This document shows, piece by piece, positions 1-64,000 of a stretch of 64,000 nucleotides of DNA (the stretch's first letter is position 1; each line of letters begins with the position of its first letter). Both the position numbers and the translations under genes were made by a program. Origin of the DNA: Tautonia marina (GTDB lineage: Bacteria; Planctomycetota; Planctomycetia; Isosphaerales; Isosphaeraceae); NCBI RefSeq assembly GCF_009177065.1, contig NZ_WEZF01000003.1, positions 124,001-188,000 on the forward strand, written 5' to 3'. The notes under the pieces are model-generated. The model made no database searches, had not been told where the DNA came from, and saw only the letters and a list, made by a program, of their open reading frames with translations.

Positions 1-1
1 T

Positions 2-907
2 CCGGTGGAAGGAATGGTCATCGAACCATTCCAGCCAACCGTGGAGGGTGGCCGGGTTTATGGTCGAGGATCGTGCGACGTGAAGGGGGGCCTCGCGGCC
101 ATGCTGGCGGCGTTCGCTCGACTGGTCAAAGATCAGCCGAAGGGAGCCGCTCGGGTGCTGTTGGCCTGTACCGTCGACGAGGAGTACACGCACACCGGTT
201 CCTCAGCACTGGCCTCCCAGCGTCTTCCCGTTGATCTGGCGATTGTGGCCGAGCCGACCATGCTCGAAGTCGTCACGGCCCACAAGGGAGCCGTTCGCTG
301 GAAAGTTCTGACGGAAGGCGTTGCCTGCCATAGCTCTCGGCCTCGTGACGGCGTAAACGCCATCTATCGGATGGCTCACGTACTCAACGCCATCCAGAAG
401 TATGCCGATCGTCTCCAGGACTCGACACCCGACCCGCTCCTTGGACCACCAACGCTCTCGGTTGGTCGAATTGAAGGGGGGCAGAGCGTCAACGTCGTTC
501 CGGACTTTTGCGCCATCGACCTCGATCGACGCGTCATACCTGGGGAAGATGTTGATGGAGTCCGCCAGGCACTCCGCGAGGCACTTCAATGCGAGCTTGG
601 CGATTCGGTGCCATTTTCCTTCAGTGAACCCTGGGTCCGCATGCCTTCGCTCGGCCCCGATCGGGCATCGTCCTGGGTCGAACCGGTGCGAGAGGCCATC
701 GGCACGGTCCTGGGACAACGTCCTCCCATTTCCGCAGTCCCATACGGGACTGATGCCGGACCGCTTTCAGCCTCTGGAATCCCATCGCTGGTTCTCGGCC
801 CAGGCGACATTGCCCAGGCCCATACCAAGGACGAGTGGATTGCGGTCGATCAACTGGAGAAGGCCGTCGAGGTCTATTACGCGCTCGCCTGCAACCTGGG
901 TTCGTGA
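2..907 (+). CDS. M20 family metallopeptidase (ArgE/DapE-like), 5' end cut by window edge
   Basis: The reading frame is open to the left edge, so the N-terminus, including the first metal-binding histidine, is missing. What remains shows the M20 core. GRGSCDVKGG carries the bridging aspartate, and CTVDEEYTHTG carries the glutamate pair that acts as general base and metal ligand. A dimerisation lid follows from about residue 100 to 210, and near the end QAHTKDEWI carries the last metal ligand. The family hydrolyses N-acyl amino acids or dipeptides with two zinc ions, as in acetylornithine deacetylase or succinyl-diaminopimelate desuccinylase. The exact substrate cannot be told from the fragment. 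It converges on the next gene with only 15 bases between them. Confidence 0.85.
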   Translation, partial: PVEGMVIEPFQPTVEGGRVYGRGSCDVKGGLAAMLAAFARLVKDQPKGAARVLLACTVDEEYTHTGSSALASQRLPVDLAIVAEPTMLEVVTAHKGAVRWKVLTEGVACHSSRPRDGVNAIYRMAHVLNAIQKYADRLQDSTPDPLLGPPTLSVGRIEGGQSVNVVPDFCAIDLDRRVIPGEDVDGVRQALREALQCELGDSVPFSFSEPWVRMPSLGPDRASSWVEPVREAIGTVLGQRPPISAVPYGTDAGPLSASGIPSLVLGPGDIAQAHTKDEWIAVDQLEKAVEVYYALACNLGS

Positions 908-922
908 AGGAACGCCGAGGAA

Positions 923-1507
923 TCAGGGAAAGACTCTTGGATCGAGCAGTTCACGCTCGATCCGGTTCAAGATGCGCTGTTCGAGCGCGAAGTCTCGACC
1001 CTCGGGAATCCATCCGAGAGGAGGGGCAATCGGGCCCACGACCTCTCGTGATCGATTGATCTGAAAATCTTGGGGGAAGGCGGCCATCCCGCCGTTCTGC
1101 CGCTCCGGCCGATCAAGAAATTCAAGCTCCTTCCAAACCTCAACGTTGATTGCGAATCCTTCCGCAACCGGCTCAACGGTCGCAATCGCAAACCTACGAT
1201 AGGTTTGTAGGGTCGCTTCCAGCCGTTGCCTGAGTCCGATCGAGTCACCACGCCAGGGCTCGACGATGGTCGCAGCCGTTTCCGGATAGGTCGAGATTCT
1301 CCGGGCCAGCCGGTTCTCCTCATCGATCTCGAAATCCTCGTCCAGCGCATGGACTGTCGCATCCCACGCGGCGTCGAAGCTGGTCGTCTGGATGATCAAC
1401 GGATTGGGCAGCACAGCCTGATTCCGGACCGTCGCGCAGCCGGTTAGGCCCGCCGGAAGGATCAGCGCTGCGAAGAGCGCAGCCGAGAGGGGCCTGGGTC
1501 GTTTCAT
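923..1507 (-). CDS. Putative lipoprotein, unknown function
   Basis: This 194-residue protein begins MKRPRPL, has a hydrophobic stretch and then a lipobox, LTGC, at about residues 20-23, so it is probably a lipid-anchored envelope protein. Its mature part is mixed alpha/beta and begins with a segment (SFDAAWDATVHALDE) like those that open many small conserved lipoproteins. I recognise no catalytic motif. An in-frame start nine codons upstream is possible, but the Lys/Arg-rich MKRPR start gives a normal signal peptide. The gene is convergent with the M20 peptidase and divergent from the GGDEF-like gene. Confidence 0.7.
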   Translation of the reverse strand: MKRPRPLSAALFAALILPAGLTGCATVRNQAVLPNPLIIQTTSFDAAWDATVHALDEDFEIDEENRLARRISTYPETAATIVEPWRGDSIGLRQRLEATLQTYRRFAIATVEPVAEGFAINVEVWKELEFLDRPERQNGGMAAFPQDFQINRSREVVGPIAPPLGWIPEGRDFALEQRILNRIERELLDPRVFP

Positions 1508-1791
1508 GACAATCCTCTGCTCGACCTCGACCAACGATCGCGGCCCAGATTCGAAGGCAGGTCTTGCAGAGAAGCGGGGCCGAAGATCCGATCGGATAGG
1601 ACGCTCGGACAGGCGATCTCCGGTCCAGAAGCCTGTGCTCTGTTCCGGAGCGGGTCGGTATGGTGCCCCGATCGTGAGATCCTGACAAGACCAAGTTGCT
1701 CGAAGCCGAACCGTGACCTACGGTCCTCTTGGAGTACGGTCCGGTTCACCTCGATCGCGCGAATGATCCGAGGATTCGGAGCAAAGCCCCC

Positions 1792-2796
1792 ATGCGAGCG
1801 ACGATCAACACCTCAACGATCATGACCCAGCTTCCGGAATCGAGCGAACCCAAACCCAAGCCGTTTCGTCATCGTTGGGCCGAGTTGTTGGGCCTGGCGA
1901 CCCGTTCCAGTCTGGTCCTCCCCCGATTTCTGGAAGCGGTTGGCGCATCGACCCAACGTGATGAGGTTCACACGCTCCTGCTCCGATCGGCTCAGGCGCT
2001 GACCGGAGCCCCTCGGGTCGAGATCCGTCCGGTTGGAGGCCCCAACCGCGTGCTGCAGAGTCGATCTCTGTTTGGGCAAGCGTCGGAATCTCCCCTTCAG
2101 TTCCCGATCCGCTATCGAAGTGACCTCCTTGGAACCCTTCTCGTCTCACCGTTCCAGGGGCGCCGGATCCCCTCCTCGGTGCGAACCGATCTCGAATCGC
2201 TCTGTGCCATCGCGGCGATCGGCGACCGCCTGCTCGGTCGCGAGCGGCATCTCCGCCTCTCAATTCCGGCTGATCCTGGCCTCGTCTTGCATCCGAACAT
2301 CTTTCTTCTCCCCCATTTGCGACAACTGGTCCTCCTGGCGCGGCGTCGACGAGAACCACTAGGGGTGCTTGCGATCGGACTTCCTGACCAGCTCGACGAG
2401 TCAGGCTCCGCATCACAATCCATCCCGGATACTGCGTCCGATCGAATCCTCCATGCGGTGATGGGAACCCTTCGAGAAAGCGATCTCGTCGTTCAGCATG
2501 ACGAACGGACACTCATCGCCGTGCTACCGAATGCATCCACCGATAACACCACCGTCATTGCCGAAACCGTGGCTCGATCGATTCTGGAGGTGACCGACTG
2601 GGACGAATTCACTCGGGTCGCGATCGGAGCAGCGTGTTCTCCGGACGACGCCCGAGAGGCTGATGTCCTGCTCGATGTCGTCATGGACGCGCTCCGACGA
2701 GCCCGTGAGGAGGGTCTCGGTCAGATTGTGATCGCTGACCGAGACGCGTTTATTCCGAGGGTCGTCGAGGAAGTCCGGACAAGTGTTGCAAGCTAA
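1792..2796 (+). CDS. GAF-like sensor with degenerate GGDEF domain
   Basis: The protein has 334 residues. Residues from about 35 to 150 look like a GAF-type sensory domain (RFLEAVGASTQRDEVHTLLLRSAQALTG is a typical opening of such domains, paraphrased here only by position). Residues from about 175 to 320 follow the layout of a GGDEF domain: LGVLAIGL, then RESDLVVQHDERTLIAVLPN, then a final segment ending in IVIADRD. The signature GGDEF itself is replaced by HDERT, so diguanylate cyclase activity is unlikely. It may bind a ligand or act as a protein-interaction module. The ATG at 1792 is preferred over the upstream frame start at 1729. The gene ends 19 bases before the convergent pyruvate kinase gene. 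Confidence 0.7.
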   Translation: MRATINTSTIMTQLPESSEPKPKPFRHRWAELLGLATRSSLVLPRFLEAVGASTQRDEVHTLLLRSAQALTGAPRVEIRPVGGPNRVLQSRSLFGQASESPLQFPIRYRSDLLGTLLVSPFQGRRIPSSVRTDLESLCAIAAIGDRLLGRERHLRLSIPADPGLVLHPNIFLLPHLRQLVLLARRRREPLGVLAIGLPDQLDESGSASQSIPDTASDRILHAVMGTLRESDLVVQHDERTLIAVLPNASTDNTTVIAETVARSILEVTDWDEFTRVAIGAACSPDDAREADVLLDVVMDALRRAREEGLGQIVIADRDAFIPRVVEEVRTSVAS

Positions 2797-2815
2797 GGAA
2801 CACACTCCGGCTCGA

Positions 2816-4279
2816 TTAAGACAAGGGTTCCATCTCGCGAATGACCATCGTGTTGTGAGTCGGCTGATCGGGGAAAAACCCGCGAAGAACCACCACACGA
2901 TCTCCTGAACCGACCACTCCGTGTTTGCCTGCCCATGTCACCGCATGCTCGACCGCCTGGTCGAGGTCGGAAATGGGTGCAGGAATCGTCCTCGGAACCA
3001 CCCCCCAGAGCAGACTGAGTTGCCGAGCGACCTGCTCGGTCTGACCCAGCGCGATCGTCGGAGTTCGGTTGCGTTGCATCGAGACCACGAGTGCCGATCG
3101 GCCAGACCGGGTCGCGACGACGAGCAGTGCGGCATTCAGTTTTCTGCAGGCTAGACTCGCAGCCTCGACAACTGCCTCGGTGATCGGAGACACCCAGCCC
3201 ACCTCTCGTCCCATCGCGCGGCCCTCAAAGGACCGTGAGACGATCTCGGATCGTTCCGCCTCAGCCAGAATGCGGCTCATGGTTCGAACCGCCTCAACGG
3301 GAAAGTCCCCGATCGCGGTTTCTCCAGACAGCATGACGGCATCGGAACCGTCGATTACGGCATTGAAGACGTCACTGGCCTCGGCTCGGGTGGGGCGGCC
3401 AGACCGTTCCATACTGGTGAGCATCTGTGTCGCAATGATGACCGGAACGCCGGCCGAGTGAGCCTCCTTGACAATCCGCTTCTGGATTGCCGGAACCTGG
3501 GCGACATCCACCTCAACTCCCAGGTCCCCTCGCGCCACCATGACCACGTCGCTCAACGCAAGGATGGTGGTCAGATCGTCAACGGCCTGTGGTTTTTCGA
3601 TCTTCGCGACCACCTTGGCTCGAATCTGCCGTTGGTCGAGTTCGTGACGCAACCGAGCCAAATCGGCTCCCGAGCGGACAAAGGAGAGCGCGATGAAATC
3701 CACCTCATGTTCCGCAGCCCAGTCGAGATCTCTCAGATCTTTCTCGGTCAGCGAAGGTAAACTCAAGCCGGTCCCGGGAACATTGATTCCCTGCCGCGAT
3801 CGGATCACTCCCGGCAGCCAGACGCGGAGCCGGGCCAGACCCGGTGCCGTTTCGATCACCTCCATCCCCACGGTGCCATCGGCGAACAAAACTGAATCGC
3901 CGATCGTAAGATCTTCGGGTAACTCGTTATACGTGCTCGTCAGTTCACGCGCTGTGCCCGTGGGAGTTTGAGTGAGCGTGTAAATCTCGTCGGTCTGACA
4001 GGCAAGCATTCCCTCCGGAAGCTCTCCGAGTCGGATCTTTGGACCACAGAGGTCCATCAGAACACCAACGACTCGATCGCGTTCCAAGCCGATTCGACGA
4101 ATCATTGCGAGCGTGTTCGAATGTTCTTCATGCGTTCCATGAGAAAAGTTCAAACGAAACACATCCACTCCCGCGTCGAGCAGTCGAGCGAGCATTTCAG
4201 GACTGCTTGTGGCAGGTCCAAGCGTCGCCACAATCTTGGTTTTGACACCAGCCAGGGGTTCTTCGGGATTAATCAGCAC
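2816..4279 (-). CDS. pyk: Pyruvate kinase
   Basis: Pyruvate kinase converts phosphoenolpyruvate and ADP to pyruvate and ATP at the end of glycolysis. The 487-residue protein shows the full barrel: KTKIVATLGPATSS and RLNFSHG at the N-terminus, LMDLCGPKIR, DIDFIALSFVRS-type segments, KIEKPQAVDDL with the catalytic lysine, VMVARGDLGVEV, and the active-site ATQMLTSM segment followed by RPTRAEASDV. The C-terminal regulatory domain is present. I place the start at GTG 4279 because GAGGTGA lies just upstream at a good distance; an in-frame TTG at 4303 would add eight residues. It is transcribed away from the GTPase module across a 379-base gap. Confidence 0.95.
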   Translation of the reverse strand: MLINPEEPLAGVKTKIVATLGPATSSPEMLARLLDAGVDVFRLNFSHGTHEEHSNTLAMIRRIGLERDRVVGVLMDLCGPKIRLGELPEGMLACQTDEIYTLTQTPTGTARELTSTYNELPEDLTIGDSVLFADGTVGMEVIETAPGLARLRVWLPGVIRSRQGINVPGTGLSLPSLTEKDLRDLDWAAEHEVDFIALSFVRSGADLARLRHELDQRQIRAKVVAKIEKPQAVDDLTTILALSDVVMVARGDLGVEVDVAQVPAIQKRIVKEAHSAGVPVIIATQMLTSMERSGRPTRAEASDVFNAVIDGSDAVMLSGETAIGDFPVEAVRTMSRILAEAERSEIVSRSFEGRAMGREVGWVSPITEAVVEAASLACRKLNAALLVVATRSGRSALVVSMQRNRTPTIALGQTEQVARQLSLLWGVVPRTIPAPISDLDQAVEHAVTWAGKHGVVGSGDRVVVLRGFFPDQPTHNTMVIREMEPLS

Positions 4280-4658
4280 GGAATCACCTCGAAGTTTGAG
4301 CAATGGACGGACCGTACCGACGAATGTCTCTCCAAGATCATTCGAGGATGCAGGCCTCTCGCTTTTGCTTGCGAAGTGTAAGGCAACGCCCCCTCGCTCG
4401 TCGAAAGAATAACGGTCCTGTGCAACTTAACGATCGCGCCTGAGCGACCATCCCGTTCCCAGGCGCTCTTTCCGGAAAGCTCCAATTGACGGCTACACTT
4501 CTCCAGGGAACACTGGCGATTCTTGCAATCGGCAAGATGCGAACGAGACAGAACCGAGGAGATCGGCATTTGATTCGCATCCCATTGGCGGAGTACCACT
4601 TGGATCGACGGGCTGCCGAACGATCCGGCGGAACCCCGGAGATCGAGGCGATTAGACC
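4280..4658. other. Divergent intergenic region between pyk and the 658-residue protein
   Basis: This gap of 379 bases must carry promoters in both directions. On the plus strand TTGACG at 4486-4491 is a good -35 match, but the hexamer 17 bases later (AACACT) matches the -10 consensus only in part. I found no convincing promoter for pyk on the minus strand and no coding signal or repeat. Confidence 0.3.
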
Positions 4659-6635
4659 ATGAAGCGGATCATTGCCATCGCTGCGTTGCTCGGATCGCTC
4701 GGCGTGCTGCTGAAGTTCGGGACGAAACGTCCAGACCTTCCAGTTCGAGCGTTTGAATCTGCTTCGCGATCCGAACCCGCCGCTGAAACAGCGGACGCTG
4801 AACGCGCTCGTACCGAGGCACGGATCCGCAACGCCTATCCCGACCATCCGGAACTTGTGGAACGAGTTCTGGAGCGATTCGGCCGCAACGCAATTGCGAT
4901 CGAACGAACCGATGGACTTCGGGGCTTGCAACTGCTCGACCAGCTCGACCTCGAAGCGATTTATCTGTACGAACATGCTTCCGAGGATTTTCGTCGCCTC
5001 GCCACGCTCGTGGACGATGAAGCCGCGGCAGATCTGTTGCTTAACTGGCGAGAGTACTTCGGCCTGAAGCGTTCCGACTCGACCGACCGACGGGTTCTAA
5101 TCACATCCATCTCGCGTCTCAATGGTCGGCAACGTCGCGCCGCGGCCTCCTTCCCTTCTGCGTTGCCCCTGATTCTGAGTGATCCAATCGGAGTCACTCA
5201 ACTGATCGAGCGTTGGGAGCACGAGCCTGACCGCCTCGGACAATTGATGTCGGTCTTGATGTGCCTGGATCTCTCCGAGGGCTCTCCAGACCTGAAAGCC
5301 GCGGTTCGAACGATCGACATTTACGGCGACCTCGCGCTCGATGCCTTTCGGCTGCAAGGTCTCGACGGCTTTGCCACGGTGCATCGTTTTGGTGCGATTC
5401 TCCTGGTTCTCAGAGATGCGATCCCCCTGGATCATGCCTTGATCGTGCTTCGAGTCAATGAAGCGTACGTCGTCGATCGCCTCCGGAGTCGATCTCCTGA
5501 GATGGTTGCGTCCGAGTTGCGTCATGCGGCAGCCTTGAACCTGATTCCCGAGGTCGGAGGGAGTCCCGAGGGCCTGCGCTTGATCGCCGAACATGGTGTC
5601 GAGGCGGAACGAGCCCTCCGCCGAGTCGGCCCCGACGCGGCCTCGGTGGTGTACGACTATTCCAGCAACCACGTTGATCAGGAACGGGCAGTCGCCGCCA
5701 TCTCCGAGCACGGCGCCGCGGCGCTGGCGATGTTGACGAAATACGATGATCATGAGGGATTTCGAGAAATTCTTCGCCGCGACGGCCCGGCTGTGATCCC
5801 ACCGATCGCCTCGGCAGACGCCTCTCCCGAGTTCCTCGCCGAACTGAAGGCAAAACAAGAACGATCGACATTGGAAAACGTGGCCTATGCCATGACGAAA
5901 TTTTCGGGAGAGAGTGGCCAGCAGGCCATCGAGATGATCCGACGTGATGGAATTGGCCGGATCGAGTCGCTCGGATCGACGGAAACCGCCTACTACGAGT
6001 TCCTTCCGCTTTACGATCTCCTTCACCTCGGAGACGTCATGCGCAAGGGCTACTCTCCCACCCGGGGAGAATATGCCTGGGCGGTGGTTGATGCCGGGTT
6101 CATCATTGCGGATGTCCTGTTCCTGACGACCTTGCAGCCCCAAGGTGCCGTTGCCTCGGAAATCGCTCGCTCGGAAGTCAAATCCGCAGCCAAGGGAGCC
6201 ATTCGAGGAGCGGGTCGAATCGCCAGTGAGGAAACGGCGGAACTTGCCAGTCGAATCGCCGTTCGGCGCACGGCCATGGAATCGACCGACGCCACCGCTC
6301 GAGCGGCTCGATGGTGGGTGGTCCGATCCGCTGGCGGCCTCTTCGAGACGCTCAAGAAGACGCCCGCGGCCCTCGCCCGCCTCGATCTGCGCGAAGCGAC
6401 CGAAATGGCCCGACCGTTCTGTGCCAGATCCGGACTACGGCTCTCCACATGGGCTCCGATGCGATTTCTCAAACAAGGCGAACTGCTGATTCGTCGCATA
6501 CCGCCCAGGAAGGGCTTCAAATATCTCGCGATCGAAGCCACTCAGGCAGGGGTCGGGGTCGCTGCCATCCATAAGATGGAAGAACACCTTTCCTCAAGCC
6601 GACCGCTTCCAGAACGATCCACTGCCGGTTTCTGA
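4659..6635 (+). CDS. Membrane-anchored helical-repeat protein, GTPase-module partner, unknown function
   Basis: The 658-residue protein begins with a hydrophobic segment (residues 4-21) behind two basic residues, which fits a signal anchor. From about residue 40 to 430 it consists of loosely repeated amphipathic helices with recurring Gly-Ala or Gly-Val units, for example HGVEAERALRRVG and HGAAALAMLTKY, like HEAT/Armadillo-type solenoids. A second hydrophobic stretch (AVVDAGFIIADVLFLTTL) lies near residues 470-490, followed by a basic, alanine-rich tail. No enzymatic motif is visible. A YPD-containing repeat segment near residue 65 resembles one in the next gene. With that gene and the GTPase downstream on the same strand, it is probably part of one functional module. 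Confidence 0.7.
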   Translation: MKRIIAIAALLGSLGVLLKFGTKRPDLPVRAFESASRSEPAAETADAERARTEARIRNAYPDHPELVERVLERFGRNAIAIERTDGLRGLQLLDQLDLEAIYLYEHASEDFRRLATLVDDEAAADLLLNWREYFGLKRSDSTDRRVLITSISRLNGRQRRAAASFPSALPLILSDPIGVTQLIERWEHEPDRLGQLMSVLMCLDLSEGSPDLKAAVRTIDIYGDLALDAFRLQGLDGFATVHRFGAILLVLRDAIPLDHALIVLRVNEAYVVDRLRSRSPEMVASELRHAAALNLIPEVGGSPEGLRLIAEHGVEAERALRRVGPDAASVVYDYSSNHVDQERAVAAISEHGAAALAMLTKYDDHEGFREILRRDGPAVIPPIASADASPEFLAELKAKQERSTLENVAYAMTKFSGESGQQAIEMIRRDGIGRIESLGSTETAYYEFLPLYDLLHLGDVMRKGYSPTRGEYAWAVVDAGFIIADVLFLTTLQPQGAVASEIARSEVKSAAKGAIRGAGRIASEETAELASRIAVRRTAMESTDATARAARWWVVRSAGGLFETLKKTPAALARLDLREATEMARPFCARSGLRLSTWAPMRFLKQGELLIRRIPPRKGFKYLAIEATQAGVGVAAIHKMEEHLSSSRPLPERSTAGF

Positions 6636-6765
6636 CCGCATCCCCATCCGTCGAACCACAGGCGTTCTGAACGACCAAAGCGTAGGAGTGTCATTGCACC
6701 ACCAGGATTGATCGAGCGGGTGGCCGGTCCCGCGTGGTGCTCGACAAGATGAAGGATACGAACCC

Positions 6766-7707
6766 ATGCGATGGCGATTCCCAGTTCGACCGGCAACCGC
6801 AAGTCTGGCCCTCCTGTGCCTGCTGGCCGCTCCCCAAGCGGCAATGGCAAACAAAATCGGCTGGATGGACGACGTGGTTCGCAGGGTCGTGAAATCCACA
6901 GACCCTGAGCTCGCCCAGTCGGGTCGGATCTCGGGCCGGTTCTTTGACGAGGTCGCTGGCGAGAATCTTTCCACCCTCGCTCGCCGATCCGATACGATCG
7001 CCCACGCGGGACGACCGATCAACGAGGCGACCGAAACCGCCCTCGAGCTGCGTTTTGCCCGGATGCTCGACACCTCCGATCCCGAGTTCCTGCGCACCTT
7101 CCGCGCTCTTGAGCCAGCCGAAAAACGCCTGGTCCTTCGCATGGGAGAGGCCGCCGAGCGGATCGCCCGACGCTATCCCGATCAGGCCGACGTGATGATC
7201 CGGCGGCTCGGGGTTGACGGAATGACAGCCGTTCGGGTCTATGGGGATGACGTGGCCGAGGTGATTGCTCGAGAAGGTCCCGAGGCGATCAACGTGCTTC
7301 GCCGTTCAGGGCGTCCCGGCTGGAACTTCTATGTCGGACCAGTTTTGCAACACAAGCGAAAACTCGCGGCCGCAGGTGTTCTTGCGCTCTTCCTGGCCAA
7401 CCCGGAAAAGTTCGTCGATTCGGCAGGTCGAATCACCGAGTTCGCCGTTTCAAAGTTCGCCGAGGCCGGAATTGATCTGGCCGGGGCGGTCGGGGCGGGG
7501 GCTGCTCGTGGTCTGGAACACTCACTGGCCGATCGACTGGGATTGTCCAGTTTGGGTGGCCCAGTCTTTCGGTGGGCGCTCTTGATCGGAGCCGGGATTG
7601 TTGCGGTCCTGGCCATTCTGGTCATCGTGGGATTGCCCGTACGGTATCTGACTGCTCCATTTCGATTTGTCGGACGCGGTCTTCGGGCGACCGTTCGGTC
7701 ATCCTGA
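6766..7707 (+). CDS. Secreted or membrane helical-repeat protein, GTPase-module partner, unknown function
   Basis: The 313-residue protein has a signal peptide (residues 1-29, ending in APQAAMA), a helical region with repeats such as LGVDGMTAVRVYGDDVAEVI, a probable membrane segment near residues 200-215 (LAAAGVLALFLA) and a strong one near 265-290 (LLIGAGIVAVLAILVIVGL) followed by a basic tail. This suggests a helical domain outside the membrane and a short cytoplasmic end. The segment RIARRYPDQADVMIRRLG resembles RIRNAYPDHPELVERVLERFG in the upstream protein, so the two may be related. I do not recognise a characterised family. It lies 130 bases after its neighbour and about 108 before the GTPase gene. 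Confidence 0.7.
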   Translation: MRWRFPVRPATASLALLCLLAAPQAAMANKIGWMDDVVRRVVKSTDPELAQSGRISGRFFDEVAGENLSTLARRSDTIAHAGRPINEATETALELRFARMLDTSDPEFLRTFRALEPAEKRLVLRMGEAAERIARRYPDQADVMIRRLGVDGMTAVRVYGDDVAEVIAREGPEAINVLRRSGRPGWNFYVGPVLQHKRKLAAAGVLALFLANPEKFVDSAGRITEFAVSKFAEAGIDLAGAVGAGAARGLEHSLADRLGLSSLGGPVFRWALLIGAGIVAVLAILVIVGLPVRYLTAPFRFVGRGLRATVRSS

Positions 7708-7744
7708 TCTGCAGGGGAGCCGTTCCCTCTGATCCCGCAGATCA
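7705..7744. repeat. Inverted repeat between the membrane protein and the GTPase gene
   Basis: TGATCTGC at 7705-7712 is complementary to GCAGATCA at 7737-7744, and an inner AGGGGA/TCCCT pair can extend the hairpin. No T-run follows, so it is not a classical terminator. It may lower read-through or stabilise the transcript end between the two genes. Confidence 0.35.
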
Positions 7745-7815
7745 CAAAAGAACGGCTTCCTGCTCTCCCCGAACGCCCCTGAACTCCTGTCGCCTCGAAC
7801 CCCAGCTTGCATGGC

Positions 7816-10182
7816 ATGGCAACTCGACGCTCCCCTGATCTCGATGCTCTGGAACGCCGACTCACCGGCCCGAGGCGCATCGCGCTCTTTGGGCATCGAG
7901 CCGTCGGGAAAACCACGCTTCTCGCAATGTTTTATCGAGAAGCATCCGCTGGTCAGATTCCCGGGATTCGACTCGCGGCGGTCGGGGCTCGAGGAGCAGA
8001 GTATCTCGCCGACAAGATCGCCCGGATCGAGGCGGGCGAATCTCCGGCCGGAACCCTCACGGAAACCGACCTGGAATTACGCCTCTATCGGGGACCAGCC
8101 CGAATCGATTTGATCGTCAAGGATTACCAGGGAGAGCATGTTGCCCTAGGCTCCGACGCCTCGATTCTGGAATTCTTCGCCGACTGCGACGCCGTGTTGC
8201 TGTGCCTCGACGCCGCGGGGTCCGTTGAACCGGCAGAGCGGCGACGTCGGCAACAGGAAGTCGAGCATCTTCTGGAGCGATATATCGGCGCGTCGGACAA
8301 CACGATGATCGGTCGGCCGGTCGCCTTGCTCCTAACCAAGTACGATCGCGTTCTCGCCGCCGGAGGGCCGGAACCGGAGCGGGCCGAAGAAGTCGTCGAA
8401 TCACGGTTCGGGATGACCCGGCACGCGCTGGCCTCGCATGCGCCTCGTTCTGCGGTGTTTGCCGTCAGCTCTTACGGTGTGAACGCACCGGACGACGGCA
8501 CACCCCCGGAACACCTGGAGCCGATGGGGCTGGAAGGGCCATTGCTCTGGCTCGTCGAGCAGGTCGAGGCGACTGATCGCGAACTGCTGGAATGGATCTG
8601 GGATCTGGCGCCTCGCGACGCCTCTCGAATCTCCCGATGCCTCCGTGCCTACGCTCGACGTTATCCGAACTCGACGAAGCTCATCGAGTATCGACGACGC
8701 CTCCGATCCCTGCGCCGTCGCTCTCTGGTTCGTGGTCTCGTTCGGGGTGTTTCGGCCCTTGCCGCGCTGATCGCTGGTGCGGCGATTTACGACGCCGCCG
8801 GGTATCATCTGGCACTTGCTTACGAGCGTGGCGGACATTCGGCTCCAGAGATTGCCCGTCGCTGGGAGCAATTCCTTGCCTGGCATCCGACTCAACCGAT
8901 TTTCTGGCCCGAGGAGTCTCGCAATGCCCGTGCCCGTCGAGACGACGCTCGGGTCGAGGTTGCTCGATTACGAGCCGAGGTTGGTACAGGAGAGCAAGAC
9001 GTCCTTCGCGCAGAGCTTGCCGAGTTAAAAGAACGCTCACCCGAGCAACTTCCCGTCATCGAGGAAGCGGAGACGAACCTCCGTCGCCGTGAAGCCGAGC
9101 GTCGCTGGCAGGAGATTCGGGCCGAGGCCCTCATCCCCAGCCAGTCTGCAGAAGCGCGATTGGAGATGATCCAGCAATTTCTTCGGGACGATCCTGACAC
9201 CCCGTTTGCGGATCAGGCGGTCGAACTCGCCGAGTTGATCCGCAAGGAGCTGGATGAACAGGAAGCTCGACGCGACCGTGAGATCGTCGATGCCTGGCTC
9301 GTCGATGCCCGACTCCCTGATCCCGACTACCTCGACCTGATCGAGCGAGCCCGAACCTTCCTCGAAGCCCGTCCCGAGAGCCCAAGAGCCGACGAGGTCC
9401 GTGCGTTGATCGTCGACTGGGTCGAACGACTTGACCGTCGCGATTTCGATCGGGCGGTTGCCTTCGAAACCTCGTCACCCCGTCAGGCTTTTGATGAACA
9501 GATTCGGCGCTATCACGATTATCTTCGTGCCCATGCCGAGGGTGGCTCGTACGTCGAACAGGCCAAGCAATCCATCACGCGCATCGAGCAGCGTCGGGAT
9601 GAATTCCTCTATCGTCAGGCATTCGACCACTGGTCGTCGTTTCCCAACGATCTCCCCGAGGTTGCCCGACGCCTTCGAGATTACCTGGAATCAAATCCCG
9701 AGGGACAGTACACCCAGGCTGCCCGTACCTTTCTACAACGATGGGATGAACTGACAAAACCGCAGGACTACCAGGTCACCCTCGTCCGGGGAAGCGTCGA
9801 TCCGAGCATCACGAAAACGATGGGGGGAGGGGGGCCGGATCTTGGGGTGACCCTCTGGGTCGATGGCGAGAAATACGGCCCGTCCCCCGTGATTCCAAAC
9901 AGTAGCGAGCCAATCTGGAACTACACCTTTGGTCGACCAGTTCGCTGGAAATACGGCGACGACGTGGTGATCCAGCTCACCGATCATGACTGGTCCGATT
10001 CGGTCGTGGCCACGCTCCGGAGCGGTGATGATCCGCTGGCGATTCGGGTATTGAACGGGACGGTTCGACCTGCTCGGAGTAAAGGGCTCGTGAAGTTGAT
10101 CTTCCGATCGGATTTCGAATTACCCCACCTTCCCCGTCCCTCAGGCAACTCGACTGGCCGGGTCGCCGACGCCACCGAGTAA
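7816..10182 (+). CDS. Large membrane-associated P-loop GTPase with C2-like C-terminal domain
   Basis: The 788-residue protein opens with a GTPase domain: Walker A GHRAVGKT at residues 26-33, a G3-like DYQGE at 103-107 where Ras-type GTPases have DxxG, and TKYD at 174-177 in the place of the NKxD guanine-specificity motif. The DYQGE form recalls the double-GTPase (DO-GTPase) families of predicted bacterial conflict systems. A hydrophobic segment at about 311-329 follows a basic run, so the GTPase domain is probably cytoplasmic and membrane-tethered. Residues 340-650 are charged helices, possibly coiled coil or TPR-like. The last 120 residues (DLGVTLWVDGEKYG through LTDHDWSDS) resemble a C2 beta sandwich. 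The ATG at 7816 is preferred over a TTG three codons upstream. Confidence 0.75.
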   Translation: MATRRSPDLDALERRLTGPRRIALFGHRAVGKTTLLAMFYREASAGQIPGIRLAAVGARGAEYLADKIARIEAGESPAGTLTETDLELRLYRGPARIDLIVKDYQGEHVALGSDASILEFFADCDAVLLCLDAAGSVEPAERRRRQQEVEHLLERYIGASDNTMIGRPVALLLTKYDRVLAAGGPEPERAEEVVESRFGMTRHALASHAPRSAVFAVSSYGVNAPDDGTPPEHLEPMGLEGPLLWLVEQVEATDRELLEWIWDLAPRDASRISRCLRAYARRYPNSTKLIEYRRRLRSLRRRSLVRGLVRGVSALAALIAGAAIYDAAGYHLALAYERGGHSAPEIARRWEQFLAWHPTQPIFWPEESRNARARRDDARVEVARLRAEVGTGEQDVLRAELAELKERSPEQLPVIEEAETNLRRREAERRWQEIRAEALIPSQSAEARLEMIQQFLRDDPDTPFADQAVELAELIRKELDEQEARRDREIVDAWLVDARLPDPDYLDLIERARTFLEARPESPRADEVRALIVDWVERLDRRDFDRAVAFETSSPRQAFDEQIRRYHDYLRAHAEGGSYVEQAKQSITRIEQRRDEFLYRQAFDHWSSFPNDLPEVARRLRDYLESNPEGQYTQAARTFLQRWDELTKPQDYQVTLVRGSVDPSITKTMGGGGPDLGVTLWVDGEKYGPSPVIPNSSEPIWNYTFGRPVRWKYGDDVVIQLTDHDWSDSVVATLRSGDDPLAIRVLNGTVRPARSKGLVKLIFRSDFELPHLPRPSGNSTGRVADATE

Positions 10183-10200
10183 GCACGAGTCTCAGTGTTC

Positions 10201-10923
10201 ATGTGGCCCTTCACGCGACCCACCATTGCCTTCGAGCAAGCCGTTTATGGGAGTTTTCCCTTCTGGCACCGGGGCTACGATGTTCTGGGCTTCTCTCCCG
10301 GTTGCCAGACACAGTGGCTCTCAGCCATGAAAGACACCTGCCAACGGCTGGGAGAACGACTTAGAGGGGCCGCTCCCCCCGATGGACTTGTGACTCGCTG
10401 GCTTGAGGATGGTCACTGGCTCCTCGTTCGCCCCTTTTCTCCAGGGAGCGACGATGTGGGACGTCCCGATGCGGCTGCCTTTCATGCGATTTTCCTCAGC
10501 CCCGACAGTGCCCATCGTGTTCGCTTCGACCCCTTCCGCCTAACGTCCGTGTTTCGAGTGCAATGGGGGCCTGAGACCTCGGTACTTCCTCCGGGCAACT
10601 TGACATTGCCACGCTCCACGACAAACGATCGTGACAAGGACCACCGTGTCGGCCCCATTGTCGAGGCGATCGGACGGGGACGTCGAGTTCTGGTCGAGGC
10701 AGACGCCCCGATTGATCGGCTGGCCGCTCAGGTGTGGCGGGCCCTCCCGCAGCGGGTCCGCCACCGTCGATCTCTGGCAACCTGGGCGTATACCGACTCC
10801 GGCCGATTTGATCTCATCGGTCTTCCAAGGCTGACGGGAATCGACGTCACGGATCGGCAACTGATTGTGCTCGCCGCAAACCCGGACGAGGCGACGCGTC
10901 ACCCGAGCGCAGGAATCTGCTAA
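10201..10923 (+). CDS. Protein resembling the GTPase-associated protein 1 N-terminal domain
   Basis: The 240-residue protein begins with TIAFEQAVYGSFPFWHRGYD, continues with a conserved-looking SPGCQTQWL, and ends with a segment LPQRVRHRRSLATWAY. A Gln-Ala-x-Tyr-Gly opening and a Pro-x-x-x-Arg-x-x-x-Ser-x-x-Thr segment are features I associate with GAP1-N domains, which are found beside GTPases in predicted NTP-dependent conflict or signalling systems. The assignment is from memory of the family pattern and is tentative. The gene starts 18 bases after the GTPase stop, which argues strongly for a common transcript. A GTG two codons upstream (10195) is an alternative start. Confidence 0.5.
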   Translation: MWPFTRPTIAFEQAVYGSFPFWHRGYDVLGFSPGCQTQWLSAMKDTCQRLGERLRGAAPPDGLVTRWLEDGHWLLVRPFSPGSDDVGRPDAAAFHAIFLSPDSAHRVRFDPFRLTSVFRVQWGPETSVLPPGNLTLPRSTTNDRDKDHRVGPIVEAIGRGRRVLVEADAPIDRLAAQVWRALPQRVRHRRSLATWAYTDSGRFDLIGLPRLTGIDVTDRQLIVLAANPDEATRHPSAGIC

Positions 10924-10999
10924 GATCAGGTCATCACGAACCGTTGGGAAGGACCTGATCCGATCCCGCACAGGGCACCGCCATGAAGGATCCACGCGC

Positions 11000-11776
11000 G
11001 TGAGGACAACGACACGGGCCCAGTCGCGCCACTGGGGACGACACGCGGCGCAGTATGACGAGCTATTTCTCGACCCCTTCGAGCCCGGAGTTGAGAACCC
11101 CATCCTTGAGGCGATCGAGGCCATTCCGAACGCCCAGTCCAAGAGCGTGATCGATCTGGGCTGCGGGACAGGCCCATTACTTCCCCGCTTAGTGTCGCGA
11201 TTCCGCGAGGTTACGGCGGTCGATTTCGCTTCGGCGATGATCAAGGCCGCAAGGGAGCGTCTGGGGGACCAGGCGGAGCAAATTCGCTTTCTTGTTCGTC
11301 CGATGGATCAGATCGACGATCTGGCCGGCACACTTGACGTGGCGGTCGCCATCAATTCGCTCGTCATGCCCGATGTCCAGGAGATCGACCGTACGCTCAG
11401 CGCGGTCTATCGATGCCTGCGTCCTGGAGGAGTCTTTTTCGGGGTTGTGCCAGCGATCGACGCAATTCAGTATCAAACCATGCTCCTGCTCGACCGAGCC
11501 CTGGACCAGGGGCTTCCCCCTTCGCAAGCCGATCGGATCGCCGCGCAACAGGCTGAGCATCATCATTACGACTTCGCCTTCGGTCGTTTCGCGTTTCAAG
11601 GACTCCGACAAAAGTTCTGGCAATCGTTCGAGGTAACCTATCGGCTCCGAAAAGCCGGCTTTCGATCCATTCGGCTGGAGCAGGTTCTATATCCGTGGGA
11701 CGCGAATCTGCCTCTCGGCCAGGAATTCACGGATCATCCTCGAAGCTGGGACTGGGCGTTCGAGGCACGTCTCTGA
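11000..11776 (+). CDS. Class I SAM-dependent methyltransferase
   Basis: The 258-residue protein has motif I VIDLGCGTGP near residue 58, an acidic end of strand beta-2 (VTAVDFASAMI) and a later VAINSLVMPD strand, the usual Rossmann methyltransferase layout. The substrate is unknown; the sequence around motif I is like the ubiquinone/small-molecule methyltransferases. I choose GTG 11000 as the start because AAGGA at 10986-10990 is well placed. An ATG at 10983 is in another frame and closes after six codons at a TGA that overlaps this GTG, so it could act as a tiny coupled leader. The gene follows the GAP1-like gene by 76 bases and may belong to the same unit. Confidence 0.8.
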   Translation: MRTTTRAQSRHWGRHAAQYDELFLDPFEPGVENPILEAIEAIPNAQSKSVIDLGCGTGPLLPRLVSRFREVTAVDFASAMIKAARERLGDQAEQIRFLVRPMDQIDDLAGTLDVAVAINSLVMPDVQEIDRTLSAVYRCLRPGGVFFGVVPAIDAIQYQTMLLLDRALDQGLPPSQADRIAAQQAEHHHYDFAFGRFAFQGLRQKFWQSFEVTYRLRKAGFRSIRLEQVLYPWDANLPLGQEFTDHPRSWDWAFEARL

Positions 11777-11807
11777 ACCATTTTCCTCCCGCGATGGAGG
11801 TTTCACC

Positions 11808-12017
11808 ATGCCTGTCCGCGATGATCTTTTCGACGATGATGAGGTCGAGTCCATCCCCCCCGATTCCGTGACCCAAGCTTCCCGGAAACCGTTCGCTCAA
11901 TACCTCAGAGAAACCCCACCCACCCCGCTCTCGCAAGGGACGAAACTGGCGCTTTGGGCCGCAGGTGGGCTGACCATTCTTCTCTTTCTTGCATCACTCC
12001 TGAAAATGGCGAATTAA
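11808..12017 (+). CDS. Small tail-anchored membrane protein, unknown function
   Basis: This 69-residue protein has an acidic N-terminus (DDLFDDDEVES), a proline-rich linker and one hydrophobic segment at about residues 45-64 (LALWAAGGLTILLFLASLL) close to the C-terminus. That is the pattern of a tail-anchored inner-membrane protein. A GATGGAGG sequence sits shortly before the ATG. It is 31 bases after the methyltransferase, so it is probably cotranscribed. No family was recognised. Confidence 0.6.
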   Translation: MPVRDDLFDDDEVESIPPDSVTQASRKPFAQYLRETPPTPLSQGTKLALWAAGGLTILLFLASLLKMAN

Positions 12018-12122
12018 TGCCGATGGTCGTCTCGGAATGCTCTGCTTGGCATGCGTTGGTTCTCTCCGCGACGACCGAGGAAGATGGCACCGGATTCCCC
12101 TTTGCGTCTTCCACAACAAGCA

Positions 12123-12161
12123 CGAGGGGAGGCGAGCCAAAAATCGGCCCGCCTCCCCTCG
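12123..12161. terminator. Strong GC-rich hairpin between convergent genes
   Basis: Twelve-base arms CGAGGGGAGGCG (12123-12134) and CGCCTCCCCTCG (12150-12161) are perfect complements, with an inner loop holding an A-run. The hairpin sits between a plus-strand gene ending at 12017 and a minus-strand gene ending at 12207. It lacks a long U-tract but is best placed as a bidirectional terminator or transcript-stabilising stem. Confidence 0.6.
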
Positions 12162-12206
12162 CGTCGAAGCAATTGTCTCATCGTCGCCGTCAAGCCGGCT
12201 TACGAC

Positions 12207-12554
12207 TTAGAAGACATCGAGGACGAAGTGATGTCCTTGATAGTACTTCTTCTTGTTGCTCCAGTCGTGGAACCAGTGCGGCTGTCGATCCAGGCCGAAC
12301 AATTTCTTCCCACCGTAGAAGTTGCGGTAGTAAGGTCCCTGGATCTGCGGGACAATCCGCATTTCCTTGGGATAGAGGTACCAGCCATCGTAAAGCTGAT
12401 TGTTCTGAACCCCGTTACCGGGAACCTGGGGCGGTACGTAGGGCCAGTGGTAGAACGAGGTCCAATCCTGGGCCTTGGCCTGTTGCGGTGCCGCAACGAA
12501 TCCAACAGTCAGGCCGAACAGAATTGCCGAAGCCACGATCATCCTGCGGGTCAT
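12207..12554 (-). CDS. Small secreted protein, aromatic-rich, unknown function
   Basis: The 115-residue protein has a classical signal peptide ending AKA before QDW at about residue 29. The mature part is rich in Tyr, Trp, His and Pro (for example YHWPYVPPQVPG and RQPHWFHDWSNKK), so it is probably a periplasmic or surface protein. GGAGGTGAG sits directly upstream of the ATG, an excellent ribosome binding site that suggests high expression. No known domain was recognised. Confidence 0.65.
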   Translation of the reverse strand: MTRRMIVASAILFGLTVGFVAAPQQAKAQDWTSFYHWPYVPPQVPGNGVQNNQLYDGWYLYPKEMRIVPQIQGPYYRNFYGGKKLFGLDRQPHWFHDWSNKKKYYQGHHFVLDVF

Positions 12555-12751
12555 GCCTCACCTCCGTGTTTCGACTCCGCCAGAGTCCCGAGTATGATCG
12601 ACCTGAAACGTCCCGCGCGGCGGCTCCAGCCCGATGTTTTTCTCTCTGAAGTTCGGTTCGTGACGCTCGTCGGGATGGTGTCGCCCAAAAGTCCCTCAGG
12701 AACGGAGCCTCTGAGGGTCAGCCTCGATCAGTAACATCAGGAGGAGATTTG

Positions 12752-13888
12752 ATGCGCCGTCCGCTCGACATTGCCGTCTTCATCCTCATCGGCTCGGGTT
12801 TTGCGGTTCCGTTCGCGTCGGCAACAGGTCCGGATTTGATCCGACTCCGCGAGGATGTGTTTCGCCTGGCGTCACCCGAATTCGAAGGACGTCGGGGCGA
12901 AGGGGGCCGCGCCGCTGGCGACTTTTTGATCGAACAACTCCAGGAAATCGGACTTGAGCCGGCGTTCGGCGATCGCTTTGACCAGGAATTCGCGTCCGGG
13001 GGTTTGAACGGTCGCAACATTGCCGCTCGCCTCCCAGGAACCGATCCCGAGCAGGCCGATTCCTGGATCATTCTCTCGGCACACTATGACCACCTCGGAA
13101 TCCGCGGAGGGCAGCTCTACCCCGGGGCCGACGACAACGCGACGGCCGTGGCCATGGTCCTCGAAGTTGCCCGATGCCTCATGGACGGTCCGAATCGTCC
13201 TTCCCGAGGTATCCTCTTTGTCTTCTTCGATCTGGAAGAAGAGGGCTTACTGGGATCTCAACATTTTGTCAGACAACCACCGGTCCCGCTGGAGCAAATC
13301 GGGTTGTTCCTGACCGCTGACATGCTCGGACGATCACTTGCGGGAATCTGCGAGAACATGCTCTTCGTGATGGGCACCGAACATAGTCCAGGTTTGCGCC
13401 CCTGGATTACCAACGCTTCCGCCGGGCTTCCGCTTGAAGTCGGGATCGTTGGCGCCGATTTACTCGTCATCGATCGTAGCGATTATGGGCCGTTTCGCTG
13501 GAACCAGATTCCGTTCTTGTTTTTCTCGACCGGGGAGAACCCCGTTTACCACTCACCCGACGATGTTCCCGAAACCATCGACTATGCCAAGCTCACGGCT
13601 GCAACCACGCTCATCGAACGCTTCGTTCGCCAGGCGAGTTCCGCGGATGCTCTGCCGAAGTGGGATACCGATCGCACACCGTGGATCGAAGAGGCGGAAG
13701 CGATCGGGATGGTTCTGGCTCAACTCCTCGAACACCAGGAACAGCTTCGCATCCCGGGCCCCCAACGCCTCATGATGCGGGGGATGGTGGGACGAATCGC
13801 CCTTTGGGTCGAAGAGGGCGCCATCACGACCTCGCAACGATCGAGCATGGTTCGAATCGCTCAGGTCGTCCTCTTTACGGTCCTCTAA
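12752..13888 (+). CDS. Secreted M28 family metallopeptidase
   Basis: M28 peptidases are two-zinc aminopeptidases acting outside the cytoplasm. A signal peptide covers about residues 1-24. The metal ligands are all visible in order: His and Asp in SAHYDHLG and GADDNATAV, the catalytic Glu pair in DLEEEGLLGS, Asp in TADMLGR, and His in YHSPDD near residue 270. GAGGAGA at 12741 lies just before the ATG at 12752, so the TTG one codon earlier is not needed. The protein has about 378 residues and no extra PA insert was recognised. It converges on the beta-propeller gene 16 bases later. Confidence 0.85.
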   Translation: MRRPLDIAVFILIGSGFAVPFASATGPDLIRLREDVFRLASPEFEGRRGEGGRAAGDFLIEQLQEIGLEPAFGDRFDQEFASGGLNGRNIAARLPGTDPEQADSWIILSAHYDHLGIRGGQLYPGADDNATAVAMVLEVARCLMDGPNRPSRGILFVFFDLEEEGLLGSQHFVRQPPVPLEQIGLFLTADMLGRSLAGICENMLFVMGTEHSPGLRPWITNASAGLPLEVGIVGADLLVIDRSDYGPFRWNQIPFLFFSTGENPVYHSPDDVPETIDYAKLTAATTLIERFVRQASSADALPKWDTDRTPWIEEAEAIGMVLAQLLEHQEQLRIPGPQRLMMRGMVGRIALWVEEGAITTSQRSSMVRIAQVVLFTVL

Positions 13889-13904
13889 TCCTTCCTCGTT
13901 GGTG

Positions 13905-15701
13905 TCAAGGCCGAGGGGGAATCTCGATCAAGGAACGAGGTGCCCCCTCTGGAGTGACTGCGTTGTCGAAGGGAGAAGGAGCCGCCTGCGGAGGTTCTGC
14001 AGGCGTTTCCAGACGAGTTCCGGATCTCGGCTCGACCTGTTGTTCTGAGGCTTTCCAGAGTTCGTCAGGCCAGGAGACTCGATTGAGCACGCCTCGAGAA
14101 ACGGTGTATCCCCCATTACCGTCTTCCTCAATCCGGGCGATCTCGTCGCGGTGCTGGTGCCGAATGAACTCAAGCATCTCTCGGGCCTCCTGATCCTTGC
14201 CTCGAGCCAGGCACAGCTGTGCCTGGAATCCGAGGAGTCTCAGGGCCTGATCCGCATTCATCGCCGTTCGCGTCAACTCGTGCAAGACTCGATCGACCCC
14301 GTCGTAATCCTGCTGGAGGTACGCATAGAACGCGATTGGTCTCACCCGCAGCGATCGACTCACCGGATTGGTTTCCAGGTCTCGGGTCAGTCGGGAACCT
14401 AGCTCCGCAAGTCGCTTGTACGATGCCTGAGACGGCCCAACCTCGCCAAGCTCGGCCGCGAGGGGCAATCGGGTCGGCCGCTCCCGAGGCGGAGTGCCTG
14501 GCTCCGCAGCCTCTGCGAGGGCGACGATCCAGGCTGCTCGAAGTTCGTCGTCGGGAAGCAACGGATGCAGTCGCTTGTCCTTCAGGGTGATCCTTGCCGG
14601 AAGCGATCCGCCCCCTGGTCCTCCGAATCGAAAGGCAAGCTGATCTCCCCGAGGAGACAGGCTTGGTGCTCCGATCATGCCCAGCCCCGAAAACGGATGA
14701 ATCCGATCAATGGGATGGCTTCCCTGATGGTATGCGATCGCCGTGGACCGACCTGAGAACTGGACCACGAAGAACTGATCGAGCCCATCCGCACCAATGC
14801 TCAGGTAAGAACCGAGAATCTGCTCCCCGGGCAAGGCCGGGCTCTCAATCTCCTTGACCTCCCGAGGGACTCGCTCGCTCATCCGATAGCTAAATAACCG
14901 AACCTGTCGCCCCTCGGCCGAGGGATTTCCCGGTTTCAAGTAAAGCAGCGACTGCCCGTCCGAAGTCCATGAGGCTGGCTGACAGGGCTGGGCGACGAGA
15001 TCAACGGGGCGATCCGACTCCGGCCCCAGGTCCAGGTCACTCTCGATCAGCTCCCACCGGTCTCCTCGGGACCGAAAAAAGGCCATTCGACTCCCGAGGG
15101 GTGAAAACGACAAGAACCGGGCGTCATCGAGTTGCCTGAGCGTTTCCCCGGTTTTGAGTTCGATCAACTCGACCGCCGCATGATCTGGATCGGGGACCGC
15201 CAACACCCCCCCTCTCGGCTCCCAGCCAACCGACTCCGCCATGAGGACCTCGCCCCGGTCCGGTCTTCGAAGCAGCGGCCGGCGACGGACCACCTCCCGG
15301 TCTTCGCCATAAGAAATTACAACCTCCCAGCTCAAGGAGTCGTCTCGGTCATCTTCCACGACCTGAACGAACGCCAGTCCTCGACCGTCCGGTCCCCACG
15401 CAGGGGAGGAGAGGGAGTAGGAACTCTCTGCCACCTTCAACGCCTGGCCATCCGTAACCCGAACGGCCCAGAGCCGATAGGTTCGTCCGGAGCCCAGAGG
15501 ATCGGATCGGGTCGCGTTCGACTCGGCCCAATCATTCTCGGGCGGAAAGAAGGGGAATCGTGCCAGCGAATGCTCAACCGACGGTGTCGCGACTACAAAC
15601 GCAACCCAATCACCCGATGGAGACCAGACCACGGGCGGATCCGAAACCTCACTCATCAAAACGCCAACCATCACCAGATTGGTCAACAAGGAAGCGATCA
15701 T
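13905..15701 (-). CDS. WD40-like (TolB-type) beta-propeller protein, probably exported
   Basis: The 598-residue protein begins MIASLLTNLVMVGVLMS, a hydrophobic start consistent with a signal peptide. It then carries repeated blades typical of PD40 repeats: VVWSPSGDWVAFVV, SPAWGPDGRGLAFV, ASWTSDGQSLLYL and SLSPRGDQLAFRFG. The last 170 residues are helical, with repeated LAELG and LLGFQAQLCLARGKDQEA segments that look TPR-like. It may be a periplasmic scaffold or sensor. The upstream in-frame extension to 15785 lacks any signal-peptide character and is rejected. Confidence 0.7.
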   Translation of the reverse strand: MIASLLTNLVMVGVLMSEVSDPPVVWSPSGDWVAFVVATPSVEHSLARFPFFPPENDWAESNATRSDPLGSGRTYRLWAVRVTDGQALKVAESSYSLSSPAWGPDGRGLAFVQVVEDDRDDSLSWEVVISYGEDREVVRRRPLLRRPDRGEVLMAESVGWEPRGGVLAVPDPDHAAVELIELKTGETLRQLDDARFLSFSPLGSRMAFFRSRGDRWELIESDLDLGPESDRPVDLVAQPCQPASWTSDGQSLLYLKPGNPSAEGRQVRLFSYRMSERVPREVKEIESPALPGEQILGSYLSIGADGLDQFFVVQFSGRSTAIAYHQGSHPIDRIHPFSGLGMIGAPSLSPRGDQLAFRFGGPGGGSLPARITLKDKRLHPLLPDDELRAAWIVALAEAAEPGTPPRERPTRLPLAAELGEVGPSQASYKRLAELGSRLTRDLETNPVSRSLRVRPIAFYAYLQQDYDGVDRVLHELTRTAMNADQALRLLGFQAQLCLARGKDQEAREMLEFIRHQHRDEIARIEEDGNGGYTVSRGVLNRVSWPDELWKASEQQVEPRSGTRLETPAEPPQAAPSPFDNAVTPEGAPRSLIEIPPRP

Positions 15702-16015
15702 GGGCTGTGACACTCTCGTGGGATGAAGGAGGCAGAAACGCGCCCCATTATGCCGATTTTGCGGAATGGGAGATCTGGGCAACAATCAGAAGCCGAACCG
15801 CCTTGGTCTTTCATTTGACCGAATCGTCTTGGGGGTTAAACTCAAGCAGATTTCCAAGGTAACTTGCTGCCGTGCACGGGGATAGCCTTGTTGGTTCCGT
15901 CCGGTCTTGATTATAGTGTGCCGATGATTATCCGTCGGCCCTCCTGTACGTTCCCCGAGGCGCATTTCGAACCTCGAACTCCCGACCGGGCCACACCTTG
16001 AGTTGAGAAGCATCC
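15702..16015. other. Divergent intergenic region ahead of the fatty-acid/polyketide-like cluster
   Basis: This 314-base gap separates the minus-strand propeller gene from the first dehydratase. It contains the promoter candidate at 15888-15917 listed separately. No coding signal or repeat was seen in the rest. Confidence 0.3.
15888..15917 (+). promoter_or_regulatory. Candidate sigma-70-type promoter for the dehydratase-ACP-ketosynthase cluster
   Basis: TTGTTG at 15888-15893 and TATAGT at 15912-15917 are separated by 18 bases, and the first gene of the cluster starts about 100 bases downstream. Both hexamers match the consensus at four or five of six positions. Planctomycete promoters are poorly defined, so this is a candidate only. 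Confidence 0.4.
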
Positions 16016-16564
16016 ATGAGATTCGTGCTCATCGATCGGATCCTCGACCTCGAGCCTGGAAGGCGTCTCGAGGCGGTCAAGAATCTCTCGCTCGGCGAAG
16101 AGTACTTGGCCGACCACTTCCCGGGCTTCCCCGTGATGCCTGGCGTGTTGATGCTCGAAGCCCTGGCGCAAGCGGGTGCCTGGCTGATTCGAGACATGGA
16201 AGACTTCTCTCATAGCGTGATCTTGCTCAAGCAGGCGCGGACGATCAAGTACGGCAGTTTTGTTGAACCAGGCCGTCGCCTCGTCCTGCAGGTCGATCTG
16301 ATCAAGCACGGAGATCGGGAATCCGAATTCAAGGGAAAAGGGGTCATCGACGATCAGGTCATGGTCGGCGGTCGATTCACCCTCATGCGTTACAACCTTC
16401 GTGAACGCGACCCCGCGCTTCATCGAACCGACACTCAGATCGTCGAGCAGATGAGAGATCTCTACGCAACGCTCCGCAAGGGTTCGGTTGCCGCGAAGGC
16501 CATGAGTCGGAACGGTTCGGTTAGCGAACCTGCCGTGATGACTAGTTCGTCCCATTCGTCTTGA
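16016..16564 (+). CDS. FabZ-like 3-hydroxyacyl-ACP dehydratase (first copy)
   Basis: The 182-residue protein has the hotdog-fold signature of FabZ: DHFPGFPVMPGVLMLEALAQ at residues 39-58, with the catalytic His and, 14 residues later, Glu. It would dehydrate beta-hydroxyacyl chains on the acyl carrier protein encoded just downstream. It is about 30 residues longer than housekeeping FabZ, with a basic tail. It is the first gene of a same-strand cluster with a second dehydratase, two ketosynthases and an ACP, so a specialised lipid or polyketide role is more likely than general fatty acid synthesis. Confidence 0.85.
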   Translation: MRFVLIDRILDLEPGRRLEAVKNLSLGEEYLADHFPGFPVMPGVLMLEALAQAGAWLIRDMEDFSHSVILLKQARTIKYGSFVEPGRRLVLQVDLIKHGDRESEFKGKGVIDDQVMVGGRFTLMRYNLRERDPALHRTDTQIVEQMRDLYATLRKGSVAAKAMSRNGSVSEPAVMTSSSHSS

Positions 16565-16850
16565 TCGGACGCAGGATCGACTCAGGCTTGCGAACCCGAA
16601 TCAGGCGATGGACTGCAGTCATCGTCCGTCCCGGCCGATGATGTTGCAAAGATTCGGGAAACCGGTCATGATGGCGTCCTCGCCCGAACCGCCCCGATTG
16701 ACATCTTCGATTCGTCGAGGCCGAGGATGGCCCGTGCGACTCGGACCCTTCCCCCTTCCATACGTGGATCATTGGTTGCAGCCGGTCGGAGAACCCGGCT
16801 CCCTTGGTCCCGTTTAGACCTCTCTACACACCAGGCAGATCGAGGGAACC

Positions 16851-17243
16851 ATGCCGACCCACGACGAAATCTACCAGAAGGTCCAGTCGACACTCGTCGA
16901 TGCCCTCGGAGTTGACGAGGAGGACGTCACCAAAGACGCCACCCTCTTCGGCGACCTCGGTGCAGAATCCATCGATCTGCTGGATATTGTGTTCCGCCTC
17001 GAGCGGAATTTCAGTATCAAGATTCCTCGCGGTGAACTGTTCCCGGAGAATATCTCCGACCCGGAATTCACCGAGAACGGCAAACTCACCCCCAAGGGCC
17101 TGGAAGAGATCAAGCAGCGCATGCCGTTCGCGGATCTCACCGAGTTTGAAGCCGACCCGCAGGTCGACAAACTGATGAATCTCTACACGGTTGAGACGCT
17201 CGTTCAGTATGTCTCGAACAAACTCGACGGGACCAAGTCCTGA
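16851..17243 (+). CDS. Acyl carrier protein with extended C-terminal part
   Basis: The attachment site for phosphopantetheine is clear: LGAESIDLLD, with the serine near residue 41. Residues 1-60 follow the usual ACP pattern (IYQKVQSTLVDALGVDEEDV and so on). At 130 residues it is about 50 longer than a typical ACP: the region after helix II carries an insertion (ISDPEFTENGKLTPKGLEEI) before the last helix (TVETLVQYVSNKL). This form suggests a dedicated carrier for the adjacent ketosynthase pair. A GAGGGA sequence precedes the ATG. Confidence 0.85.
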   Translation: MPTHDEIYQKVQSTLVDALGVDEEDVTKDATLFGDLGAESIDLLDIVFRLERNFSIKIPRGELFPENISDPEFTENGKLTPKGLEEIKQRMPFADLTEFEADPQVDKLMNLYTVETLVQYVSNKLDGTKS

Positions 17244-17380
17244 GGGTCATTGACCTCGTAACGACAGGCATCAGCGGGTCTCGAAGTTGGGGCCCGAGTC
17301 ACGTTTGAGCCGTCTCCGCGACAGACCGTGTCCACCCCTTTCCGGAACGGTCTGTCGCTCTACCCCCCTGCGGTCCCGCC

Positions 17381-17956
17381 ATGAGATGGATCTGGATCGA
17401 CAAATTCCTTGAGTTCCGGAGTGGAGAGTTCGCCAAGGCGATCAAAAACCTCACTCTGGCCGAGGAACATCTGCACGACCACCTCCCCGGATATCCGGTC
17501 ATGCCAGCCTCGCTGATCATCGAGGGCCTGGCCCAAACCGGAGGTATCCTGGTCGGTGAAGCCAAGGGCTTCGCCGAGAAAGTCGTCCTGGCCAAAATTC
17601 CCCGGGCCGAGTTTCACGGTGTTGCCTGCGCAGGTGATCAACTGATCTACGAGGTGACCCTCTCCGACCTGCGGAGCGAGGGAGCCGTCGTCGATGCCAA
17701 GGCATTTCTCGACGGCCAATTGCTCGCCGATGTCGAGATCGTTTTTGCTCATCTCGACCAGTCACGATCAAATCAGATCTTTGGCCCGAAGAATTTTGTC
17801 TTCACCCAGCAACTCCTGGGAGTGCTGGATCTGGCCAAGGCCCAGGACCGCGCTCGGCAACTTCCGCCTCCGGACGAACCCGCTGACGTTTCCGGGGACC
17901 AGCCCGACCTTCCCTCGTCAGAATCCAGTCAGAATCTCGCCGGACAGCGTGACTGA
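17381..17956 (+). CDS. FabZ-like dehydratase (second copy)
   Basis: The 191-residue protein is another hotdog-fold protein with DHLPGYPVMPASLIIEGLAQ at residues 33-52, again with His and Glu at the catalytic spacing. It is related to the first copy (WIDKFLEF against LIDRILDL at the start) but divergent, so the two may form a heteromer or act on chains of different length. The C-terminal 40 residues are proline- and acid-rich and probably disordered. It lies between the ACP gene and the first ketosynthase gene. Confidence 0.8.
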   Translation: MRWIWIDKFLEFRSGEFAKAIKNLTLAEEHLHDHLPGYPVMPASLIIEGLAQTGGILVGEAKGFAEKVVLAKIPRAEFHGVACAGDQLIYEVTLSDLRSEGAVVDAKAFLDGQLLADVEIVFAHLDQSRSNQIFGPKNFVFTQQLLGVLDLAKAQDRARQLPPPDEPADVSGDQPDLPSSESSQNLAGQRD

Positions 17957-18056
17957 CTGATGGTTTGCCTCGTGCTTCGTCTTTTTCCGGTTGATCGGGA
18001 AGCGCTCACTTGATGTTTCCCCAACGAGTACCCACGCCCCGTTTCAGGTCTTGCTC

Positions 18057-19379
18057 ATGGTCGTCGTTCCAAAACGCCGCGTCGTGATCACCGGGTTGGG
18101 GCTGATCTCCCCACTCGGCATCGGCCTCGAGGCCAACTGGTCGGCGCTGCGCGAGGGACGCGGCGGTGTTGATCGGTTAAGTTCCTTCGAGATTGATGGC
18201 TTACCGTGCGCCGCCGCGGGTGAAGTGATCAACTTTCATCCGAAGGCACTGGCTATCGACAAACATCGCAAGGCACTTCAGAAAAACTTGAAATACATGG
18301 CCCGCGACATTCAACTCGCAGTGGCCGCCGCCGAACTTGCCGTGGTGGACGGCAAACTTATTGATGGCCAGATCGATCCCGATCGAATCGGCATTGATCT
18401 GGGTGCGGGGATGATCTCGACGGATCTCGACGAACTGGCACCCGCCATTAATCTCGCCACCCGGGAGGACGGATCGTTCGACTTTGAGGTGTACGGGCGC
18501 GATGGCATTCCTGAGATTGAACCGCTCTGGATGCTCAAGTACTTACCAAACATGCTTGCGTGCCACATCTCGATTTTGAACGACTGTCGAGGACCGAGCA
18601 ACACGATCACGCAGGGTGAAGCCGCCTCCAATGCTGCCATCGGAGAGGCATTCCGCATCATTCAACGCGGCCAGGCCGATGTGATGATTACCGGTGGAGC
18701 TGACTCCAAAATTCACCCGCTCAGCTTCATCCGAATGAAGCTGAACAAGCTCAACTGCACCTGGGAAGGAGAACCTTCGGCTGCTTGCCGACCGTTCGAT
18801 TCCCACCGGTGTGGGGTTGTGCCCGGAGAAGGGGCCGGCATCCTTGTCATTGAAGAACTGGAACACGCCCGGCGCCGCGGGGCCACCATCTACGGTGAGT
18901 TGCTCGGATTCTCCTCAGCCTGTGATGCCATCTCTTCGAACGGGGTCGATCACGAGGGTCGGGGAACCGAGTTGGCGGTTCGTGGCGTCCTTCGTGATTC
19001 CCAACTGACGCCCGATCAGGTTGGCCACGTGAATGCTCACGGTTGGGGAACCGTCGATTCCGATCTGGCAGAGGCTCGGGCTTACAATCGAGTTTTTGGT
19101 CGATCGGTGCCGGTGACCGGCTTGAAGGGTTACACCGGGAACACGGCGAGCGGTTGCGGTGCCATCGAACTCATCGCCAGTCTCCTTGGAACCCAGGCGG
19201 GTCTTATTCCGGCGACCTTGAATTGTGACGAGCCGGACCCGAAGTGCGAGATCGACGTCGTTCACGGTGATCCCCGTCCGACCGAGAATCCCGTCTTCGT
19301 CAATTTGAATCTGAACCGTTACGGGCAAGTTGCCGCCCTCGCTGTCCGGGTCGGCCCCGTAGAGTCGGTCTCCTCCTGA
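18057..19379 (+). CDS. Ketosynthase-like protein lacking the active-site cysteine (chain-length-factor-like)
   Basis: The 440-residue protein is a FabF-type thiolase fold from RRVVITGLGLISPLG onward. In the position of the catalytic Cys it has Glu188, in GPSNTITQGEAAS, aligned against GPSISIATAC of FabF. The first catalytic His survives (NAHGWGT), but the second is replaced: KGYTGNTASG in place of KSMTGH. It therefore cannot condense acyl chains alone. Loss of the cysteine beside an intact ketosynthase is the hallmark of the KS-beta or chain-length-factor subunit of type II polyketide synthases. The ATG at 18057 fits the family start better than the upstream frame start at 17991. Confidence 0.8.
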   Translation: MVVVPKRRVVITGLGLISPLGIGLEANWSALREGRGGVDRLSSFEIDGLPCAAAGEVINFHPKALAIDKHRKALQKNLKYMARDIQLAVAAAELAVVDGKLIDGQIDPDRIGIDLGAGMISTDLDELAPAINLATREDGSFDFEVYGRDGIPEIEPLWMLKYLPNMLACHISILNDCRGPSNTITQGEAASNAAIGEAFRIIQRGQADVMITGGADSKIHPLSFIRMKLNKLNCTWEGEPSAACRPFDSHRCGVVPGEGAGILVIEELEHARRRGATIYGELLGFSSACDAISSNGVDHEGRGTELAVRGVLRDSQLTPDQVGHVNAHGWGTVDSDLAEARAYNRVFGRSVPVTGLKGYTGNTASGCGAIELIASLLGTQAGLIPATLNCDEPDPKCEIDVVHGDPRPTENPVFVNLNLNRYGQVAALAVRVGPVESVSS

Positions 19380-19432
19380 GCACTTCACCTGCAATCTGGG
19401 CGTCATCGGCCGCGTTGCCCGAGGATTCACTT

Positions 19433-20722
19433 ATGCGACGTCGCGTCGTCGTTACCGGGATGGGAATGGTTACCCCTGTCGGGTCTGACCTGGAATCGAC
19501 CTGGAAAGCCTTGCTGGCAGGTCGTAGCGGGGTCGATCGCATTACCCTCTTCGATGCCAAAACGTTTCCGACCCAGATCGCGGCGGAGGTCAAGGACTTC
19601 CGCCTGAACGCTTATCTTCCAGACTCGGATCGCTACAGCGAGTTTTCCCGGAACACTCAGTTCGCCCTTGCTGCCGCCAAGATGGCGTTTGACGACGCCG
19701 GGTATACTCAGGACTCGCGTCCCGACCCTGCGTCGTTCGGGGTTTATCTAGGGGCAGGGGAGGGGCAGCAAGATTTCCCTCGGTTCGTGGATCTCGTCCA
19801 TCGGGCCAGCAAGGACACGAATCAGGTCAATACGGCCTCGTTTGTCCGGCAAGGTCTGGACCTGCTTCACCCGATTCACGAAGCTGAGCAAGATCCTGGG
19901 ACCGCTTCGGCTCACCTTGCAAGTTATCTCGACGCCCGAGGCCCGAATGCCAGTTGCTTGACGGCCTGTGCCGCCAGTGCTCAGGCCATTGGTGAGGCCG
20001 TGGAATTGATCCGCTACGGAGATGCCGATGTCATGCTCTCCGGGGGCACTCATAGCATGATCCACCCGTTCGGCGTCACGGGATTCAATTTACTCACGGC
20101 CCTCTCCACGCGTAACGACGACCCCCAGCATGCAAGCCGTCCCTTCGATCGAGATCGAGATGGCTTCATCATCGGAGAGGGGGCCGGCATGCTCATGCTT
20201 GAGGAACTCGATCATGCCACCCGCCGCGGAGCCCGCATCTACGGGGAAGTCCTCGGATACGGCTCGACGGCCGATGCCTTCCGCCTCACCGATAGTCATG
20301 ATGAGGGGCGAGGCGCCATTACGTGCATGAACGAAGCGATCCGAGATGCCGGTATCACCCCCGAGCAGATTGATTACATCAATGCTCATGGGACCAGTAC
20401 CGAGGTCAACGACCGGATCGAAACGCTTGCTATCAAGCGATCGCTTGGAGACTGGGCGTACAAGGTTCCGATCTCCAGCACCAAGAGCATGATGGGCCAC
20501 CTGATCGCGGCCACCGGAAGTGTCGAGGCGATCGCCTGCCTACTTGCCATTCGAGACGGTGTGGTCCCCCCAACGGCCAACCTTGAGCACCCCAGCCCCG
20601 ATTGCGATCTCGACTACATTCCCGGCGAAGCCCGTTCCTTGAAGGTGGATCTCGCGCTTTCGAATAGCTTCGGTTTCGGTGGACAGAACATTGCCTTGAT
20701 TCTCGGGCGTTATCGAGATTAA
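19433..20722 (+). CDS. Beta-ketoacyl-ACP synthase (KS-alpha/FabF-like), catalytically complete
   Basis: The 429-residue protein keeps the Cys-His-His triad of FabF: C179 in NASCLTACAAS, His in NAHGTSTEVND, and His in STKSMMGHLIAATGS. It would condense malonyl-ACP with a growing chain. GAGGA at 19421-19425 sets the start at ATG 19433. It begins 53 bases after the cysteine-less ketosynthase and is related to it over the whole length, so the two probably form a KS-alpha/KS-beta heterodimer. A housekeeping role as FabF is possible but less likely given the neighbours. Confidence 0.85.
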   Translation: MRRRVVVTGMGMVTPVGSDLESTWKALLAGRSGVDRITLFDAKTFPTQIAAEVKDFRLNAYLPDSDRYSEFSRNTQFALAAAKMAFDDAGYTQDSRPDPASFGVYLGAGEGQQDFPRFVDLVHRASKDTNQVNTASFVRQGLDLLHPIHEAEQDPGTASAHLASYLDARGPNASCLTACAASAQAIGEAVELIRYGDADVMLSGGTHSMIHPFGVTGFNLLTALSTRNDDPQHASRPFDRDRDGFIIGEGAGMLMLEELDHATRRGARIYGEVLGYGSTADAFRLTDSHDEGRGAITCMNEAIRDAGITPEQIDYINAHGTSTEVNDRIETLAIKRSLGDWAYKVPISSTKSMMGHLIAATGSVEAIACLLAIRDGVVPPTANLEHPSPDCDLDYIPGEARSLKVDLALSNSFGFGGQNIALILGRYRD

Positions 20723-20816
20723 TCCTCGTTCATTGATGTTTCGAAGGATCCCTGTCCGACGCTTGTTTCGTGTCGGCTCGGCTTGACGACGCTCGTCCGT
20801 TCGGAGTGATCACCAC

Positions 20817-21878
20817 GTGTCCAGCACCCAGGTTGTTTTGCTCCTTTCCTCGCTGCCATTCATCGGGATGCTGACGTTCGTCGTCTACATCCTTGTTCGG
20901 TACACCCCCTATGTCAGCCGGATCTTCGAGGAACGCCCGGTCTTCTTCCCACTCCGCGTCGATCCGTTGCCCGAGGCGGAAGAAGTCACCTTCGCAACCA
21001 GTGACGGACTGGAACTTGTCGGGAGCTATTTCCGGGCCCGAACTCCCGAACGACTGGGCGTGGTCGTCTTCTGCCACGAGTTTCTCGGCAATCGCTGGAG
21101 TGCTCTGGCCTACGCCGATTACCTTCGAGACGAAGGCTTCGACCTGTTCACCTTCGACTTCCGGAATCATGGCAATAGCGACACCGAGGAAGGTTACGAA
21201 CCCTTCCAGTGGGTCTGCGGGCGGGAGATCCGTGATCTTCAGGCGGCCCTGAACTACCTGCGATCTCGCCCCGACCACGATCCCGCCGGCTTCGCCCTGT
21301 TCGGTGTCAGCCGGGGTGGGGGATCCGCCCTGTGCGTTGCCGCCGATGCGCGTGATGTCTGGGCCGTCGCCACAGACGGCGCCTTCCCGACTCGGGGAAC
21401 CATGCTGGCCTACATCCTTCGATGGGCAGAAATTTACGTCGGCCGCTGGTTCGTCTGGCGATACATGCCCATTTCAATGTTCGCCTTTGTGGGATGGGTG
21501 GGCCGCCTCCGCTCCCAGTGGCGCCTTCGACGTGTCTTCCCTGACATTGAGCGCGCCGCGGCTCGACTGTCCCCTCGCCCTCTGTTCATGATTCACGGTG
21601 AACGAGACGCCTACATCGGTCCCTCAATCGCGCAGGGCCTCTTTGATGCCGCCCGGGAACCGAAGCAACTCTGGCTGGTTCCCGGAGCCAAGCATAATCG
21701 CTGTCGGGAGATTGTTCCCGACGAGTACCGGTACCGGGTTTCCACCTTCTTTCGGAATTCAGCGCCGCGCGGCCCCTCGTCCCAGGTCGACATTTCTGGC
21801 CTTGATGGGCAGGCCATCAACCCGTTCCTGCTGGAAGTCTCGCTCTCCTCAGCCCATCGGTCCACCGTCTCGGGTTGA
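20817..21878 (+). CDS. Membrane-anchored alpha/beta hydrolase
   Basis: The 353-residue protein starts at GTG 20817 and has one N-terminal membrane segment (residues 5-27), so the catalytic domain is attached to the membrane. The triad is visible: the nucleophile elbow GVSRGG near residue 165, Asp in HGERDAY near 263, and His in GAKHNRC near 290. The strand FTFDFRNHGNSD is typical of the fold. In this cluster it might release or transfer acyl chains from the ACP, which is inference from position only. Confidence 0.8.
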   Translation: MSSTQVVLLLSSLPFIGMLTFVVYILVRYTPYVSRIFEERPVFFPLRVDPLPEAEEVTFATSDGLELVGSYFRARTPERLGVVVFCHEFLGNRWSALAYADYLRDEGFDLFTFDFRNHGNSDTEEGYEPFQWVCGREIRDLQAALNYLRSRPDHDPAGFALFGVSRGGGSALCVAADARDVWAVATDGAFPTRGTMLAYILRWAEIYVGRWFVWRYMPISMFAFVGWVGRLRSQWRLRRVFPDIERAAARLSPRPLFMIHGERDAYIGPSIAQGLFDAAREPKQLWLVPGAKHNRCREIVPDEYRYRVSTFFRNSAPRGPSSQVDISGLDGQAINPFLLEVSLSSAHRSTVSG

Positions 21879-21989
21879 CAGATGAGCGAACTCGTCGTCT
21901 CATGCTGACGCAGGGATGCCCGGACCGTCACACTTGCTCGATGGTCCGGCTTTGGATGACTTTCACCTCCTCGTCGAGCCAAAGACCCG

Positions 21990-23696
21990 ATGTTCCATGT
22001 GATTCGCCGGTGGGCAGGCGCACCCATGGCCGAGCGGGCCCGGAGGCTCGCTCGCGATTTTCTTCAATCGACCGCCCAGGCCGATCAAATCCAACGTGAT
22101 CGACTGCTGGCGATGTTGCAACGCCATGCCGAGAGCGATTTCGGTCGAGAGCATGGCTTTTCCTCGATCAAGACCCCCGAGGATTACCGTCGGCGGGTTC
22201 CCATTCGCGATTATGATCGGATGGAACCCTATCTGGCTCGGGTTCGAGAGGGGCACACCTCCGCGCTGTTCGGTCCCAATACCGAGGTCATGATGTTCGC
22301 CATGACCTCCGGGACCACTGCTCGCCCGAAGACGATTCCCGTTACTCGAGAATCGCTCAACGCCTACCGAGACGGGTGGAAGATCTGGGGAATTCTCGCC
22401 TTTGATGCTCACGAGGGGATGCTCCGCGACGGGATGCGTCCCATCCTCCAGCTAGCAAGTGATTGGCGAGAATCGTCCACCTCGGCGGGAATCCCGTGTG
22501 GAGCGATTACGGGCCTGACCGCCGCCATGCAGCATCCGCTCGTGCGCCTGAACTACTGCATGCCACCGTCGGCGTCGCGGATCAAGAATGTCGAAGCGAA
22601 ATACTACGTTGCCCTGCGACTTTCGGTCGCTCGCAACCTCGGCGCGATCATCGCCGCCAACCCCAGCACCCTGCTTGGCATCGCTCGATTAGGGGATCGA
22701 GAGAAGGAAACCTTGATTCGCGATCTCCACGATGGACGGATCGATCCGAAGTGGGAGCTTCCGGACGACGTTCGCAAGAGCCTCCGCCTTCGAACCCGCT
22801 TCCGTCGCCCTCGGACGGCCCGCCGTCTGGAAGAAGTCGTCAACCGAACCGGTCGATTGCTCCCCAAGGACTACTGGACCGACCTGCAAATGGTCGCCAA
22901 CTGGACTGGCGGCACAATGGGCGCCTACCTGAACCAATTCAGCGACGTTTTCGGCGAAGCCCCAATCCGAGACCCCGGTCTGATCGCTTCCGAAGGACGG
23001 ATGACGATCCCGGTCGAAGACCATTCTCCGGCGGGAATCCTAGATTATCAGCACCACTATTTTGAGTTCATTCCCGAAGAAGCCGAGGACGACGATCAGC
23101 CCGAAGCCATCGGAGCGGCTGACCTTGTGGAAGGCCGTCGCTATTTCATCCTCCTGACCACCGCCGGCGGTCTTTACCGCTACCAGATTCGCGATCTGGT
23201 TCAGTGTGTCGGCTTCGAAGGACGAGCCCCCCTGTTAACTTTCCTGAACAAAGGGTCTCACATCTCCAGCATGACTGGAGAGAAACTGTCGGAATTTCAG
23301 GTCGTCAGCGCGTTGAAGACGGCGCAGAAGGATCTAGGGCTCACCCTCGGTTCCTTCATCGTCTTGCCGACTTGGGGTGATCCCCCGTTTTATTCCCTGC
23401 TGGTCGAATCGGACGATCTCTCCGGAGCCGTTGATCCGAAGTCGCTCGCCGAGCGTGTTGACCGGGAACTCTGTCGACACAACGTCGAGTATGAAAACAA
23501 GCGAGACACGCATCGCCTTGGTCCACTCCAGGTGCGTCGCGTCGTCCCTGGATCCTGGACCGACTTCCGATCGCGCCGATTGGCCTCGACCGGTGGGACC
23601 CTTGAGCAGTATAAACAACCTTGCTTGCTCTCGGATTTGAAGGTCATTTCGACCTTTACCTTTGCCGATGAGCCGAAGCAATCGGGAGCGGCCTGA
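21990..23696 (+). CDS. GH3-family acyl-activating (adenylate-forming) enzyme
   Basis: The 568-residue protein matches the GH3 family, which adenylates carboxylic acids and transfers the acyl group to an amine or other acceptor. Features are the phosphate-binding AMTSGTTARPKTIPVT near residue 105, the YRYQIRDLVQCVGFEGRAPLLTF segment (a typical GH3 stretch, quoted here in parts: IRDLV and FEGRAP) and KLSEFQVV near residue 433. Bacterial members occur beside fatty-acid-type genes. Here it may load or release the product of the ketosynthase pair. The start at 21990 is the first ATG; 22026 is an alternative. Confidence 0.8.
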   Translation: MFHVIRRWAGAPMAERARRLARDFLQSTAQADQIQRDRLLAMLQRHAESDFGREHGFSSIKTPEDYRRRVPIRDYDRMEPYLARVREGHTSALFGPNTEVMMFAMTSGTTARPKTIPVTRESLNAYRDGWKIWGILAFDAHEGMLRDGMRPILQLASDWRESSTSAGIPCGAITGLTAAMQHPLVRLNYCMPPSASRIKNVEAKYYVALRLSVARNLGAIIAANPSTLLGIARLGDREKETLIRDLHDGRIDPKWELPDDVRKSLRLRTRFRRPRTARRLEEVVNRTGRLLPKDYWTDLQMVANWTGGTMGAYLNQFSDVFGEAPIRDPGLIASEGRMTIPVEDHSPAGILDYQHHYFEFIPEEAEDDDQPEAIGAADLVEGRRYFILLTTAGGLYRYQIRDLVQCVGFEGRAPLLTFLNKGSHISSMTGEKLSEFQVVSALKTAQKDLGLTLGSFIVLPTWGDPPFYSLLVESDDLSGAVDPKSLAERVDRELCRHNVEYENKRDTHRLGPLQVRRVVPGSWTDFRSRRLASTGGTLEQYKQPCLLSDLKVISTFTFADEPKQSGAA

Positions 23697-23805
23697 CCGC
23701 TTTCTCGAATCGGTGGAGTCGCACATCCCCGAACACCGTTGAGCCGATCTCGGCATCGGCAAGCGGACATGGATGTCACCAAGTCCCGGCTCGGAGGCCA
23801 AAGGG

Positions 23806-24954
23806 ATGACATCGGGTCAGCACTGGAGTGAGATCCGTCGCCATGGCTCACCGCGTCGTGCCCTCACGGCGGTCGTGTTGATCATGGTTTCAGGGTGTGC
23901 TCCGTTCCAGAAAACCTGGGGCCCTCGGTTCGGCGAGCATCGGCTCGCGCCGGCTCACGAGCACGCTCCCCCGGTCGAGCACGGAACCGGACTCAGCGAT
24001 TCTTACGCCTCTCGCCTGAACCGGACCCCTCCTCCAATCGTTCCCAACGGGATTCCAACGCCCGAACCGCTGTCACCTCCTGGTTCGGGATTCGTTCCCA
24101 TCGCCACCCCGGTGCCTGCGCCGTCCCCTCCTGAGCTGGAGGATCACCTGACGGATCGATCCGATCCTCCGATCGATCCTAAGGGCGTCGAGCCTCACTC
24201 AACCCTTGTTTCTCGCCCCCCTGAGGACGAGGTCTCTGAGCCACCGGACGATCTCGACGCAATTGACCGCGTGATGGACCTGGGGATTGCTCGATTAACC
24301 AGCATCCAGAATTACCGGGTCACGCTGGATCGCCAGGAACGTGTCCGAGACTCGTTGCAGCCTGCCGAGCAAGTTGTCTTGAATGTTCGCACCGAACCCT
24401 TTGCTGTCCGTCTGGAATGGCCGGATGGGCCGAATCGTGGTCGAGAGGTGCTCTACTCTGAGACGGAATGCAACGGGATGATGCACATCAAGCTCGGGAA
24501 GACCCTGATCCCAGTCCCTCCCATGCAGCTTGAACCTTCGAGTCCGCTTGCCTTGAGCAACAGCCGCCATCCCATCACCGAAGCGGGGCTCTTACACATT
24601 CTCACACAGACCAAGGAACAAGTTGATCGAGTCCGATCGGGAGATCCCTCGCTGGGGAATTTCACGCTCGAGGGGCCTCACGTCCCCGACGATTTCGAGG
24701 TCACCTGCCTTGAAGTCCTGCGAAGAACTCCCGAGGGCGAATTCTGGAGGCTCGTGGTGGATCAGGCGAGCAGCCTTCCGTTACTCCTTGAGGCCACAGC
24801 TCCCGATGGGCAACTCCTGGAGCGCTACCATTTCCAGGACATCCAGACTGATCTGGAAGAGCTCGCTGCATCCGACGCCTTCGACCCCGCGGTTCGGTTC
24901 GGCCGGCCTATTGCACTGCCGATCGACCGCCTTGCAACGGGACAACCGGAGTAA
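23806..24954 (+). CDS. DUF1571 lipoprotein
   Basis: The 382-residue protein has a lipobox, VSGC, near residue 28. A proline-rich linker of about 110 residues follows, and from about residue 145 a DUF1571 domain, beginning DAIDRVMDLGIARLTSIQNY and including FAVRLEWPDGPNRGRE, which is common in planctomycetes. The domain resembles LolA/LolB-like beta-barrel halves that shield lipids, so it might carry the cluster product to the outer membrane; that role is inference. GGAGG at 23793 is ideally spaced for the ATG at 23806 and argues against the start at 23773. Confidence 0.75.
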   Translation: MTSGQHWSEIRRHGSPRRALTAVVLIMVSGCAPFQKTWGPRFGEHRLAPAHEHAPPVEHGTGLSDSYASRLNRTPPPIVPNGIPTPEPLSPPGSGFVPIATPVPAPSPPELEDHLTDRSDPPIDPKGVEPHSTLVSRPPEDEVSEPPDDLDAIDRVMDLGIARLTSIQNYRVTLDRQERVRDSLQPAEQVVLNVRTEPFAVRLEWPDGPNRGREVLYSETECNGMMHIKLGKTLIPVPPMQLEPSSPLALSNSRHPITEAGLLHILTQTKEQVDRVRSGDPSLGNFTLEGPHVPDDFEVTCLEVLRRTPEGEFWRLVVDQASSLPLLLEATAPDGQLLERYHFQDIQTDLEELAASDAFDPAVRFGRPIALPIDRLATGQPE

Positions 24955-25197
24955 TCAGACGCCTCGATCTCAACGTTTACCCCTCTCCACGCCTGCCAAA
25001 CTGGCACACTCAATCACCGTCCAGCTGACATAAGAGGGAAAAACGCCCAGAACCACTGACCACAAACCCATTTCTCTGAATGGGTTACGACGGAATCCCA
25101 GACAATTCTCGACTTGAATTCCGCTCCGGTCTACAATTTGCTGTCTCTTGAGAGTGACCTCACACCGATCTGACGCCTGCTGGGTGAGATACGTCCC

Positions 25198-25605
25198 GTG
25201 ACTGGCGATTCTCCTTTCTCGATTCTGATCACGGACGACGACTCCGAGACCCGAGAGTCGCTCCGAGAGATCTTCGAGCCTGCCGGATACCGGACCCTCC
25301 TGGCGGAGACCGGCGAGCAGGCCGTTGATATTGCTCGTGACGAGGTTGTTCACCTCGCCTTAATGGACATGCACCTGCCTCGCCTCAGCGGCCTGGAAAC
25401 GATGCAGTTGATTCGGCAGATCAAGGGGGTCTTGCCGATGATCCTCATCTCGGCCGATCAGGACGATAACCTCTTGCGGAAAGCCCTGTCCGCTCACGCG
25501 TTTTGTGTCCTGGCCAAGCCGGTGAGCCGGAATGTCGTCATCTATGTGGTTACCCGGGCGATGGAAAAGTTCTATCAGGCCGATCAACCCGGCGCCGCAG
25601 GCTAA
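25198..25605 (+). CDS. Receiver-only response regulator
   Basis: This 135-residue protein is a single REC domain. It has the acidic pair in LITDDDSETR near residues 14-16, the phospho-acceptor Asp in ALMDMHLPR near residue 59, and Lys in VLAKPVSRN near 108. There is no output domain, so it must act by protein contact, like CheY or Spo0F. No histidine kinase lies next to it. GTG 25198 is the start, with a TACAAT hexamer at 25132-25137 that may be the -10 element of its promoter. Confidence 0.85.
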   Translation: MTGDSPFSILITDDDSETRESLREIFEPAGYRTLLAETGEQAVDIARDEVVHLALMDMHLPRLSGLETMQLIRQIKGVLPMILISADQDDNLLRKALSAHAFCVLAKPVSRNVVIYVVTRAMEKFYQADQPGAAG

Positions 25606-25639
25606 GAGTCTGCGGCCTGAGGTCCGGCGGTCAGGCGGT

Positions 25640-26980
25640 GTGCTTTGCCTTGTCTTCCTGATCTTTGCTCCGCAACCCGCCAGGTCTCATGACATCCCCA
25701 ACGAGCGGGTGGACCAATCCCTTCAGATCGTTCTCGAACCGCCCATGCTTCAGGTCGTCTACGAGGTCAGTCAGACCGAGTGGACCCTCTATCAAGATTT
25801 GAAGCGACTCGCGCCCGAACGGACGGGAGACGCTCGTCTCGACCGAATCGAGGGCTACGCTCGCATGATTGCCCCGCTCAATGCGCGAGGGCTGCTGGCA
25901 ACCCTCGACGAGACCGAACTTTCCTGGATCGTCGACGACGTGGTCGTGGAGTACGAGGAGCATCTTCTGCTCCGATTTGTCTTTCGTGCCTCGATCCCTG
26001 AACGGGGGAGGCTTCATCTCCTCGACTCGAACTATGCCTCGTCGTACGGGGTCAGTCGTCTCGCCTTGCGCAACGATCCAACGACCCGGATCTCCGGATA
26101 CGACGGGCCGACAAACCTGGAGGAGGTCGAGGAGATTCCGCTCTTTCTCATGTCCGACGAGGAGGAACGGGAGACCCGAGAAGTCACGATCGACTACGCA
26201 CCTCTGGACGATCCTGAACCTGTCCTCGCCGTTCAACCCGCCGGAAGGTCTGACGATCAGGCCGCAAACCGGCAACTTGCAGCCGGTTCGGGTGAGGGTC
26301 GAGTCGAACCGCGACGGCTCACCCGCCTCTTCTGGGAGTCCTCGGACACTTCGCGACCATTCCTGCTCCTGGCAGCACTCCTGCTCGGAGCGGCCCATAC
26401 CCTGCAACCGGGCCACGGCAAGTCGGTGGTGGTGGGAGCCTCGATCCAGGGCGACCACCCGATCCGTCAGGGACTGCTCCTTGCAAGTTCCGCCGCGGGA
26501 GCCCACTTGCTCCTTGCGGTGATCCTGGCCGTGGTCGCGGTCCTGATCTTGCCGCCAGAGCTGGGCCGGATCGATGGTCCGATGACCCGAGCAGTGGGTC
26601 TCATCCTTGCCATTCTGGGCCTTTGGCGAATTGGGGCGATGCTCAATGGCCTGTCCTCGAACATCGAGGGTCCCAGAACTTCGATTCTCTCCGCTCGGGA
26701 GGCAATGCTCACGGGCCTTGCCGTTGGTGCCATTCCGTGCTGGGACGCCGTGTTACTGCTTGCAATGGCCTGGGTTGCCGGAAAGCCGGTGCTGGGTGTC
26801 TCTCTGCTGGTCGCGTTCAGTCTAGGAGCCTCCGGAACCTTACTCGGCGTGGCCCTCTCCGCCGGATGGTTCCGTCGTCTGACCCATCGCTTTCGCGGTT
26901 CGTCTGTTCCTGAGCGATTGCTGGGCGCGGCGGGGGGCCTCCTTCTTGCAGGCGTCGGTATTTCCATGTTCTTTTTCTGA
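25640..26980 (+). CDS. NicO/RcnA-like metal permease with large extracytoplasmic N-terminal domain
   Basis: The C-terminal 220 residues hold about six membrane segments and the family motif HTLQPGHGKSVV, which corresponds to the His-x-x-x-Pro-Gly-His-Gly-Lys signature of nickel/cobalt exporters. A second motif, GAIPCWDAVLLL, follows the NicO pattern of GxxPCPxA. The N-terminal 230 residues form a soluble domain after a signal sequence (LCLVFLIFAPQPARS). The start is unclear: ATG 25532 would overlap the response regulator by 74 bases, so I give GTG 25640, though a non-standard codon between them is possible. The metal specificity is not known. Confidence 0.7.
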   Translation: MLCLVFLIFAPQPARSHDIPNERVDQSLQIVLEPPMLQVVYEVSQTEWTLYQDLKRLAPERTGDARLDRIEGYARMIAPLNARGLLATLDETELSWIVDDVVVEYEEHLLLRFVFRASIPERGRLHLLDSNYASSYGVSRLALRNDPTTRISGYDGPTNLEEVEEIPLFLMSDEEERETREVTIDYAPLDDPEPVLAVQPAGRSDDQAANRQLAAGSGEGRVEPRRLTRLFWESSDTSRPFLLLAALLLGAAHTLQPGHGKSVVVGASIQGDHPIRQGLLLASSAAGAHLLLAVILAVVAVLILPPELGRIDGPMTRAVGLILAILGLWRIGAMLNGLSSNIEGPRTSILSAREAMLTGLAVGAIPCWDAVLLLAMAWVAGKPVLGVSLLVAFSLGASGTLLGVALSAGWFRRLTHRFRGSSVPERLLGAAGGLLLAGVGISMFFF

Positions 26981-27148
26981 ACACTCGCCGCGACTGCACG
27001 ATCCCTCGCACCCAACTTCTCAGACAAAACACGCGGTGCGGCTCCAGGGTCGAATCATCTCGTCAATTTCCCCTGCGGCACACTCCATTCAGATTCTCAG
27101 GGTAGACTTGAAAACGATCATCATGCGACACGCGACCGGGAGACGTCG

Positions 27149-28327
27149 ATGGGCTTGGTTAGCATCGAGGGGATTCATGTTGCCCTGCCGTTGAAGAAGT
27201 CGATCAAGCATGCTTCGCATCAGCGAACCGTCAGCGACAGTCTGATCGTTCGGGTTACACTCGATGACGGAACGATCGGATACGGCGAGGGAGTGCCCCG
27301 ATCGTATGTCACGGGTGAGACCATCGAAACCGCCCTCGATGCCCTTGAAACGGCCGAGATCGCCCGTCAGTTGGAGTCTCCGTCCGACTTCGAAACGGCA
27401 GTCAATCGGATCGCCGCAATTCGTCTACCCAGCATCCAGAACGACCCCCGCGGCATGTTCGGGAATGCTGCGCGATGTGCGGTCGAGATCGCCTTGCTCG
27501 ATGCCTACGGGCGTCGTTTCAACCGATCGATGTCCGACGCGGTTCGTCAGCTTCTCTCGGGACAATCCTACCTCCGCGCTCGCCCAGGACCAGTCCGCTA
27601 CAGTGGTGCCATCACTGCGGAAGGAGCCCGCAAGGAACGGATCTCCGCATGGAAGATGCGAATTTACGGATTTCAACACGTGAAAGTCAAAGTCGGTGTG
27701 ACAGGCCAGGATGATCCTTCACGCCTTCGACGCTTTCGGAAAATTCTGGGGTCCTCCATGGATCTCCGCCTCGATGCCAACGAGGCCTGGGCGGCCGACG
27801 AGTTGCTCGAACGGATCGCTCCTCTCCGCGAATCGAATCCGTCTGCGCTTGAGCAACCCGTCCCGCATCGTGACGTGGAGCGACTGGCCGAACTCCGCCC
27901 CCAACTCGGGATTCCCGTCATGCTCGACGAATCCCTCTGCGGAGAGCCCGACGCCCTCCGGGCCATCGATGCCGGGCTGGCCGACCTGTTCAACGTTCGC
28001 CTCTCGAAGTGTGGCGGAATCGCTCCAACACTCCGCCTGATCGACCTGGCTGTTCAAAACGGCCTGGGGGTGCAACTCGGCTGTCATCCCGGAGAATCAG
28101 GCATCCTCTCGGCAGCTGGTCGCCACCTGGCCTCGAACCTTGTCGGACTTCGTTACGTGGAGGGGTCTTACGACCGCCACGTCCTGGCCGAAAACCTGAC
28201 GGCTCCAGACATCACCTTCCGCTACGGAGGACGGGCACTCCCCCTCTCCGGCCCTGGCCTGGGCGTGGCCGTCCAAAGCGCCCCCCTCGAACAGATGACA
28301 GTTGCTCGACGAGAACTCGCACCATGA
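27149..28327 (+). CDS. Enolase-superfamily enzyme, dipeptide epimerase/muconate cycloisomerase type
   Basis: The 392-residue protein shows the capping domain and the barrel of the MLE subgroup. Motifs are HVKVKVGV with the Lys pair (near 172-175), the metal ligands Asp in RLDANEAW, Glu in ALEQPV and Asp in MLDESLC, and the second catalytic Lys in RLSKCGG. These enzymes abstract the alpha proton of a carboxylate; many bacterial members epimerise L-Ala-D/L-Glu from peptidoglycan. It shares an ATGA overlap with the next gene, which implies translational coupling. Confidence 0.85.
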   Translation: MGLVSIEGIHVALPLKKSIKHASHQRTVSDSLIVRVTLDDGTIGYGEGVPRSYVTGETIETALDALETAEIARQLESPSDFETAVNRIAAIRLPSIQNDPRGMFGNAARCAVEIALLDAYGRRFNRSMSDAVRQLLSGQSYLRARPGPVRYSGAITAEGARKERISAWKMRIYGFQHVKVKVGVTGQDDPSRLRRFRKILGSSMDLRLDANEAWAADELLERIAPLRESNPSALEQPVPHRDVERLAELRPQLGIPVMLDESLCGEPDALRAIDAGLADLFNVRLSKCGGIAPTLRLIDLAVQNGLGVQLGCHPGESGILSAAGRHLASNLVGLRYVEGSYDRHVLAENLTAPDITFRYGGRALPLSGPGLGVAVQSAPLEQMTVARRELAP

Positions 28328-29199
28328 TTGCGCCGACAACGCGACGGATTCACACCTCGGACGGTTATCCGCTTCATGTCTCAAGCTGGAATCCGGAGGG
28401 CTCACCTCAGGCGATCTGCGTCATCCTTCATGGGGTCCAGAGCCATGCCGGTTGGTATCATCGCCTCGGGAGAACACTGGCCGAGTCAGGAATCGAAGCT
28501 CACTTTCCGGATCGCCGCGGCTCAGGATCGAATCATCAGGATCGGGGCCACTGTCCATCGTCCGGACGACTGATTCAGGATGTCATTGAAGTTTGCCGAG
28601 AGGTCCGGCAGGATCGGCAATCGCTCCCGGTCATCCTTGGCGGCATCAGTTGGGGAGGCAAGCTGGTCGTGACCTCAGCGGCCCGCCAGCCGGAGTTGAT
28701 CCACGGGATCGCTTTGATCTGCCCGGGACTCGAACCTCGGGTTGGGGTCTCCACCGCCGAGCGCCTCCGCATTGCTGCGGCCTTTTTCGTGAGAAGAAAA
28801 GCTCATTTCCCCATACCTTTGGCGGATCCCGCCCTGTTCACGGCCAATCCCGAGGCCCAGGACTTCATCGCCAAAGATCCTCTGAGTCTCCGGACTGCGA
28901 CCGCGGCCCTTCTTGCAGCCAGTACGTTCCTCGATCGGAAGGCCCGACGAGCCCCCTCCAGCGTCAAACAACCCTGCCTCCTCATGCTCGCCGAACACGA
29001 CCGAATCGTCGACAACACGCGCACAAGGGCCTACGTTCAACGGCTCAAAAGCCCGGACAAGACGATCATCGAATATCCCAACGCCCATCACACGCTCGAA
29101 TTCGAGCCCGATCCCAGCCGATACGCATACGATTTTATCGACTGGATCAAGACGCGTTGGATGCCGCAGCATCAGGCCGATCAGGTCGGCTCTCCCTGA
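28324..29199 (+). CDS. Alpha/beta hydrolase, lysophospholipase type
   Basis: The 291-residue protein has the serine nucleophile elbow in GGISWGG near residue 116, Asp in LAEHDRIVDN near 225 and His in NAHHTLEF near 260, plus the N-terminal oxyanion loop LHGVQSHAGWY. It resembles serine aminopeptidase S33/monoglyceride-lipase-like proteins. Its ATG overlaps the TGA of the epimerase gene, so both are made together, perhaps in the recycling of a cell-wall or lipid substrate; that link is inference. Confidence 0.8.
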   Translation: MIAPTTRRIHTSDGYPLHVSSWNPEGSPQAICVILHGVQSHAGWYHRLGRTLAESGIEAHFPDRRGSGSNHQDRGHCPSSGRLIQDVIEVCREVRQDRQSLPVILGGISWGGKLVVTSAARQPELIHGIALICPGLEPRVGVSTAERLRIAAAFFVRRKAHFPIPLADPALFTANPEAQDFIAKDPLSLRTATAALLAASTFLDRKARRAPSSVKQPCLLMLAEHDRIVDNTRTRAYVQRLKSPDKTIIEYPNAHHTLEFEPDPSRYAYDFIDWIKTRWMPQHQADQVGSP

Positions 29200-29241
29200 A
29201 CTCGGCCAGTCGAGGCCCCTCAACGGGAGTCGTTCCTTGCC

Positions 29242-30381
29242 TCACCCCCCGATCGAAGGACGTGAAGCCGCCTGCTGCTGCAAGCCGTCGGGAAGGGGGA
29301 TCGTCAGCAGTTTACGAGCCGCAAAAACTCGAGCTTCCATCGCGTTCCGGGGACCGTGCCGGGCGCCGATGGTTCGGCTCATCTGTTCGCTCAACTGTTC
29401 GAGCAGATAGCTCTCCGGAGCCCCCAGATGTCTCAGAGTGGTGATCGTTTGTTCGAGATCACCACCTGAAAGAAACACATTCGACCCGTAACGTTGCTCC
29501 AGTTGAACAACCTCGAATGGTAACGGGATGCGGTAATCCCGGCAAAGCCCGTCAATGTGCGGACCAGCCTGTCGACCATACTGGCGAATTGCCAGGGCAA
29601 GGCACTGCAGAAAATGGCGACGCTGCGCAAGGGTTTGAATCGCCACCTTCCGTTCCGGCGGCACGTCTTTCGATTGCGGAGGGTCGAGCCGATCATCGAG
29701 CAATCGGTCGCCGGGGCCATCCGTCTCATTGGGCCGATCGCGTCGCGGTGGATCAAGGCGATCCTGATCCCAGACGATGACCGCACTGGCTCTCCGCGGT
29801 GCCTCCGCATCCTCTGGCTTCGAAACAGCTTCCTGAGCCGCTGGGTCCCGATCAGCAAGAGGCTCGGGAAATCCAAAGGGATCGACGACCGAATCCCCAC
29901 GAGCTTCGAGTGCGATCCCTTCCCGCGGGGCGGCCTCGTCGCCCGGTTCGTCGGACTCTCCCTCATCTTCTCTTGCAACCGCGAAGGCGCCGGAATTCTC
30001 GCTCTTACTGGACTTCTGGGCAGAGCCGGCCTCAACACCATCGTCCCCCGAGCTCGTCACGCGATCGTCAGTCTGCGAACTGGGCTTCCGTGCGTCTCCA
30101 TCTGAGCCTCGAATTACGACGTCACCGGGGGAAAGTGCCGTGACGGAAACCGAATCCACCACGCGCGGGTCTTGCCTCGGCGAGTTCCTGACGATGATCG
30201 ATGGGCCTCGATACTCTTCATAGACGATGTAGGAAGCCGTTGCCAGCAGGAGAAGTAACAATAACAGTTCCCGTCCCCAGGTCGCTCGCCCCCGTTGCAC
30301 AATGATGATCGGCGCGGGATCGGCCGACCGGTCTTCGAGATCGTCATTCACGCGATCGAGTCGGTCGGCCTTGTCCATCAT
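29242..30381 (-). CDS. Single-pass membrane protein with acidic linker, unknown function
   Basis: The 379-residue protein has a short cytoplasmic N-terminus, one membrane segment at about residues 38-53 (ELLLLLLLLATASYIVYEE), a highly charged, probably disordered stretch of about 160 residues rich in Asp, Glu, Arg and Pro, and a C-terminal helical domain of about 130 residues (TLAQRRHFLQCLALAIRQYG onward). No motif is recognised. The reading frame continues far upstream inside the fumarase gene, but the MMDKAD start at 30381 follows the fumarase stop and gives a sensible topology. Confidence 0.6.
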   Translation of the reverse strand: MMDKADRLDRVNDDLEDRSADPAPIIIVQRGRATWGRELLLLLLLLATASYIVYEEYRGPSIIVRNSPRQDPRVVDSVSVTALSPGDVVIRGSDGDARKPSSQTDDRVTSSGDDGVEAGSAQKSSKSENSGAFAVAREDEGESDEPGDEAAPREGIALEARGDSVVDPFGFPEPLADRDPAAQEAVSKPEDAEAPRRASAVIVWDQDRLDPPRRDRPNETDGPGDRLLDDRLDPPQSKDVPPERKVAIQTLAQRRHFLQCLALAIRQYGRQAGPHIDGLCRDYRIPLPFEVVQLEQRYGSNVFLSGGDLEQTITTLRHLGAPESYLLEQLSEQMSRTIGARHGPRNAMEARVFAARKLLTIPLPDGLQQQAASRPSIGG

Positions 30382-30442
30382 GAGTCTCCCGCGCCTCTCG
30401 GTGGCCAGAAGGATCGAACGGGGTTCCCGGCACCTGGGCCGG

Positions 30443-31957
30443 TCAGCCACCCGTTCCTCGGTGTGTCTGCCGCATCGGATCGAGCAGTTGATCGACCTCA
30501 TCCTGACGGAGAGGCCCCATCGATTGAGCCGCCGGAGATGCGGCCACTCCCAAAATCGCTTCGTAATCCGAGGCAGGTTTCCCGACAAGATCGTTGACCA
30601 CGTCCCGCACATTCCGACCGGTTTTCGACGCCACCTTGGCGACCGCCGCCGCCGCGTCGTAGCCGATTCGAGGAGCAAGGGCGGTGCACATGGCCAGGCT
30701 TTGTTCGATCAGGGCGTTGCAACGCTCCACGTTCGCTTCCAGCCCTCGGACCTCTCCAAAGACGACCACCTCCGCATCGACCTGAACACAACGGCTTGCC
30801 AGCACCTGAGCCGCGCTCGTGAGCAAGGAGATGGACTGCAGCAAGTTGTAGGCCAGGACTGGCATCATCACGTTGAGTTCAAAATTCGAGCCCAGCGCAT
30901 TGGCCCATCCGATGGTCGCGTCGTTGCCGACCACCTGGGCCGACACCATCATCACGGCCTCTGGAATCACCGGGTTCACTTTCCCCGGCATGATCGAACT
31001 GCCCGGCTGAAGCTCGGGAATCCTCAGCTCGCCAATCCCGCAACGAGGTCCCGAGGCGAGCCATCGGATCTGATTCGCCATGTTCGACAGGCTGATGGCA
31101 ACCGTCTTGCACGCCGCCGACGCCTCGACGGCTGCGTCCTTGTTCGTCATCGCCTCGAAGTGGTTCGCCGCCGGGCGGAAGGACAGGCCGAGTTCCTCGG
31201 ACAGCTTCGCGGCCATTCGCTCCGGGAATTCCTCATGCGTATTCAGACCGGTCCCAACGGCGGTTCCACCAATCGCTAGTTCGCCGAGTGCGTCCCGAAC
31301 GGCCGAGAGTCGGCGGATTGAGTGGTCCACCTGGGCGGCGAATCCCGAGATTTCCTGTCCAAGCCGGATCGGCACCGCGTCTTGCAGGTGAGTCCGGCCG
31401 ATCTTCACGACTCCGTCCAGTTCCTCGGCTTTCTGCTTCAACCGAAGGCCCAGTTCGCCCATCGCCGGAATCAACTGACGCTCGATTCCCTCCAGCGCCG
31501 CCAGGTGGATCGCCGTCGGAAAGACGTCATTTGACGACTGACCATAGTTGACGTGGTCGTTGGGATGGACCGGACTCTTTCCACCGCGTTGCCCGGTCAG
31601 AGCCTCATTGGCAACCCCCGCGATGACCTCGTTGGTATTCATGTTCGACGAGGTGCCGCTGCCGGTCTGGAACACATCGACGACAAACTGGTCATCGTGC
31701 CTGCCGGCGGCCACCGCATCAGCAGCCGAGACGATCGCCTCGGCCAGCTTCGGGTCGAGCAACCCGAGATCCCGATTCACCTGGGCGGCGGCCTTCTTGA
31801 TGAGCCCGAGCGATCGAATCATCGCGCGAGGCATTCGGAGGCCGCTGATTGGAAAATTCAACTCGGCCCGACGGGTCTGAGCCCCGTAATAGGCGTCGCT
31901 GGGAACCTCCATGCTCCCCATCGAATCCTTTTCCACCCGGGTCTGATCGCTCGACAC
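30443..31957 (-). CDS. fumC: Class II fumarate hydratase
   Basis: The 504-residue protein converts fumarate to malate in the citric acid cycle. Signature segments of the fumarase/aspartase superfamily are all present: QTGSGTSSNMNTNEV, HPNDHVNYGQSSND, KIGRTHLQDAVP with the catalytic base His, and the flexible loop GSSIMPGKVNP near residue 325. It is oxygen-stable and needs no iron-sulfur cluster. Class II fumarases and aspartases are close relatives, but the sequence follows FumC. It is about 40 residues longer than many FumC proteins at the C-terminus. Confidence 0.93.
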   Translation of the reverse strand: MSSDQTRVEKDSMGSMEVPSDAYYGAQTRRAELNFPISGLRMPRAMIRSLGLIKKAAAQVNRDLGLLDPKLAEAIVSAADAVAAGRHDDQFVVDVFQTGSGTSSNMNTNEVIAGVANEALTGQRGGKSPVHPNDHVNYGQSSNDVFPTAIHLAALEGIERQLIPAMGELGLRLKQKAEELDGVVKIGRTHLQDAVPIRLGQEISGFAAQVDHSIRRLSAVRDALGELAIGGTAVGTGLNTHEEFPERMAAKLSEELGLSFRPAANHFEAMTNKDAAVEASAACKTVAISLSNMANQIRWLASGPRCGIGELRIPELQPGSSIMPGKVNPVIPEAVMMVSAQVVGNDATIGWANALGSNFELNVMMPVLAYNLLQSISLLTSAAQVLASRCVQVDAEVVVFGEVRGLEANVERCNALIEQSLAMCTALAPRIGYDAAAAVAKVASKTGRNVRDVVNDLVGKPASDYEAILGVAASPAAQSMGPLRQDEVDQLLDPMRQTHRGTGG

Positions 31958-32122
31958 GCTGTCCTCCGCCTCCTGACGGAGGCTCCCATTTCAACAAAAG
32001 GAGGGCGAGCCGCAAAAGCCAATCGCCCTGCCAGTCCAACGATGCTTTGATTGTATCGTAGAATGGGCGATCAGGCCGACGCAATCCCGGATTCCAACCC
32101 GATGTCGGCCGAATACCTCAAT

Positions 32123-32917
32123 TTAACGATCACTTGCCCCCGACGCCGTCGCGCGCTTTGTTTGGTCCGACTCGGTCGAAGCGGATTGAAGATCAGTGAG
32201 GGGCCATTGCTCCAACCACATCCGATTCCCCTTGACTGCGACAAACGGGCAGGGGGGATGCTCGGTCCAGGTTCCGCTGTTCACATACTGAATCCCATGA
32301 ATCACGCTCTCAAGCGGGGCGTGGGTGTGTCCACAGGTCACGTGATCACAGGACTTCGAACGGGCATACTCCACGGCTCCATCACGCACCACCTCGCTAT
32401 TGCGCTGAAACCGCTTCGAAATGCGCCGGATCCACCGAGCAGCTCGGTGTGGAACCCACTTCTGGATCACGTAGAAAAGACCGCACGCAATGGACGTCAT
32501 CCATTTATACTTCGTGATAAAATGATCAAACTGATCTCCATGAAGGATGAGCAACCGAATTTCCCCATTGTCGAACACATATTCGTCGAGAAAATCCACT
32601 CCAACCAGATGACTGATCACGTCCGCCGCACCATCGTGGTTACCCCGAATCCAGGTGAGTCGCAGATCGTCCCGATCCGAGTGCCTGCGAATGCTCCTCA
32701 GGCACGCAAAATGGCGTTTGCTGAGCCGCTTGAAATTCAGGTCATCAAAGATGTCGCCGTTAATGACAAGCTCACGCGTTTGTTCCGCGGCCCATTCGAG
32801 AAATTCTTCGAGCAATCGGGCCTGGCACACATCACTCCCGAGATGCAGATCACTAATGACCAGACAGTCAAAAGGTCGTTGATGATCACCCGTCGGTTCA
32901 ACGTGAAGATCGGTCAT
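32123..32917 (-). CDS. Metallophosphoesterase, LpxH-like
   Basis: The 264-residue protein has the calcineurin-like metal site in order: Asp and His in VISDLHLGSD, Asp in INGDIFDDL, Asn and His in RGNHDGA, His in LHGDQFDHF and the His pair in CGHTHAPLE. It resembles UDP-2,3-diacylglucosamine hydrolase of lipid A synthesis, but similar proteins also act on other phosphodiesters. It is encoded 62 bases downstream of the Lhr helicase gene on the same strand. ATG 32917 is preferred over the GTG one codon earlier, with an AGGG just upstream. Confidence 0.8.
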   Translation of the reverse strand: MTDLHVEPTGDHQRPFDCLVISDLHLGSDVCQARLLEEFLEWAAEQTRELVINGDIFDDLNFKRLSKRHFACLRSIRRHSDRDDLRLTWIRGNHDGAADVISHLVGVDFLDEYVFDNGEIRLLILHGDQFDHFITKYKWMTSIACGLFYVIQKWVPHRAARWIRRISKRFQRNSEVVRDGAVEYARSKSCDHVTCGHTHAPLESVIHGIQYVNSGTWTEHPPCPFVAVKGNRMWLEQWPLTDLQSASTESDQTKRATASGASDR

Positions 32918-32979
32918 CACCCTGCCTCGTCAATACACGACGGAGGTGCCCGGACTGCCCTTGTACTTCAAGAAGATTA

Positions 32980-35900
32980 TCATGCGGACGGGCTGTGTGA
33001 CCACCCCGCATAATAGGCCATGCCAGGCGGATTCCGCACGAAACCGGCCCGAAGTAAAGGCTCCGCATAACGACTTTCCAGAGCAGGCTGCCCGTTGATC
33101 TCCTGAACCTTGAGCACGCACCTTCCAGGACCGGCCAAATCCCTGAACATGCTTAATGCCTTCTCGATTGCTTCATCATTCGCCCACGGAAGCACCGTAA
33201 GTCTTCGCGCATAATTCTCCGACAGAATTAACGGACGCCCATTGAGCAGCACGAGATGGTTCGAGGTTGACCGAGTGAATCGAATCCCCGATCCCTCCTG
33301 AGCCGGCAACGAAAAGGGCGCGCCGACCCCATAGAGATTCGCGGGATCGATGGCAGAGATCAGCAGAGGAGAGGCAGTCTGATCCTCCTTCCGAGGCGTT
33401 CGAAGCGCCTCGATGAAGGACTCTGTTGCGAACTGCACCCCCGAGAGTCCTGACACAAAATAGCCCCTCCGAACCTCGCCGCGCAATTCAGCCAGATCCA
33501 GCGCCTCTCTGAGCGATGACCAGGAAGGAGCCCAGCGATCAAGTTTCGCTGTCTCTTTGCACAGAACCCCGTAACGATCCAGAAGCACTCGGACCCAATC
33601 CTCAAGCGACGCACCTTCCGAGAAACCCAAGGCATCCGAACGTGCGAATGCTACCCACTTGACGCCGAGACATCCCCAACCCCCTGATCGGACTCCCCCG
33701 CGACGAGGTCGCGAGCCCCCCGCAGACCAAGTTCCCCGGGACTTCGGTGTCGGGGAACGCCGGACACGATCCGCCCCTCGAATTGGATCAAGACGATCGC
33801 CTCCGACAAACCCTCGTGTCCACAATTCCTCAAGTGAACTTTTCACAACCCTCGGATCGATTTTACTGATTGCAACAAGCTCATCGGTGTCAAGGTTTCC
33901 TCGCGAGTGCAGCAACGACAACAAAATCTCTGCATCCGAAGACAATGGTTCTGAATCCACTACCGTCCAGGGCCCCGGAAAATCAGGTGGCACAAGCGTG
34001 AGAAAGCGTTCATTTCCAGATTCCAAGACACAACGCCAGTGCCATTGCTCGGTTCTCAAGAACTGATCGAGGACGCTCGGATTCGAAACATTCATTCTCC
34101 TCAACAGTACGTCGGTCTCCCAGAACGCGATTGGCGCCGGGAATCCCGCCAGCCGTCGAAGCAATGGTTCCTGAACCTCGGGACCTGGAACTTGGGATGC
34201 TTGATCGAGACAATGATGACGGAGAAGCACCTCTGCAAAAGTTTCCGGATCGACGGAGATCGATTCCTTTCGTCGCAATGCCATCGTGAAGCGCTGAAGA
34301 TCGTCCAGGTTCCGTCGCTCGACCCAGCGTTCAGGCTCCGTTTCACTCGAACGGCCCAGGGAGATCACCTCACCCGATCGTGCAAGCCTGTTGAGAATCC
34401 GTTGAGTTCGCGAAACCGGGATCCCATATCGAGCCACAATCTGATCGAGGGTGACCACTGCGTGTGATCGAACGTAGGACTGAACGATCCTGACCCCAGC
34501 CTGATCTTTTGAGAACCGCTCCAGATTTTCACCCTTCGAGCGGATGGCATGACTGTCGAGACACTCCACGTCAAACGCCGTCTCATAAAGTAGGAGCGCC
34601 TCGGACGTGATCCATCGCAGAGGATCTGTCGCCCCATCGATCTCGATTCGGAGCGCCAGTCCTCGATTACGTAATTCCTTAAGAAACATGATCAAAGACT
34701 GGTTAATCTCATTTTCATCGAAATCTCCACAAAACCGGAGCAACTCCGCCATCTCCTCTGCGGTTCGAGGAGGATAGGTCCGACCCCGCAGCCGGGAATT
34801 TACACGATCAACCGCACTAGGTTCGATCGATCCGATCACCAACTCGGGGATCGATGGTTCTAGGACGTCTGCTTTCCGGAACGATTCGGCCCGGAAACGC
34901 CCCCGACGCCTCGACGGCCGCCTGGTCTGTGTTCGCAATCTCCCGGAGATCTGATGGAACAGTTCCGAGGCAAAAGGAGAAAGGGGCATCCCAAGGGGCA
35001 CGGTTTCAACCGAGATGTGGCCTTTTCCGAGCTTCTGGAGAAAGGTCTGAAGCCCTGCGAGATCGAGATCCTCCGAAAGGCATTCGCGAATCGTTTCACG
35101 AATCAAGGGATGGTCAGGGTCCTCGAGAATCGCCTCGAACAACCGTTCTGCGCGGTGACGTTGGAACCAGAGGGGCGCCCGAGCCATTAAACCGACCCCC
35201 ACCATCGGTAAGGCTCGGTTCGTCACCTGGCGAAACCGCAGCTGGAACAGGGGACTCTCCCAGAGTTCTCGAATGAGCGTGCTCTCACAACTTGCCGAAC
35301 AAAGGTCGTTGAAAAGGGTTTCATTCAGCGATGTCATGCCTGGAAGCTGAATGAGAAGCCCATCATCGGCGTGATAACACACGGGGACAAACCCGAGCCG
35401 ATCGCGATGCCACCCTTGAATTAAAAACTTCAGGGCCAGATGGAAGCGGCTTCCCAACGGCGTCTGAATCAGCACATTCAGGAGACTCGACTCGTCATGA
35501 AAGGACTCGACAAGGACTTGCTCATCCGTCGGAACACATCCAACCGATTCAATCTGTCGCCTGATGATCGCAACCAACTGCCGAGATAGCTCGTTGCTGA
35601 GCTCGAATCGCTCCGCCACCCAATCACCACACGCGTCATCCTTCACACAGGATTCAATCGATCTCCGAAGCGCTCCGAGCCGAGATCCCAGCAGACCTGA
35701 CCGCCCCAACCCCTCCCCTCTCCAGAAGGGAACGATCGCCGATCGTCCCTCCGCCGGACCGACCAGAACACGTTTCGAGTCGATCGATCGAATGACCCAC
35801 GTCGATGTTCCTAACTGAATCACATCCCCCACGCGTCGCTCGATGACGAAGTCTTCGTCCAACTCCCCAAGCCGGGTCCCTCCGTCAAGCACAACGGGAA

Positions 35901-37431
35901 GCTGTCCGGTGTCTGGAATCGTGTTTCCCCCCTGAACAGCGAGCCGTTGTGTTGCCGGCAAGGGCTCAAGACGTTGGGAAACGCGATCCCAGTGAATCCT
36001 GGCACGGAGGTCGCGCACGTCGGTGGCACTCGATCGCCCGGAAAGCATTGTCAGGACCGCTTCGAACTCCTCCCAGGAGAGGTTTCGATAAGGATGTGCC
36101 TGCTTGATGAATTCAAAAAGAGCGTGAACCTCCCAGGATTCGATCGCAACGCATGCCAGGATCTGTTGAGCAAGCACATCGAGACATCGCTCAGGGAGTC
36201 TCAGAGGTTCAACGACTCCCTCGCGCATCGCATCAGCAAGCGCAACCAATTCGAGTCGCTCGGAATCCGTCCTTGCAAAGAGGCAGGCCCGAGTCACTTC
36301 GGTGACCGAGTGACCCGCTCTCCCCACACGTTGAAGTCCTCTCGCAACGCTACCAGGAGAGCCGACCTGACACACCTGATCGATCGAGCCAATATCAATA
36401 CCCAACTCCAGAGAAGCCGTGGCCACAACTGCTGCGAGTGAGCCTTCTTTCAGGAACGCTTCCGTCTCTCGACGCTGCTCCAGACTCAAACTCCCGTGAT
36501 GCGACCGAATCTCCGTTCGAGCGGCCTGCGCGTCCTGAGAGGGTTTTTTCTGCGACAGAAGGGCGTTCAGTCGGGTCGTCAGGCGTTCCACCTCCGCTCG
36601 GTGATTGACGAAAATCAGTGTCGATCGATGAGCGCGAATCTGATCAAGCAACTGATGGTCCAGGTCATGGCCCTCGGCGGTCGAGGCCGAGCGGTTGATG
36701 GATCGCACCGTGAGATCGACCGATTGGGAACTCCCCGCATCGATAATCGAGACCGGCCGAGAAACGTTTCGTCGTCGACCCGAAGCCGATTCAATCGTGT
36801 TCCATCCTCCGAGAAACGCCCCCACCTCCTCGACCGGGTTGAGCGTTGCCGACAACCCAATTCGAACACAGTCACGAGTCGTCAGACGTGAGAGTCGTTC
36901 CAGCAAAATCGCCAGACTCACGCCTCGCTTTCTGGAACAAAGCTCGTGAATCTCATCCACGATTACGTGGGAGACCGTCCCAAGGGTCTCTCGCTGTCGG
37001 CTCGTAAGAATCAGGTGAAGCGATTCCGGAGTCGTGATCAGAATGTCGGGTGGGCGTTTCAGTTGAAGCCGTCGTTCCGAGGGTGACGTATCACCCGTTC
37101 GAACCCCCACGCTCAAGGGCCGGAGCGGTGTTCGCATCCGCTCAGCCATCTTGACAATCCCCGAAAGCGGCACTTCCAGGTTCACTGCCACATCGGAATT
37201 CAACGCCTTCAACGGTGAAACATAAAGAATTTTGACTCCTTCACACGGCGAAGCCTTCCAGATCAGATTCAGCCCCGCGAGAAATGCCGCCAGTGTCTTG
37301 CCTGTTCCGGTCGGCGCACAGATCAATGTGTGCCGACCGGATGCAATCGCAGGCCACCCCTCGCGTTGTGCCCTCGTCGGTGTTTCGAAGGTTTCCAGAA
37401 ACCAGTCGCGGACCGGTGGCAACGCCCACAT
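32980..37431 (-). CDS. lhr: Full-length Lhr-type ATP-dependent DNA/RNA helicase
   Basis: The 1483-residue protein is close in length to full-size Lhr helicases. It has motif I CAPTGTGKTLAAFL, motif Ia YVSPLKALN, motif II VDEIHEL (a DEIH box), motif III LSATL and later VGRAGHS (motif VI). A winged-helix domain and the long C-terminal half (ending with the RPLILSENYARRLTVLPW segment) follow. Lhr unwinds RNA:DNA hybrids and is linked to DNA repair. A glycine- and arginine-rich stretch near residue 1240 may be a linker. The reading frame can begin at TTG 37473, but ATG 37431 has a better leader. Confidence 0.9.
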   Translation of the reverse strand: MWALPPVRDWFLETFETPTRAQREGWPAIASGRHTLICAPTGTGKTLAAFLAGLNLIWKASPCEGVKILYVSPLKALNSDVAVNLEVPLSGIVKMAERMRTPLRPLSVGVRTGDTSPSERRLQLKRPPDILITTPESLHLILTSRQRETLGTVSHVIVDEIHELCSRKRGVSLAILLERLSRLTTRDCVRIGLSATLNPVEEVGAFLGGWNTIESASGRRRNVSRPVSIIDAGSSQSVDLTVRSINRSASTAEGHDLDHQLLDQIRAHRSTLIFVNHRAEVERLTTRLNALLSQKKPSQDAQAARTEIRSHHGSLSLEQRRETEAFLKEGSLAAVVATASLELGIDIGSIDQVCQVGSPGSVARGLQRVGRAGHSVTEVTRACLFARTDSERLELVALADAMREGVVEPLRLPERCLDVLAQQILACVAIESWEVHALFEFIKQAHPYRNLSWEEFEAVLTMLSGRSSATDVRDLRARIHWDRVSQRLEPLPATQRLAVQGGNTIPDTGQLPVVLDGGTRLGELDEDFVIERRVGDVIQLGTSTWVIRSIDSKRVLVGPAEGRSAIVPFWRGEGLGRSGLLGSRLGALRRSIESCVKDDACGDWVAERFELSNELSRQLVAIIRRQIESVGCVPTDEQVLVESFHDESSLLNVLIQTPLGSRFHLALKFLIQGWHRDRLGFVPVCYHADDGLLIQLPGMTSLNETLFNDLCSASCESTLIRELWESPLFQLRFRQVTNRALPMVGVGLMARAPLWFQRHRAERLFEAILEDPDHPLIRETIRECLSEDLDLAGLQTFLQKLGKGHISVETVPLGMPLSPFASELFHQISGRLRTQTRRPSRRRGRFRAESFRKADVLEPSIPELVIGSIEPSAVDRVNSRLRGRTYPPRTAEEMAELLRFCGDFDENEINQSLIMFLKELRNRGLALRIEIDGATDPLRWITSEALLLYETAFDVECLDSHAIRSKGENLERFSKDQAGVRIVQSYVRSHAVVTLDQIVARYGIPVSRTQRILNRLARSGEVISLGRSSETEPERWVERRNLDDLQRFTMALRRKESISVDPETFAEVLLRHHCLDQASQVPGPEVQEPLLRRLAGFPAPIAFWETDVLLRRMNVSNPSVLDQFLRTEQWHWRCVLESGNERFLTLVPPDFPGPWTVVDSEPLSSDAEILLSLLHSRGNLDTDELVAISKIDPRVVKSSLEELWTRGFVGGDRLDPIRGADRVRRSPTPKSRGTWSAGGSRPRRGGVRSGGWGCLGVKWVAFARSDALGFSEGASLEDWVRVLLDRYGVLCKETAKLDRWAPSWSSLREALDLAELRGEVRRGYFVSGLSGVQFATESFIEALRTPRKEDQTASPLLISAIDPANLYGVGAPFSLPAQEGSGIRFTRSTSNHLVLLNGRPLILSENYARRLTVLPWANDEAIEKALSMFRDLAGPGRCVLKVQEINGQPALESRYAEPLLRAGFVRNPPGMAYYAGWSHSPSA

Positions 37432-37534
37432 CAATCCGCTCGATTCATCCAGTTTGGAACGACGACTCGGCAACGGAATCGCTCAGCGCAAAGGGATGCT
37501 CATCAATTTCGGATGAACTCTGGACCACTCGACA

Positions 37535-38995
37535 TCAAGGCCGCCACGGTTCCGGTCCACCTTCTCGAGCCCGGAGAAATTCCGCTCCCACCTCTTCATA
37601 CCAGGAATGCAATCGGTTCCGCAGGGCTTCTGCCAACTCAGGGCGGTCGGCAGCCAGGTCGTGTTGCTCGCCCGGATCTTGCGCGAGGTCATAAAGATGA
37701 ATCCGTCCATCTTCGTATCGTTCAATCAACTTGGAGTTCCCGGATCGGATGGCTCCTCCCGGAAATCCCCCTTGATTCGAGTAATGCGGGTAGTGCCAGA
37801 ACAAGGCTTCGCGACGGAACGAATCCTCCTCTCCCTTGAGTAATGGCACCAAGCTGAGCCCATCCTTGTGTTGATCCGGAATCAAGGGCAGTCCCAAGAT
37901 CTCAAGTAAAGTCGGATAAAAGTCTGTGCTGATCACAGGAACGTCACACGTCCCACCCGTGTCCGTCACTCCGGGCCAGGCAATCAGATACGGTTCGCGG
38001 ATCCCTCCTTCGTACAGCCAACCCTTTCCTCCTCGGTAGGGAAGGTTCGAAGTCGGAGAGCCTTCCGACGTCGAGAGACCGCCATTGTCGGACATGAAAC
38101 ACACAACGGTGTTCTCACTCAGTCCCAACTGGTCGAGTTGATCCAGAATGCGCCCGACCGCGTCATCCATGCTCTGAACCATGGCCGCGTAAGTTGGGTG
38201 GTCTTGCACCACTCGTACGCGACGCGGACCGGCATCCGGCCAGACTTGCTCCTCCGAAGCAAACCGTTCGGCATCGCTCACATCCAGGCGAGCCGCTTTC
38301 CTCTGATACTGTTCCACCAGATCGTCCGGCGCCTGGAGCGGAGTGTGAACAGAATAAAAGGAAAGATAAATAAAAAACCGATCGTCCTTGAATTGACGGA
38401 TCAGCTCCGTCGTTTCCTCTGCCAGTCGATTCGTCAGATATTCACCGTCGGGACCATCTTCGAGATGAGGGTTCCGATACGGAGCGAAGTATCCCCCCGG
38501 AGGTGATCCTGCTCGAAACCCGCCGACATTCACGTCGAACCCCTGCGCCTTTGGTCCGAAGTCATCGGTAGGACCAAGATGCCATTTCCCCAGAAACGCC
38601 GTTCGGTAGCCGGCATCCTTCAAGGCTTCTGCGAGCGTGTATTCTTCCAGCGGCATCACGGCATTTAGAGGCGCAGGCCGAAACCGTCCTTCCCTGACTC
38701 CGGAAAACCAGTTGGTCGCCCCAACCCGGCTCGGATACTTTCCCGTCATCAAACTATATCGTGTTGGGCTGCAAACCGGGTTGGCAGCGTATCCCTGGGT
38801 GAACCTCATGGAACGCGCCGCCAATCGGCTCAGATTCGGCGTCTCGTAAAAGGTCTCCGGGTGGTACGGCTCAAGGTCCATCACGCCGAGATCATCAACC
38901 AGGATGAACACAACATTCGGCGATTCGACCGTCTCTACCCCTGAGGAAACCCCGCAGAGGAACCCGATCAGAACCACTGGCAGCATTCGAATCAT
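37535..38995 (-). CDS. Secreted type I sulfatase
   Basis: The 486-residue protein has a signal peptide (residues 1-20) and the sulfatase core. Metal ligands appear in FILVDDLGVMD, the formylglycine site is C75 in NPVCSPTRYS (the C-x-P-x-R form matured by formylglycine-generating enzyme), and KWHLG near residue 135 binds sulfate. Planctomycetes often carry many such enzymes for sulfated algal polysaccharides. The C-terminus holds the typical HYPHYSNQGG and LYDLAQDPGEQHDL segments. GAGGTA lies just upstream of ATG 38995. Confidence 0.9.
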   Translation of the reverse strand: MIRMLPVVLIGFLCGVSSGVETVESPNVVFILVDDLGVMDLEPYHPETFYETPNLSRLAARSMRFTQGYAANPVCSPTRYSLMTGKYPSRVGATNWFSGVREGRFRPAPLNAVMPLEEYTLAEALKDAGYRTAFLGKWHLGPTDDFGPKAQGFDVNVGGFRAGSPPGGYFAPYRNPHLEDGPDGEYLTNRLAEETTELIRQFKDDRFFIYLSFYSVHTPLQAPDDLVEQYQRKAARLDVSDAERFASEEQVWPDAGPRRVRVVQDHPTYAAMVQSMDDAVGRILDQLDQLGLSENTVVCFMSDNGGLSTSEGSPTSNLPYRGGKGWLYEGGIREPYLIAWPGVTDTGGTCDVPVISTDFYPTLLEILGLPLIPDQHKDGLSLVPLLKGEEDSFRREALFWHYPHYSNQGGFPGGAIRSGNSKLIERYEDGRIHLYDLAQDPGEQHDLAADRPELAEALRNRLHSWYEEVGAEFLRAREGGPEPWRP

Positions 38996-39117
38996 GGTAT
39001 ACCTCGTCGTCAGGCACGGTTCATGGTTGTCCGTCGGTTGTTCTCACGAGGCCTACACCCGCGTTTCCGAGGGATTCCGGGTGATTTCCCCATTCGAAAC
39101 GGAGTGATCCAGTCTCG

Positions 39118-40608
39118 TCATTGTGAAGCATTTCCCGTCGGTGCCACTGGCCTTTCTCCATGCGGTTCCGCTTGAGGCGACGCGATGTCCGGAGGTTCAT
39201 ACCCATAAATCAGCCGCAGGGCCGCTCGGGTCAACCCATGTTCCAAACGTGTCGAGGCAAACTTGGTCGCCAACGCTCGAACAAGTCCGGCGTGAGTCGG
39301 ATACGCATGAATCGTGTTGAGAAGATGATGGAGCGTGAGTCCTTGTTCCATTGCCAGGACAAACTCTTGTAAGACAAGCGCAGCGCTGTCTCCCAGAATC
39401 GTGGCGCCAAGAATCTTGCCCGATGGTGTAATGGCAGCCTTGGCGAACCCCTGGGTGCGTCCCTCGATCCGGGCCCGATCAAGTTCCGCATATTCGACCT
39501 GGATTGTCCGAACGGTTTCCGAGTCTTCGAAGCCAGTGGTCCGACCCACCGAGGCCACCTCCGGATCGGTGAAGGTCGTTCGCGGGATGACCGTTTCATC
39601 GTACCGTTTCGGGAGGCCGAGAACGGCGTTTTGGAACACCACGGCCGCCTCCCGCTCGGCAGCGTGGGTCCACTGATTCCGACCGATTACATCACCGATC
39701 GCGTAAATCGTTCGAGCAGAGGTCTGGAGATACGCGTCGACCGGAATCCCCTCTCTTGAGTCGGCGACGATCCCGACGGCTTCCAGATTCAGGCCGTCCA
39801 CATTTGCTCGGCGTCCAGCCGCCACGAGCAGCTCATCCCTCACCGCCTGGTAGCTGTTACCGGTTTCTCGGTCAACGAAATGAACCACCTTGCCTTCCTC
39901 TCGACACTCAACATTCGAGATTTCGGCATTAGTAAAAATTTTGACGCCTTCCGCTTCAAACGCCCCCCGAAGCCGACGGCTCACTTCGGGATCTTCCTGG
40001 GGCAGGATTCGCGGCGCCGATTCGAGAATCGTGACCTCCACGCCAAGACGAGCCAGGGCCTGAGCCAGCTCGAGCCCCACCGCCCCCGCACCAATCACCG
40101 CGAGGGATTCAGGCCGTTCCGTCAACGTCCAGATCGTTTCGTTCGTCAGCGGTTCGGCCGATTCGAGTCCCTCAATCGGGGGCATCGCCGGACGGGAGCC
40201 GGTAGCGATCACAAACGCTCGACCGTGGATGCGTCGGGTCTCACCAACCAGCACGGTGTCGTACGCGTCGAACCGTGCTCGGCCGAAGATGACCTCGACG
40301 CCTCGAGCCCGCATGGCATCAACGTCCGATGCCGAAAAGGAGGAGACGACCGATCGCACGCGATCCATCACGCTGCCGAAGTCGATTTCCGGAGCGCCAG
40401 CCGTGATTCCGTAACGCGAGGCCAGACGGATTCGACGGGCCAGATCCGCCGCATGGATCAAGGCTTTACTCGGGACGCACGCCGTAAACGTACACTCACC
40501 CCCGAGCCGGTTCGCCTCAATCAGCGCCACCTTCGCGCCAACCGCCGCCGCGGCTCCCGCAACATTCAACCCTCCCGAACCACCCCCGAGGACCACAAGG
40601 TCGTACAT
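39118..40608 (-). CDS. FAD-dependent pyridine nucleotide-disulfide oxidoreductase, mercuric reductase/lipoamide dehydrogenase type
   Basis: The 496-residue protein opens with the FAD-binding VVLGGGSGG, carries the redox-active pair C39 and C44 in GGECTFTACVPSK, a second Rossmann site VIGAGAVGLELA and the ATG-type YAIGDVIG motif. The dimerisation domain ends the protein. In place of the usual His-x-x-x-x-x-x-Glu base it has HAYPTHAGL, so the Glu that normally activates the His is absent. This and the spacing suggest it is a divergent member and not the lipoamide dehydrogenase of central metabolism. ATG 40608 starts directly before the FAD motif. Confidence 0.85.
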   Translation of the reverse strand: MYDLVVLGGGSGGLNVAGAAAAVGAKVALIEANRLGGECTFTACVPSKALIHAADLARRIRLASRYGITAGAPEIDFGSVMDRVRSVVSSFSASDVDAMRARGVEVIFGRARFDAYDTVLVGETRRIHGRAFVIATGSRPAMPPIEGLESAEPLTNETIWTLTERPESLAVIGAGAVGLELAQALARLGVEVTILESAPRILPQEDPEVSRRLRGAFEAEGVKIFTNAEISNVECREEGKVVHFVDRETGNSYQAVRDELLVAAGRRANVDGLNLEAVGIVADSREGIPVDAYLQTSARTIYAIGDVIGRNQWTHAAEREAAVVFQNAVLGLPKRYDETVIPRTTFTDPEVASVGRTTGFEDSETVRTIQVEYAELDRARIEGRTQGFAKAAITPSGKILGATILGDSAALVLQEFVLAMEQGLTLHHLLNTIHAYPTHAGLVRALATKFASTRLEHGLTRAALRLIYGYEPPDIASPQAEPHGERPVAPTGNASQ

Positions 40609-40819
40609 GGCTGTGACTCCCGATCTCCCCGACACCGGCCAGCCTCGCAAAGTGGCTTTGCTTGCTTCGGGGAATTCAGGTCGGGGCGATCATCGCCAAG
40701 AGTTGGGGCAGCCGTCGACCAGATCGCAGCTCACCACCCATCCCGCGATGGGGATTATAGCCTTCCCGGATCTCCCTCGCCAAGGAGAGGAGACCGGGGG
40801 CTTCAATCAGGTGGGGGGG

Positions 40820-41584
40820 TCAGATCAGACTTTCAAGCAGCAGCTTCATCTTCCGGACTTCAACCTCGACATCAAACGAACAGTCACCGTGGTTGATCAG
40901 AGCCACGGTCAGCGATCGGTTGTACCCGTGGCGGTCGAGAATCGTGACGATTCGAGCGTAATCGACCTTTCCCTGTCCCACCCGGACCTGTTCTTCGCCG
41001 GGATTCTTGCCCGTATCGCGGAAGTGAAGATTCTGGACGTAGGGGAAAAGATCGTCGTAGTTTTTTCCGGCGTGTGGCCCCAGAACGTAGTGGCTCGGAT
41101 CAAGCGTGATTCCCAGTCCCGTGATCGACTGACAGAGGCTCAACGCCACTGCGGGGTCTGAGGTCAAGGTTTCTCGATGCGTCCGAACCGACAGCACCAG
41201 GCCCTCTCGATTCGCCACCTGGGCCAGTGCAGAGAGCCGCTCGATTTCCTGATCCAGGGGCGTACCGATCGGCGCAGCGGGAATCGTCAGAACGGCGACG
41301 GTCAGCAGTTTCGAAAAACGGCAGATTGCTTCGAACCGTTTCCGGAGCGTTTCCGAATCGACCGCGCCAAAGTCGAGATCCAGAGCAGAGGGGGAGAGGC
41401 TCGGGCCTCTCCTGAGACGATGCAAGGCGGCCTCGGGATCGGCTGCGACCTCTGAGGGACTCAGGTGAGGCCCACCCTCGACCAATGCCAGGTCGAACTT
41501 ATTGAACTCCAGTTCGGCAATCTGACGCAGGGCCGCTTCGAGCGGCCGATCGGCAAAGCAGAGGGTGCTGCATGAGACGAACAT
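40820..41584 (-). CDS. Sugar phosphate isomerase/epimerase-like TIM barrel
   Basis: The 254-residue protein matches the xylose-isomerase-like TIM barrel family (AP endonuclease 2 superfamily). Barrel strands with metal-binding residues are visible: FDLALVEGG, LVLSVRTHRE, GITLDPSHYV and NLHFRDTGKN. The substrate is unknown; members isomerise or epimerise sugars and related polyols. GGAGGG lies just before ATG 41584, which rules out the longer frame to 41683. The gene follows the large glycosidase-like gene on the same strand. Confidence 0.75.
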   Translation of the reverse strand: MFVSCSTLCFADRPLEAALRQIAELEFNKFDLALVEGGPHLSPSEVAADPEAALHRLRRGPSLSPSALDLDFGAVDSETLRKRFEAICRFSKLLTVAVLTIPAAPIGTPLDQEIERLSALAQVANREGLVLSVRTHRETLTSDPAVALSLCQSITGLGITLDPSHYVLGPHAGKNYDDLFPYVQNLHFRDTGKNPGEEQVRVGQGKVDYARIVTILDRHGYNRSLTVALINHGDCSFDVEVEVRKMKLLLESLI

Positions 41585-41829
41585 TCGAGGCCCTCCTGAC
41601 CCTCCTCGGAGTGTGACGTCGCGAGGCGATTGTGGGGAATTCGCGGACATCCCTCGCGGTCGTTCCGGGTCACGCAACGACACTCCGACCGACCCACCCC
41701 GGACCAGAACGCTCTGGTCTCCGTGACGGCGGTCCCGATCAGTTCAGACCCACCCAATCCCCCCAAACCATCGACAGGGGCTCTCCCCACAGGAGAATTC
41801 AGGTGATCCGAACCCGGATGTTACTGATC

Positions 41830-44800
41830 TTACCGAAGCCGCGATCGAGCGGGTAGATCAGTCGAGACGTCTCCGGCCAGCGGTGCAACGATCGGAGCCG
41901 CTTCGATGGGATCGATCGGCCCCCCGGCTTCCTGAACCCAGTGAGATCGGGCCAGGCGGGCGAAGTCGGCGTAACGCCCTTCGTCGTAAGCTTGAAGCGC
42001 GGCGGTCAGACAACTCCGAGCCTGGGCCAATCCCGGCCCGGTCAGCGAGAGATCGTCAATCCAGAGCCGCCCAGGACTCCGCAGTTCGAACCGTAAGCGG
42101 AGCCGTGATTCGCCGTCTGCCGGAAGGCCGGGAGCCCGCAAGGCCAGTGGGGTCCACTCGCTCCGATCTTGCCGAGGCAGGTCGGCGGCCAGGTGAACCG
42201 GCGAGGACGCTTCCGGTTCCGATTCGATTCTCACCCGAACCTCGGCATCGGGTGGATCGGTCCGGACAAAGGCCCTGAGCGTGGCCGCCGGTCCCGGAGG
42301 CAGAAATGCCGGACTGGTTGCCGTGGCAGGTGCCTCCGAGGTCTTGAGCCTGAGGCTCCCCTGGCCGGTTCTCGGCTGGATCACGTCAATCGCGAGGGAG
42401 GCTCCGGCAACTCCTTCCGTCGTCCACCCCACAAGCTCCTGATCCTTCTGCTCTCCGGAAGATGCTTGCCTGACCAGAGATTCCGGCTCGAAGCCCGGAT
42501 TCAGGTGCGAAATCGATCCGCCTGACGCCAGGCTCTGAAGCCGTCGGGCAACGGCCGATCGGTGTGCGTCCCGCTTCGAATCGTGAACAGCCACAACCGA
42601 CTCGAGACGAACACCCGTTCCCCCGATCCGGAACGCCTTGATGCCGAACGGCGGCAGGTCCGTGCTTAAGCGACGGCCGCCGGACACCAGATCGACCGGC
42701 ATGGGAATCCCGCGTTCCAGGTCTTCAATGAGGGTCGTCGGCGGAACCCCAATCACGGCCGTCACCCGAGCAACATACGGTGTGTCATTCGCAAGGCAGA
42801 GATAGGACCGATCGCCCAGCGTCACCAATCGGGCGACCGTCCCTACCGAGGACGATCCCACCGGGCCGGTCCTGGGTCGGGGCAGGCTCCGAAAGACGGT
42901 TGCGAAGCGGCGGAACCGGTCTTCCTGTCCGATCAAGGTCGAGGCCGATACCACCACCCAGCCCACGTCGAGCGCCGCGACGGCGTGAGCGAAAACCTCG
43001 TCCCCCTCCGGCCCTGAGGGTTGAGACACCGCGGAAAGCCGGAGCGATGCCCACGGAGCCCCCTCGACGTCTCCGCGGCCATCGCCTTGCTGGTCAGGAC
43101 CAAGCAGAAATCCTCGACCGGGCCGGTTCATAAGCTGAGCATCAAGGGCAGGGTGGGTTGCCAGATCATGTTCCAGCCCACCCAATTCGGTCCCAACACC
43201 CCGAAGCAGATAGGGGGCGGGACGACCACCTTGAGGCCAGTCGGCCAGATCCAGCCCAAGTGATCGCCAGGCCGCGTCGGGAGGCAAGCCATCCCGATCA
43301 AACCGGCGAGCCTCCGCACCCATCAGACCATCATCGAGCCCCGGAGTGACGAGCATGAGACTCACTCCGGGACTCGCCTCGGCAAGCGCCGCGGCGAGGC
43401 TCGAATAATACGCCCCGACCTGTCGAGATCGCCACGTCAACCAGGGCACCAGCGCCGACCCGGTCAGGTACTGATGCCGAGCCGCGAACCGTTCGGGATC
43501 ATCCTTGTCCAGGCCCGGAGCCACGTCTCCTTTGATCGCATCACGCACAAACCGGGCATAGGTCTGATCATCGAAGCCCGAGTCGGGCCGACCCGGCAGT
43601 GTCGGCCCTTGACCGAGGTGCAGCAAGACACCATCGCAAACAGGGCGTTGCCCCCGCGCCGACGCTCGAACCGTTTCGATCAGCCACTGAGTCAATGCGC
43701 GTTGCACTTCCGGTCGGAGCAAATTGTAAGTGGGATGATCCGATTCCGAGGTTCCCGATCGTTCGAGTCGAACCAGTCCCAGTTCCTCGGCTCTCGGGTC
43801 GTCGGGGGGTGGCAAACCCGGTAAGGGTCGTCCCTCGACATCCATCTCAAGCAAAACACGCATGCGATGACGCTTGAGCATCGAGAGAAGGGTCAGATCA
43901 GGATCGGGGCCGACCGCGTCTTCGATCGCCTGCCCGTCAAGTGCGCCTCGAACCCATGCCCCGACCCGAGGAGCAGGCAGCACCACGGCCGAGGCTCCGA
44001 CCGACTTCAAGTAGCTGACCAGGTGCTCCGCCCGAGCATGAGGATCATCCGGTCCCTGATCGTTCGAGCCACCGAAGCGTTCGAGATCACGAGGTCCGGT
44101 AAGCCGAACTGCCAGCGACCGACCACCATCGGCGGGAGGCTCCGTCACGCGAAGTGGAGCTGGCCCCTCCGCAAATTCCACGAGATGAACCTCGCCGATC
44201 CAGAGCGGATGCTCGACCGAGCGATTGACGACAATCAACACCGGATCGCTCGTGTCGGGCCAGATCGACCATGACAAGAGCGTCTTCATTCCAGGCCCAA
44301 CGGTCGGAGGACCATAACCCCTCGCATCGAGCAATAACCGGGGACGATTTCCCGGCGCCACGATCGCCACGGAAACGGCTGCCGGGTCGCCCCCGAGGAC
44401 CGCCAGATCAAGGCGATGAGGACGATCCGGGTGAGGCACGTTCAGGGGCATGGCAACCCAGGAAACGCCATCCGGACCTGCTGGCTTCAGGGCCTGATTC
44501 TCGGCACCGACCCGTCCGACCAGGTTCCAAAACCGTTCCCGGCGAGGTGGATCGACGAGTAATTCCTCCGGCACGATCCACGGGTCATCCATTCGAGTCG
44601 TCGAGGACGACACCCGCCCCTCGGCCCGGGGTCGGAGCCCCTTCCCCCTCCCCAGATCGGTCGTATCAACGATCAGATCAAGATGGTCTGATCCCTGGCG
44701 CCTGGGTGGCTCGAGCTTGTGGCTCTGCGACGGATCGGGTGACGCACTGACAACGCAAAGGCTCACACGTCGAACCGAAGCGTCGGTCGATTGATTGCGC

Positions 44801-45615
44801 AACCGTCTCCACCATCGGCTCAACCGAGAGCCATCAACCTGTAACTCACGAGGCACCCACGACGCATTCAACTCAAGAACGTACGTCCCTTCGTCGAGCG
44901 GCATGGCGATGTTGAACAGGTTTGGGGCCGGTTGGCTCTGGTTCGTCGACAACACCAGCCGTCTCGACTCCTCCCACAAGGTCCGATCCGATCGGACCGG
45001 ACGGAGACGGGCTGAGAGTAGAAGCGAGACCTCGGTTGGCTCGGGAGTCAACACGTTCACGCGAACATCCGCGGGAACAATCGCCCCCGGAGCCATGATC
45101 CCGTCTCCAGGGAGTCGAACCTCCAAACCATCCCAGTCCAGTCGATGCGCCTCGAACAGGAGACCCGACTTCAACACCGTTCGTTGCGGCCCTTCGAGCA
45201 AGCCGAGCAGGGGAAGCGTCCAGGAACCTTCGGCCGGGGTGACAATCGTGATCGTTGACTCGATCGGAGCTTCGATTCGAACCCTGACCCGTCCCCTCGG
45301 TCCCGATCCCAGACTCAAGTTCCCGTTGCTCAGCCGATCGAGTCGGCGAACCGGACGATCCTGTGAAAGCTCCCTCGTCTCATCCCAGGTCACGGCATCG
45401 AGAACTGTTCCCGAGGAGACTTCGAGCATTGCGCCGGGCGATTCCTCGTTATGAGCGCGTCCGACCTCGTCGTCGGCGGGCCGCCAGGCAAGCTCAACCG
45501 TCATTCGGATCGGTGGCGACTCGGCCAGAACGGGGCCGGTGAAGGACAAGCTCAGGAGCAGCACACCTAGGACAATGCTTCGACCGTCCCAGGCGACGCG
45601 CCAATCGCCACGCAT
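41830..45615 (-). CDS. Very large secreted protein with glycosidase-like TIM barrel
   Basis: The protein has 1261 residues after the ATG at 45615 and a signal peptide ending near residue 31 (TGPVLA before ESPP). The N-terminal 500 residues look like beta-rich domains. A central region (about 540-830) begins HLVSYLKSVGASAVVLPAPR, continues with LKRHRMRVLLEMD and ends near VSLMLVTPGLDDG, which is the strand-helix pattern of a glycosyl-hydrolase-like barrel of the family-10-like type. A C-terminal segment (LRAFVRTDPPDAEVRVRIE onward) resembles a carbohydrate-binding module. I cannot point to catalytic residues, so activity is uncertain. Confidence 0.6.
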   Translation of the reverse strand: MRGDWRVAWDGRSIVLGVLLLSLSFTGPVLAESPPIRMTVELAWRPADDEVGRAHNEESPGAMLEVSSGTVLDAVTWDETRELSQDRPVRRLDRLSNGNLSLGSGPRGRVRVRIEAPIESTITIVTPAEGSWTLPLLGLLEGPQRTVLKSGLLFEAHRLDWDGLEVRLPGDGIMAPGAIVPADVRVNVLTPEPTEVSLLLSARLRPVRSDRTLWEESRRLVLSTNQSQPAPNLFNIAMPLDEGTYVLELNASWVPRELQVDGSRLSRWWRRLRNQSTDASVRRVSLCVVSASPDPSQSHKLEPPRRQGSDHLDLIVDTTDLGRGKGLRPRAEGRVSSSTTRMDDPWIVPEELLVDPPRRERFWNLVGRVGAENQALKPAGPDGVSWVAMPLNVPHPDRPHRLDLAVLGGDPAAVSVAIVAPGNRPRLLLDARGYGPPTVGPGMKTLLSWSIWPDTSDPVLIVVNRSVEHPLWIGEVHLVEFAEGPAPLRVTEPPADGGRSLAVRLTGPRDLERFGGSNDQGPDDPHARAEHLVSYLKSVGASAVVLPAPRVGAWVRGALDGQAIEDAVGPDPDLTLLSMLKRHRMRVLLEMDVEGRPLPGLPPPDDPRAEELGLVRLERSGTSESDHPTYNLLRPEVQRALTQWLIETVRASARGQRPVCDGVLLHLGQGPTLPGRPDSGFDDQTYARFVRDAIKGDVAPGLDKDDPERFAARHQYLTGSALVPWLTWRSRQVGAYYSSLAAALAEASPGVSLMLVTPGLDDGLMGAEARRFDRDGLPPDAAWRSLGLDLADWPQGGRPAPYLLRGVGTELGGLEHDLATHPALDAQLMNRPGRGFLLGPDQQGDGRGDVEGAPWASLRLSAVSQPSGPEGDEVFAHAVAALDVGWVVVSASTLIGQEDRFRRFATVFRSLPRPRTGPVGSSSVGTVARLVTLGDRSYLCLANDTPYVARVTAVIGVPPTTLIEDLERGIPMPVDLVSGGRRLSTDLPPFGIKAFRIGGTGVRLESVVAVHDSKRDAHRSAVARRLQSLASGGSISHLNPGFEPESLVRQASSGEQKDQELVGWTTEGVAGASLAIDVIQPRTGQGSLRLKTSEAPATATSPAFLPPGPAATLRAFVRTDPPDAEVRVRIESEPEASSPVHLAADLPRQDRSEWTPLALRAPGLPADGESRLRLRFELRSPGRLWIDDLSLTGPGLAQARSCLTAALQAYDEGRYADFARLARSHWVQEAGGPIDPIEAAPIVAPLAGDVSTDLPARSRLR

Positions 45616-45938
45616 CCGCACTCCGGGTTCGCATTCCGAATCAACCCCGGACTCGCTTCCCTGCCAGTCCAGTGTTTCGCCTTGAGGAATCGGGGATCGA
45701 GGACTGCTCGATCATCTCGAATCGTCATTAGGAAATCGGTTGGACAGATCGTCCGACTTGAGAGGATTGGCGGAATCTTGAATTTTTTCCTGGGATTCGT
45801 CGATCCCATCTTTCCGAATTTCCCCAGAACGGCTATGCAAAGGAATCTTCCCGGAACCCAGGGTCGGCCGAGCCCCTTATTGGTTCCGAAGCATGGGACA
45901 GGCCGTCCCCGGTTCGTCGACACCAAGGAGGGTTTGAC
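45616..45938. other. Divergent intergenic region
   Basis: These 323 bases separate the minus-strand glycosidase-like gene from a plus-strand hydrolase. A small hairpin is present: GTTGGAC (45739-45745) against GTCCGAC (45751-45757), six of seven pairs. AGGAGGG at 45926-45932 is the strong ribosome binding site of the next gene. I saw no clear promoter. Confidence 0.3.
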
Positions 45939-47132
45939 GTGGGATCAGCACTGATTCTGATGGTGGCCGGGATGTTTCCACCGACCGAACTCCCGGCCGA
46001 TCCGCCCCATCCCAAGGATGCCGCGAACCCCTCGCCTCACGCCGCGATGCTCGCGCTAAGCTACGGAGAAGGGCCCCGGTCGTACTGGATCTTCGAGCCG
46101 ACCGACCCCACTCCCTCGAAACCGGCCCCGGTCGTGGTTTTCTTGCACGGCTGGATGTCGACCAACCCCGGCCTTTACGGCGCCTGGATTGCCCATCTGA
46201 CCCGTCGGGGGAACATTGTCATCTATCCTCGGTATCAGCAGGACTGGACCACCCGACCGGCTGAGTTCCTTCCCAATGCGCTCGACGCCATTCGCAAGGC
46301 CCTGGTCGTGCTCGACACGGCCCCCGGCCGTACGCGACCAGACCGTAACCGATTTGCTCTGATCGGCCACTCGGCCGGAGGCAATCTGGCGGCACAACTC
46401 GCGGCGATGGCCGATGAGGTCGGACTGCCGCAACCCAAGGCGCTCATCACGGTCCTTCCGGGAGAAGTCCTCCCCTCAAGCGAGCCGGCCCTGGACCAGA
46501 TCCCCGCCTCGACGGCGCTGGTCGTGATTGCAGCCCAGGAAGACATGGTCGTCGGCGACGAGCGGGCTCGGGCCATCTTTCAGGCGGCCAGTTCAATCCC
46601 CAATCGCCATAAACAGTACATCTTCCTTCGAAGCGATCGATCCGCCGAGCCTGCGCTCGTGGCCGATCATGCGTCCGCCACCGCCGCGTTGAGCTGGCTC
46701 GATACGGGAGAAGGCCCGTTTCATTCCATGCAGATGAACCTGGCCACGGTCGATCGCCTCGACACGGCGATCATCTGGCCCGCGGCCGATCTGGCCATGG
46801 AAGCTGGTTTCTCGGGGCGGCGGTTGGATCAACTGACTCATTCCGGCGCCCGGTTCCAGCACGTCGGACACCGTGAGGACGGCTTACCGATTCGTCCTCC
46901 GCTGGTTTCGAACACCCTGACGAGCATTCCTCGGGTCACCCTGGCCAATGGGGTCCGGCTGGTCCGCTGGCCCTCCTCGGTCTTTGATCCCGTCTCTCGG
47001 CCGATCGTGCAGCTCAATGCTCGCCGAGCCGAGCCAACCCGTGTCCCGCTGACCGAAGATGCCGGGGCAATTCCCCCGGATGATCGCGTGATCCAGGCCG
47101 CTTCCGAGGCTCGGGGAGAGGTGCTTCGCTGA
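45939..47132 (+). CDS. Alpha/beta hydrolase
   Basis: The 397-residue protein starts at GTG 45939, fixed by AGGAGGG seven bases upstream. It has the oxyanion loop VVFLHGWMS near residue 70, the nucleophile elbow LIGHSAGGN near 148, Asp in AQEDMVVGDE near 205 and His in VADHASA near 245. The fold is like that of dienelactone or PET-hydrolase-type enzymes. The last 120 residues are unrelated to the core and may be disordered. The substrate is unknown. Confidence 0.75.
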   Translation: MGSALILMVAGMFPPTELPADPPHPKDAANPSPHAAMLALSYGEGPRSYWIFEPTDPTPSKPAPVVVFLHGWMSTNPGLYGAWIAHLTRRGNIVIYPRYQQDWTTRPAEFLPNALDAIRKALVVLDTAPGRTRPDRNRFALIGHSAGGNLAAQLAAMADEVGLPQPKALITVLPGEVLPSSEPALDQIPASTALVVIAAQEDMVVGDERARAIFQAASSIPNRHKQYIFLRSDRSAEPALVADHASATAALSWLDTGEGPFHSMQMNLATVDRLDTAIIWPAADLAMEAGFSGRRLDQLTHSGARFQHVGHREDGLPIRPPLVSNTLTSIPRVTLANGVRLVRWPSSVFDPVSRPIVQLNARRAEPTRVPLTEDAGAIPPDDRVIQAASEARGEVLR

Positions 47133-47172
47133 AGCTGAAGCACCCCTGCCATCTCGGAGCCGACGGGTTTGC

Positions 47173-48369
47173 TCAAGCCCGACGTGACTCCGAGGGGTTC
47201 CAGTTCGCCTCGGCTCGCAGGAACGCGGCCACGCCATTGGCTCGGGCCATCGGATCGGCGGCCCGTTCGGCCGGTGGGTCGAGCAGGTGGACCCGAGCCA
47301 TTCGTTGGCGGACGGCCATCCGAAGGATCTCCTGCACCGCATTCACGTTGATCGTTCGACCATTGCAGTACACGCATTCGGCCGTCGGAGCGCCGAACCG
47401 ATAGCCGCACGAGAGGCAACGCGAACCCGGCATGGTTCGATCGGCCCCGAAAATCACCGACACCGCCCGCCCCTGTTGAAGGGCGTCCAGCACCTCGGTC
47501 GGTCCATTGGCCACCAGATGGCCGCGGTCCCATCGCTGCTTCAGTTCGTCGAGGATCCGGGTCCGCTCGGAGGCCCGCCATTGCTCCATGGCCAGAGCAA
47601 CATCATGTTCGACATCCTTGACCTTCGGCTCGGGTCGCATGGCCTGTGCGTGCTCCAGGACAACCGCGGCATCAGCCTCCTTGTGCAGTAACTGTCGGAT
47701 CGCTGAGGTGGTCGGTGCCTGCCCGAGCAAAATCAGACCAGTGAACGCACCAGCTCGGTAATGGTCCGAAATGAGGTCGGCGGCTTCCTTGAGAAACTGA
47801 TCGTTCGTCAGTTGCTGCTGGCGCTCGTGGAAGGTGTCGAGAAAACGCTTCTTGTAGGTGAAGCGCGGCTTGTCGCGCTGGATCTCGACGGGCACCTCCT
47901 TGTTCAGGCCGGTCACATGCTCGGCATGTCCGGAATGGGCCTCAAAGAGATGCAGTTCGTGCGAATCCATCAAGGCCACCAGATAGCTTGGATCCCCGAA
48001 CCATCGCTCCAGCAAGGGAAGGACGAACGGGTCCTCATCCAGCACCAGCTTGTTTTCGACCGGGAAGTTCAGCGAGACGACGTGGAACAGGCCACGCTCC
48101 GGAGCGCTAAAGGCGGCCAGCCCTCGGGTTCCTGGCTTGGCGTGTTCGACCTCGCGAAGGATTGGCCCGACATGCTCATCGAGGACCTTGCGGGCCTCGG
48201 CTTCCGAAAGGGCCACATCGGCCGCTCGGGCAATGTTGGCCAGTTCCGTACTGGCGAAATGCCGGAATCCGTCACGAACCGTCAGGTCTGCATACGCACT
48301 GACGACGTAGTCAAGCTGCTGAGGGGTATCCAGCAGGATCTCCAGGTCGTCTCGGGTGATTGGCATCAT
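47173..48369 (-). CDS. Bacterial eRF1-like (baeRF family) protein with zinc ribbon
   Basis: The 398-residue protein resembles the bacterial homologues of archaeal/eukaryotic release factor 1, predicted to act on ribosomes: an N-terminal alpha/beta domain (ERGLFHVVSLNFP), a middle domain with HLFEAHSGHAEHV and YKKRFLDTFHE, an L7Ae-like C-terminal domain (AVSVIFGADRT) and a four-cysteine zinc ribbon CLSCGYRFGAPTAECVYC. No GGQ motif is visible, so it probably is not a simple peptide-release factor. The start is one of two adjacent ATG codons, 48369 or 48366. It is convergent with the hydrolase gene. Confidence 0.65.
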   Translation of the reverse strand: MMPITRDDLEILLDTPQQLDYVVSAYADLTVRDGFRHFASTELANIARAADVALSEAEARKVLDEHVGPILREVEHAKPGTRGLAAFSAPERGLFHVVSLNFPVENKLVLDEDPFVLPLLERWFGDPSYLVALMDSHELHLFEAHSGHAEHVTGLNKEVPVEIQRDKPRFTYKKRFLDTFHERQQQLTNDQFLKEAADLISDHYRAGAFTGLILLGQAPTTSAIRQLLHKEADAAVVLEHAQAMRPEPKVKDVEHDVALAMEQWRASERTRILDELKQRWDRGHLVANGPTEVLDALQQGRAVSVIFGADRTMPGSRCLSCGYRFGAPTAECVYCNGRTINVNAVQEILRMAVRQRMARVHLLDPPAERAADPMARANGVAAFLRAEANWNPSESRRA

Positions 48370-48564
48370 CGCAGTCAATCCTGTGGCAAGGGGGCCCCGG
48401 CGCCCCGACACGAGCGATCGGGCACTGGCTCGGCCGCCCGCTCAGTTCGAGTCTCGTCCCGAGTGCCCACCACAAAAGGGCGGGTTCGGGAGCGTCACGG
48501 CCAAGGGACCATTTGCAGCAAATTTGTTGCCATGAGGAACCCCGCCGCCTTGAATTCCAGGGAG

Positions 48565-49176
48565 TCAATCCGAGCTGCCCCGATACAGATTTCGAGCCTT
48601 GATGAACGCCTCGACTCCCCGAGGAACGAGGTAGCGGATGCTTCGCCCCTCAACGACCCGGCGTCTCAAGTCTCGCGAGGCAATCTCGATCTGAGGAGCG
48701 TCGACCCGCTCGATCGGGCGGGCCTTCGGAGCCCGATCGAGGATCGGCCGCATCAGGTCGGCGGCGGGCTCGACGAACCCCGGCCGACCCACTGCAACAA
48801 CCGTCGCCAGTTCCATCACCCGCCCCGGTTCGCGCCAGGTGGGCAGGTCCACCAGGCTGTCACCCCCGATCAGGAAGAACAACTGGTCGTCTGGCCGATC
48901 TCGGACCGTCGCCTCGAGCGTCTCATAGGTGTAGTGGGGACCTGGCGAGTTCGCCTCGACCTCCGAGACGGTAAAGTTCGGGTGGCCGGCAATGGCGATT
49001 CGGACCATCTCGATCCGATCAGCCACCGCTGTCCGATCACCGCCTTTGTGCGGCGGCTGGCCGGCGACCACAAACCAGACCTCATCCAGCGCCAGGGCCT
49101 CCCGACATGATTCGGCAAGGATCAGGTGACCGAGGTGAATCGGATCGAAGGTGCCACCGAACAAACCTAATCGCAT
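48565..49176 (-). CDS. nadD: Nicotinate-nucleotide adenylyltransferase
   Basis: NadD joins nicotinate mononucleotide and ATP to give deamido-NAD. The 203-residue protein has the nucleotidyltransferase signature GLFGGTFDPIHLGHL at residues 4-18, the GGDSLVDLPTW segment in the middle and, near the C-terminus, the ISSTxxR-type loop in the form IASRDLRRRV, followed by YLVPRGVEAFI. The reading frame is open far upstream (to 53352), but the family start MRLGLFGG at 49176 is unambiguous. It is divergent from the GNAT gene. Confidence 0.92.
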   Translation of the reverse strand: MRLGLFGGTFDPIHLGHLILAESCREALALDEVWFVVAGQPPHKGGDRTAVADRIEMVRIAIAGHPNFTVSEVEANSPGPHYTYETLEATVRDRPDDQLFFLIGGDSLVDLPTWREPGRVMELATVVAVGRPGFVEPAADLMRPILDRAPKARPIERVDAPQIEIASRDLRRRVVEGRSIRYLVPRGVEAFIKARNLYRGSSD

Positions 49177-49410
49177 CAGTCCACCGCTCTCGAAGGTCCG
49201 GCCGATCGCCGCGAAAAGGGCTGGCCTCGGGTCGGGTCCGACCGTCACACTCAGGGGAATACGGGGGCGCCCCCGGTGCGGCCAACCCCTCCGTCGGTCG
49301 ATTATGGCGCGGCGACTGGTCGAGGAAAAGAGCAGGAAGGCCGAGGGGTCGATCGTCGGTCCTGGCCGTCGGCACGCGATGGATTCCCCGGCAACGAGGG
49401 CGGCGATCCC

Positions 49411-50457
49411 ATGACCGATGAGATTCGAGCGATCGCCCCGGACGATCTCCCCGCGTTGAGCCGGTTCTTGACCGAGGCGTTCGGCGTCTCGCCCGATGCG
49501 ACCTTCGCCGCGCCGGACATTCTTTCCTGGAAGCTGTTCGACCCGATGGGAGGACCTTCGGATCTCCCTTCCGGCCTGGTCGCCCTGAAAGAGGGGCAGA
49601 TCGTCGGCTCGATCGGCTTGCATGCGACGGTCATTCACCAGGCCGGCCGCGGCGTCGATCCGAGGACGATTCCCGCCATCCACCCGATCGACTGGGTTGT
49701 TTCCGAGGCGGGGGTTGGGATGGGAGCCCGTTTGCTCATGCGGGTTCATCGGATGGCAAACGTCCACCTGGCGATCGGCCTGACCCCGTCGTCGGCGGCG
49801 ATGGGAAACCGGACCGGATACGTCATCCGGCAACAGATTCCCGTCTGGCGTCGTGTGTTGAAACCCTGGTCTCGACTTCGGAACCGGAGCGGGGGAGGAT
49901 GGGCCAGACGAGTACTCGGCACGGGCCGAGATGCGCTCGGGATGCTCCGATGGCGTCGCTCGCCGGTCACTCGGGTCGAGCTGGAATCGGTCACCGAATT
50001 CGGCCCGACCGTTGACGAGGTCATTGCTCGACTGGCCATGCCACTCTGCTTCACCCGGCGCGACCCGGCCTTGCTCAATCACTTTCTCCGGTTCCCTCGC
50101 CCCTGGTTCGAGGGCAAGATGATTCGTCGGGAAGGTTCGGTTCGGGGATTCCTGATGGTGAGCGTCGTGCCGCAACAGTCGGTGACTCGGGGAAAGATCG
50201 TCGATTGCTTTCTCGACGATTCGGACCCAGACCTTTGGCTTGCGAGTCTCCAGGCCGCCACGGAGGAGCTTCGCCGAGCCGGGGCCGACGTTGCCGAGTG
50301 CTTCGCCACGACCCCCTGGATGACCGAGGCGTTGCGGGGTTCCGGCTATCGACCCGTCTTTGAGATCCCGTTCTACGTCAGGGATCGATCGGGATTGATT
50401 CCGCAGGAGATCCCGTTTCATCTGACCCAGCTCGAAGCAGACTACGCTTACACGTAA
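49411..50457 (+). CDS. GNAT-fold N-acetyltransferase
   Basis: The 348-residue protein begins MTDEIRAIAPDDLPALSRFL, typical of GNAT enzymes, and has the acetyl-CoA-binding segment GVGMGARLL near residue 110 in the place of the Q/R-x-x-G-x-G/A signature. A second, C-terminal half (LDDSDPDLWLASLQAATEEL) is like the duplicated form of some cell-surface or lipid acetyltransferases. The gene runs with a polysaccharide deacetylase 24 bases downstream, so a role in modifying a surface glycan is plausible but inferred. Confidence 0.7.
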   Translation: MTDEIRAIAPDDLPALSRFLTEAFGVSPDATFAAPDILSWKLFDPMGGPSDLPSGLVALKEGQIVGSIGLHATVIHQAGRGVDPRTIPAIHPIDWVVSEAGVGMGARLLMRVHRMANVHLAIGLTPSSAAMGNRTGYVIRQQIPVWRRVLKPWSRLRNRSGGGWARRVLGTGRDALGMLRWRRSPVTRVELESVTEFGPTVDEVIARLAMPLCFTRRDPALLNHFLRFPRPWFEGKMIRREGSVRGFLMVSVVPQQSVTRGKIVDCFLDDSDPDLWLASLQAATEELRRAGADVAECFATTPWMTEALRGSGYRPVFEIPFYVRDRSGLIPQEIPFHLTQLEADYAYT

Positions 50458-50481
50458 TCGAAGCGTTTGGATATCGTCGTC

Positions 50482-51504
50482 ATGCTCAACAAGCGTCGGT
50501 TCCTGGCTCACCGGATGAGGGATCTCGGTCTGCTTCGCGTGATCGAGCGGCTGGCCCGAAGACCGTGCCTGCTCGTGCTGGCGTACCACCGGATCGGAGA
50601 CCCGGCCAGCACTCCGGACTATGGGCCGGTCTTCTCGGCGACTCCCGAAGACTTCCGGGCCCAGATCAAGGTGATCCAACGGGCCTTCCGACTGCTCAAC
50701 CCAACCGAGTTGGTGGACGCGGCCAGCGGTGAGATGCCCCTCACCGAACCCTGCGCCGCGATCACCTTCGACGACGGCTATCGCGATCAGTACCATCATG
50801 CCTTGCCCGCCCTTGTCGATGCGGGAGCTTCGGCCACCTTCTTCATTCCGCCGGACCTGATCGACCATCCCCGACCGTTCTGGTGGGACCTCGTCTCGCG
50901 GATCATCCGGCAGACCAACCGGGAGCGCCTGGAGCTGGAGGAACCGGCCAGGCTCAGTCTCGATCTGACCCGGACGACCCGAGACGAGGCTCTTGCCCAG
51001 GTCGTCCGGGCCTGCCTCGCCGCGCGTCGGCTCGATGAGGTTCGGCTGGCTGAGCACTTGCAGGAACGAGCCGGTGTTAGCCTCGATCTCGACGCCCTCG
51101 GCCGATCGGCGATGATGACCTGGGAGCAGGTCGAAGCTCTGGCTGAGGCGGGCATGGGGATCGGTTCCCACGGCCAGACGCACCGGAGACTGGCCGATCT
51201 GGACGAGTCGGAACAGTCGGAGGAACTGGTCAGCTCGAAGCGATCGCTGGAGGCCCGGCTGGGCCGAACGGTTGATGCCATTTCGTATCCCTATGGAGAG
51301 CAAGGAGATTACGACGATCGGACGTGCCGCCTCGCACACGAGACCGGCTATCGAGCGGGGTTTACCTTCGGGGGTCGTCCGAATCGCCCCGGATCGGGAC
51401 GACCATTCGAGGTGGCTCGGATCAACGTCGGGTCGGCCGACTCTCCCGAGATGGTTCGGGCGAGGTTGGCGCTCGACCGGCTCTTTGGTCGATCGTTCAT
51501 CTGA
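50482..51504 (+). CDS. Polysaccharide deacetylase (NodB/carbohydrate esterase 4)
   Basis: The 340-residue protein contains the NodB domain: catalytic base and metal site in AITFDDGYRD near residue 95, metal-binding His pair in GSHGQTHRRL near 230, and the barrel strand AISYPYGEQGDYD near 270. It removes N-acetyl groups from glycan chains. No signal peptide is evident, so it may act on a lipid-linked or cytoplasmic precursor, as do deacetylases of exopolysaccharide clusters. ATG 50482 is preferred over TTG 50467. Confidence 0.85.
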   Translation: MLNKRRFLAHRMRDLGLLRVIERLARRPCLLVLAYHRIGDPASTPDYGPVFSATPEDFRAQIKVIQRAFRLLNPTELVDAASGEMPLTEPCAAITFDDGYRDQYHHALPALVDAGASATFFIPPDLIDHPRPFWWDLVSRIIRQTNRERLELEEPARLSLDLTRTTRDEALAQVVRACLAARRLDEVRLAEHLQERAGVSLDLDALGRSAMMTWEQVEALAEAGMGIGSHGQTHRRLADLDESEQSEELVSSKRSLEARLGRTVDAISYPYGEQGDYDDRTCRLAHETGYRAGFTFGGRPNRPGSGRPFEVARINVGSADSPEMVRARLALDRLFGRSFI

Positions 51505-51639
51505 GCAGCTCTCCGCGGCAAGGGTGTGGACATCCGCCCAGCATTCTGCCGACAATAAGACCGTCTGTCCTGGGACGTTCGGGCGGTGATCCGGTGCGTC
51601 CGGTTCCGGATCTTCCCCAGCCTTTTGAAGCGGATCGCC

Positions 51640-53937
51640 ATGACCCGAGCTGACGCCGACGACCGAAGCCAGGGGGCCCTGTTTGCCGTCGAGGCCGAGG
51701 GACCGTTTGCGGGGGTCGTCTTCAACCGGCCGATGGAGGAGGTCTATACGTATGCGATCCCCCGGCACTTGCGGCAAAGCCTGAGAGTCGGGCAGCGGGT
51801 TCGGGTGCCGCTCGGACGATCGAATCAGGCGGTCACGGCCTACTGTGTCCGGATCGAGCCGACGGCCAACGTTGCGCCCGGGAAGGTCAAGGAAGTCCTG
51901 GAGATCCTGGATGACCCGCCGCTGATCGACGGCGTGATGCTCGACCTGACACACTGGATGGCGGGGTATTACTCCTGCTCGTGGGGCCAGGCGCTTGATG
52001 CCGTGGTGCCGGCCGGGGTGAAAAAGCAGGCGGGAACCCGGATCGCCACCTGTTTGACCGTTCCGGACGAGGTCCGCCTGGCCCGAGACACGCTGGCCTT
52101 GCCTCCTCGTCAGGCGGAGATTCTGGAACTGCTCTGCAAGGCTGAGGGGACCTTGTCGGTCACCGACGTTTGCCGATTGGCCAAATGCACGACCGCGCCG
52201 ATCGCCTCGTTGCGCAAACGAGGGTTGATTCACACCGTCCGACGCCGGATGAGCCGGGCTCCGGTGGCCGGCCCGATCGATCCGGAGCCTTCGGAGAACG
52301 ACCACGACGGCAAGGCTCCGGTCGCGCTGACCCCCGAGCAGGCGAAGGTCCTCGACCAGCTTGATCCGGTCCTCGGCAGCGATAGCTTCCAGACGTTTCT
52401 GCTTCATGGGGTCACCGGCAGCGGGAAAACCGAGGTCTACCTGAGTGCGATTGAGCGGGTGGTGGAGCGCGGGCGAGAAGCGATTGTGCTGGTTCCCGAG
52501 ATCAGCCTGACGCCGCAAACCATCCGGCGCTTTCGGCGGCGGTTCGACCGGGTGGCCGTCTTGCACAGCCACCTGAGCGACGCCGAGCGGCACCGGCATT
52601 GGCGGGCGATCGCGGCGGGCGAAATCCAGGTGGTCGTCGGCGCTCGGTCGGCCATCTTCGCGCCAACGCGGAAGCTGGGGTTGATCGTCATTGATGAGGA
52701 ACATGAATCGACCTTCAAGCAAGAAACGACTCCCAGATATCATGCTCGGGACGTGGCGGTGAAGCGGGCCCAGTTGGAAAAGGTGCCGGTGGTTCTGGGA
52801 TCGGCCACGCCGTCGCTCGAAACCTGGGCCAACACGGAGCGAGGCAGGTACACCCGGTTGACGCTCGCTCGCCGGGTTGCAGAGCGGAGAATGCCTCGGG
52901 TCGACATCATCGACATGAGGCACGAGAAGCCGACCAAGGGGCAGCCCTTGCTGGCGATCGGCGGCCTGATGCGACGGGCAATGACCGAAGCGCTTGCCGA
53001 CGATGGCCAGGTGATCCTCCTGCTCAATCGCCGGGGGTTCCACACGTTCATCCTCTGCCCGAAGTGCGGCAACGTCTTGAAGTGCGGCGCCTGCGACGTG
53101 GCCCTGACCCACCACAAGGAGCGGCACAAGGCTCTCTGCCACACCTGCGACGCCGAGTACGATCCGCCCGACAGTTGCCCAAGCTGCCGGTATCAGCGGC
53201 TGCATTACGGCGGGATTGGCACCGAGCGGCTGGAGCGGGAGGTCCGCGACGCCTTTCCGCAACACGTCGTGCGGCGGATGGATTCGGACACGATGCGATC
53301 TCCGGGAGCGTACGAGCAGGTGCTCGGCGCCTTCCGGGCGAGGCAGGTGCACATCCTGCTGGGCACGCAGATGATCGCCAAGGGGCTCGACTTCCCGGAC
53401 GTGACCCTGGTGGGAGTGGTCAACGCCGATACGTCACTCCACCTGCCGGACTTCCGGGCGGCCGAGCGGACCTTTCAGCTCGTCGCCCAGGTGGCCGGAC
53501 GGACGGGCAGGGGGGATCGGCCGGGGCGGGTCCTCGTGCAGACCTATACGCCGGATGCCCCGGCGATCTCGTTCGCGGCGCGACACGATTACCTCGGGTT
53601 CGTCGCCCAGGAACTTCCCGAACGGGAGAAGAACGGCTGTCCGCCGTTCGGTCGGGTCGTCCGATTGATCGCTCGGGGGCCGTCGGAGGCCGAGGTGGTC
53701 GGCTACCTCGAATCGTTCGCTCAGTTGCTCCGGGAGCTGGCGGACGATTCCGTTCGATTGCTCGGCCCGGCCCCTGCGCCGGTGATGAAGATCAAACACC
53801 TGTTCCGATACCATCTCCAACTTCGGGCTCCAGCCCCGGGACCGCTCCAGCGGATCCTCCGGGTTGCCTTGCCACTGGCTGATCCTCCGCAGCCGATCGA
53901 GCTGGCGGTCGATGTGGACCCGGTGAGCCTGCTTTGA
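51640..53937 (+). CDS. priA: Primosomal protein N' (replication restart helicase)
   Basis: PriA reloads the replicative helicase at stalled forks. The 765-residue protein has the N-terminal DNA-binding domain, Walker A GVTGSGKTEVYL near residue 260, the DEEH box IDEEHESTFKQ, HARDVAVKRA, a zinc-binding insert with eight cysteines between about 470 and 515 (CPKCGNVLKCGACD, then CHTCD and CPSC) and helicase motifs VI (QVAGRTGRGDRPG). All family features are intact. Several in-frame starts exist; ATG 51640 gives a normal N-terminus. Confidence 0.93.
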   Translation: MTRADADDRSQGALFAVEAEGPFAGVVFNRPMEEVYTYAIPRHLRQSLRVGQRVRVPLGRSNQAVTAYCVRIEPTANVAPGKVKEVLEILDDPPLIDGVMLDLTHWMAGYYSCSWGQALDAVVPAGVKKQAGTRIATCLTVPDEVRLARDTLALPPRQAEILELLCKAEGTLSVTDVCRLAKCTTAPIASLRKRGLIHTVRRRMSRAPVAGPIDPEPSENDHDGKAPVALTPEQAKVLDQLDPVLGSDSFQTFLLHGVTGSGKTEVYLSAIERVVERGREAIVLVPEISLTPQTIRRFRRRFDRVAVLHSHLSDAERHRHWRAIAAGEIQVVVGARSAIFAPTRKLGLIVIDEEHESTFKQETTPRYHARDVAVKRAQLEKVPVVLGSATPSLETWANTERGRYTRLTLARRVAERRMPRVDIIDMRHEKPTKGQPLLAIGGLMRRAMTEALADDGQVILLLNRRGFHTFILCPKCGNVLKCGACDVALTHHKERHKALCHTCDAEYDPPDSCPSCRYQRLHYGGIGTERLEREVRDAFPQHVVRRMDSDTMRSPGAYEQVLGAFRARQVHILLGTQMIAKGLDFPDVTLVGVVNADTSLHLPDFRAAERTFQLVAQVAGRTGRGDRPGRVLVQTYTPDAPAISFAARHDYLGFVAQELPEREKNGCPPFGRVVRLIARGPSEAEVVGYLESFAQLLRELADDSVRLLGPAPAPVMKIKHLFRYHLQLRAPAPGPLQRILRVALPLADPPQPIELAVDVDPVSLL

Positions 53938-54529
53938 GGCGCCGGGGTGCGCCTGAGGTGCGCCGAAGGGTGCGCCAATTTCCGGTCGGGAGCGTTTGCG
54001 GTTTTCCCTGACCACTGAAGGACTTCGGTCACGACGTCTGGCTTCGTTCCGTGCAAGACGTGCCGTGACGGTGCGGACGATTCACGCGTTGAGCTCTGGT
54101 CTGGGCTCGTGTTCCCCAGAACGGATGGCTCGGGGTGATTGATCCTCGGCCAGAGTGGCATCGAGCGCGTTGGGTGCGCCGGAGGTGCGCCAAAGGGTGC
54201 GCTGATTTGGCAGGGCTGGGCTCGAACCGATCATCCTGATCAGAAACGATTTGGGACAAATCGCGTGGCTTCGTTCCGTTGTTTAATTCGGGCGCATCGG
54301 GCCGTTGCGAGCGACATCGAGGGGAAACCGCCACCGAACGAAGGACCGCCGAGGGGGATCGATTGCCCAGGAGGCACGGGGGTCGGTCGAGTCACTCGGG
54401 AGGGAAGGGGGGGCAATGCGGTTGAAGTTGCCAAAGAGCAACGCGAAGCATGACAGTAATCTCTGAAATTGAGCGGGGTTCAGTCACAGAAAATGGAAGG
54501 AAGGGTCGGGGGAACCGGACGGGGAGGGA
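53938..54529. repeat. Gene-free region with two diverged copies of a ggtgcgcc-rich repeat
   Basis: This 592-base stretch lies between priA and the amino acid kinase gene. Clusters of the 8-mer GGTGCGCC occur at about 53945-53978 and again at about 54172-54205, each followed about 80 bases later by GGCTTCGTTCCGT (near 54043 and 54268). The two blocks are about 230 bases apart and look like diverged tandem copies. Translations of the copies on the minus strand keep similar short words but show no domain, so I regard the region as noncoding. Confidence 0.45.
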
Positions 54530-55132
54530 TCAGGGGAGTTCCGTTTCCTGAAGCCGGGCGTCACGCAGGTTGAGGATCGAGACGCGGGGGATGGGCAGGG
54601 AGACGGCGGGGAACGAAGGATCGACCAGGCCGAGGGAGGCGGCTTCCGAACGGTCGATGGAAGCCGGGGCGTCCGTGCTTTTGAGCAGGACGAGGGAATC
54701 GGCCCCGAGCCGATCGGCGAGGCGGGCGGCGATGGAGTCGGAGGTCACGCTCCAGGAGTGGGGCAGGGGGTCAGAGACGGATTGATCTTCCTGATCCAGG
54801 AACCGTCGAGGAGCGAAGACGGGGACCAGGTGGCCGTTCCAGAGGGGAGGGAGCTCGGCGATCGTCTCGACCACGACCAGACCGGGGACGATTGCAGCGA
54901 GGCAGTGGGAGGTGAGGTCCATCGCCCGGAGCGCGAGGTGATGCGACGCTCGCTCGCCGAGGCTGTGGGTCTGGTCGAGGGAGCGAATCACATCGACCGT
55001 CTCACCGCCCCCGACCACGAGAACAAGGCGGCGGGCACGTTTTCGATCGAGGAAGGCCGTGAGGGCGTCGGGCAGGCCACTCCAGTTGAGCAGGCTGCCG
55101 CCGACCTTGGCGACGAGGAGGGGAGGGGGCAT
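54530..55132 (-). CDS. Amino acid kinase-fold protein, MfnE-like
   Basis: The 200-residue protein has the glycine-rich starts of the amino acid kinase fold: VAKVGGSLLN near residue 8 and VVGGGETVDVI near 40, then VTSDSIAARLADRLGA and LLKSTD. In methanogens the MfnE kinase of this fold phosphorylates (aminomethyl)furanmethanol phosphate during methanofuran synthesis, and related genes occur in bacterial tetrahydromethanopterin clusters. The assignment rests on fold and on the two neighbours upstream, with a 77-base gap to the first. Confidence 0.7.
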   Translation of the reverse strand: MPPPLLVAKVGGSLLNWSGLPDALTAFLDRKRARRLVLVVGGGETVDVIRSLDQTHSLGERASHHLALRAMDLTSHCLAAIVPGLVVVETIAELPPLWNGHLVPVFAPRRFLDQEDQSVSDPLPHSWSVTSDSIAARLADRLGADSLVLLKSTDAPASIDRSEAASLGLVDPSFPAVSLPIPRVSILNLRDARLQETELP

Positions 55133-55209
55133 CGTCGGTTCGAGCTGATAGAGTGAGGAGCTTCGGCAGTCAGAGACAAGCCGTTACGGGTTCGAACGTC
55201 CGACCAGGG

Positions 55210-56256
55210 TCAGGACGGTTCCGGATGGGCACGTTCCCCGGCGAGGACGACGAGGGAGTAGGCGCAGCCGGCATGAGACGCGAGGGGCCCCCAGACGTCG
55301 TCGATCGCGAGGATCGGGTCGCCGGGTTCGATCAGGTGCTGGGCGACCCGACGGGCCAGGAAGGATCCAGAGCCGCAGACGACCGCGCCGCGAGGCTGGC
55401 CAACCGTGGCGGTACAGGCCCGCTCGGCGGAGCGTCGGAGCCGGGCGATGAGGACCTCGTCGGCCGCTCGGGCGAGGGAGAGGGCGTCGTCGGGGGAGAA
55501 AGCGTCGCGGTCGGCGGCCACCATGCGGGCGAGGCGGTCACGAGAGGCTTCGATCGTGGCGGGGCGGCCGTCGCAGGTGGAGAGATCCGTTGGGTCGGGA
55601 ACAAGGTCGCCGAGGGTGAGATAGATGTCGAGCGTAGAGGCAAACATCTCGGCGGCCAGACCGGTTGGTTCGCCGCGGTGGGGAAGCTCGGTGGCGAGGG
55701 CCATGATCGGAGTGCGTCGGACCCCGGCATAGAGCAGCTCGCCGGTCTGAAGGCGTCGGGTGTCGGTCAGTCCTCGGGTGGTCGGCTTTCCGTCCTTGAT
55801 CGGGACGAGATCGGCGGTGGTGGAGCCAATGTCGATGAGAATGCCGGGGCCTTCGGGGATCAATCGGGCGGCGAGGGTGGCCAGGGCCAGCCAGTTGGCG
55901 GCGGCGGCGAGGTCGGGATGGAGGACGGCCGTTTCGATGTCGTGGAACTGGCCGTCGGTCCCCCAGACGTGAATCGGTTTGCCGGGAAACGCTTTCCAGA
56001 CGGCGCCGAGGACGGCGGCGACCCCTTCGGATTTGGTCGTGAAGCAGTCGCACAGTTCGGCGGTCATGGTGACGGCGACGGCGTGGGCCTCGGGCAAGAC
56101 TCGGCCGAGTCGGGCGAGGGTGGGTGCCAGGTCGGAGGGGCGTTTCCAGACCTCGAAGGGGAGGATCTGAGCCTGCCCGCTGGTGTGAGCGGCCTTGATG
56201 TTCGCGCCGCCGATGTCGAGGCCAAGCCAGAGAGGTCGGGAGTCTCCGGTACTCAT
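55210..56256 (-). CDS. Hydantoinase/oxoprolinase-fold H4MPT-linked C1-transfer protein, MfnF-like
   Basis: The 348-residue protein shows the actin-like ATPase pattern: LGLDIGGANIKAA at the N-terminus, IDIGSTTADLVPI in the middle and AVVCGSGSFLARR late. This is the family annotated as tetrahydromethanopterin-linked C1 transfer pathway protein, which includes MfnF, the enzyme joining the furan and tyramine parts of methanofuran. Its ATG overlaps the stop of the upstream ATP-grasp gene in an ATGA, so the two are translationally coupled. Confidence 0.8.
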   Translation of the reverse strand: MSTGDSRPLWLGLDIGGANIKAAHTSGQAQILPFEVWKRPSDLAPTLARLGRVLPEAHAVAVTMTAELCDCFTTKSEGVAAVLGAVWKAFPGKPIHVWGTDGQFHDIETAVLHPDLAAAANWLALATLAARLIPEGPGILIDIGSTTADLVPIKDGKPTTRGLTDTRRLQTGELLYAGVRRTPIMALATELPHRGEPTGLAAEMFASTLDIYLTLGDLVPDPTDLSTCDGRPATIEASRDRLARMVAADRDAFSPDDALSLARAADEVLIARLRRSAERACTATVGQPRGAVVCGSGSFLARRVAQHLIEPGDPILAIDDVWGPLASHAGCAYSLVVLAGERAHPEPS

Positions 56257-57437
56257 GATCCGGCTCCATCCCGGGGAGAGGAGAGTGTGCCGTTGGGGTC
56301 GAAGGATACCGGGCGTCCGACCGCCGATTGGACCCGTTCGGCCAGAAGGGCGGTCAGGGGAGTGGTCGGATCGTCGAACAGCCCGAGCCAGGTTTGGGCC
56401 AGCATACCGGGAGGCAGCAAGGCAAGGAAGCCGACGACGGACGTTGTGGGCCTGGGGTTCACCTCCAGGACGATCGGATCACCGAGCCCGTCGTCGATCC
56501 AGTCGATCCCCACCCACCCACGAAGCCCTGGCAAGGTGCCGATCACTCGATCGACCATTCGAAGGATGGCAGGGCCGATCGGCAAGGGGGCCTCCCCCCC
56601 GACATAGGAGATTCGCCCCCGATCGACCGAGATTCGCTGTGAGGCACACCCGATGAGGGCCGGTCGGCCACCGTTCGACACGAGCACCGAAACGCTTCGG
56701 TGCTTCCCCTCGATCCAGGGCTGAAGGACGGCGACCTCGGGGGACCAGGACGGATCGGGCCAGGGGGTCTCACCGGCCAGAACGAAGGATTGGACGGCCC
56801 CTGCGCCATCGACGGGTTTGAGCACGCAGGGATGGTCGATCTCGGCCTCGGCCGCCTGATGCGGGGGGCAGTCGGTGAGCGGTTCGGGGATCTCCACGAA
56901 CGGGCAAACCCGGCCGAGTTCCTCCAGGGGGAAGGTCATGCGTCGGGGCCAGCCTTGCCGAGGAGTGACGACGCGGGTGGGGGGCGTGCGAACTCCGGCA
57001 TGGCGCAACCGGTCGAGCGTCAGCAGCACATTGCCGGCCACCGCCACCGCTTCAGGCGAGCAACCGAGGGATCGGGCACCGATCCGGTCGAGCATTCTGG
57101 TCCGATCAAACAAAATTCCACCGGTCTCTGGAGCGATGATCAGGGTACAATCCACCCCGGTCGCCAGCTCGGCGACGCGAGGCAGTTCCTGTCCGGGACC
57201 GATCCGGACGACCTCCCAGGGTCCCGAGGCATCCTCGTCGGGTTCCCGAGGGTCGGCGGTCATGATCACCCGGACCCCAGGCGCGGCGGCAAAGTCGCCG
57301 GCGAGGGCTCGCCGCATGGCGCGCCCTTCCCGAGCCAGCGAGGCGGGCAAGTCCTCGTCGGCCAGTCCGCCGCCGGTCACGAACTCATGAATCAATACCG
57401 TGCGATCCGAACTTAGTCCTGAACCGTCCGAACCCAT
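56253..57437 (-). CDS. ATP-grasp ligase, MfnD-like
   Basis: The 394-residue protein has the ATP-grasp layout: HPCVLKPVDGAGAVQSF with the ATP-binding Lys near residue 205, VLQPWIEGKHRSVSV and the metal site IVLEVNPRPTTS near 330. It begins VLIHEFVTGGGLADEDLPASL, the family start for MfnD-type ligases, which add glutamate to tyramine in methanofuran synthesis. The start codon ATG 57437 overlaps the start of the divergent HisA-like gene by two bases. Further upstream ATG codons at 57446 and 57464 would overlap it more. Confidence 0.8.
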   Translation of the reverse strand: MGSDGSGLSSDRTVLIHEFVTGGGLADEDLPASLAREGRAMRRALAGDFAAAPGVRVIMTADPREPDEDASGPWEVVRIGPGQELPRVAELATGVDCTLIIAPETGGILFDRTRMLDRIGARSLGCSPEAVAVAGNVLLTLDRLRHAGVRTPPTRVVTPRQGWPRRMTFPLEELGRVCPFVEIPEPLTDCPPHQAAEAEIDHPCVLKPVDGAGAVQSFVLAGETPWPDPSWSPEVAVLQPWIEGKHRSVSVLVSNGGRPALIGCASQRISVDRGRISYVGGEAPLPIGPAILRMVDRVIGTLPGLRGWVGIDWIDDGLGDPIVLEVNPRPTTSVVGFLALLPPGMLAQTWLGLFDDPTTPLTALLAERVQSAVGRPVSFDPNGTLSSPRDGAGS

Positions 57438-58227
57438 GCGGGTCATCCCCGTTCTCGATCTCAAGGCCGGTTTAGCCGTCGCGGCCCTTGCGGGAGAACG
57501 CGAACGTTACGACTTGCTCCGAGGCACCCCCGAAGGCTGCAACCCGCTTGCCTGGGCCAGACGATTCCGGGATCAGATGATCGCCGCCGGCCAGGCCAAA
57601 CCGCCGGCATTGTACGTGGCCGACCTGGACGCGATCGAGGGGCAACCGCCTCACCTGGAGCTTCTGTCGAGCCTGGCCGCGCTGGAGGTCTCACTCTGGG
57701 TCGACGCGGGGGTTCAAACGCCGGACGATGTGCCCCAACTGCTGGCCGCCGGGGTCGATACGATCATCGTTGGCCTGGAAAGCGTGTCCGGTCCCGACGC
57801 CCTGACCGCAATCCTCGACGACGCAGGAGCGGAGCGAGTTTGCTTCAGCCTCGACTTGAAGCACCAACGGCCGCTCGGTAATCCGATCGCCTCGTGGGGA
57901 ACCGAGGCCCCGGTTGCCATTGCTCGCCGAGCGATCGAACTCGGAGTGTGCAAGGTGCTGGTGCTCGACCTGGCCCGCATCGGTACCGGAAAGGGCATCG
58001 GTACCGAAGGGTTGATCGCGGCGATTCGAGAGGACTCGCCCGCCTCTTTGGAATTGATCGCCGGGGGGGGGATCGCCAGCCCTTCGGATCTGCAACGCCT
58101 TGCCCGGAACCGCGTGGATGCCGTTCTGGTCGGATCTGCCCTTCGGGACGGTCGACTGCGCCTCGCCGATCTCCCCCCCCAACACCGGCCCGGCTCTGGG
58201 CCTCTTTCGGAAGGACTGGCTTTCTAA
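57436..58227 (+). CDS. HisA/HisF-like TIM barrel of the methanopterin/methanofuran gene set
   Basis: The 263-residue protein has the HisA-like half-barrel repeats: VIPVLDLKAGLAVAAL at the start, YVADLDAIEG, LIAGGGIASPSDL and AVLVGSALRDG. It differs from histidine HisA and is of the type found in bacterial C1-transfer clusters beside MfnD/E/F-like genes, where a furan-forming TIM-barrel enzyme is needed. Its exact reaction is unknown. The start at ATG 57436 lies inside the initial codon of the divergent ATP-grasp gene. Confidence 0.75.
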   Translation: MRVIPVLDLKAGLAVAALAGERERYDLLRGTPEGCNPLAWARRFRDQMIAAGQAKPPALYVADLDAIEGQPPHLELLSSLAALEVSLWVDAGVQTPDDVPQLLAAGVDTIIVGLESVSGPDALTAILDDAGAERVCFSLDLKHQRPLGNPIASWGTEAPVAIARRAIELGVCKVLVLDLARIGTGKGIGTEGLIAAIREDSPASLELIAGGGIASPSDLQRLARNRVDAVLVGSALRDGRLRLADLPPQHRPGSGPLSEGLAF

Positions 58228-58282
58228 CCCTCTGTTTCGGAACACCTTCCGCACCAATCGCGTTGTTCCGGGGTCGAGTGTC

Positions 58283-58312
58283 TTGCTTCCGACCCCATCA
58301 CCACGCTAGAAT
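58283..58312 (+). promoter_or_regulatory. Candidate promoter for tRNA-Leu
   Basis: TTGCTT at 58283-58288 and TAGAAT at 58307-58312 are separated by 18 bases, and the tRNA begins 57 bases later. The match and position fit a sigma-70-type promoter. Confidence 0.45.
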
Positions 58313-58369
58313 GCCCTCGTGTCGCATGTGAGTCACCGGAATCGGTGATTCGTGTTCGCACCAGTCACA

Positions 58370-58455
58370 GCCGAAGTGGCGGAATTGGCAGACGCGCTAG
58401 GTTCAGGTCCTAGTCCGGTTCACCCCGGGTGGAGGTTCGAGTCCTCTCTTCGGCA
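58370..58455 (+). tRNA. tRNA-Leu(CAG)
   Basis: Acceptor arms GCCGAAG (58370-58376) and CTTCGGC (58448-58454) pair perfectly, with A as the discriminator base. The anticodon stem CTAGG/CCTAG encloses the loop TTCAGGT, so the anticodon is CAG at 58404-58406 and reads CUG. A long variable arm (TCCGGTTCACCCCGGG) is the class II feature of leucine tRNAs, and the T arm carries GGTTCGAGTCC. The genomic 3' end is followed by CCT, so CCA must be added after transcription. Confidence 0.95.
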
Positions 58456-58465
58456 CCTTACCACG

Positions 58466-58501
58466 AAAGGGTTTACGGCGAAATGCCGTGAACCCTTTTT
58501 T
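58466..58501 (+). terminator. Rho-independent terminator of tRNA-Leu
   Basis: AAAGGGTTTACGGC (58466-58479) pairs with GCCGTGAACCCTTT (58485-58498), with one T-G wobble, around a five-base loop, and a run of six T follows. This is a complete intrinsic terminator 10 bases after the tRNA. Confidence 0.85.
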
Positions 58502-58612
58502 CGTTGGTGCCCCACGATCTGGGGCAAATATGGGGCAGTACCCTGAATGCGTCGGTTTTGTGGCCTAGGGCATTGATCGGGTTTCCGATCCATCTTCAGA
58601 GGCACAACCGAC

Positions 58613-59866
58613 ATGGCCTGGCCAGAGTTCGACGAGAAGAGCGGGTACTACCGCATCTGCTTCCGGTACGCCGGAAAGCGAGTCAAGCGTTCCAAGACGC
58701 TGAAGATCACGGACGAGGGCAAGGCCCACGCCCATTGCGCTGCCATCGAGGAGACGATGAGGCTCCTCGAGAGTGGCCGAATCCGGGTCCCAGATGGGGT
58801 CGATCCGATCGACTTCATCATCAGCGGCGGCAGGCTCACCGAGGCGTCGAAGGTTGCCACCCCCGAGGAGCAGGTGGTCCGAACGCTTGGCGATCTTTTC
58901 AACACCTACGTCGAGGAGATGCAAGGGGTCAAGGGAAGGGAATCGACCCTCGAAACCGAGGGGTATCACATCGCCCACCTGTCCGATCCGGCGCTCCTGG
59001 GCAGTCAACGTGTCATCGAGGAGATCGCCTTCAACGACATCCAGGGCTACGTCAACGCCCGTGCCAAGATGACGTGGTACGGCCAACCGATTTCCCGCGA
59101 CACCATTGAGAAGGAGTTATCCACGCTGGGTGCCATCTGGCGCTGGGGGGCTCGCCGGGGGCTCGCCGTCGGCCCTCCTCCCTGGCGGGTCCGAGACCTC
59201 ACGATGCCGTTTGCCAGGGAGAAACCGCCGTTCAGGACGTTCGACCAGATCATGCAGCGGATCAGGCGGGGTGGCCTGACCGAGGCACAGCAACGTGAGC
59301 AGTGGGATTGCCTGTACCTCACCAGCGAGGAGGTCCAAGAGGTCCTCGATTTGGTCGAAACGAATGCGAGGTCGGCGTTCGTCTACCCGATGTTCGTGTT
59401 CGCGGCCCTCACCGGCGCACGGCGGGGCGAATTGCTCCGGTCGGAGATTGACGATTTCGACTTCGATGCCGGGTCGGTCACGATCCGGGGGACCAAGGGG
59501 CGGCAGAGGTCCCGGCTTGTGACCCGAGAGGTCGATATTCACCCGAGACTCGGAGCCGTGATGATGGACTGGTTCGCCCGACATCCTGGGGGTCAGTTCA
59601 CGCTTTCCAATCCTGACGGGATGCCCTTGACCAGGAACCAGGCGAACCACCACTTCGACCAGCCCCTGAGAGGGACGAAGTGGCAGGTGATCAAGGGCTT
59701 CCACGTTTTCCGACACAGCGTGGCCAGCATCCTGGCCTCGAAAGGCGTGGATCAACGCTACATCGACAAATACCTCGGTCACCAGACCGAGGCCATGCGA
59801 AAACGCTACCAGCATCTACACCCCGGCGAGGGCGGGGCTCCGATTAACGCGCTGCTGGCGGGGTAG
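58613..59866 (+). CDS. Tyrosine-family site-specific integrase
   Basis: The 417-residue protein has an N-terminal DNA-binding part (GYYRICFRYAGKRVKRSK), a core-binding domain and the catalytic domain with all required residues: Arg in LTGARRGEL near 271, Lys in RGTKGRQRS, His-x-x-Arg in HVFRHSV near 364, His in LGHQTEAM and the nucleophile Tyr in RKRYQHLH near 398. It lies 158 bases downstream of tRNA-Leu and points away from it, the usual arrangement of an element that inserts into the 3' end of a tRNA gene. Its stop region overlaps the convergent HTH gene by 51 bases. Confidence 0.9.
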   Translation: MAWPEFDEKSGYYRICFRYAGKRVKRSKTLKITDEGKAHAHCAAIEETMRLLESGRIRVPDGVDPIDFIISGGRLTEASKVATPEEQVVRTLGDLFNTYVEEMQGVKGRESTLETEGYHIAHLSDPALLGSQRVIEEIAFNDIQGYVNARAKMTWYGQPISRDTIEKELSTLGAIWRWGARRGLAVGPPPWRVRDLTMPFAREKPPFRTFDQIMQRIRRGGLTEAQQREQWDCLYLTSEEVQEVLDLVETNARSAFVYPMFVFAALTGARRGELLRSEIDDFDFDAGSVTIRGTKGRQRSRLVTREVDIHPRLGAVMMDWFARHPGGQFTLSNPDGMPLTRNQANHHFDQPLRGTKWQVIKGFHVFRHSVASILASKGVDQRYIDKYLGHQTEAMRKRYQHLHPGEGGAPINALLAG

Positions 59867-60133
59867 CAAGCCCTCGCGGCGGTAGCGCTCAAGCTCCGCG
59901 TGAGGGATCGCCCAATCCTTCGACAGCCCGTGGCCGCTGGCCTTCTTGATCCCCTTGAGTCGGCCCTCGTTGCAATAGTCGCGGACGGTCTTCGGCCTCC
60001 GCTCGATGATCTCGGCGAACTCATCGGTCGAGTAGAAGTCCTGAACGGACTGGCGCCCGAGGAGTTCGTCGAGGAGTCCCCGGATGGCCTCAATCTCGCG
60101 AAAGAGATCGTTGATGGTCGGCTCGGTGTTCAT
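59816..60133 (-). CDS. Excisionase-like helix-turn-helix protein
   Basis: The 105-residue protein has a helical N-terminus (IREIEAIRGLL-like segment at residues 10-25), then an excisionase/MerR-type winged helix: YSTDEFAEIIERRPKTVRDY at residues 34-53 and CNEGRLKGIKKASG. Such proteins direct excision of integrated elements or regulate them. Its 3' end overlaps the last 51 bases of the convergent integrase gene, so the two are probably a functional pair with antisense interference. Confidence 0.75.
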   Translation of the reverse strand: MNTEPTINDLFREIEAIRGLLDELLGRQSVQDFYSTDEFAEIIERRPKTVRDYCNEGRLKGIKKASGHGLSKDWAIPHAELERYRREGLLPRQQRVNRSPALAGV

Positions 60134-62435
60134 GTACGTGCCCAGTAGGGAGATTCGCTGGGCTCCCTCACATCATCGCGTTCGGACGTTCCTCGTCCGG
60201 AATCAACCTCTAGGCCATGGATCAGAGTCGTCAATCTTTGCGACCCGATCATTCAGAAGAGGATTGGCCTCGAACAAGGCGCCTCACAGGAGAAGCAGAC
60301 CTAGTTACAGCGGCAGACGCGGTTGGTGATGCAGGGGACACCCTTTGTGCCAATCTGGCTGAACTACACCCAGCGCTTGGTCGGCCTCGACCCGACCAAC
60401 TGACCGGGCCGAATCTCAGGAAAGGGCGCCAGAGGGCACAGAAACTTGAGGAGGGGGCTCCTGGCCTCTTGTTCGATGAACGGACACGGATTAATCGAAA
60501 GTGTCCTGAGGGTCGTTTGGGAGCAGGACACGAAATATCCGGTGTTCAATGTAGCGATTGATTGAGGATGGCTGGTGGCTGAGTTGCCCGCAGGGTGAGA
60601 GTGAGACCGAGGGCAGGTCGCGATCCTGATCGCAAGACAGATATACAATCGCATCAAAACCGAACGAAACTTAAATTTCCGCGTAACCAAGGTTGAAATC
60701 TCTGGCCCTACATATGAGGGGGACCGAGCCGAGACGCCCAAGCCGTCATCAAGCCAGCGATTGAAAAATACAATGTTGCTCGGCATGTGCAGATTGCTTT
60801 TTAAGGGAATTGTGGCCCCAGCACCGCAGGGCAAGAACGGTCCAGAGCCTCCTCGTCAGCCTTCCCTTGGCGCGACATCCCGTACCGGCCGGCGACCGTG
60901 TGCTAGATTTCCTCCAACCGTCGTGCAACCGGCTGAGGGTGAGCGAACTGAGGCCGCTGTCTCGACAGCGGGCGAGGGGACAGCTTTATGGGCGACCCCA
61001 GGAAAATCACCTGAGTAAGATCGACGGTTGGGGTAGTTCTTTGTTGTGGATGGTCGCGGGCGGCGGCCGTCCCGGTGAAAGCCCGGCCGGACCACCGGCC
61101 TCCCGGCGCCTCCAACGGGACCGCCCGACAACCCGATGCCAGTGGCTACTGGCGTGTAAGCCTGGGGGCCGCCCGATTCGTCAGGGCACGGATGTCCGCG
61201 ACGATACGGCGGGGTGGCGATGGGGTGCTGGGCACCAGGAAGCCCTACCCTCGCTCGGAACAGTATAGCACGCGCCCAAGGGCAGAAAGTCTCGCGTTGA
61301 CCCGGTCGGCCGGGCGGTGGGTTCGAGCCTCATATCAACGATTCTTCTCTTTCTTCTCTTTTGGGTTCTTCACGGACTTCTTGGATTTTCTCTTGTTTCT
61401 CTTCTGAGTCGGGTTCCCCCTTCGGGGAGGACCAGGCGCCGGACCGGATCGCCGACCTGGCCGGCGCCCGACAACCCGGATACCAACGAGCCCGAGGCCA
61501 TCGAGCCAGAGCCGGACCCGAATCTGACTTCGATGGCGCCCCGGTCCCGACGAGCTTGAGGCCCGACCCAGCAACGAGGGCAACGCAAACGCCAGGGCGA
61601 ACGGGTGCTTTGGGTGTGCCGAGGCCATGCGAGCCGAGCCGTCGGATGCTTACCCACAAGTTGCTAAAGACGGAAGATGCAATGGTGCTCCTGTTCGCCT
61701 GATCGGTATGTTAGGCTTTTTCGCGGCGCAGGTCGAAGGCCCACGCCAGCACCGACACGTCTGCCTGGCCGGTTGCGACGACTCAGTTCCGATGCGTTTT
61801 GACCCTGGCACCTGACTCACCCCTCGTCGCATCCCCGAATTCGAAGCCGGTACAAGGTGCCACGTCGTTGAACCTCGAACGGACGTGGACGCGCGACATC
61901 CCACGAGCAGGCACAGGCCGGAGACATAGGTGACCTTGGGGCACGGTTTGACCTTGCTCTCGTCGTAGGCGTCCCGCTACGCCTCCCGTGCGTGGGGTGG
62001 TGCTCGACGAGCGCAAATCCTAAGGCCGCCGCGCCTGATGACGCTCGGCCTGGCTATCACCCCCGACGACTCCTGAAGTGTCATACGCGCGATGGGGTGG
62101 AAGTCTTCTCGGCTCGGCCACGACGCCATTGGCACTTCGGCACGGGGCGCCAGGCCGTTGGGTTGCTGGGAGCCGCTTCTGGGCGATTTGTGAGCCCCTG
62201 GTGACTCGTCCGTCGGTTGCTGGGCACACTCATTCGATCGCCGGCGATGAACGTCCGACCCGGTCTGCCTGTCACGATGATGCCTGAGTGGGGCTTTTTT
62301 CCAGACGGTACGGAGTCGGCTCGAAACCCAAGCTATGCCGGGGTCGCCTTCGAGGAGGACCTGCCTTGCGGTGCTAACCTACTGCCATCCTCTGGATCGA
62401 CCTGTCCGGCGAAGGGCCCTAGGAATGACCGAGTT
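60134..62435. other. Low-coding accessory region after the integrase
   Basis: I could not support any gene in these 2.3 kb. Many short overlapping frames exist on both strands with no domain or ribosome binding site. Points noted: an 8-base perfect palindrome arm pair CCGCTGTC/GACAGCGG at 60954-60971; a run of pyrimidine-rich sequence at about 61337-61407; and a GGGTTCGAGCC stretch near 61321 like a tRNA T arm, but without the rest of a tRNA. It probably holds decayed genes. Confidence 0.4.
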
Positions 62436-62609
62436 ATGGATGCCAAAGTCGCTCCCCAGAGGGGGCGGCTCTCGAACGATTTCTACGCCCAACGGGTCGA
62501 ACTCGACACCACCGAGCGCGAGGAGGAAGCCTTCCGTCGCCTGACCGCCCTGACGAAGGCCGTCCGCATCACCCCCACGGAAAATCTCCGGGTAAAACTC
62601 GACAAATAA
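62436..62609 (+). CDS. Small protein of 57 residues, unknown function
   Basis: The ATG at 62436 is preceded by AGGAA (62421-62425) at a workable distance. The product is highly charged, with an Arg/Lys-rich N-terminal third (APQRGRLSNDFYAQRVELD) and an acidic-basic helix (TTEREEEAFRRLTALTKAVR), and it ends in LRVKLDK. The composition is that of a real soluble, mainly helical protein. No family was recognised, and the upstream part of the longer frame looks noncoding. Confidence 0.4.
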   Translation: MDAKVAPQRGRLSNDFYAQRVELDTTEREEEAFRRLTALTKAVRITPTENLRVKLDK

Positions 62610-62656
62610 GCCAAAATTGATACAACAAGGGAAGGGGGTAGGGGGATGGGATTCCC

Positions 62657-62702
62657 CTTCTTCGGTGGCGGGCCGAGTACCTCGACCCCCCCCCCGAAGA
62701 AG
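62657..62702. repeat. 46-base near-perfect hairpin
   Basis: Arms at 62657-62672 and 62687-62702 match at 14 of 16 positions, and the spacer continues the stem with CGAG/CTCG around a TAC loop. It begins 48 bases after the small gene and may be its terminator, but no T-run follows. Confidence 0.55.
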
Positions 62703-62806
62703 AAATACCCCAACGAGCGAGCAGATACCGGAAATTCGACCAGAATTCCGAATCGGGGTGCCTTCGTGTCCGTTCCGGGCTTTCTACGGCCCTGTACCCG
62801 AGTGAT

Positions 62807-62913
62807 CTACTGACCGCCGCATAAAGAAGATCATGTCGTCGTTGGGTTCTGCCGCGGAAATCGCGTGGCCAATCGCTTCAGGAACTTGATCTTCTTTATG
62901 CGGCGATCAGTAA
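62807..62913. repeat. Pair of 27-base inverted repeats with 53-base spacer
   Basis: The segments 62807-62833 and 62887-62913 are reverse complements at 25 of 27 positions, with the core GCCGCATAAAGAAGATCA shared. The spacer between them is not itself symmetric. The right arm abuts the first palindrome of the tandem array. It may be a small inverted-repeat element of the MITE kind or a recombination site. Confidence 0.6.
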
Positions 62914-63332
62914 TTGAACGCCGTTCAATTAGCTCGACCAGTCAATCTCAATCCAGGCTTCCACCAGGACTGGGAGCGAATCCCCGTCACGATGGCCCAC
63001 GTGGGGGTCCAGAGCCCATGCGCTCCCGCATCTTCCCGGTCGAGCACCGGGCCAGCGAGATGAGCTGGAGCGCAATCAGGGCACCTTCCCACCCGACCGA
63101 CCAAAGGGCTTAATGAACGGCGTTCATTAAGCTCCCCACAAACTCCATTCATGCACCACCGAGGGCTGGCAGTGAATTCTCGTCACGATGGCCCACGCCG
63201 AGGTCCAGGCCCAGTCAACGCCGGCCCGCCTCATCCCGGTCGAGCACCGGGCCAACGAAATGACTCAAGACGAGATCGAGGCAATGTTCGGCCCGACCGA
63301 TCCGAGTGCTTATTGTACTGAGTACAATTAGC
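62911..63332. repeat. Tandem array of about 200-bp units bounded by variable palindromes
   Basis: Three palindromes are centred at 62921, 63120 and 63320. Their inner arms are TAATTGAACG/CGTTCAATTA, TTAATGAACG/CGTTCATTAA and ATTGTACT/AGTACAAT. The second and third are flanked by matching GCTT and AGC ends. The two intervening units resemble each other over their length, for instance CGTCACGATGGCCCACG and CCCGGTCGAGCACCGGGCCA occur in both. The start of a third unit follows 63332 and is then lost. Unlike ordinary repeats, the palindrome arms change between copies while remaining complementary. Confidence 0.7.
63188..63331 (+). CDS. Possible 47-residue protein inside the second repeat unit
   Basis: ATG 63188 opens a frame encoding a product with LIPVEHRANEMTQDEIEAMF in its middle, ending at a TAG inside the third palindrome. 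The composition is protein-like, and the preceding unit has a related but frameshifted sequence. No good ribosome binding site is seen, so it may be a remnant or chance frame. Confidence 0.25.
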   Translation: MAHAEVQAQSTPARLIPVEHRANEMTQDEIEAMFGPTDPSAYCTEYN

Positions 63333-63589
63333 TCGACCCATCAAATTCAATTCATGCGTCCCCCCAGCCAGAAAAATTCCACGAGCCGAAGGTTATCCGC
63401 CCAGGCCCGCGCGCGGGGGCGCGGGCGGCCCGTCCTAACTCCAGGCTGGGCAATGGTTTGCGTCGCGCACTACTGTTCGTCGAACTGCGAACTCCGTCGA
63501 AAATCGGTGATAATCCCCGAATCTTCACTTGATTGAATCGGTTTGTTCGGCGTGAATACCGGCGTCGCCGATCCAGGTAACCACTTGTT

Positions 63590-63778
63590 CTATCGAACCT
63601 TACGTCGGAAACCGGATTCCCACCGAGTCGGCGTACGGCGATCGCGTTTCACTCGGTTGATCTCCGCGCTCTCACCGGCATCCTGGGGACTTGGGAACGG
63701 GCGTTTCCAAACCTCGGAACCATCAGCCAGCACAGACCAATGAGTGTTTGCGCGGATTGCTGCGAAATCGACGGGCAA
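63590..63778 (-). CDS. Possible short protein or gene remnant near the right edge
   Basis: The frame begins with TTG 63778 and encodes 62 residues with protein-like content (FAAIRANTHWSVLADGSEVW, then a basic tail). There is no ATG and an in-frame TGA lies shortly upstream at about 63840, so it may be the 3' end of a decayed gene. No family was recognised. Confidence 0.25.
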   Translation of the reverse strand: MPVDFAAIRANTHWSVLADGSEVWKRPFPSPQDAGESAEINRVKRDRRTPTRWESGFRRKVR

Positions 63779-64000
63779 TCCATTGCGGCCCGATAGGTCC
63801 CCAGGGTCGGGCCGTCGCCGATCCGGTTGCGACGCTCAGTGCATGGCCCACATGCCCCTGCACCAGGGCTCGCCCCCACCAGATCGCGGCACAGGATTGC
63901 CGGGTGAATGCCGGAGCAATCTGATCAAGTGCAATTATGCTATATAATAAATATTTGTTTTATAAAATGATCTGGCATGCTTCCTGTTTCCGTGACCTGC
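63779..64000. other. Right edge with strongly AT-rich segment
   Basis: No gene was seen. The segment 63932-63969 is almost pure A and T in an otherwise GC-rich window and contains TATAAT at 63943-63948. It may hold a promoter for a gene outside the window, or a horizontally acquired stretch. Confidence 0.35.

Follow-up and report, generated by a model that had tools for sequence, protein, structure and literature searches.

Systems centred on a GTPase, in which a DO-GTPase is combined with proteins of the GAP1 type (GAP1-N, GAP1-M and GAP1-C), have been proposed as conflict systems by Kaur et al. 2020 (PMC7159879). The GAP1-N2 systems have an FNIII-repeat protein and effectors that vary strongly between close relatives. 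In the sections of that paper drawn on here, zinc ribbons on the GTPase are usual, though not universal, and mention is made of GTPases that carry, past a C-terminal transmembrane (TM) segment, a beta-sandwich or another domain. A DO-GTPase gene is also found in the psp operons of gammaproteobacteria, for which, in the part of the source used, an envelope role was proposed (PMC11237479). The roles given for DO-GTPases and GAP1 proteins in these sections of both papers are predictions only. A search of open PMC papers, with terms mostly not specific for the module, returned no title on the four-gene module presented below. The enzyme of the psp operons is presumably YcjX/YcjF. Among Ras/Arf-like small GTPases, MglA/MglB is an example of a GTPase acting together with a GAP.

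The window analysed is a stretch of 64,000 nucleotides from Tautonia marina (contig NZ_WEZF01000003.1). Four same-strand open reading frames, here called genes A to D, are present at positions 4659-10923, just where the earlier note had placed them (Table 1). For gene C, a TTG at 7807 is an alternative start. Read from its ATG, gene D begins 18 bases past the stop codon of C, and both this spacing and the resulting length agree with what had been described before; a GTG is present at 10195.

Table 1. Genes of the module in the window and the predicted features of their products
Feature	Position	Strand	Size or model residues	Remarks
Gene A	4659..6635	+	658 aa	matches no Pfam family
A, N-terminal hydrophobic segment	4668-4724	+		
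A, second hydrophobic segment	6078-6134	+		
Gene B	6766..7707	+	313 aa	matches no Pfam family
B, C-terminal TM segment	7579-7635	+		followed by a basic tail
Gene C	7816..10182	+	788 aa from ATG 7816	DO-GTPase2, TM, helical arm, C2-like domain
C, Ras/Arf-like GTPase domain	7840..8607	+	residues 10-265	P-loop, DYQGE, TKYD
C, TM helix	8734..8790	+	residues 308-326	
C, helical-hairpin arm	8842..9753	+	residues 344-647	
C, C2-like beta-sandwich	9763..10110	+	residues 651-766	
Gene D	10201..10923	+	240 aa, ATG 10201	GAP1-like (N2 and M regions); without TM

The conservation of B, C and D was counted over 37 genomes of the family Isosphaeraceae, and that of A over a 38-genome sample of the class, which left out the family genomes G007, G027, G028 and G031. 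C is present in all 37 genomes, D and B in 35 each, and A in 37 of the 38. In G012 and G024, of 81% and 68% completeness, neither B nor D was detected; in G012 A was missed as well. When the window genes were compared with those of three congeners, using pyruvate kinase (dN/dS 0.084-0.122) as a reference, dN/dS values of 0.045-0.093 were obtained for C, 0.060-0.114 for A, 0.060-0.183 for B and 0.085-0.207 for D. The constraint on C and A is about that of pyruvate kinase and the constraint on B and D somewhat less; in two of the three comparisons the latter two evolve faster than the pyruvate kinase gene. Since the genes are conserved throughout the family and, with dN/dS values of 0.045-0.207, are under purifying selection, they are not chance reading frames. 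Genes A to D are a genuine module, which is a fixed core module of the family.

Of 35 evaluable regions, 24 have C and D side by side and 11 have D located away from C; in 29 of the 33 evaluable cases, B is located upstream of C. In most relatives the genes are pairwise neighbours, a single run of A-B-C-D was identified in 12 of 37 genomes, and A and B are apart in 10. The A-B pair stands away from C-D in G008, G025 and G034, and in G005 D shares a contig with A-B while C is alone on another one. Such cases would be expected if A-B and C-D were separate conserved pairs without a joint function, syntenic by chance. This explanation is very improbable: the genes are linked again in diverged units, also beyond the class, and a fusion of A with a C-type ectodomain exists. 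Diverged A-B-C units in the same order were identified in G289 (L178) and G004 (L177), an A-C unit in G022 (L176), and an A-C-D unit outside the class in G404 (L227). Among f3 genomes, 23 contain a D homologue, a nearly full-length C was found in two of these 23, and 19 of the 20 f3 regions fetched are without C.

In the fusion protein P0007, an A-like N-terminus (hhalign 96.7%) is joined to an ectodomain that resembles the one in P0009, a relative of C (BLASTP 7e-11). The C profile matches the P0009 ectodomain weakly (E 0.019), and direct comparison of P0007 with the C family gives 17%, so that the argument from this fusion contains one indirect step. Together with this fusion, the diverged operons, in which the gene order is kept, suggest that the products of A to D act as a complex, which may be a physical one. 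A second candidate fusion, in P0008, L227 and L228, would join A to the C-terminal portion of B; the likeness was noticed by eye, but hhalign gave 0.1% and 4.3%.

C matches DO-GTPase2 (Pfam PF19993) with 38.4 bits (E 1.4e-9) at a curated cut-off of 27, and this family is matched by all 35 C homologues with E of 0.5 or lower (best 5.8e-15). The P-loop G-x-R-x-V-G-K-T-T and the D-Y-Q-G-E motif are invariant in the 35 homologues and TK[YF]D is nearly so, which confirms the GTPase, with its DYQGE G3 motif and TKYD, that had been read from the window alone. The GTPase fold with P-loop, the Walker B glutamate and TKxD, as in DO-GTPase2, are all found in C. Lysine and arginine are commoner on the N-terminal than on the C-terminal side of the TM helix in 35 of 35 homologues, and from this bias the protein is predicted to have its N-terminus inside and its C-terminus outside. 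The arm is matched by YfiO in 20 of 35 homologues.

For the C-terminal part of the C model, Foldseek identified the C2 domain 2nq3 (E 2.5e-5, target TM 0.67) and further C2 domains, 7a1r and 3w57, with target TM of 0.69 and 0.71. On the sequence level, the Pfam C2 profile is weak, matching 14 of 35 homologues (best E 0.0091), and the region was related to 9bkw at E 0.012; the companion entry of 9bkw, 9bky, is a C2 domain from Trichomonas. Model residues 676, 724, 726 and 729 are candidate calcium-loop acids, with Asp in 34, 34, 30 and 19 of 35 homologues; their tentative placing on the C2 loops follows the classical calcium-loop motif, of which the first acid was not evident in the C2-like domain. 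In C, a cytoplasmic Ras/Arf-like GTPase is predicted to be joined by one TM helix to a helical arm outside the membrane that ends in a C2 fold; the mutual placing of these domains is not given by the model (pTM 0.43). Neither the C2 fold nor the trans-membrane layout of C had been mentioned in the earlier note.

The assignment of D is a matter of the family more than of the single protein. With E of 1 or below, GAP1-N2 matches 22 of the 34 homologues of D (best 1.2e-5), with L150 exceeding the Pfam cut-off of 24 at 25.8 bits, and GAP1-M matches four of 34 (best 0.0024). Compared by hhalign, D gave 80% over 186 columns with the other GAP1-N2 protein of the genome and 37% with L183. The D family therefore appears to resemble GAP1-N2 plus GAP1-M, and the proposed GAP1-N likeness stands at this level, but the window protein alone remains below the cut-off (16 bits, E 0.012-0.013). 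GAP1-C is not among the 14 families listed for the 34 homologues, and few residues remain beyond the M-like region of the window protein; because GAP1-C is missing, the name was kept to GAP1-like. More than 400 residues are found in 16 of the 34 homologues and a TM-like segment beyond residue 200 in 18, and the C-terminal half is variable. Against PDB sequences, the best match of D was a designed protein at E 0.017.

A and B had been described as two related helical-repeat membrane proteins. Confirmed are the hydrophobic segments of both and, by the model (residues 91-240, block pLDDT 81-93), the helical nature of B, but not a solenoid in A; relatedness of the two was not supported by hhalign (probability 2.4%) and was rejected. 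The stretch of A between its two hydrophobic segments is probably extracytoplasmic, and the charge bias at the N-terminus is ambiguous. In B, a signal-like segment is present at the N-terminus, and the charge bias at the C-terminal TM segment is found in 28 of 29 homologues. Foldseek gave nothing at or under 0.001 for the B fold, and the best VIA row was a TAL effector (Z 4.3, 66 aligned, rmsd 3.0), which does not establish the fold of B as known or as new.

The preferred reading, to which a probability of roughly 0.55 is given, is that the four products form a GTP-switched complex across the inner membrane, which is permanent equipment of the family and likely serves envelope maintenance or remodelling and not defence. 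C would carry the cytoplasmic Ras/Arf-like switch of the DO-GTPase2 family and D would be its putative regulator, acting on the GTPase domain. Binding or hydrolysis of GTP would switch C to another state or change its assembly. The lone TM helix would carry this change to the helical arm in the periplasm and its C2 domain, which may engage a membrane surface, perhaps aided by Ca2+. A and B, both predicted to have large external parts, would assemble on the arm as a scaffold. If the layout of C holds, a cytoplasmic Ras-like switch would govern a domain of the C2 type on the outer side of the inner membrane. A more novel reading is considered rather unlikely: under control of the GAP1-like protein, the Ras-like GTPase would drive a periplasmic, C2-dependent and perhaps Ca2+-dependent membrane-engaging machine of the C arm, A and B to remodel the envelope or tether membranes in planctomycetes. 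Planctomycetes have membrane invaginations and are not known to have FtsZ. If this proposal were true, the conflict systems would share ancestry with envelope machinery.

As in the systems of Kaur et al. (PMC7159879), a homologous GTPase is followed by a GAP1-N2/M-like protein and is membrane-associated. With DO-GTPase2 and a short GAP1-N2/M-like protein, the relation is one of homology, and the module and the conflict systems are best read as derived from a common stock. It is unlikely that the module is a true conflict system, in which the GTPase/GAP1-like pair would sense invasion and A, B or both would be released to act on the membrane or as nucleases, although DO-GTPase2/GAP1-N2 pairs have been proposed as such, planctomycetes included, in the sections of PMC7159879 used. 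The variable C-termini of D and the lower constraint on B and D would suit this function, as would a nuclease-like motif seen by eye in a terminal stretch of P0004, a diverged A paralogue; this stretch had no match in Pfam, NCBIfam or PDB sequences, and no nuclease domain is claimed. However, C occurs in every family genome, further DO-GTPase2 matches are found in 21 of 37, C and A are constrained about as strongly as pyruvate kinase, and 16 A sequences share invariant residues close to the C-terminus. PADLOC returned a single match, C, at E 0.051. Compared to the systems in those sections, the module differs by its near-universal presence in the family, its constraint and its C2-like domain. 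In the material scanned, no zinc ribbon (CxxC in none of 35 C homologues), no FNIII-repeat protein (genes A to D and ten flanking window genes), no GAP1-C and no variable effector was seen, A and B being conserved over the family samples and the C-terminal half of D varying. The earlier remark that the pairing recalls conflict systems therefore holds for the homology of GTPase and GAP1 but not for these features, and A and B are, as had been supposed, not among the partners described in the sections used. The version fixed in the family offers a chance to study the biochemistry and cellular role of the pair without an invader.

The DO-GTPase of the psp operons shares with C its family and a proposed envelope role (PMC11237479, in the part used), whereas C has its own TM helix, arm, C2-like domain and GAP1-like partner. 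The predicted membrane-stress role in that source, and a weak GGDEF match upstream of the pyruvate kinase gene, would suit an envelope-stress or signalling switch, in which the arm and C2 domain of C sense the periplasm or membrane and signal inward via the GTPase and D, with A and B as sensor accessories. The layout of C and its partners is also compatible with it, and sequence cannot tell the direction of signalling, but psp genes are absent from the ten flanking genes scanned; this function is considered unlikely. For the preferred complex, Ras/Arf-like GTPases with GAPs may provide a working parallel of switch and partner, and the GTPase domain model resembles known structures with Z of 13.7-15.2 among the matches listed (best 50); unlike these small GTPases, C has a TM helix and a large ectodomain. 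Mitofusins and bacterial dynamin-like proteins among the structure matches of C were set aside as a likeness of the GTPase domain only. P0001, a DO-GTPase2 protein of Gemmataceae unmatched by the C profile, has a layout different from that of C.

The central protein of the module, C, was identified in a profile search as a DO-GTPase2 protein (38.4 bits, above the cut-off; E 1.4e-9), and all 35 aligned homologues matched the same family at E up to 0.5. The P-loop and the DYQGE motif are invariant across these 35 sequences, and TKYD/TKFD is nearly so. In an AlphaFold2 model built from 35 sequences (mean pLDDT 84.5, pTM 0.43), the GTPase comprises residues 10-265 and is followed by a long helix containing a transmembrane segment, by helical hairpins (344-647) and by a beta-sandwich (651-766). 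Fold matches of the model were largely to Arf/Arl, Rag and Rho, with Z 13.7-15.2 among the matches listed by VIA-align (the best 50). With Foldseek, the C-terminal end of the model matched C2 domains (2nq3, E 2.5e-5, target TM score 0.67; 7a1r and 3w57, target TM scores 0.69 and 0.71). The Pfam C2 family was matched weakly by 14 of the 35 homologues (best 0.0091), and YfiO by 20 (best 2.4e-7). Aspartate is present at positions 676 and 724 in 34/35 homologues each, at 726 in 30/35 and at 729 in 19/35; these positions were compared with the motifs of C2 calcium loops. In 35/35 rows K/R are more frequent in the 20 residues before the transmembrane helix (median 8) than in the 20 after it (median 2); on this basis the GTPase is assigned to the inside and the helical arm and C2-like end to the outside.

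Genes of the module, with positions in the window
Gene	Position	Strand	Feature	Product
A	4659-6635	+	ORF	658 aa
B	6766-7707	+	ORF	313 aa
C	7807/7816-10182	+	ORF	791/788 aa by start
D	10195/10201-10923	+	ORF	242/240 aa by start

For A and B, no Pfam or NCBIfam match of note was obtained in profile searches. The earlier note regarded them as related, which was not borne out (hhalign 2.4%). Most A homologues contain two hydrophobic segments. The K/R bias is ambiguous at the first (more before in 2/16 rows, more after in 8/16). At the second, K/R are more numerous after the segment in 13/16 rows (more before in 0/16), which would place the stretch between the segments outside. The model of B (pLDDT 76.9, pTM 0.62) is almost wholly helical and best at about 91-240; no strong fold match to it was found with Foldseek or VIA-align. 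K/R beyond its C-terminal transmembrane helix exceed those before it in 28/29 rows.

That D begins 18 bases past the stop of C, as noted earlier, was confirmed for the ATG at 10201. D itself scored 16 bits against GAP1-N2 (cut-off 24; E 0.012-0.013). Among its homologues, GAP1-N2 was matched by 22/34 (E up to 1, best 1.2e-5) and GAP1-M by 4/34 (best 0.0024); the family aligned to a 287-aa GAP1-N2 protein of the same genome with hhalign 80% over 186 columns, and to another GAP1-N2 protein with 37%. These matches make D a probable short relative of GAP1; GAP1-C was not found in D, and the name "GAP1-like" is therefore used. The homologues are shorter than 400 aa in 18/34 cases and longer in 16/34. 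A 19-residue stretch with mean hydropathy of at least 1.5 past residue 200 occurs in 18/34, including 15/16 of the long ones. In three genomes of another family of the class, taken as Gemmataceae (L154, L158, L165), a D homologue carrying a hydrophobic segment at its C-terminal end lies downstream of a Gfo/Idh oxidoreductase gene, assigned by eye; the latter is itself preceded by an ispH-like gene in L154 and L165. The 287-aa protein (GAP1-N2, 3.6e-18) belongs to a second, ordinary DO-GTPase and GAP1-N2 pair (L182, G000:C1:610000-627000; 6997-8656, minus strand), with a DO-GTPase of 295 aa (DO-GTPase1 3.5e-12, DO-GTPase2 6.1e-12).

As described by Kaur et al. 2020 (PMC7159879), GTPase-centric systems consist of a DO-GTPase and GAP1 (N, M, C), the N2-type systems also of FNIII proteins and variable effectors. 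The GTPase feature is present in C, whose partner D has support for the GAP1-N2 and M regions only at the level of its family. Where scanned, the module showed no GAP1-C, no FNIII, no zinc ribbons and no variable effectors; it was therefore filed as a variant of the DO-GTPase/GAP1 kind, and not as a member of the conflict systems described there. A DO-GTPase has also been reported in psp operons and is predicted to act in membrane-related stresses (PMC11237479). We infer that the module functions at the envelope.

Among 59 relatives, C was detected (E 1e-5) in 37/37 genomes of the family, taken as Isosphaeraceae with Tautonia as the genus of the window, and in 0/22 others, B in 35/37 and 0/22, and D in 35/37 and 1/22. 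In a class sample of 148 genomes, 38 of them from the family, C was found in 38/38, with two f3 (presumed Gemmataceae) genomes matched over nearly full length and one weak match; A was found in 37/38, with weak matches in two f3 genomes, and D in 36/38 and in 23 f3 genomes. In phylum samples, B was restricted to its own genome and one weak match (n=199), and A, with a broader profile, to its own genome and three more (n=343). B and D were missed in the family genomes G012 (81% complete) and G024 (68% complete), and A in G012. In 21/37 family genomes, one or more additional DO-GTPase2 matches were obtained at 1e-4. One f3 DO-GTPase2 protein (P0001; L172:8990-11233, minus strand) carries hydrophobic stretches and cysteine pairs ahead of a C-terminal GTPase, unlike C.

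Synteny was scored over 37 regions, where negative gaps arise from the choice of the longest-ORF start. C and D adjoin within 200 bp in 24/37 (not adjoining in 11, contig end in 2), and in 29/37 B is found no more than 2.3 kb upstream of C (at most 300 bp in 21); 4 regions have no B at that place, and 4 are cut by the contig edge. The distance between A and B is at most 600 bp in 21/37, 16 from region synteny and G005, G008, G025, G034 and G036 from match positions; the two genes are apart in 10, and 6 could not be assessed. The order A-B-C-D with gaps below 1.3 kb is kept in 12/37. In G008, G025 and G034 A-B is located away from C-D, and in G005 D shares a contig with A-B, C being located on another one.

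Partial and diverged versions were also identified. In G289, C adjoins D (L149), and a diverged A-B-C operon is present (L178; A 2.1e-24, B 1.2e-39, C 1.7e-36). In L178, of a Gemmataceae MAG, a diverged A paralogue (P0004; 12098-14605, minus strand) ends in a stretch with a nuclease-like motif seen by eye; no Pfam, NCBIfam or PDB-sequence match to this stretch was found. G022 contains an A-C unit (L176), and a contig end of G004 (L177) a run of A-like (hhalign 76.8%), B-like (94.8%) and C-like (1.5e-8) genes. Outside the class, G404 (L227) has A-C-D in the same order as the window (broader A profile 5.5e-34, C 1.3e-16, C2 region 1.8e-5, D 1.5e-6; hhalign 98.2% for the GTPase, 89.9% for D). A fusion protein of G257, P0007, combines an A-like N-terminus (hhalign 96.7%) with an ectodomain that resembles the one in P0009, the G022 relative of C (BLASTP 7e-11); the links to C itself are weak, with the C profile matching the P0009 ectodomain only at 0.019 and P0007 reaching 17% against the C family.

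All four genes are constrained. Against three congeners, where dS of 0.9-1.9 makes the values rough, dN/dS was 0.045, 0.093 and 0.089 for C and 0.060, 0.113 and 0.114 for A, about like pyruvate kinase (0.084, 0.101, 0.122); B (0.060, 0.183, 0.163) and D (0.085, 0.193, 0.207) are constrained less than pyruvate kinase in two of the three comparisons. Median identity to the window in seven genomes outside the genus was 54% for pyruvate kinase, 48% for A, 49% for B and 48% for C, and 39% for D over four such genomes. In the 7.07 Mb host genome, the module has a divergent gene for pyruvate kinase on one side and a methyltransferase gene on the other. Among ten flanking genes scanned with Pfam, peptidase M20, a weak GGDEF match, peptidase M28 and two ketoacyl synthases were also identified, and three had no match at 0.001. 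On the minus strand nearby, a 115-aa protein without a Pfam match (12207-12554) shows 80-96% identity in three congeners, and two further proteins without a Pfam match (13905-15785 and 15911-16555) are common to three congeners.
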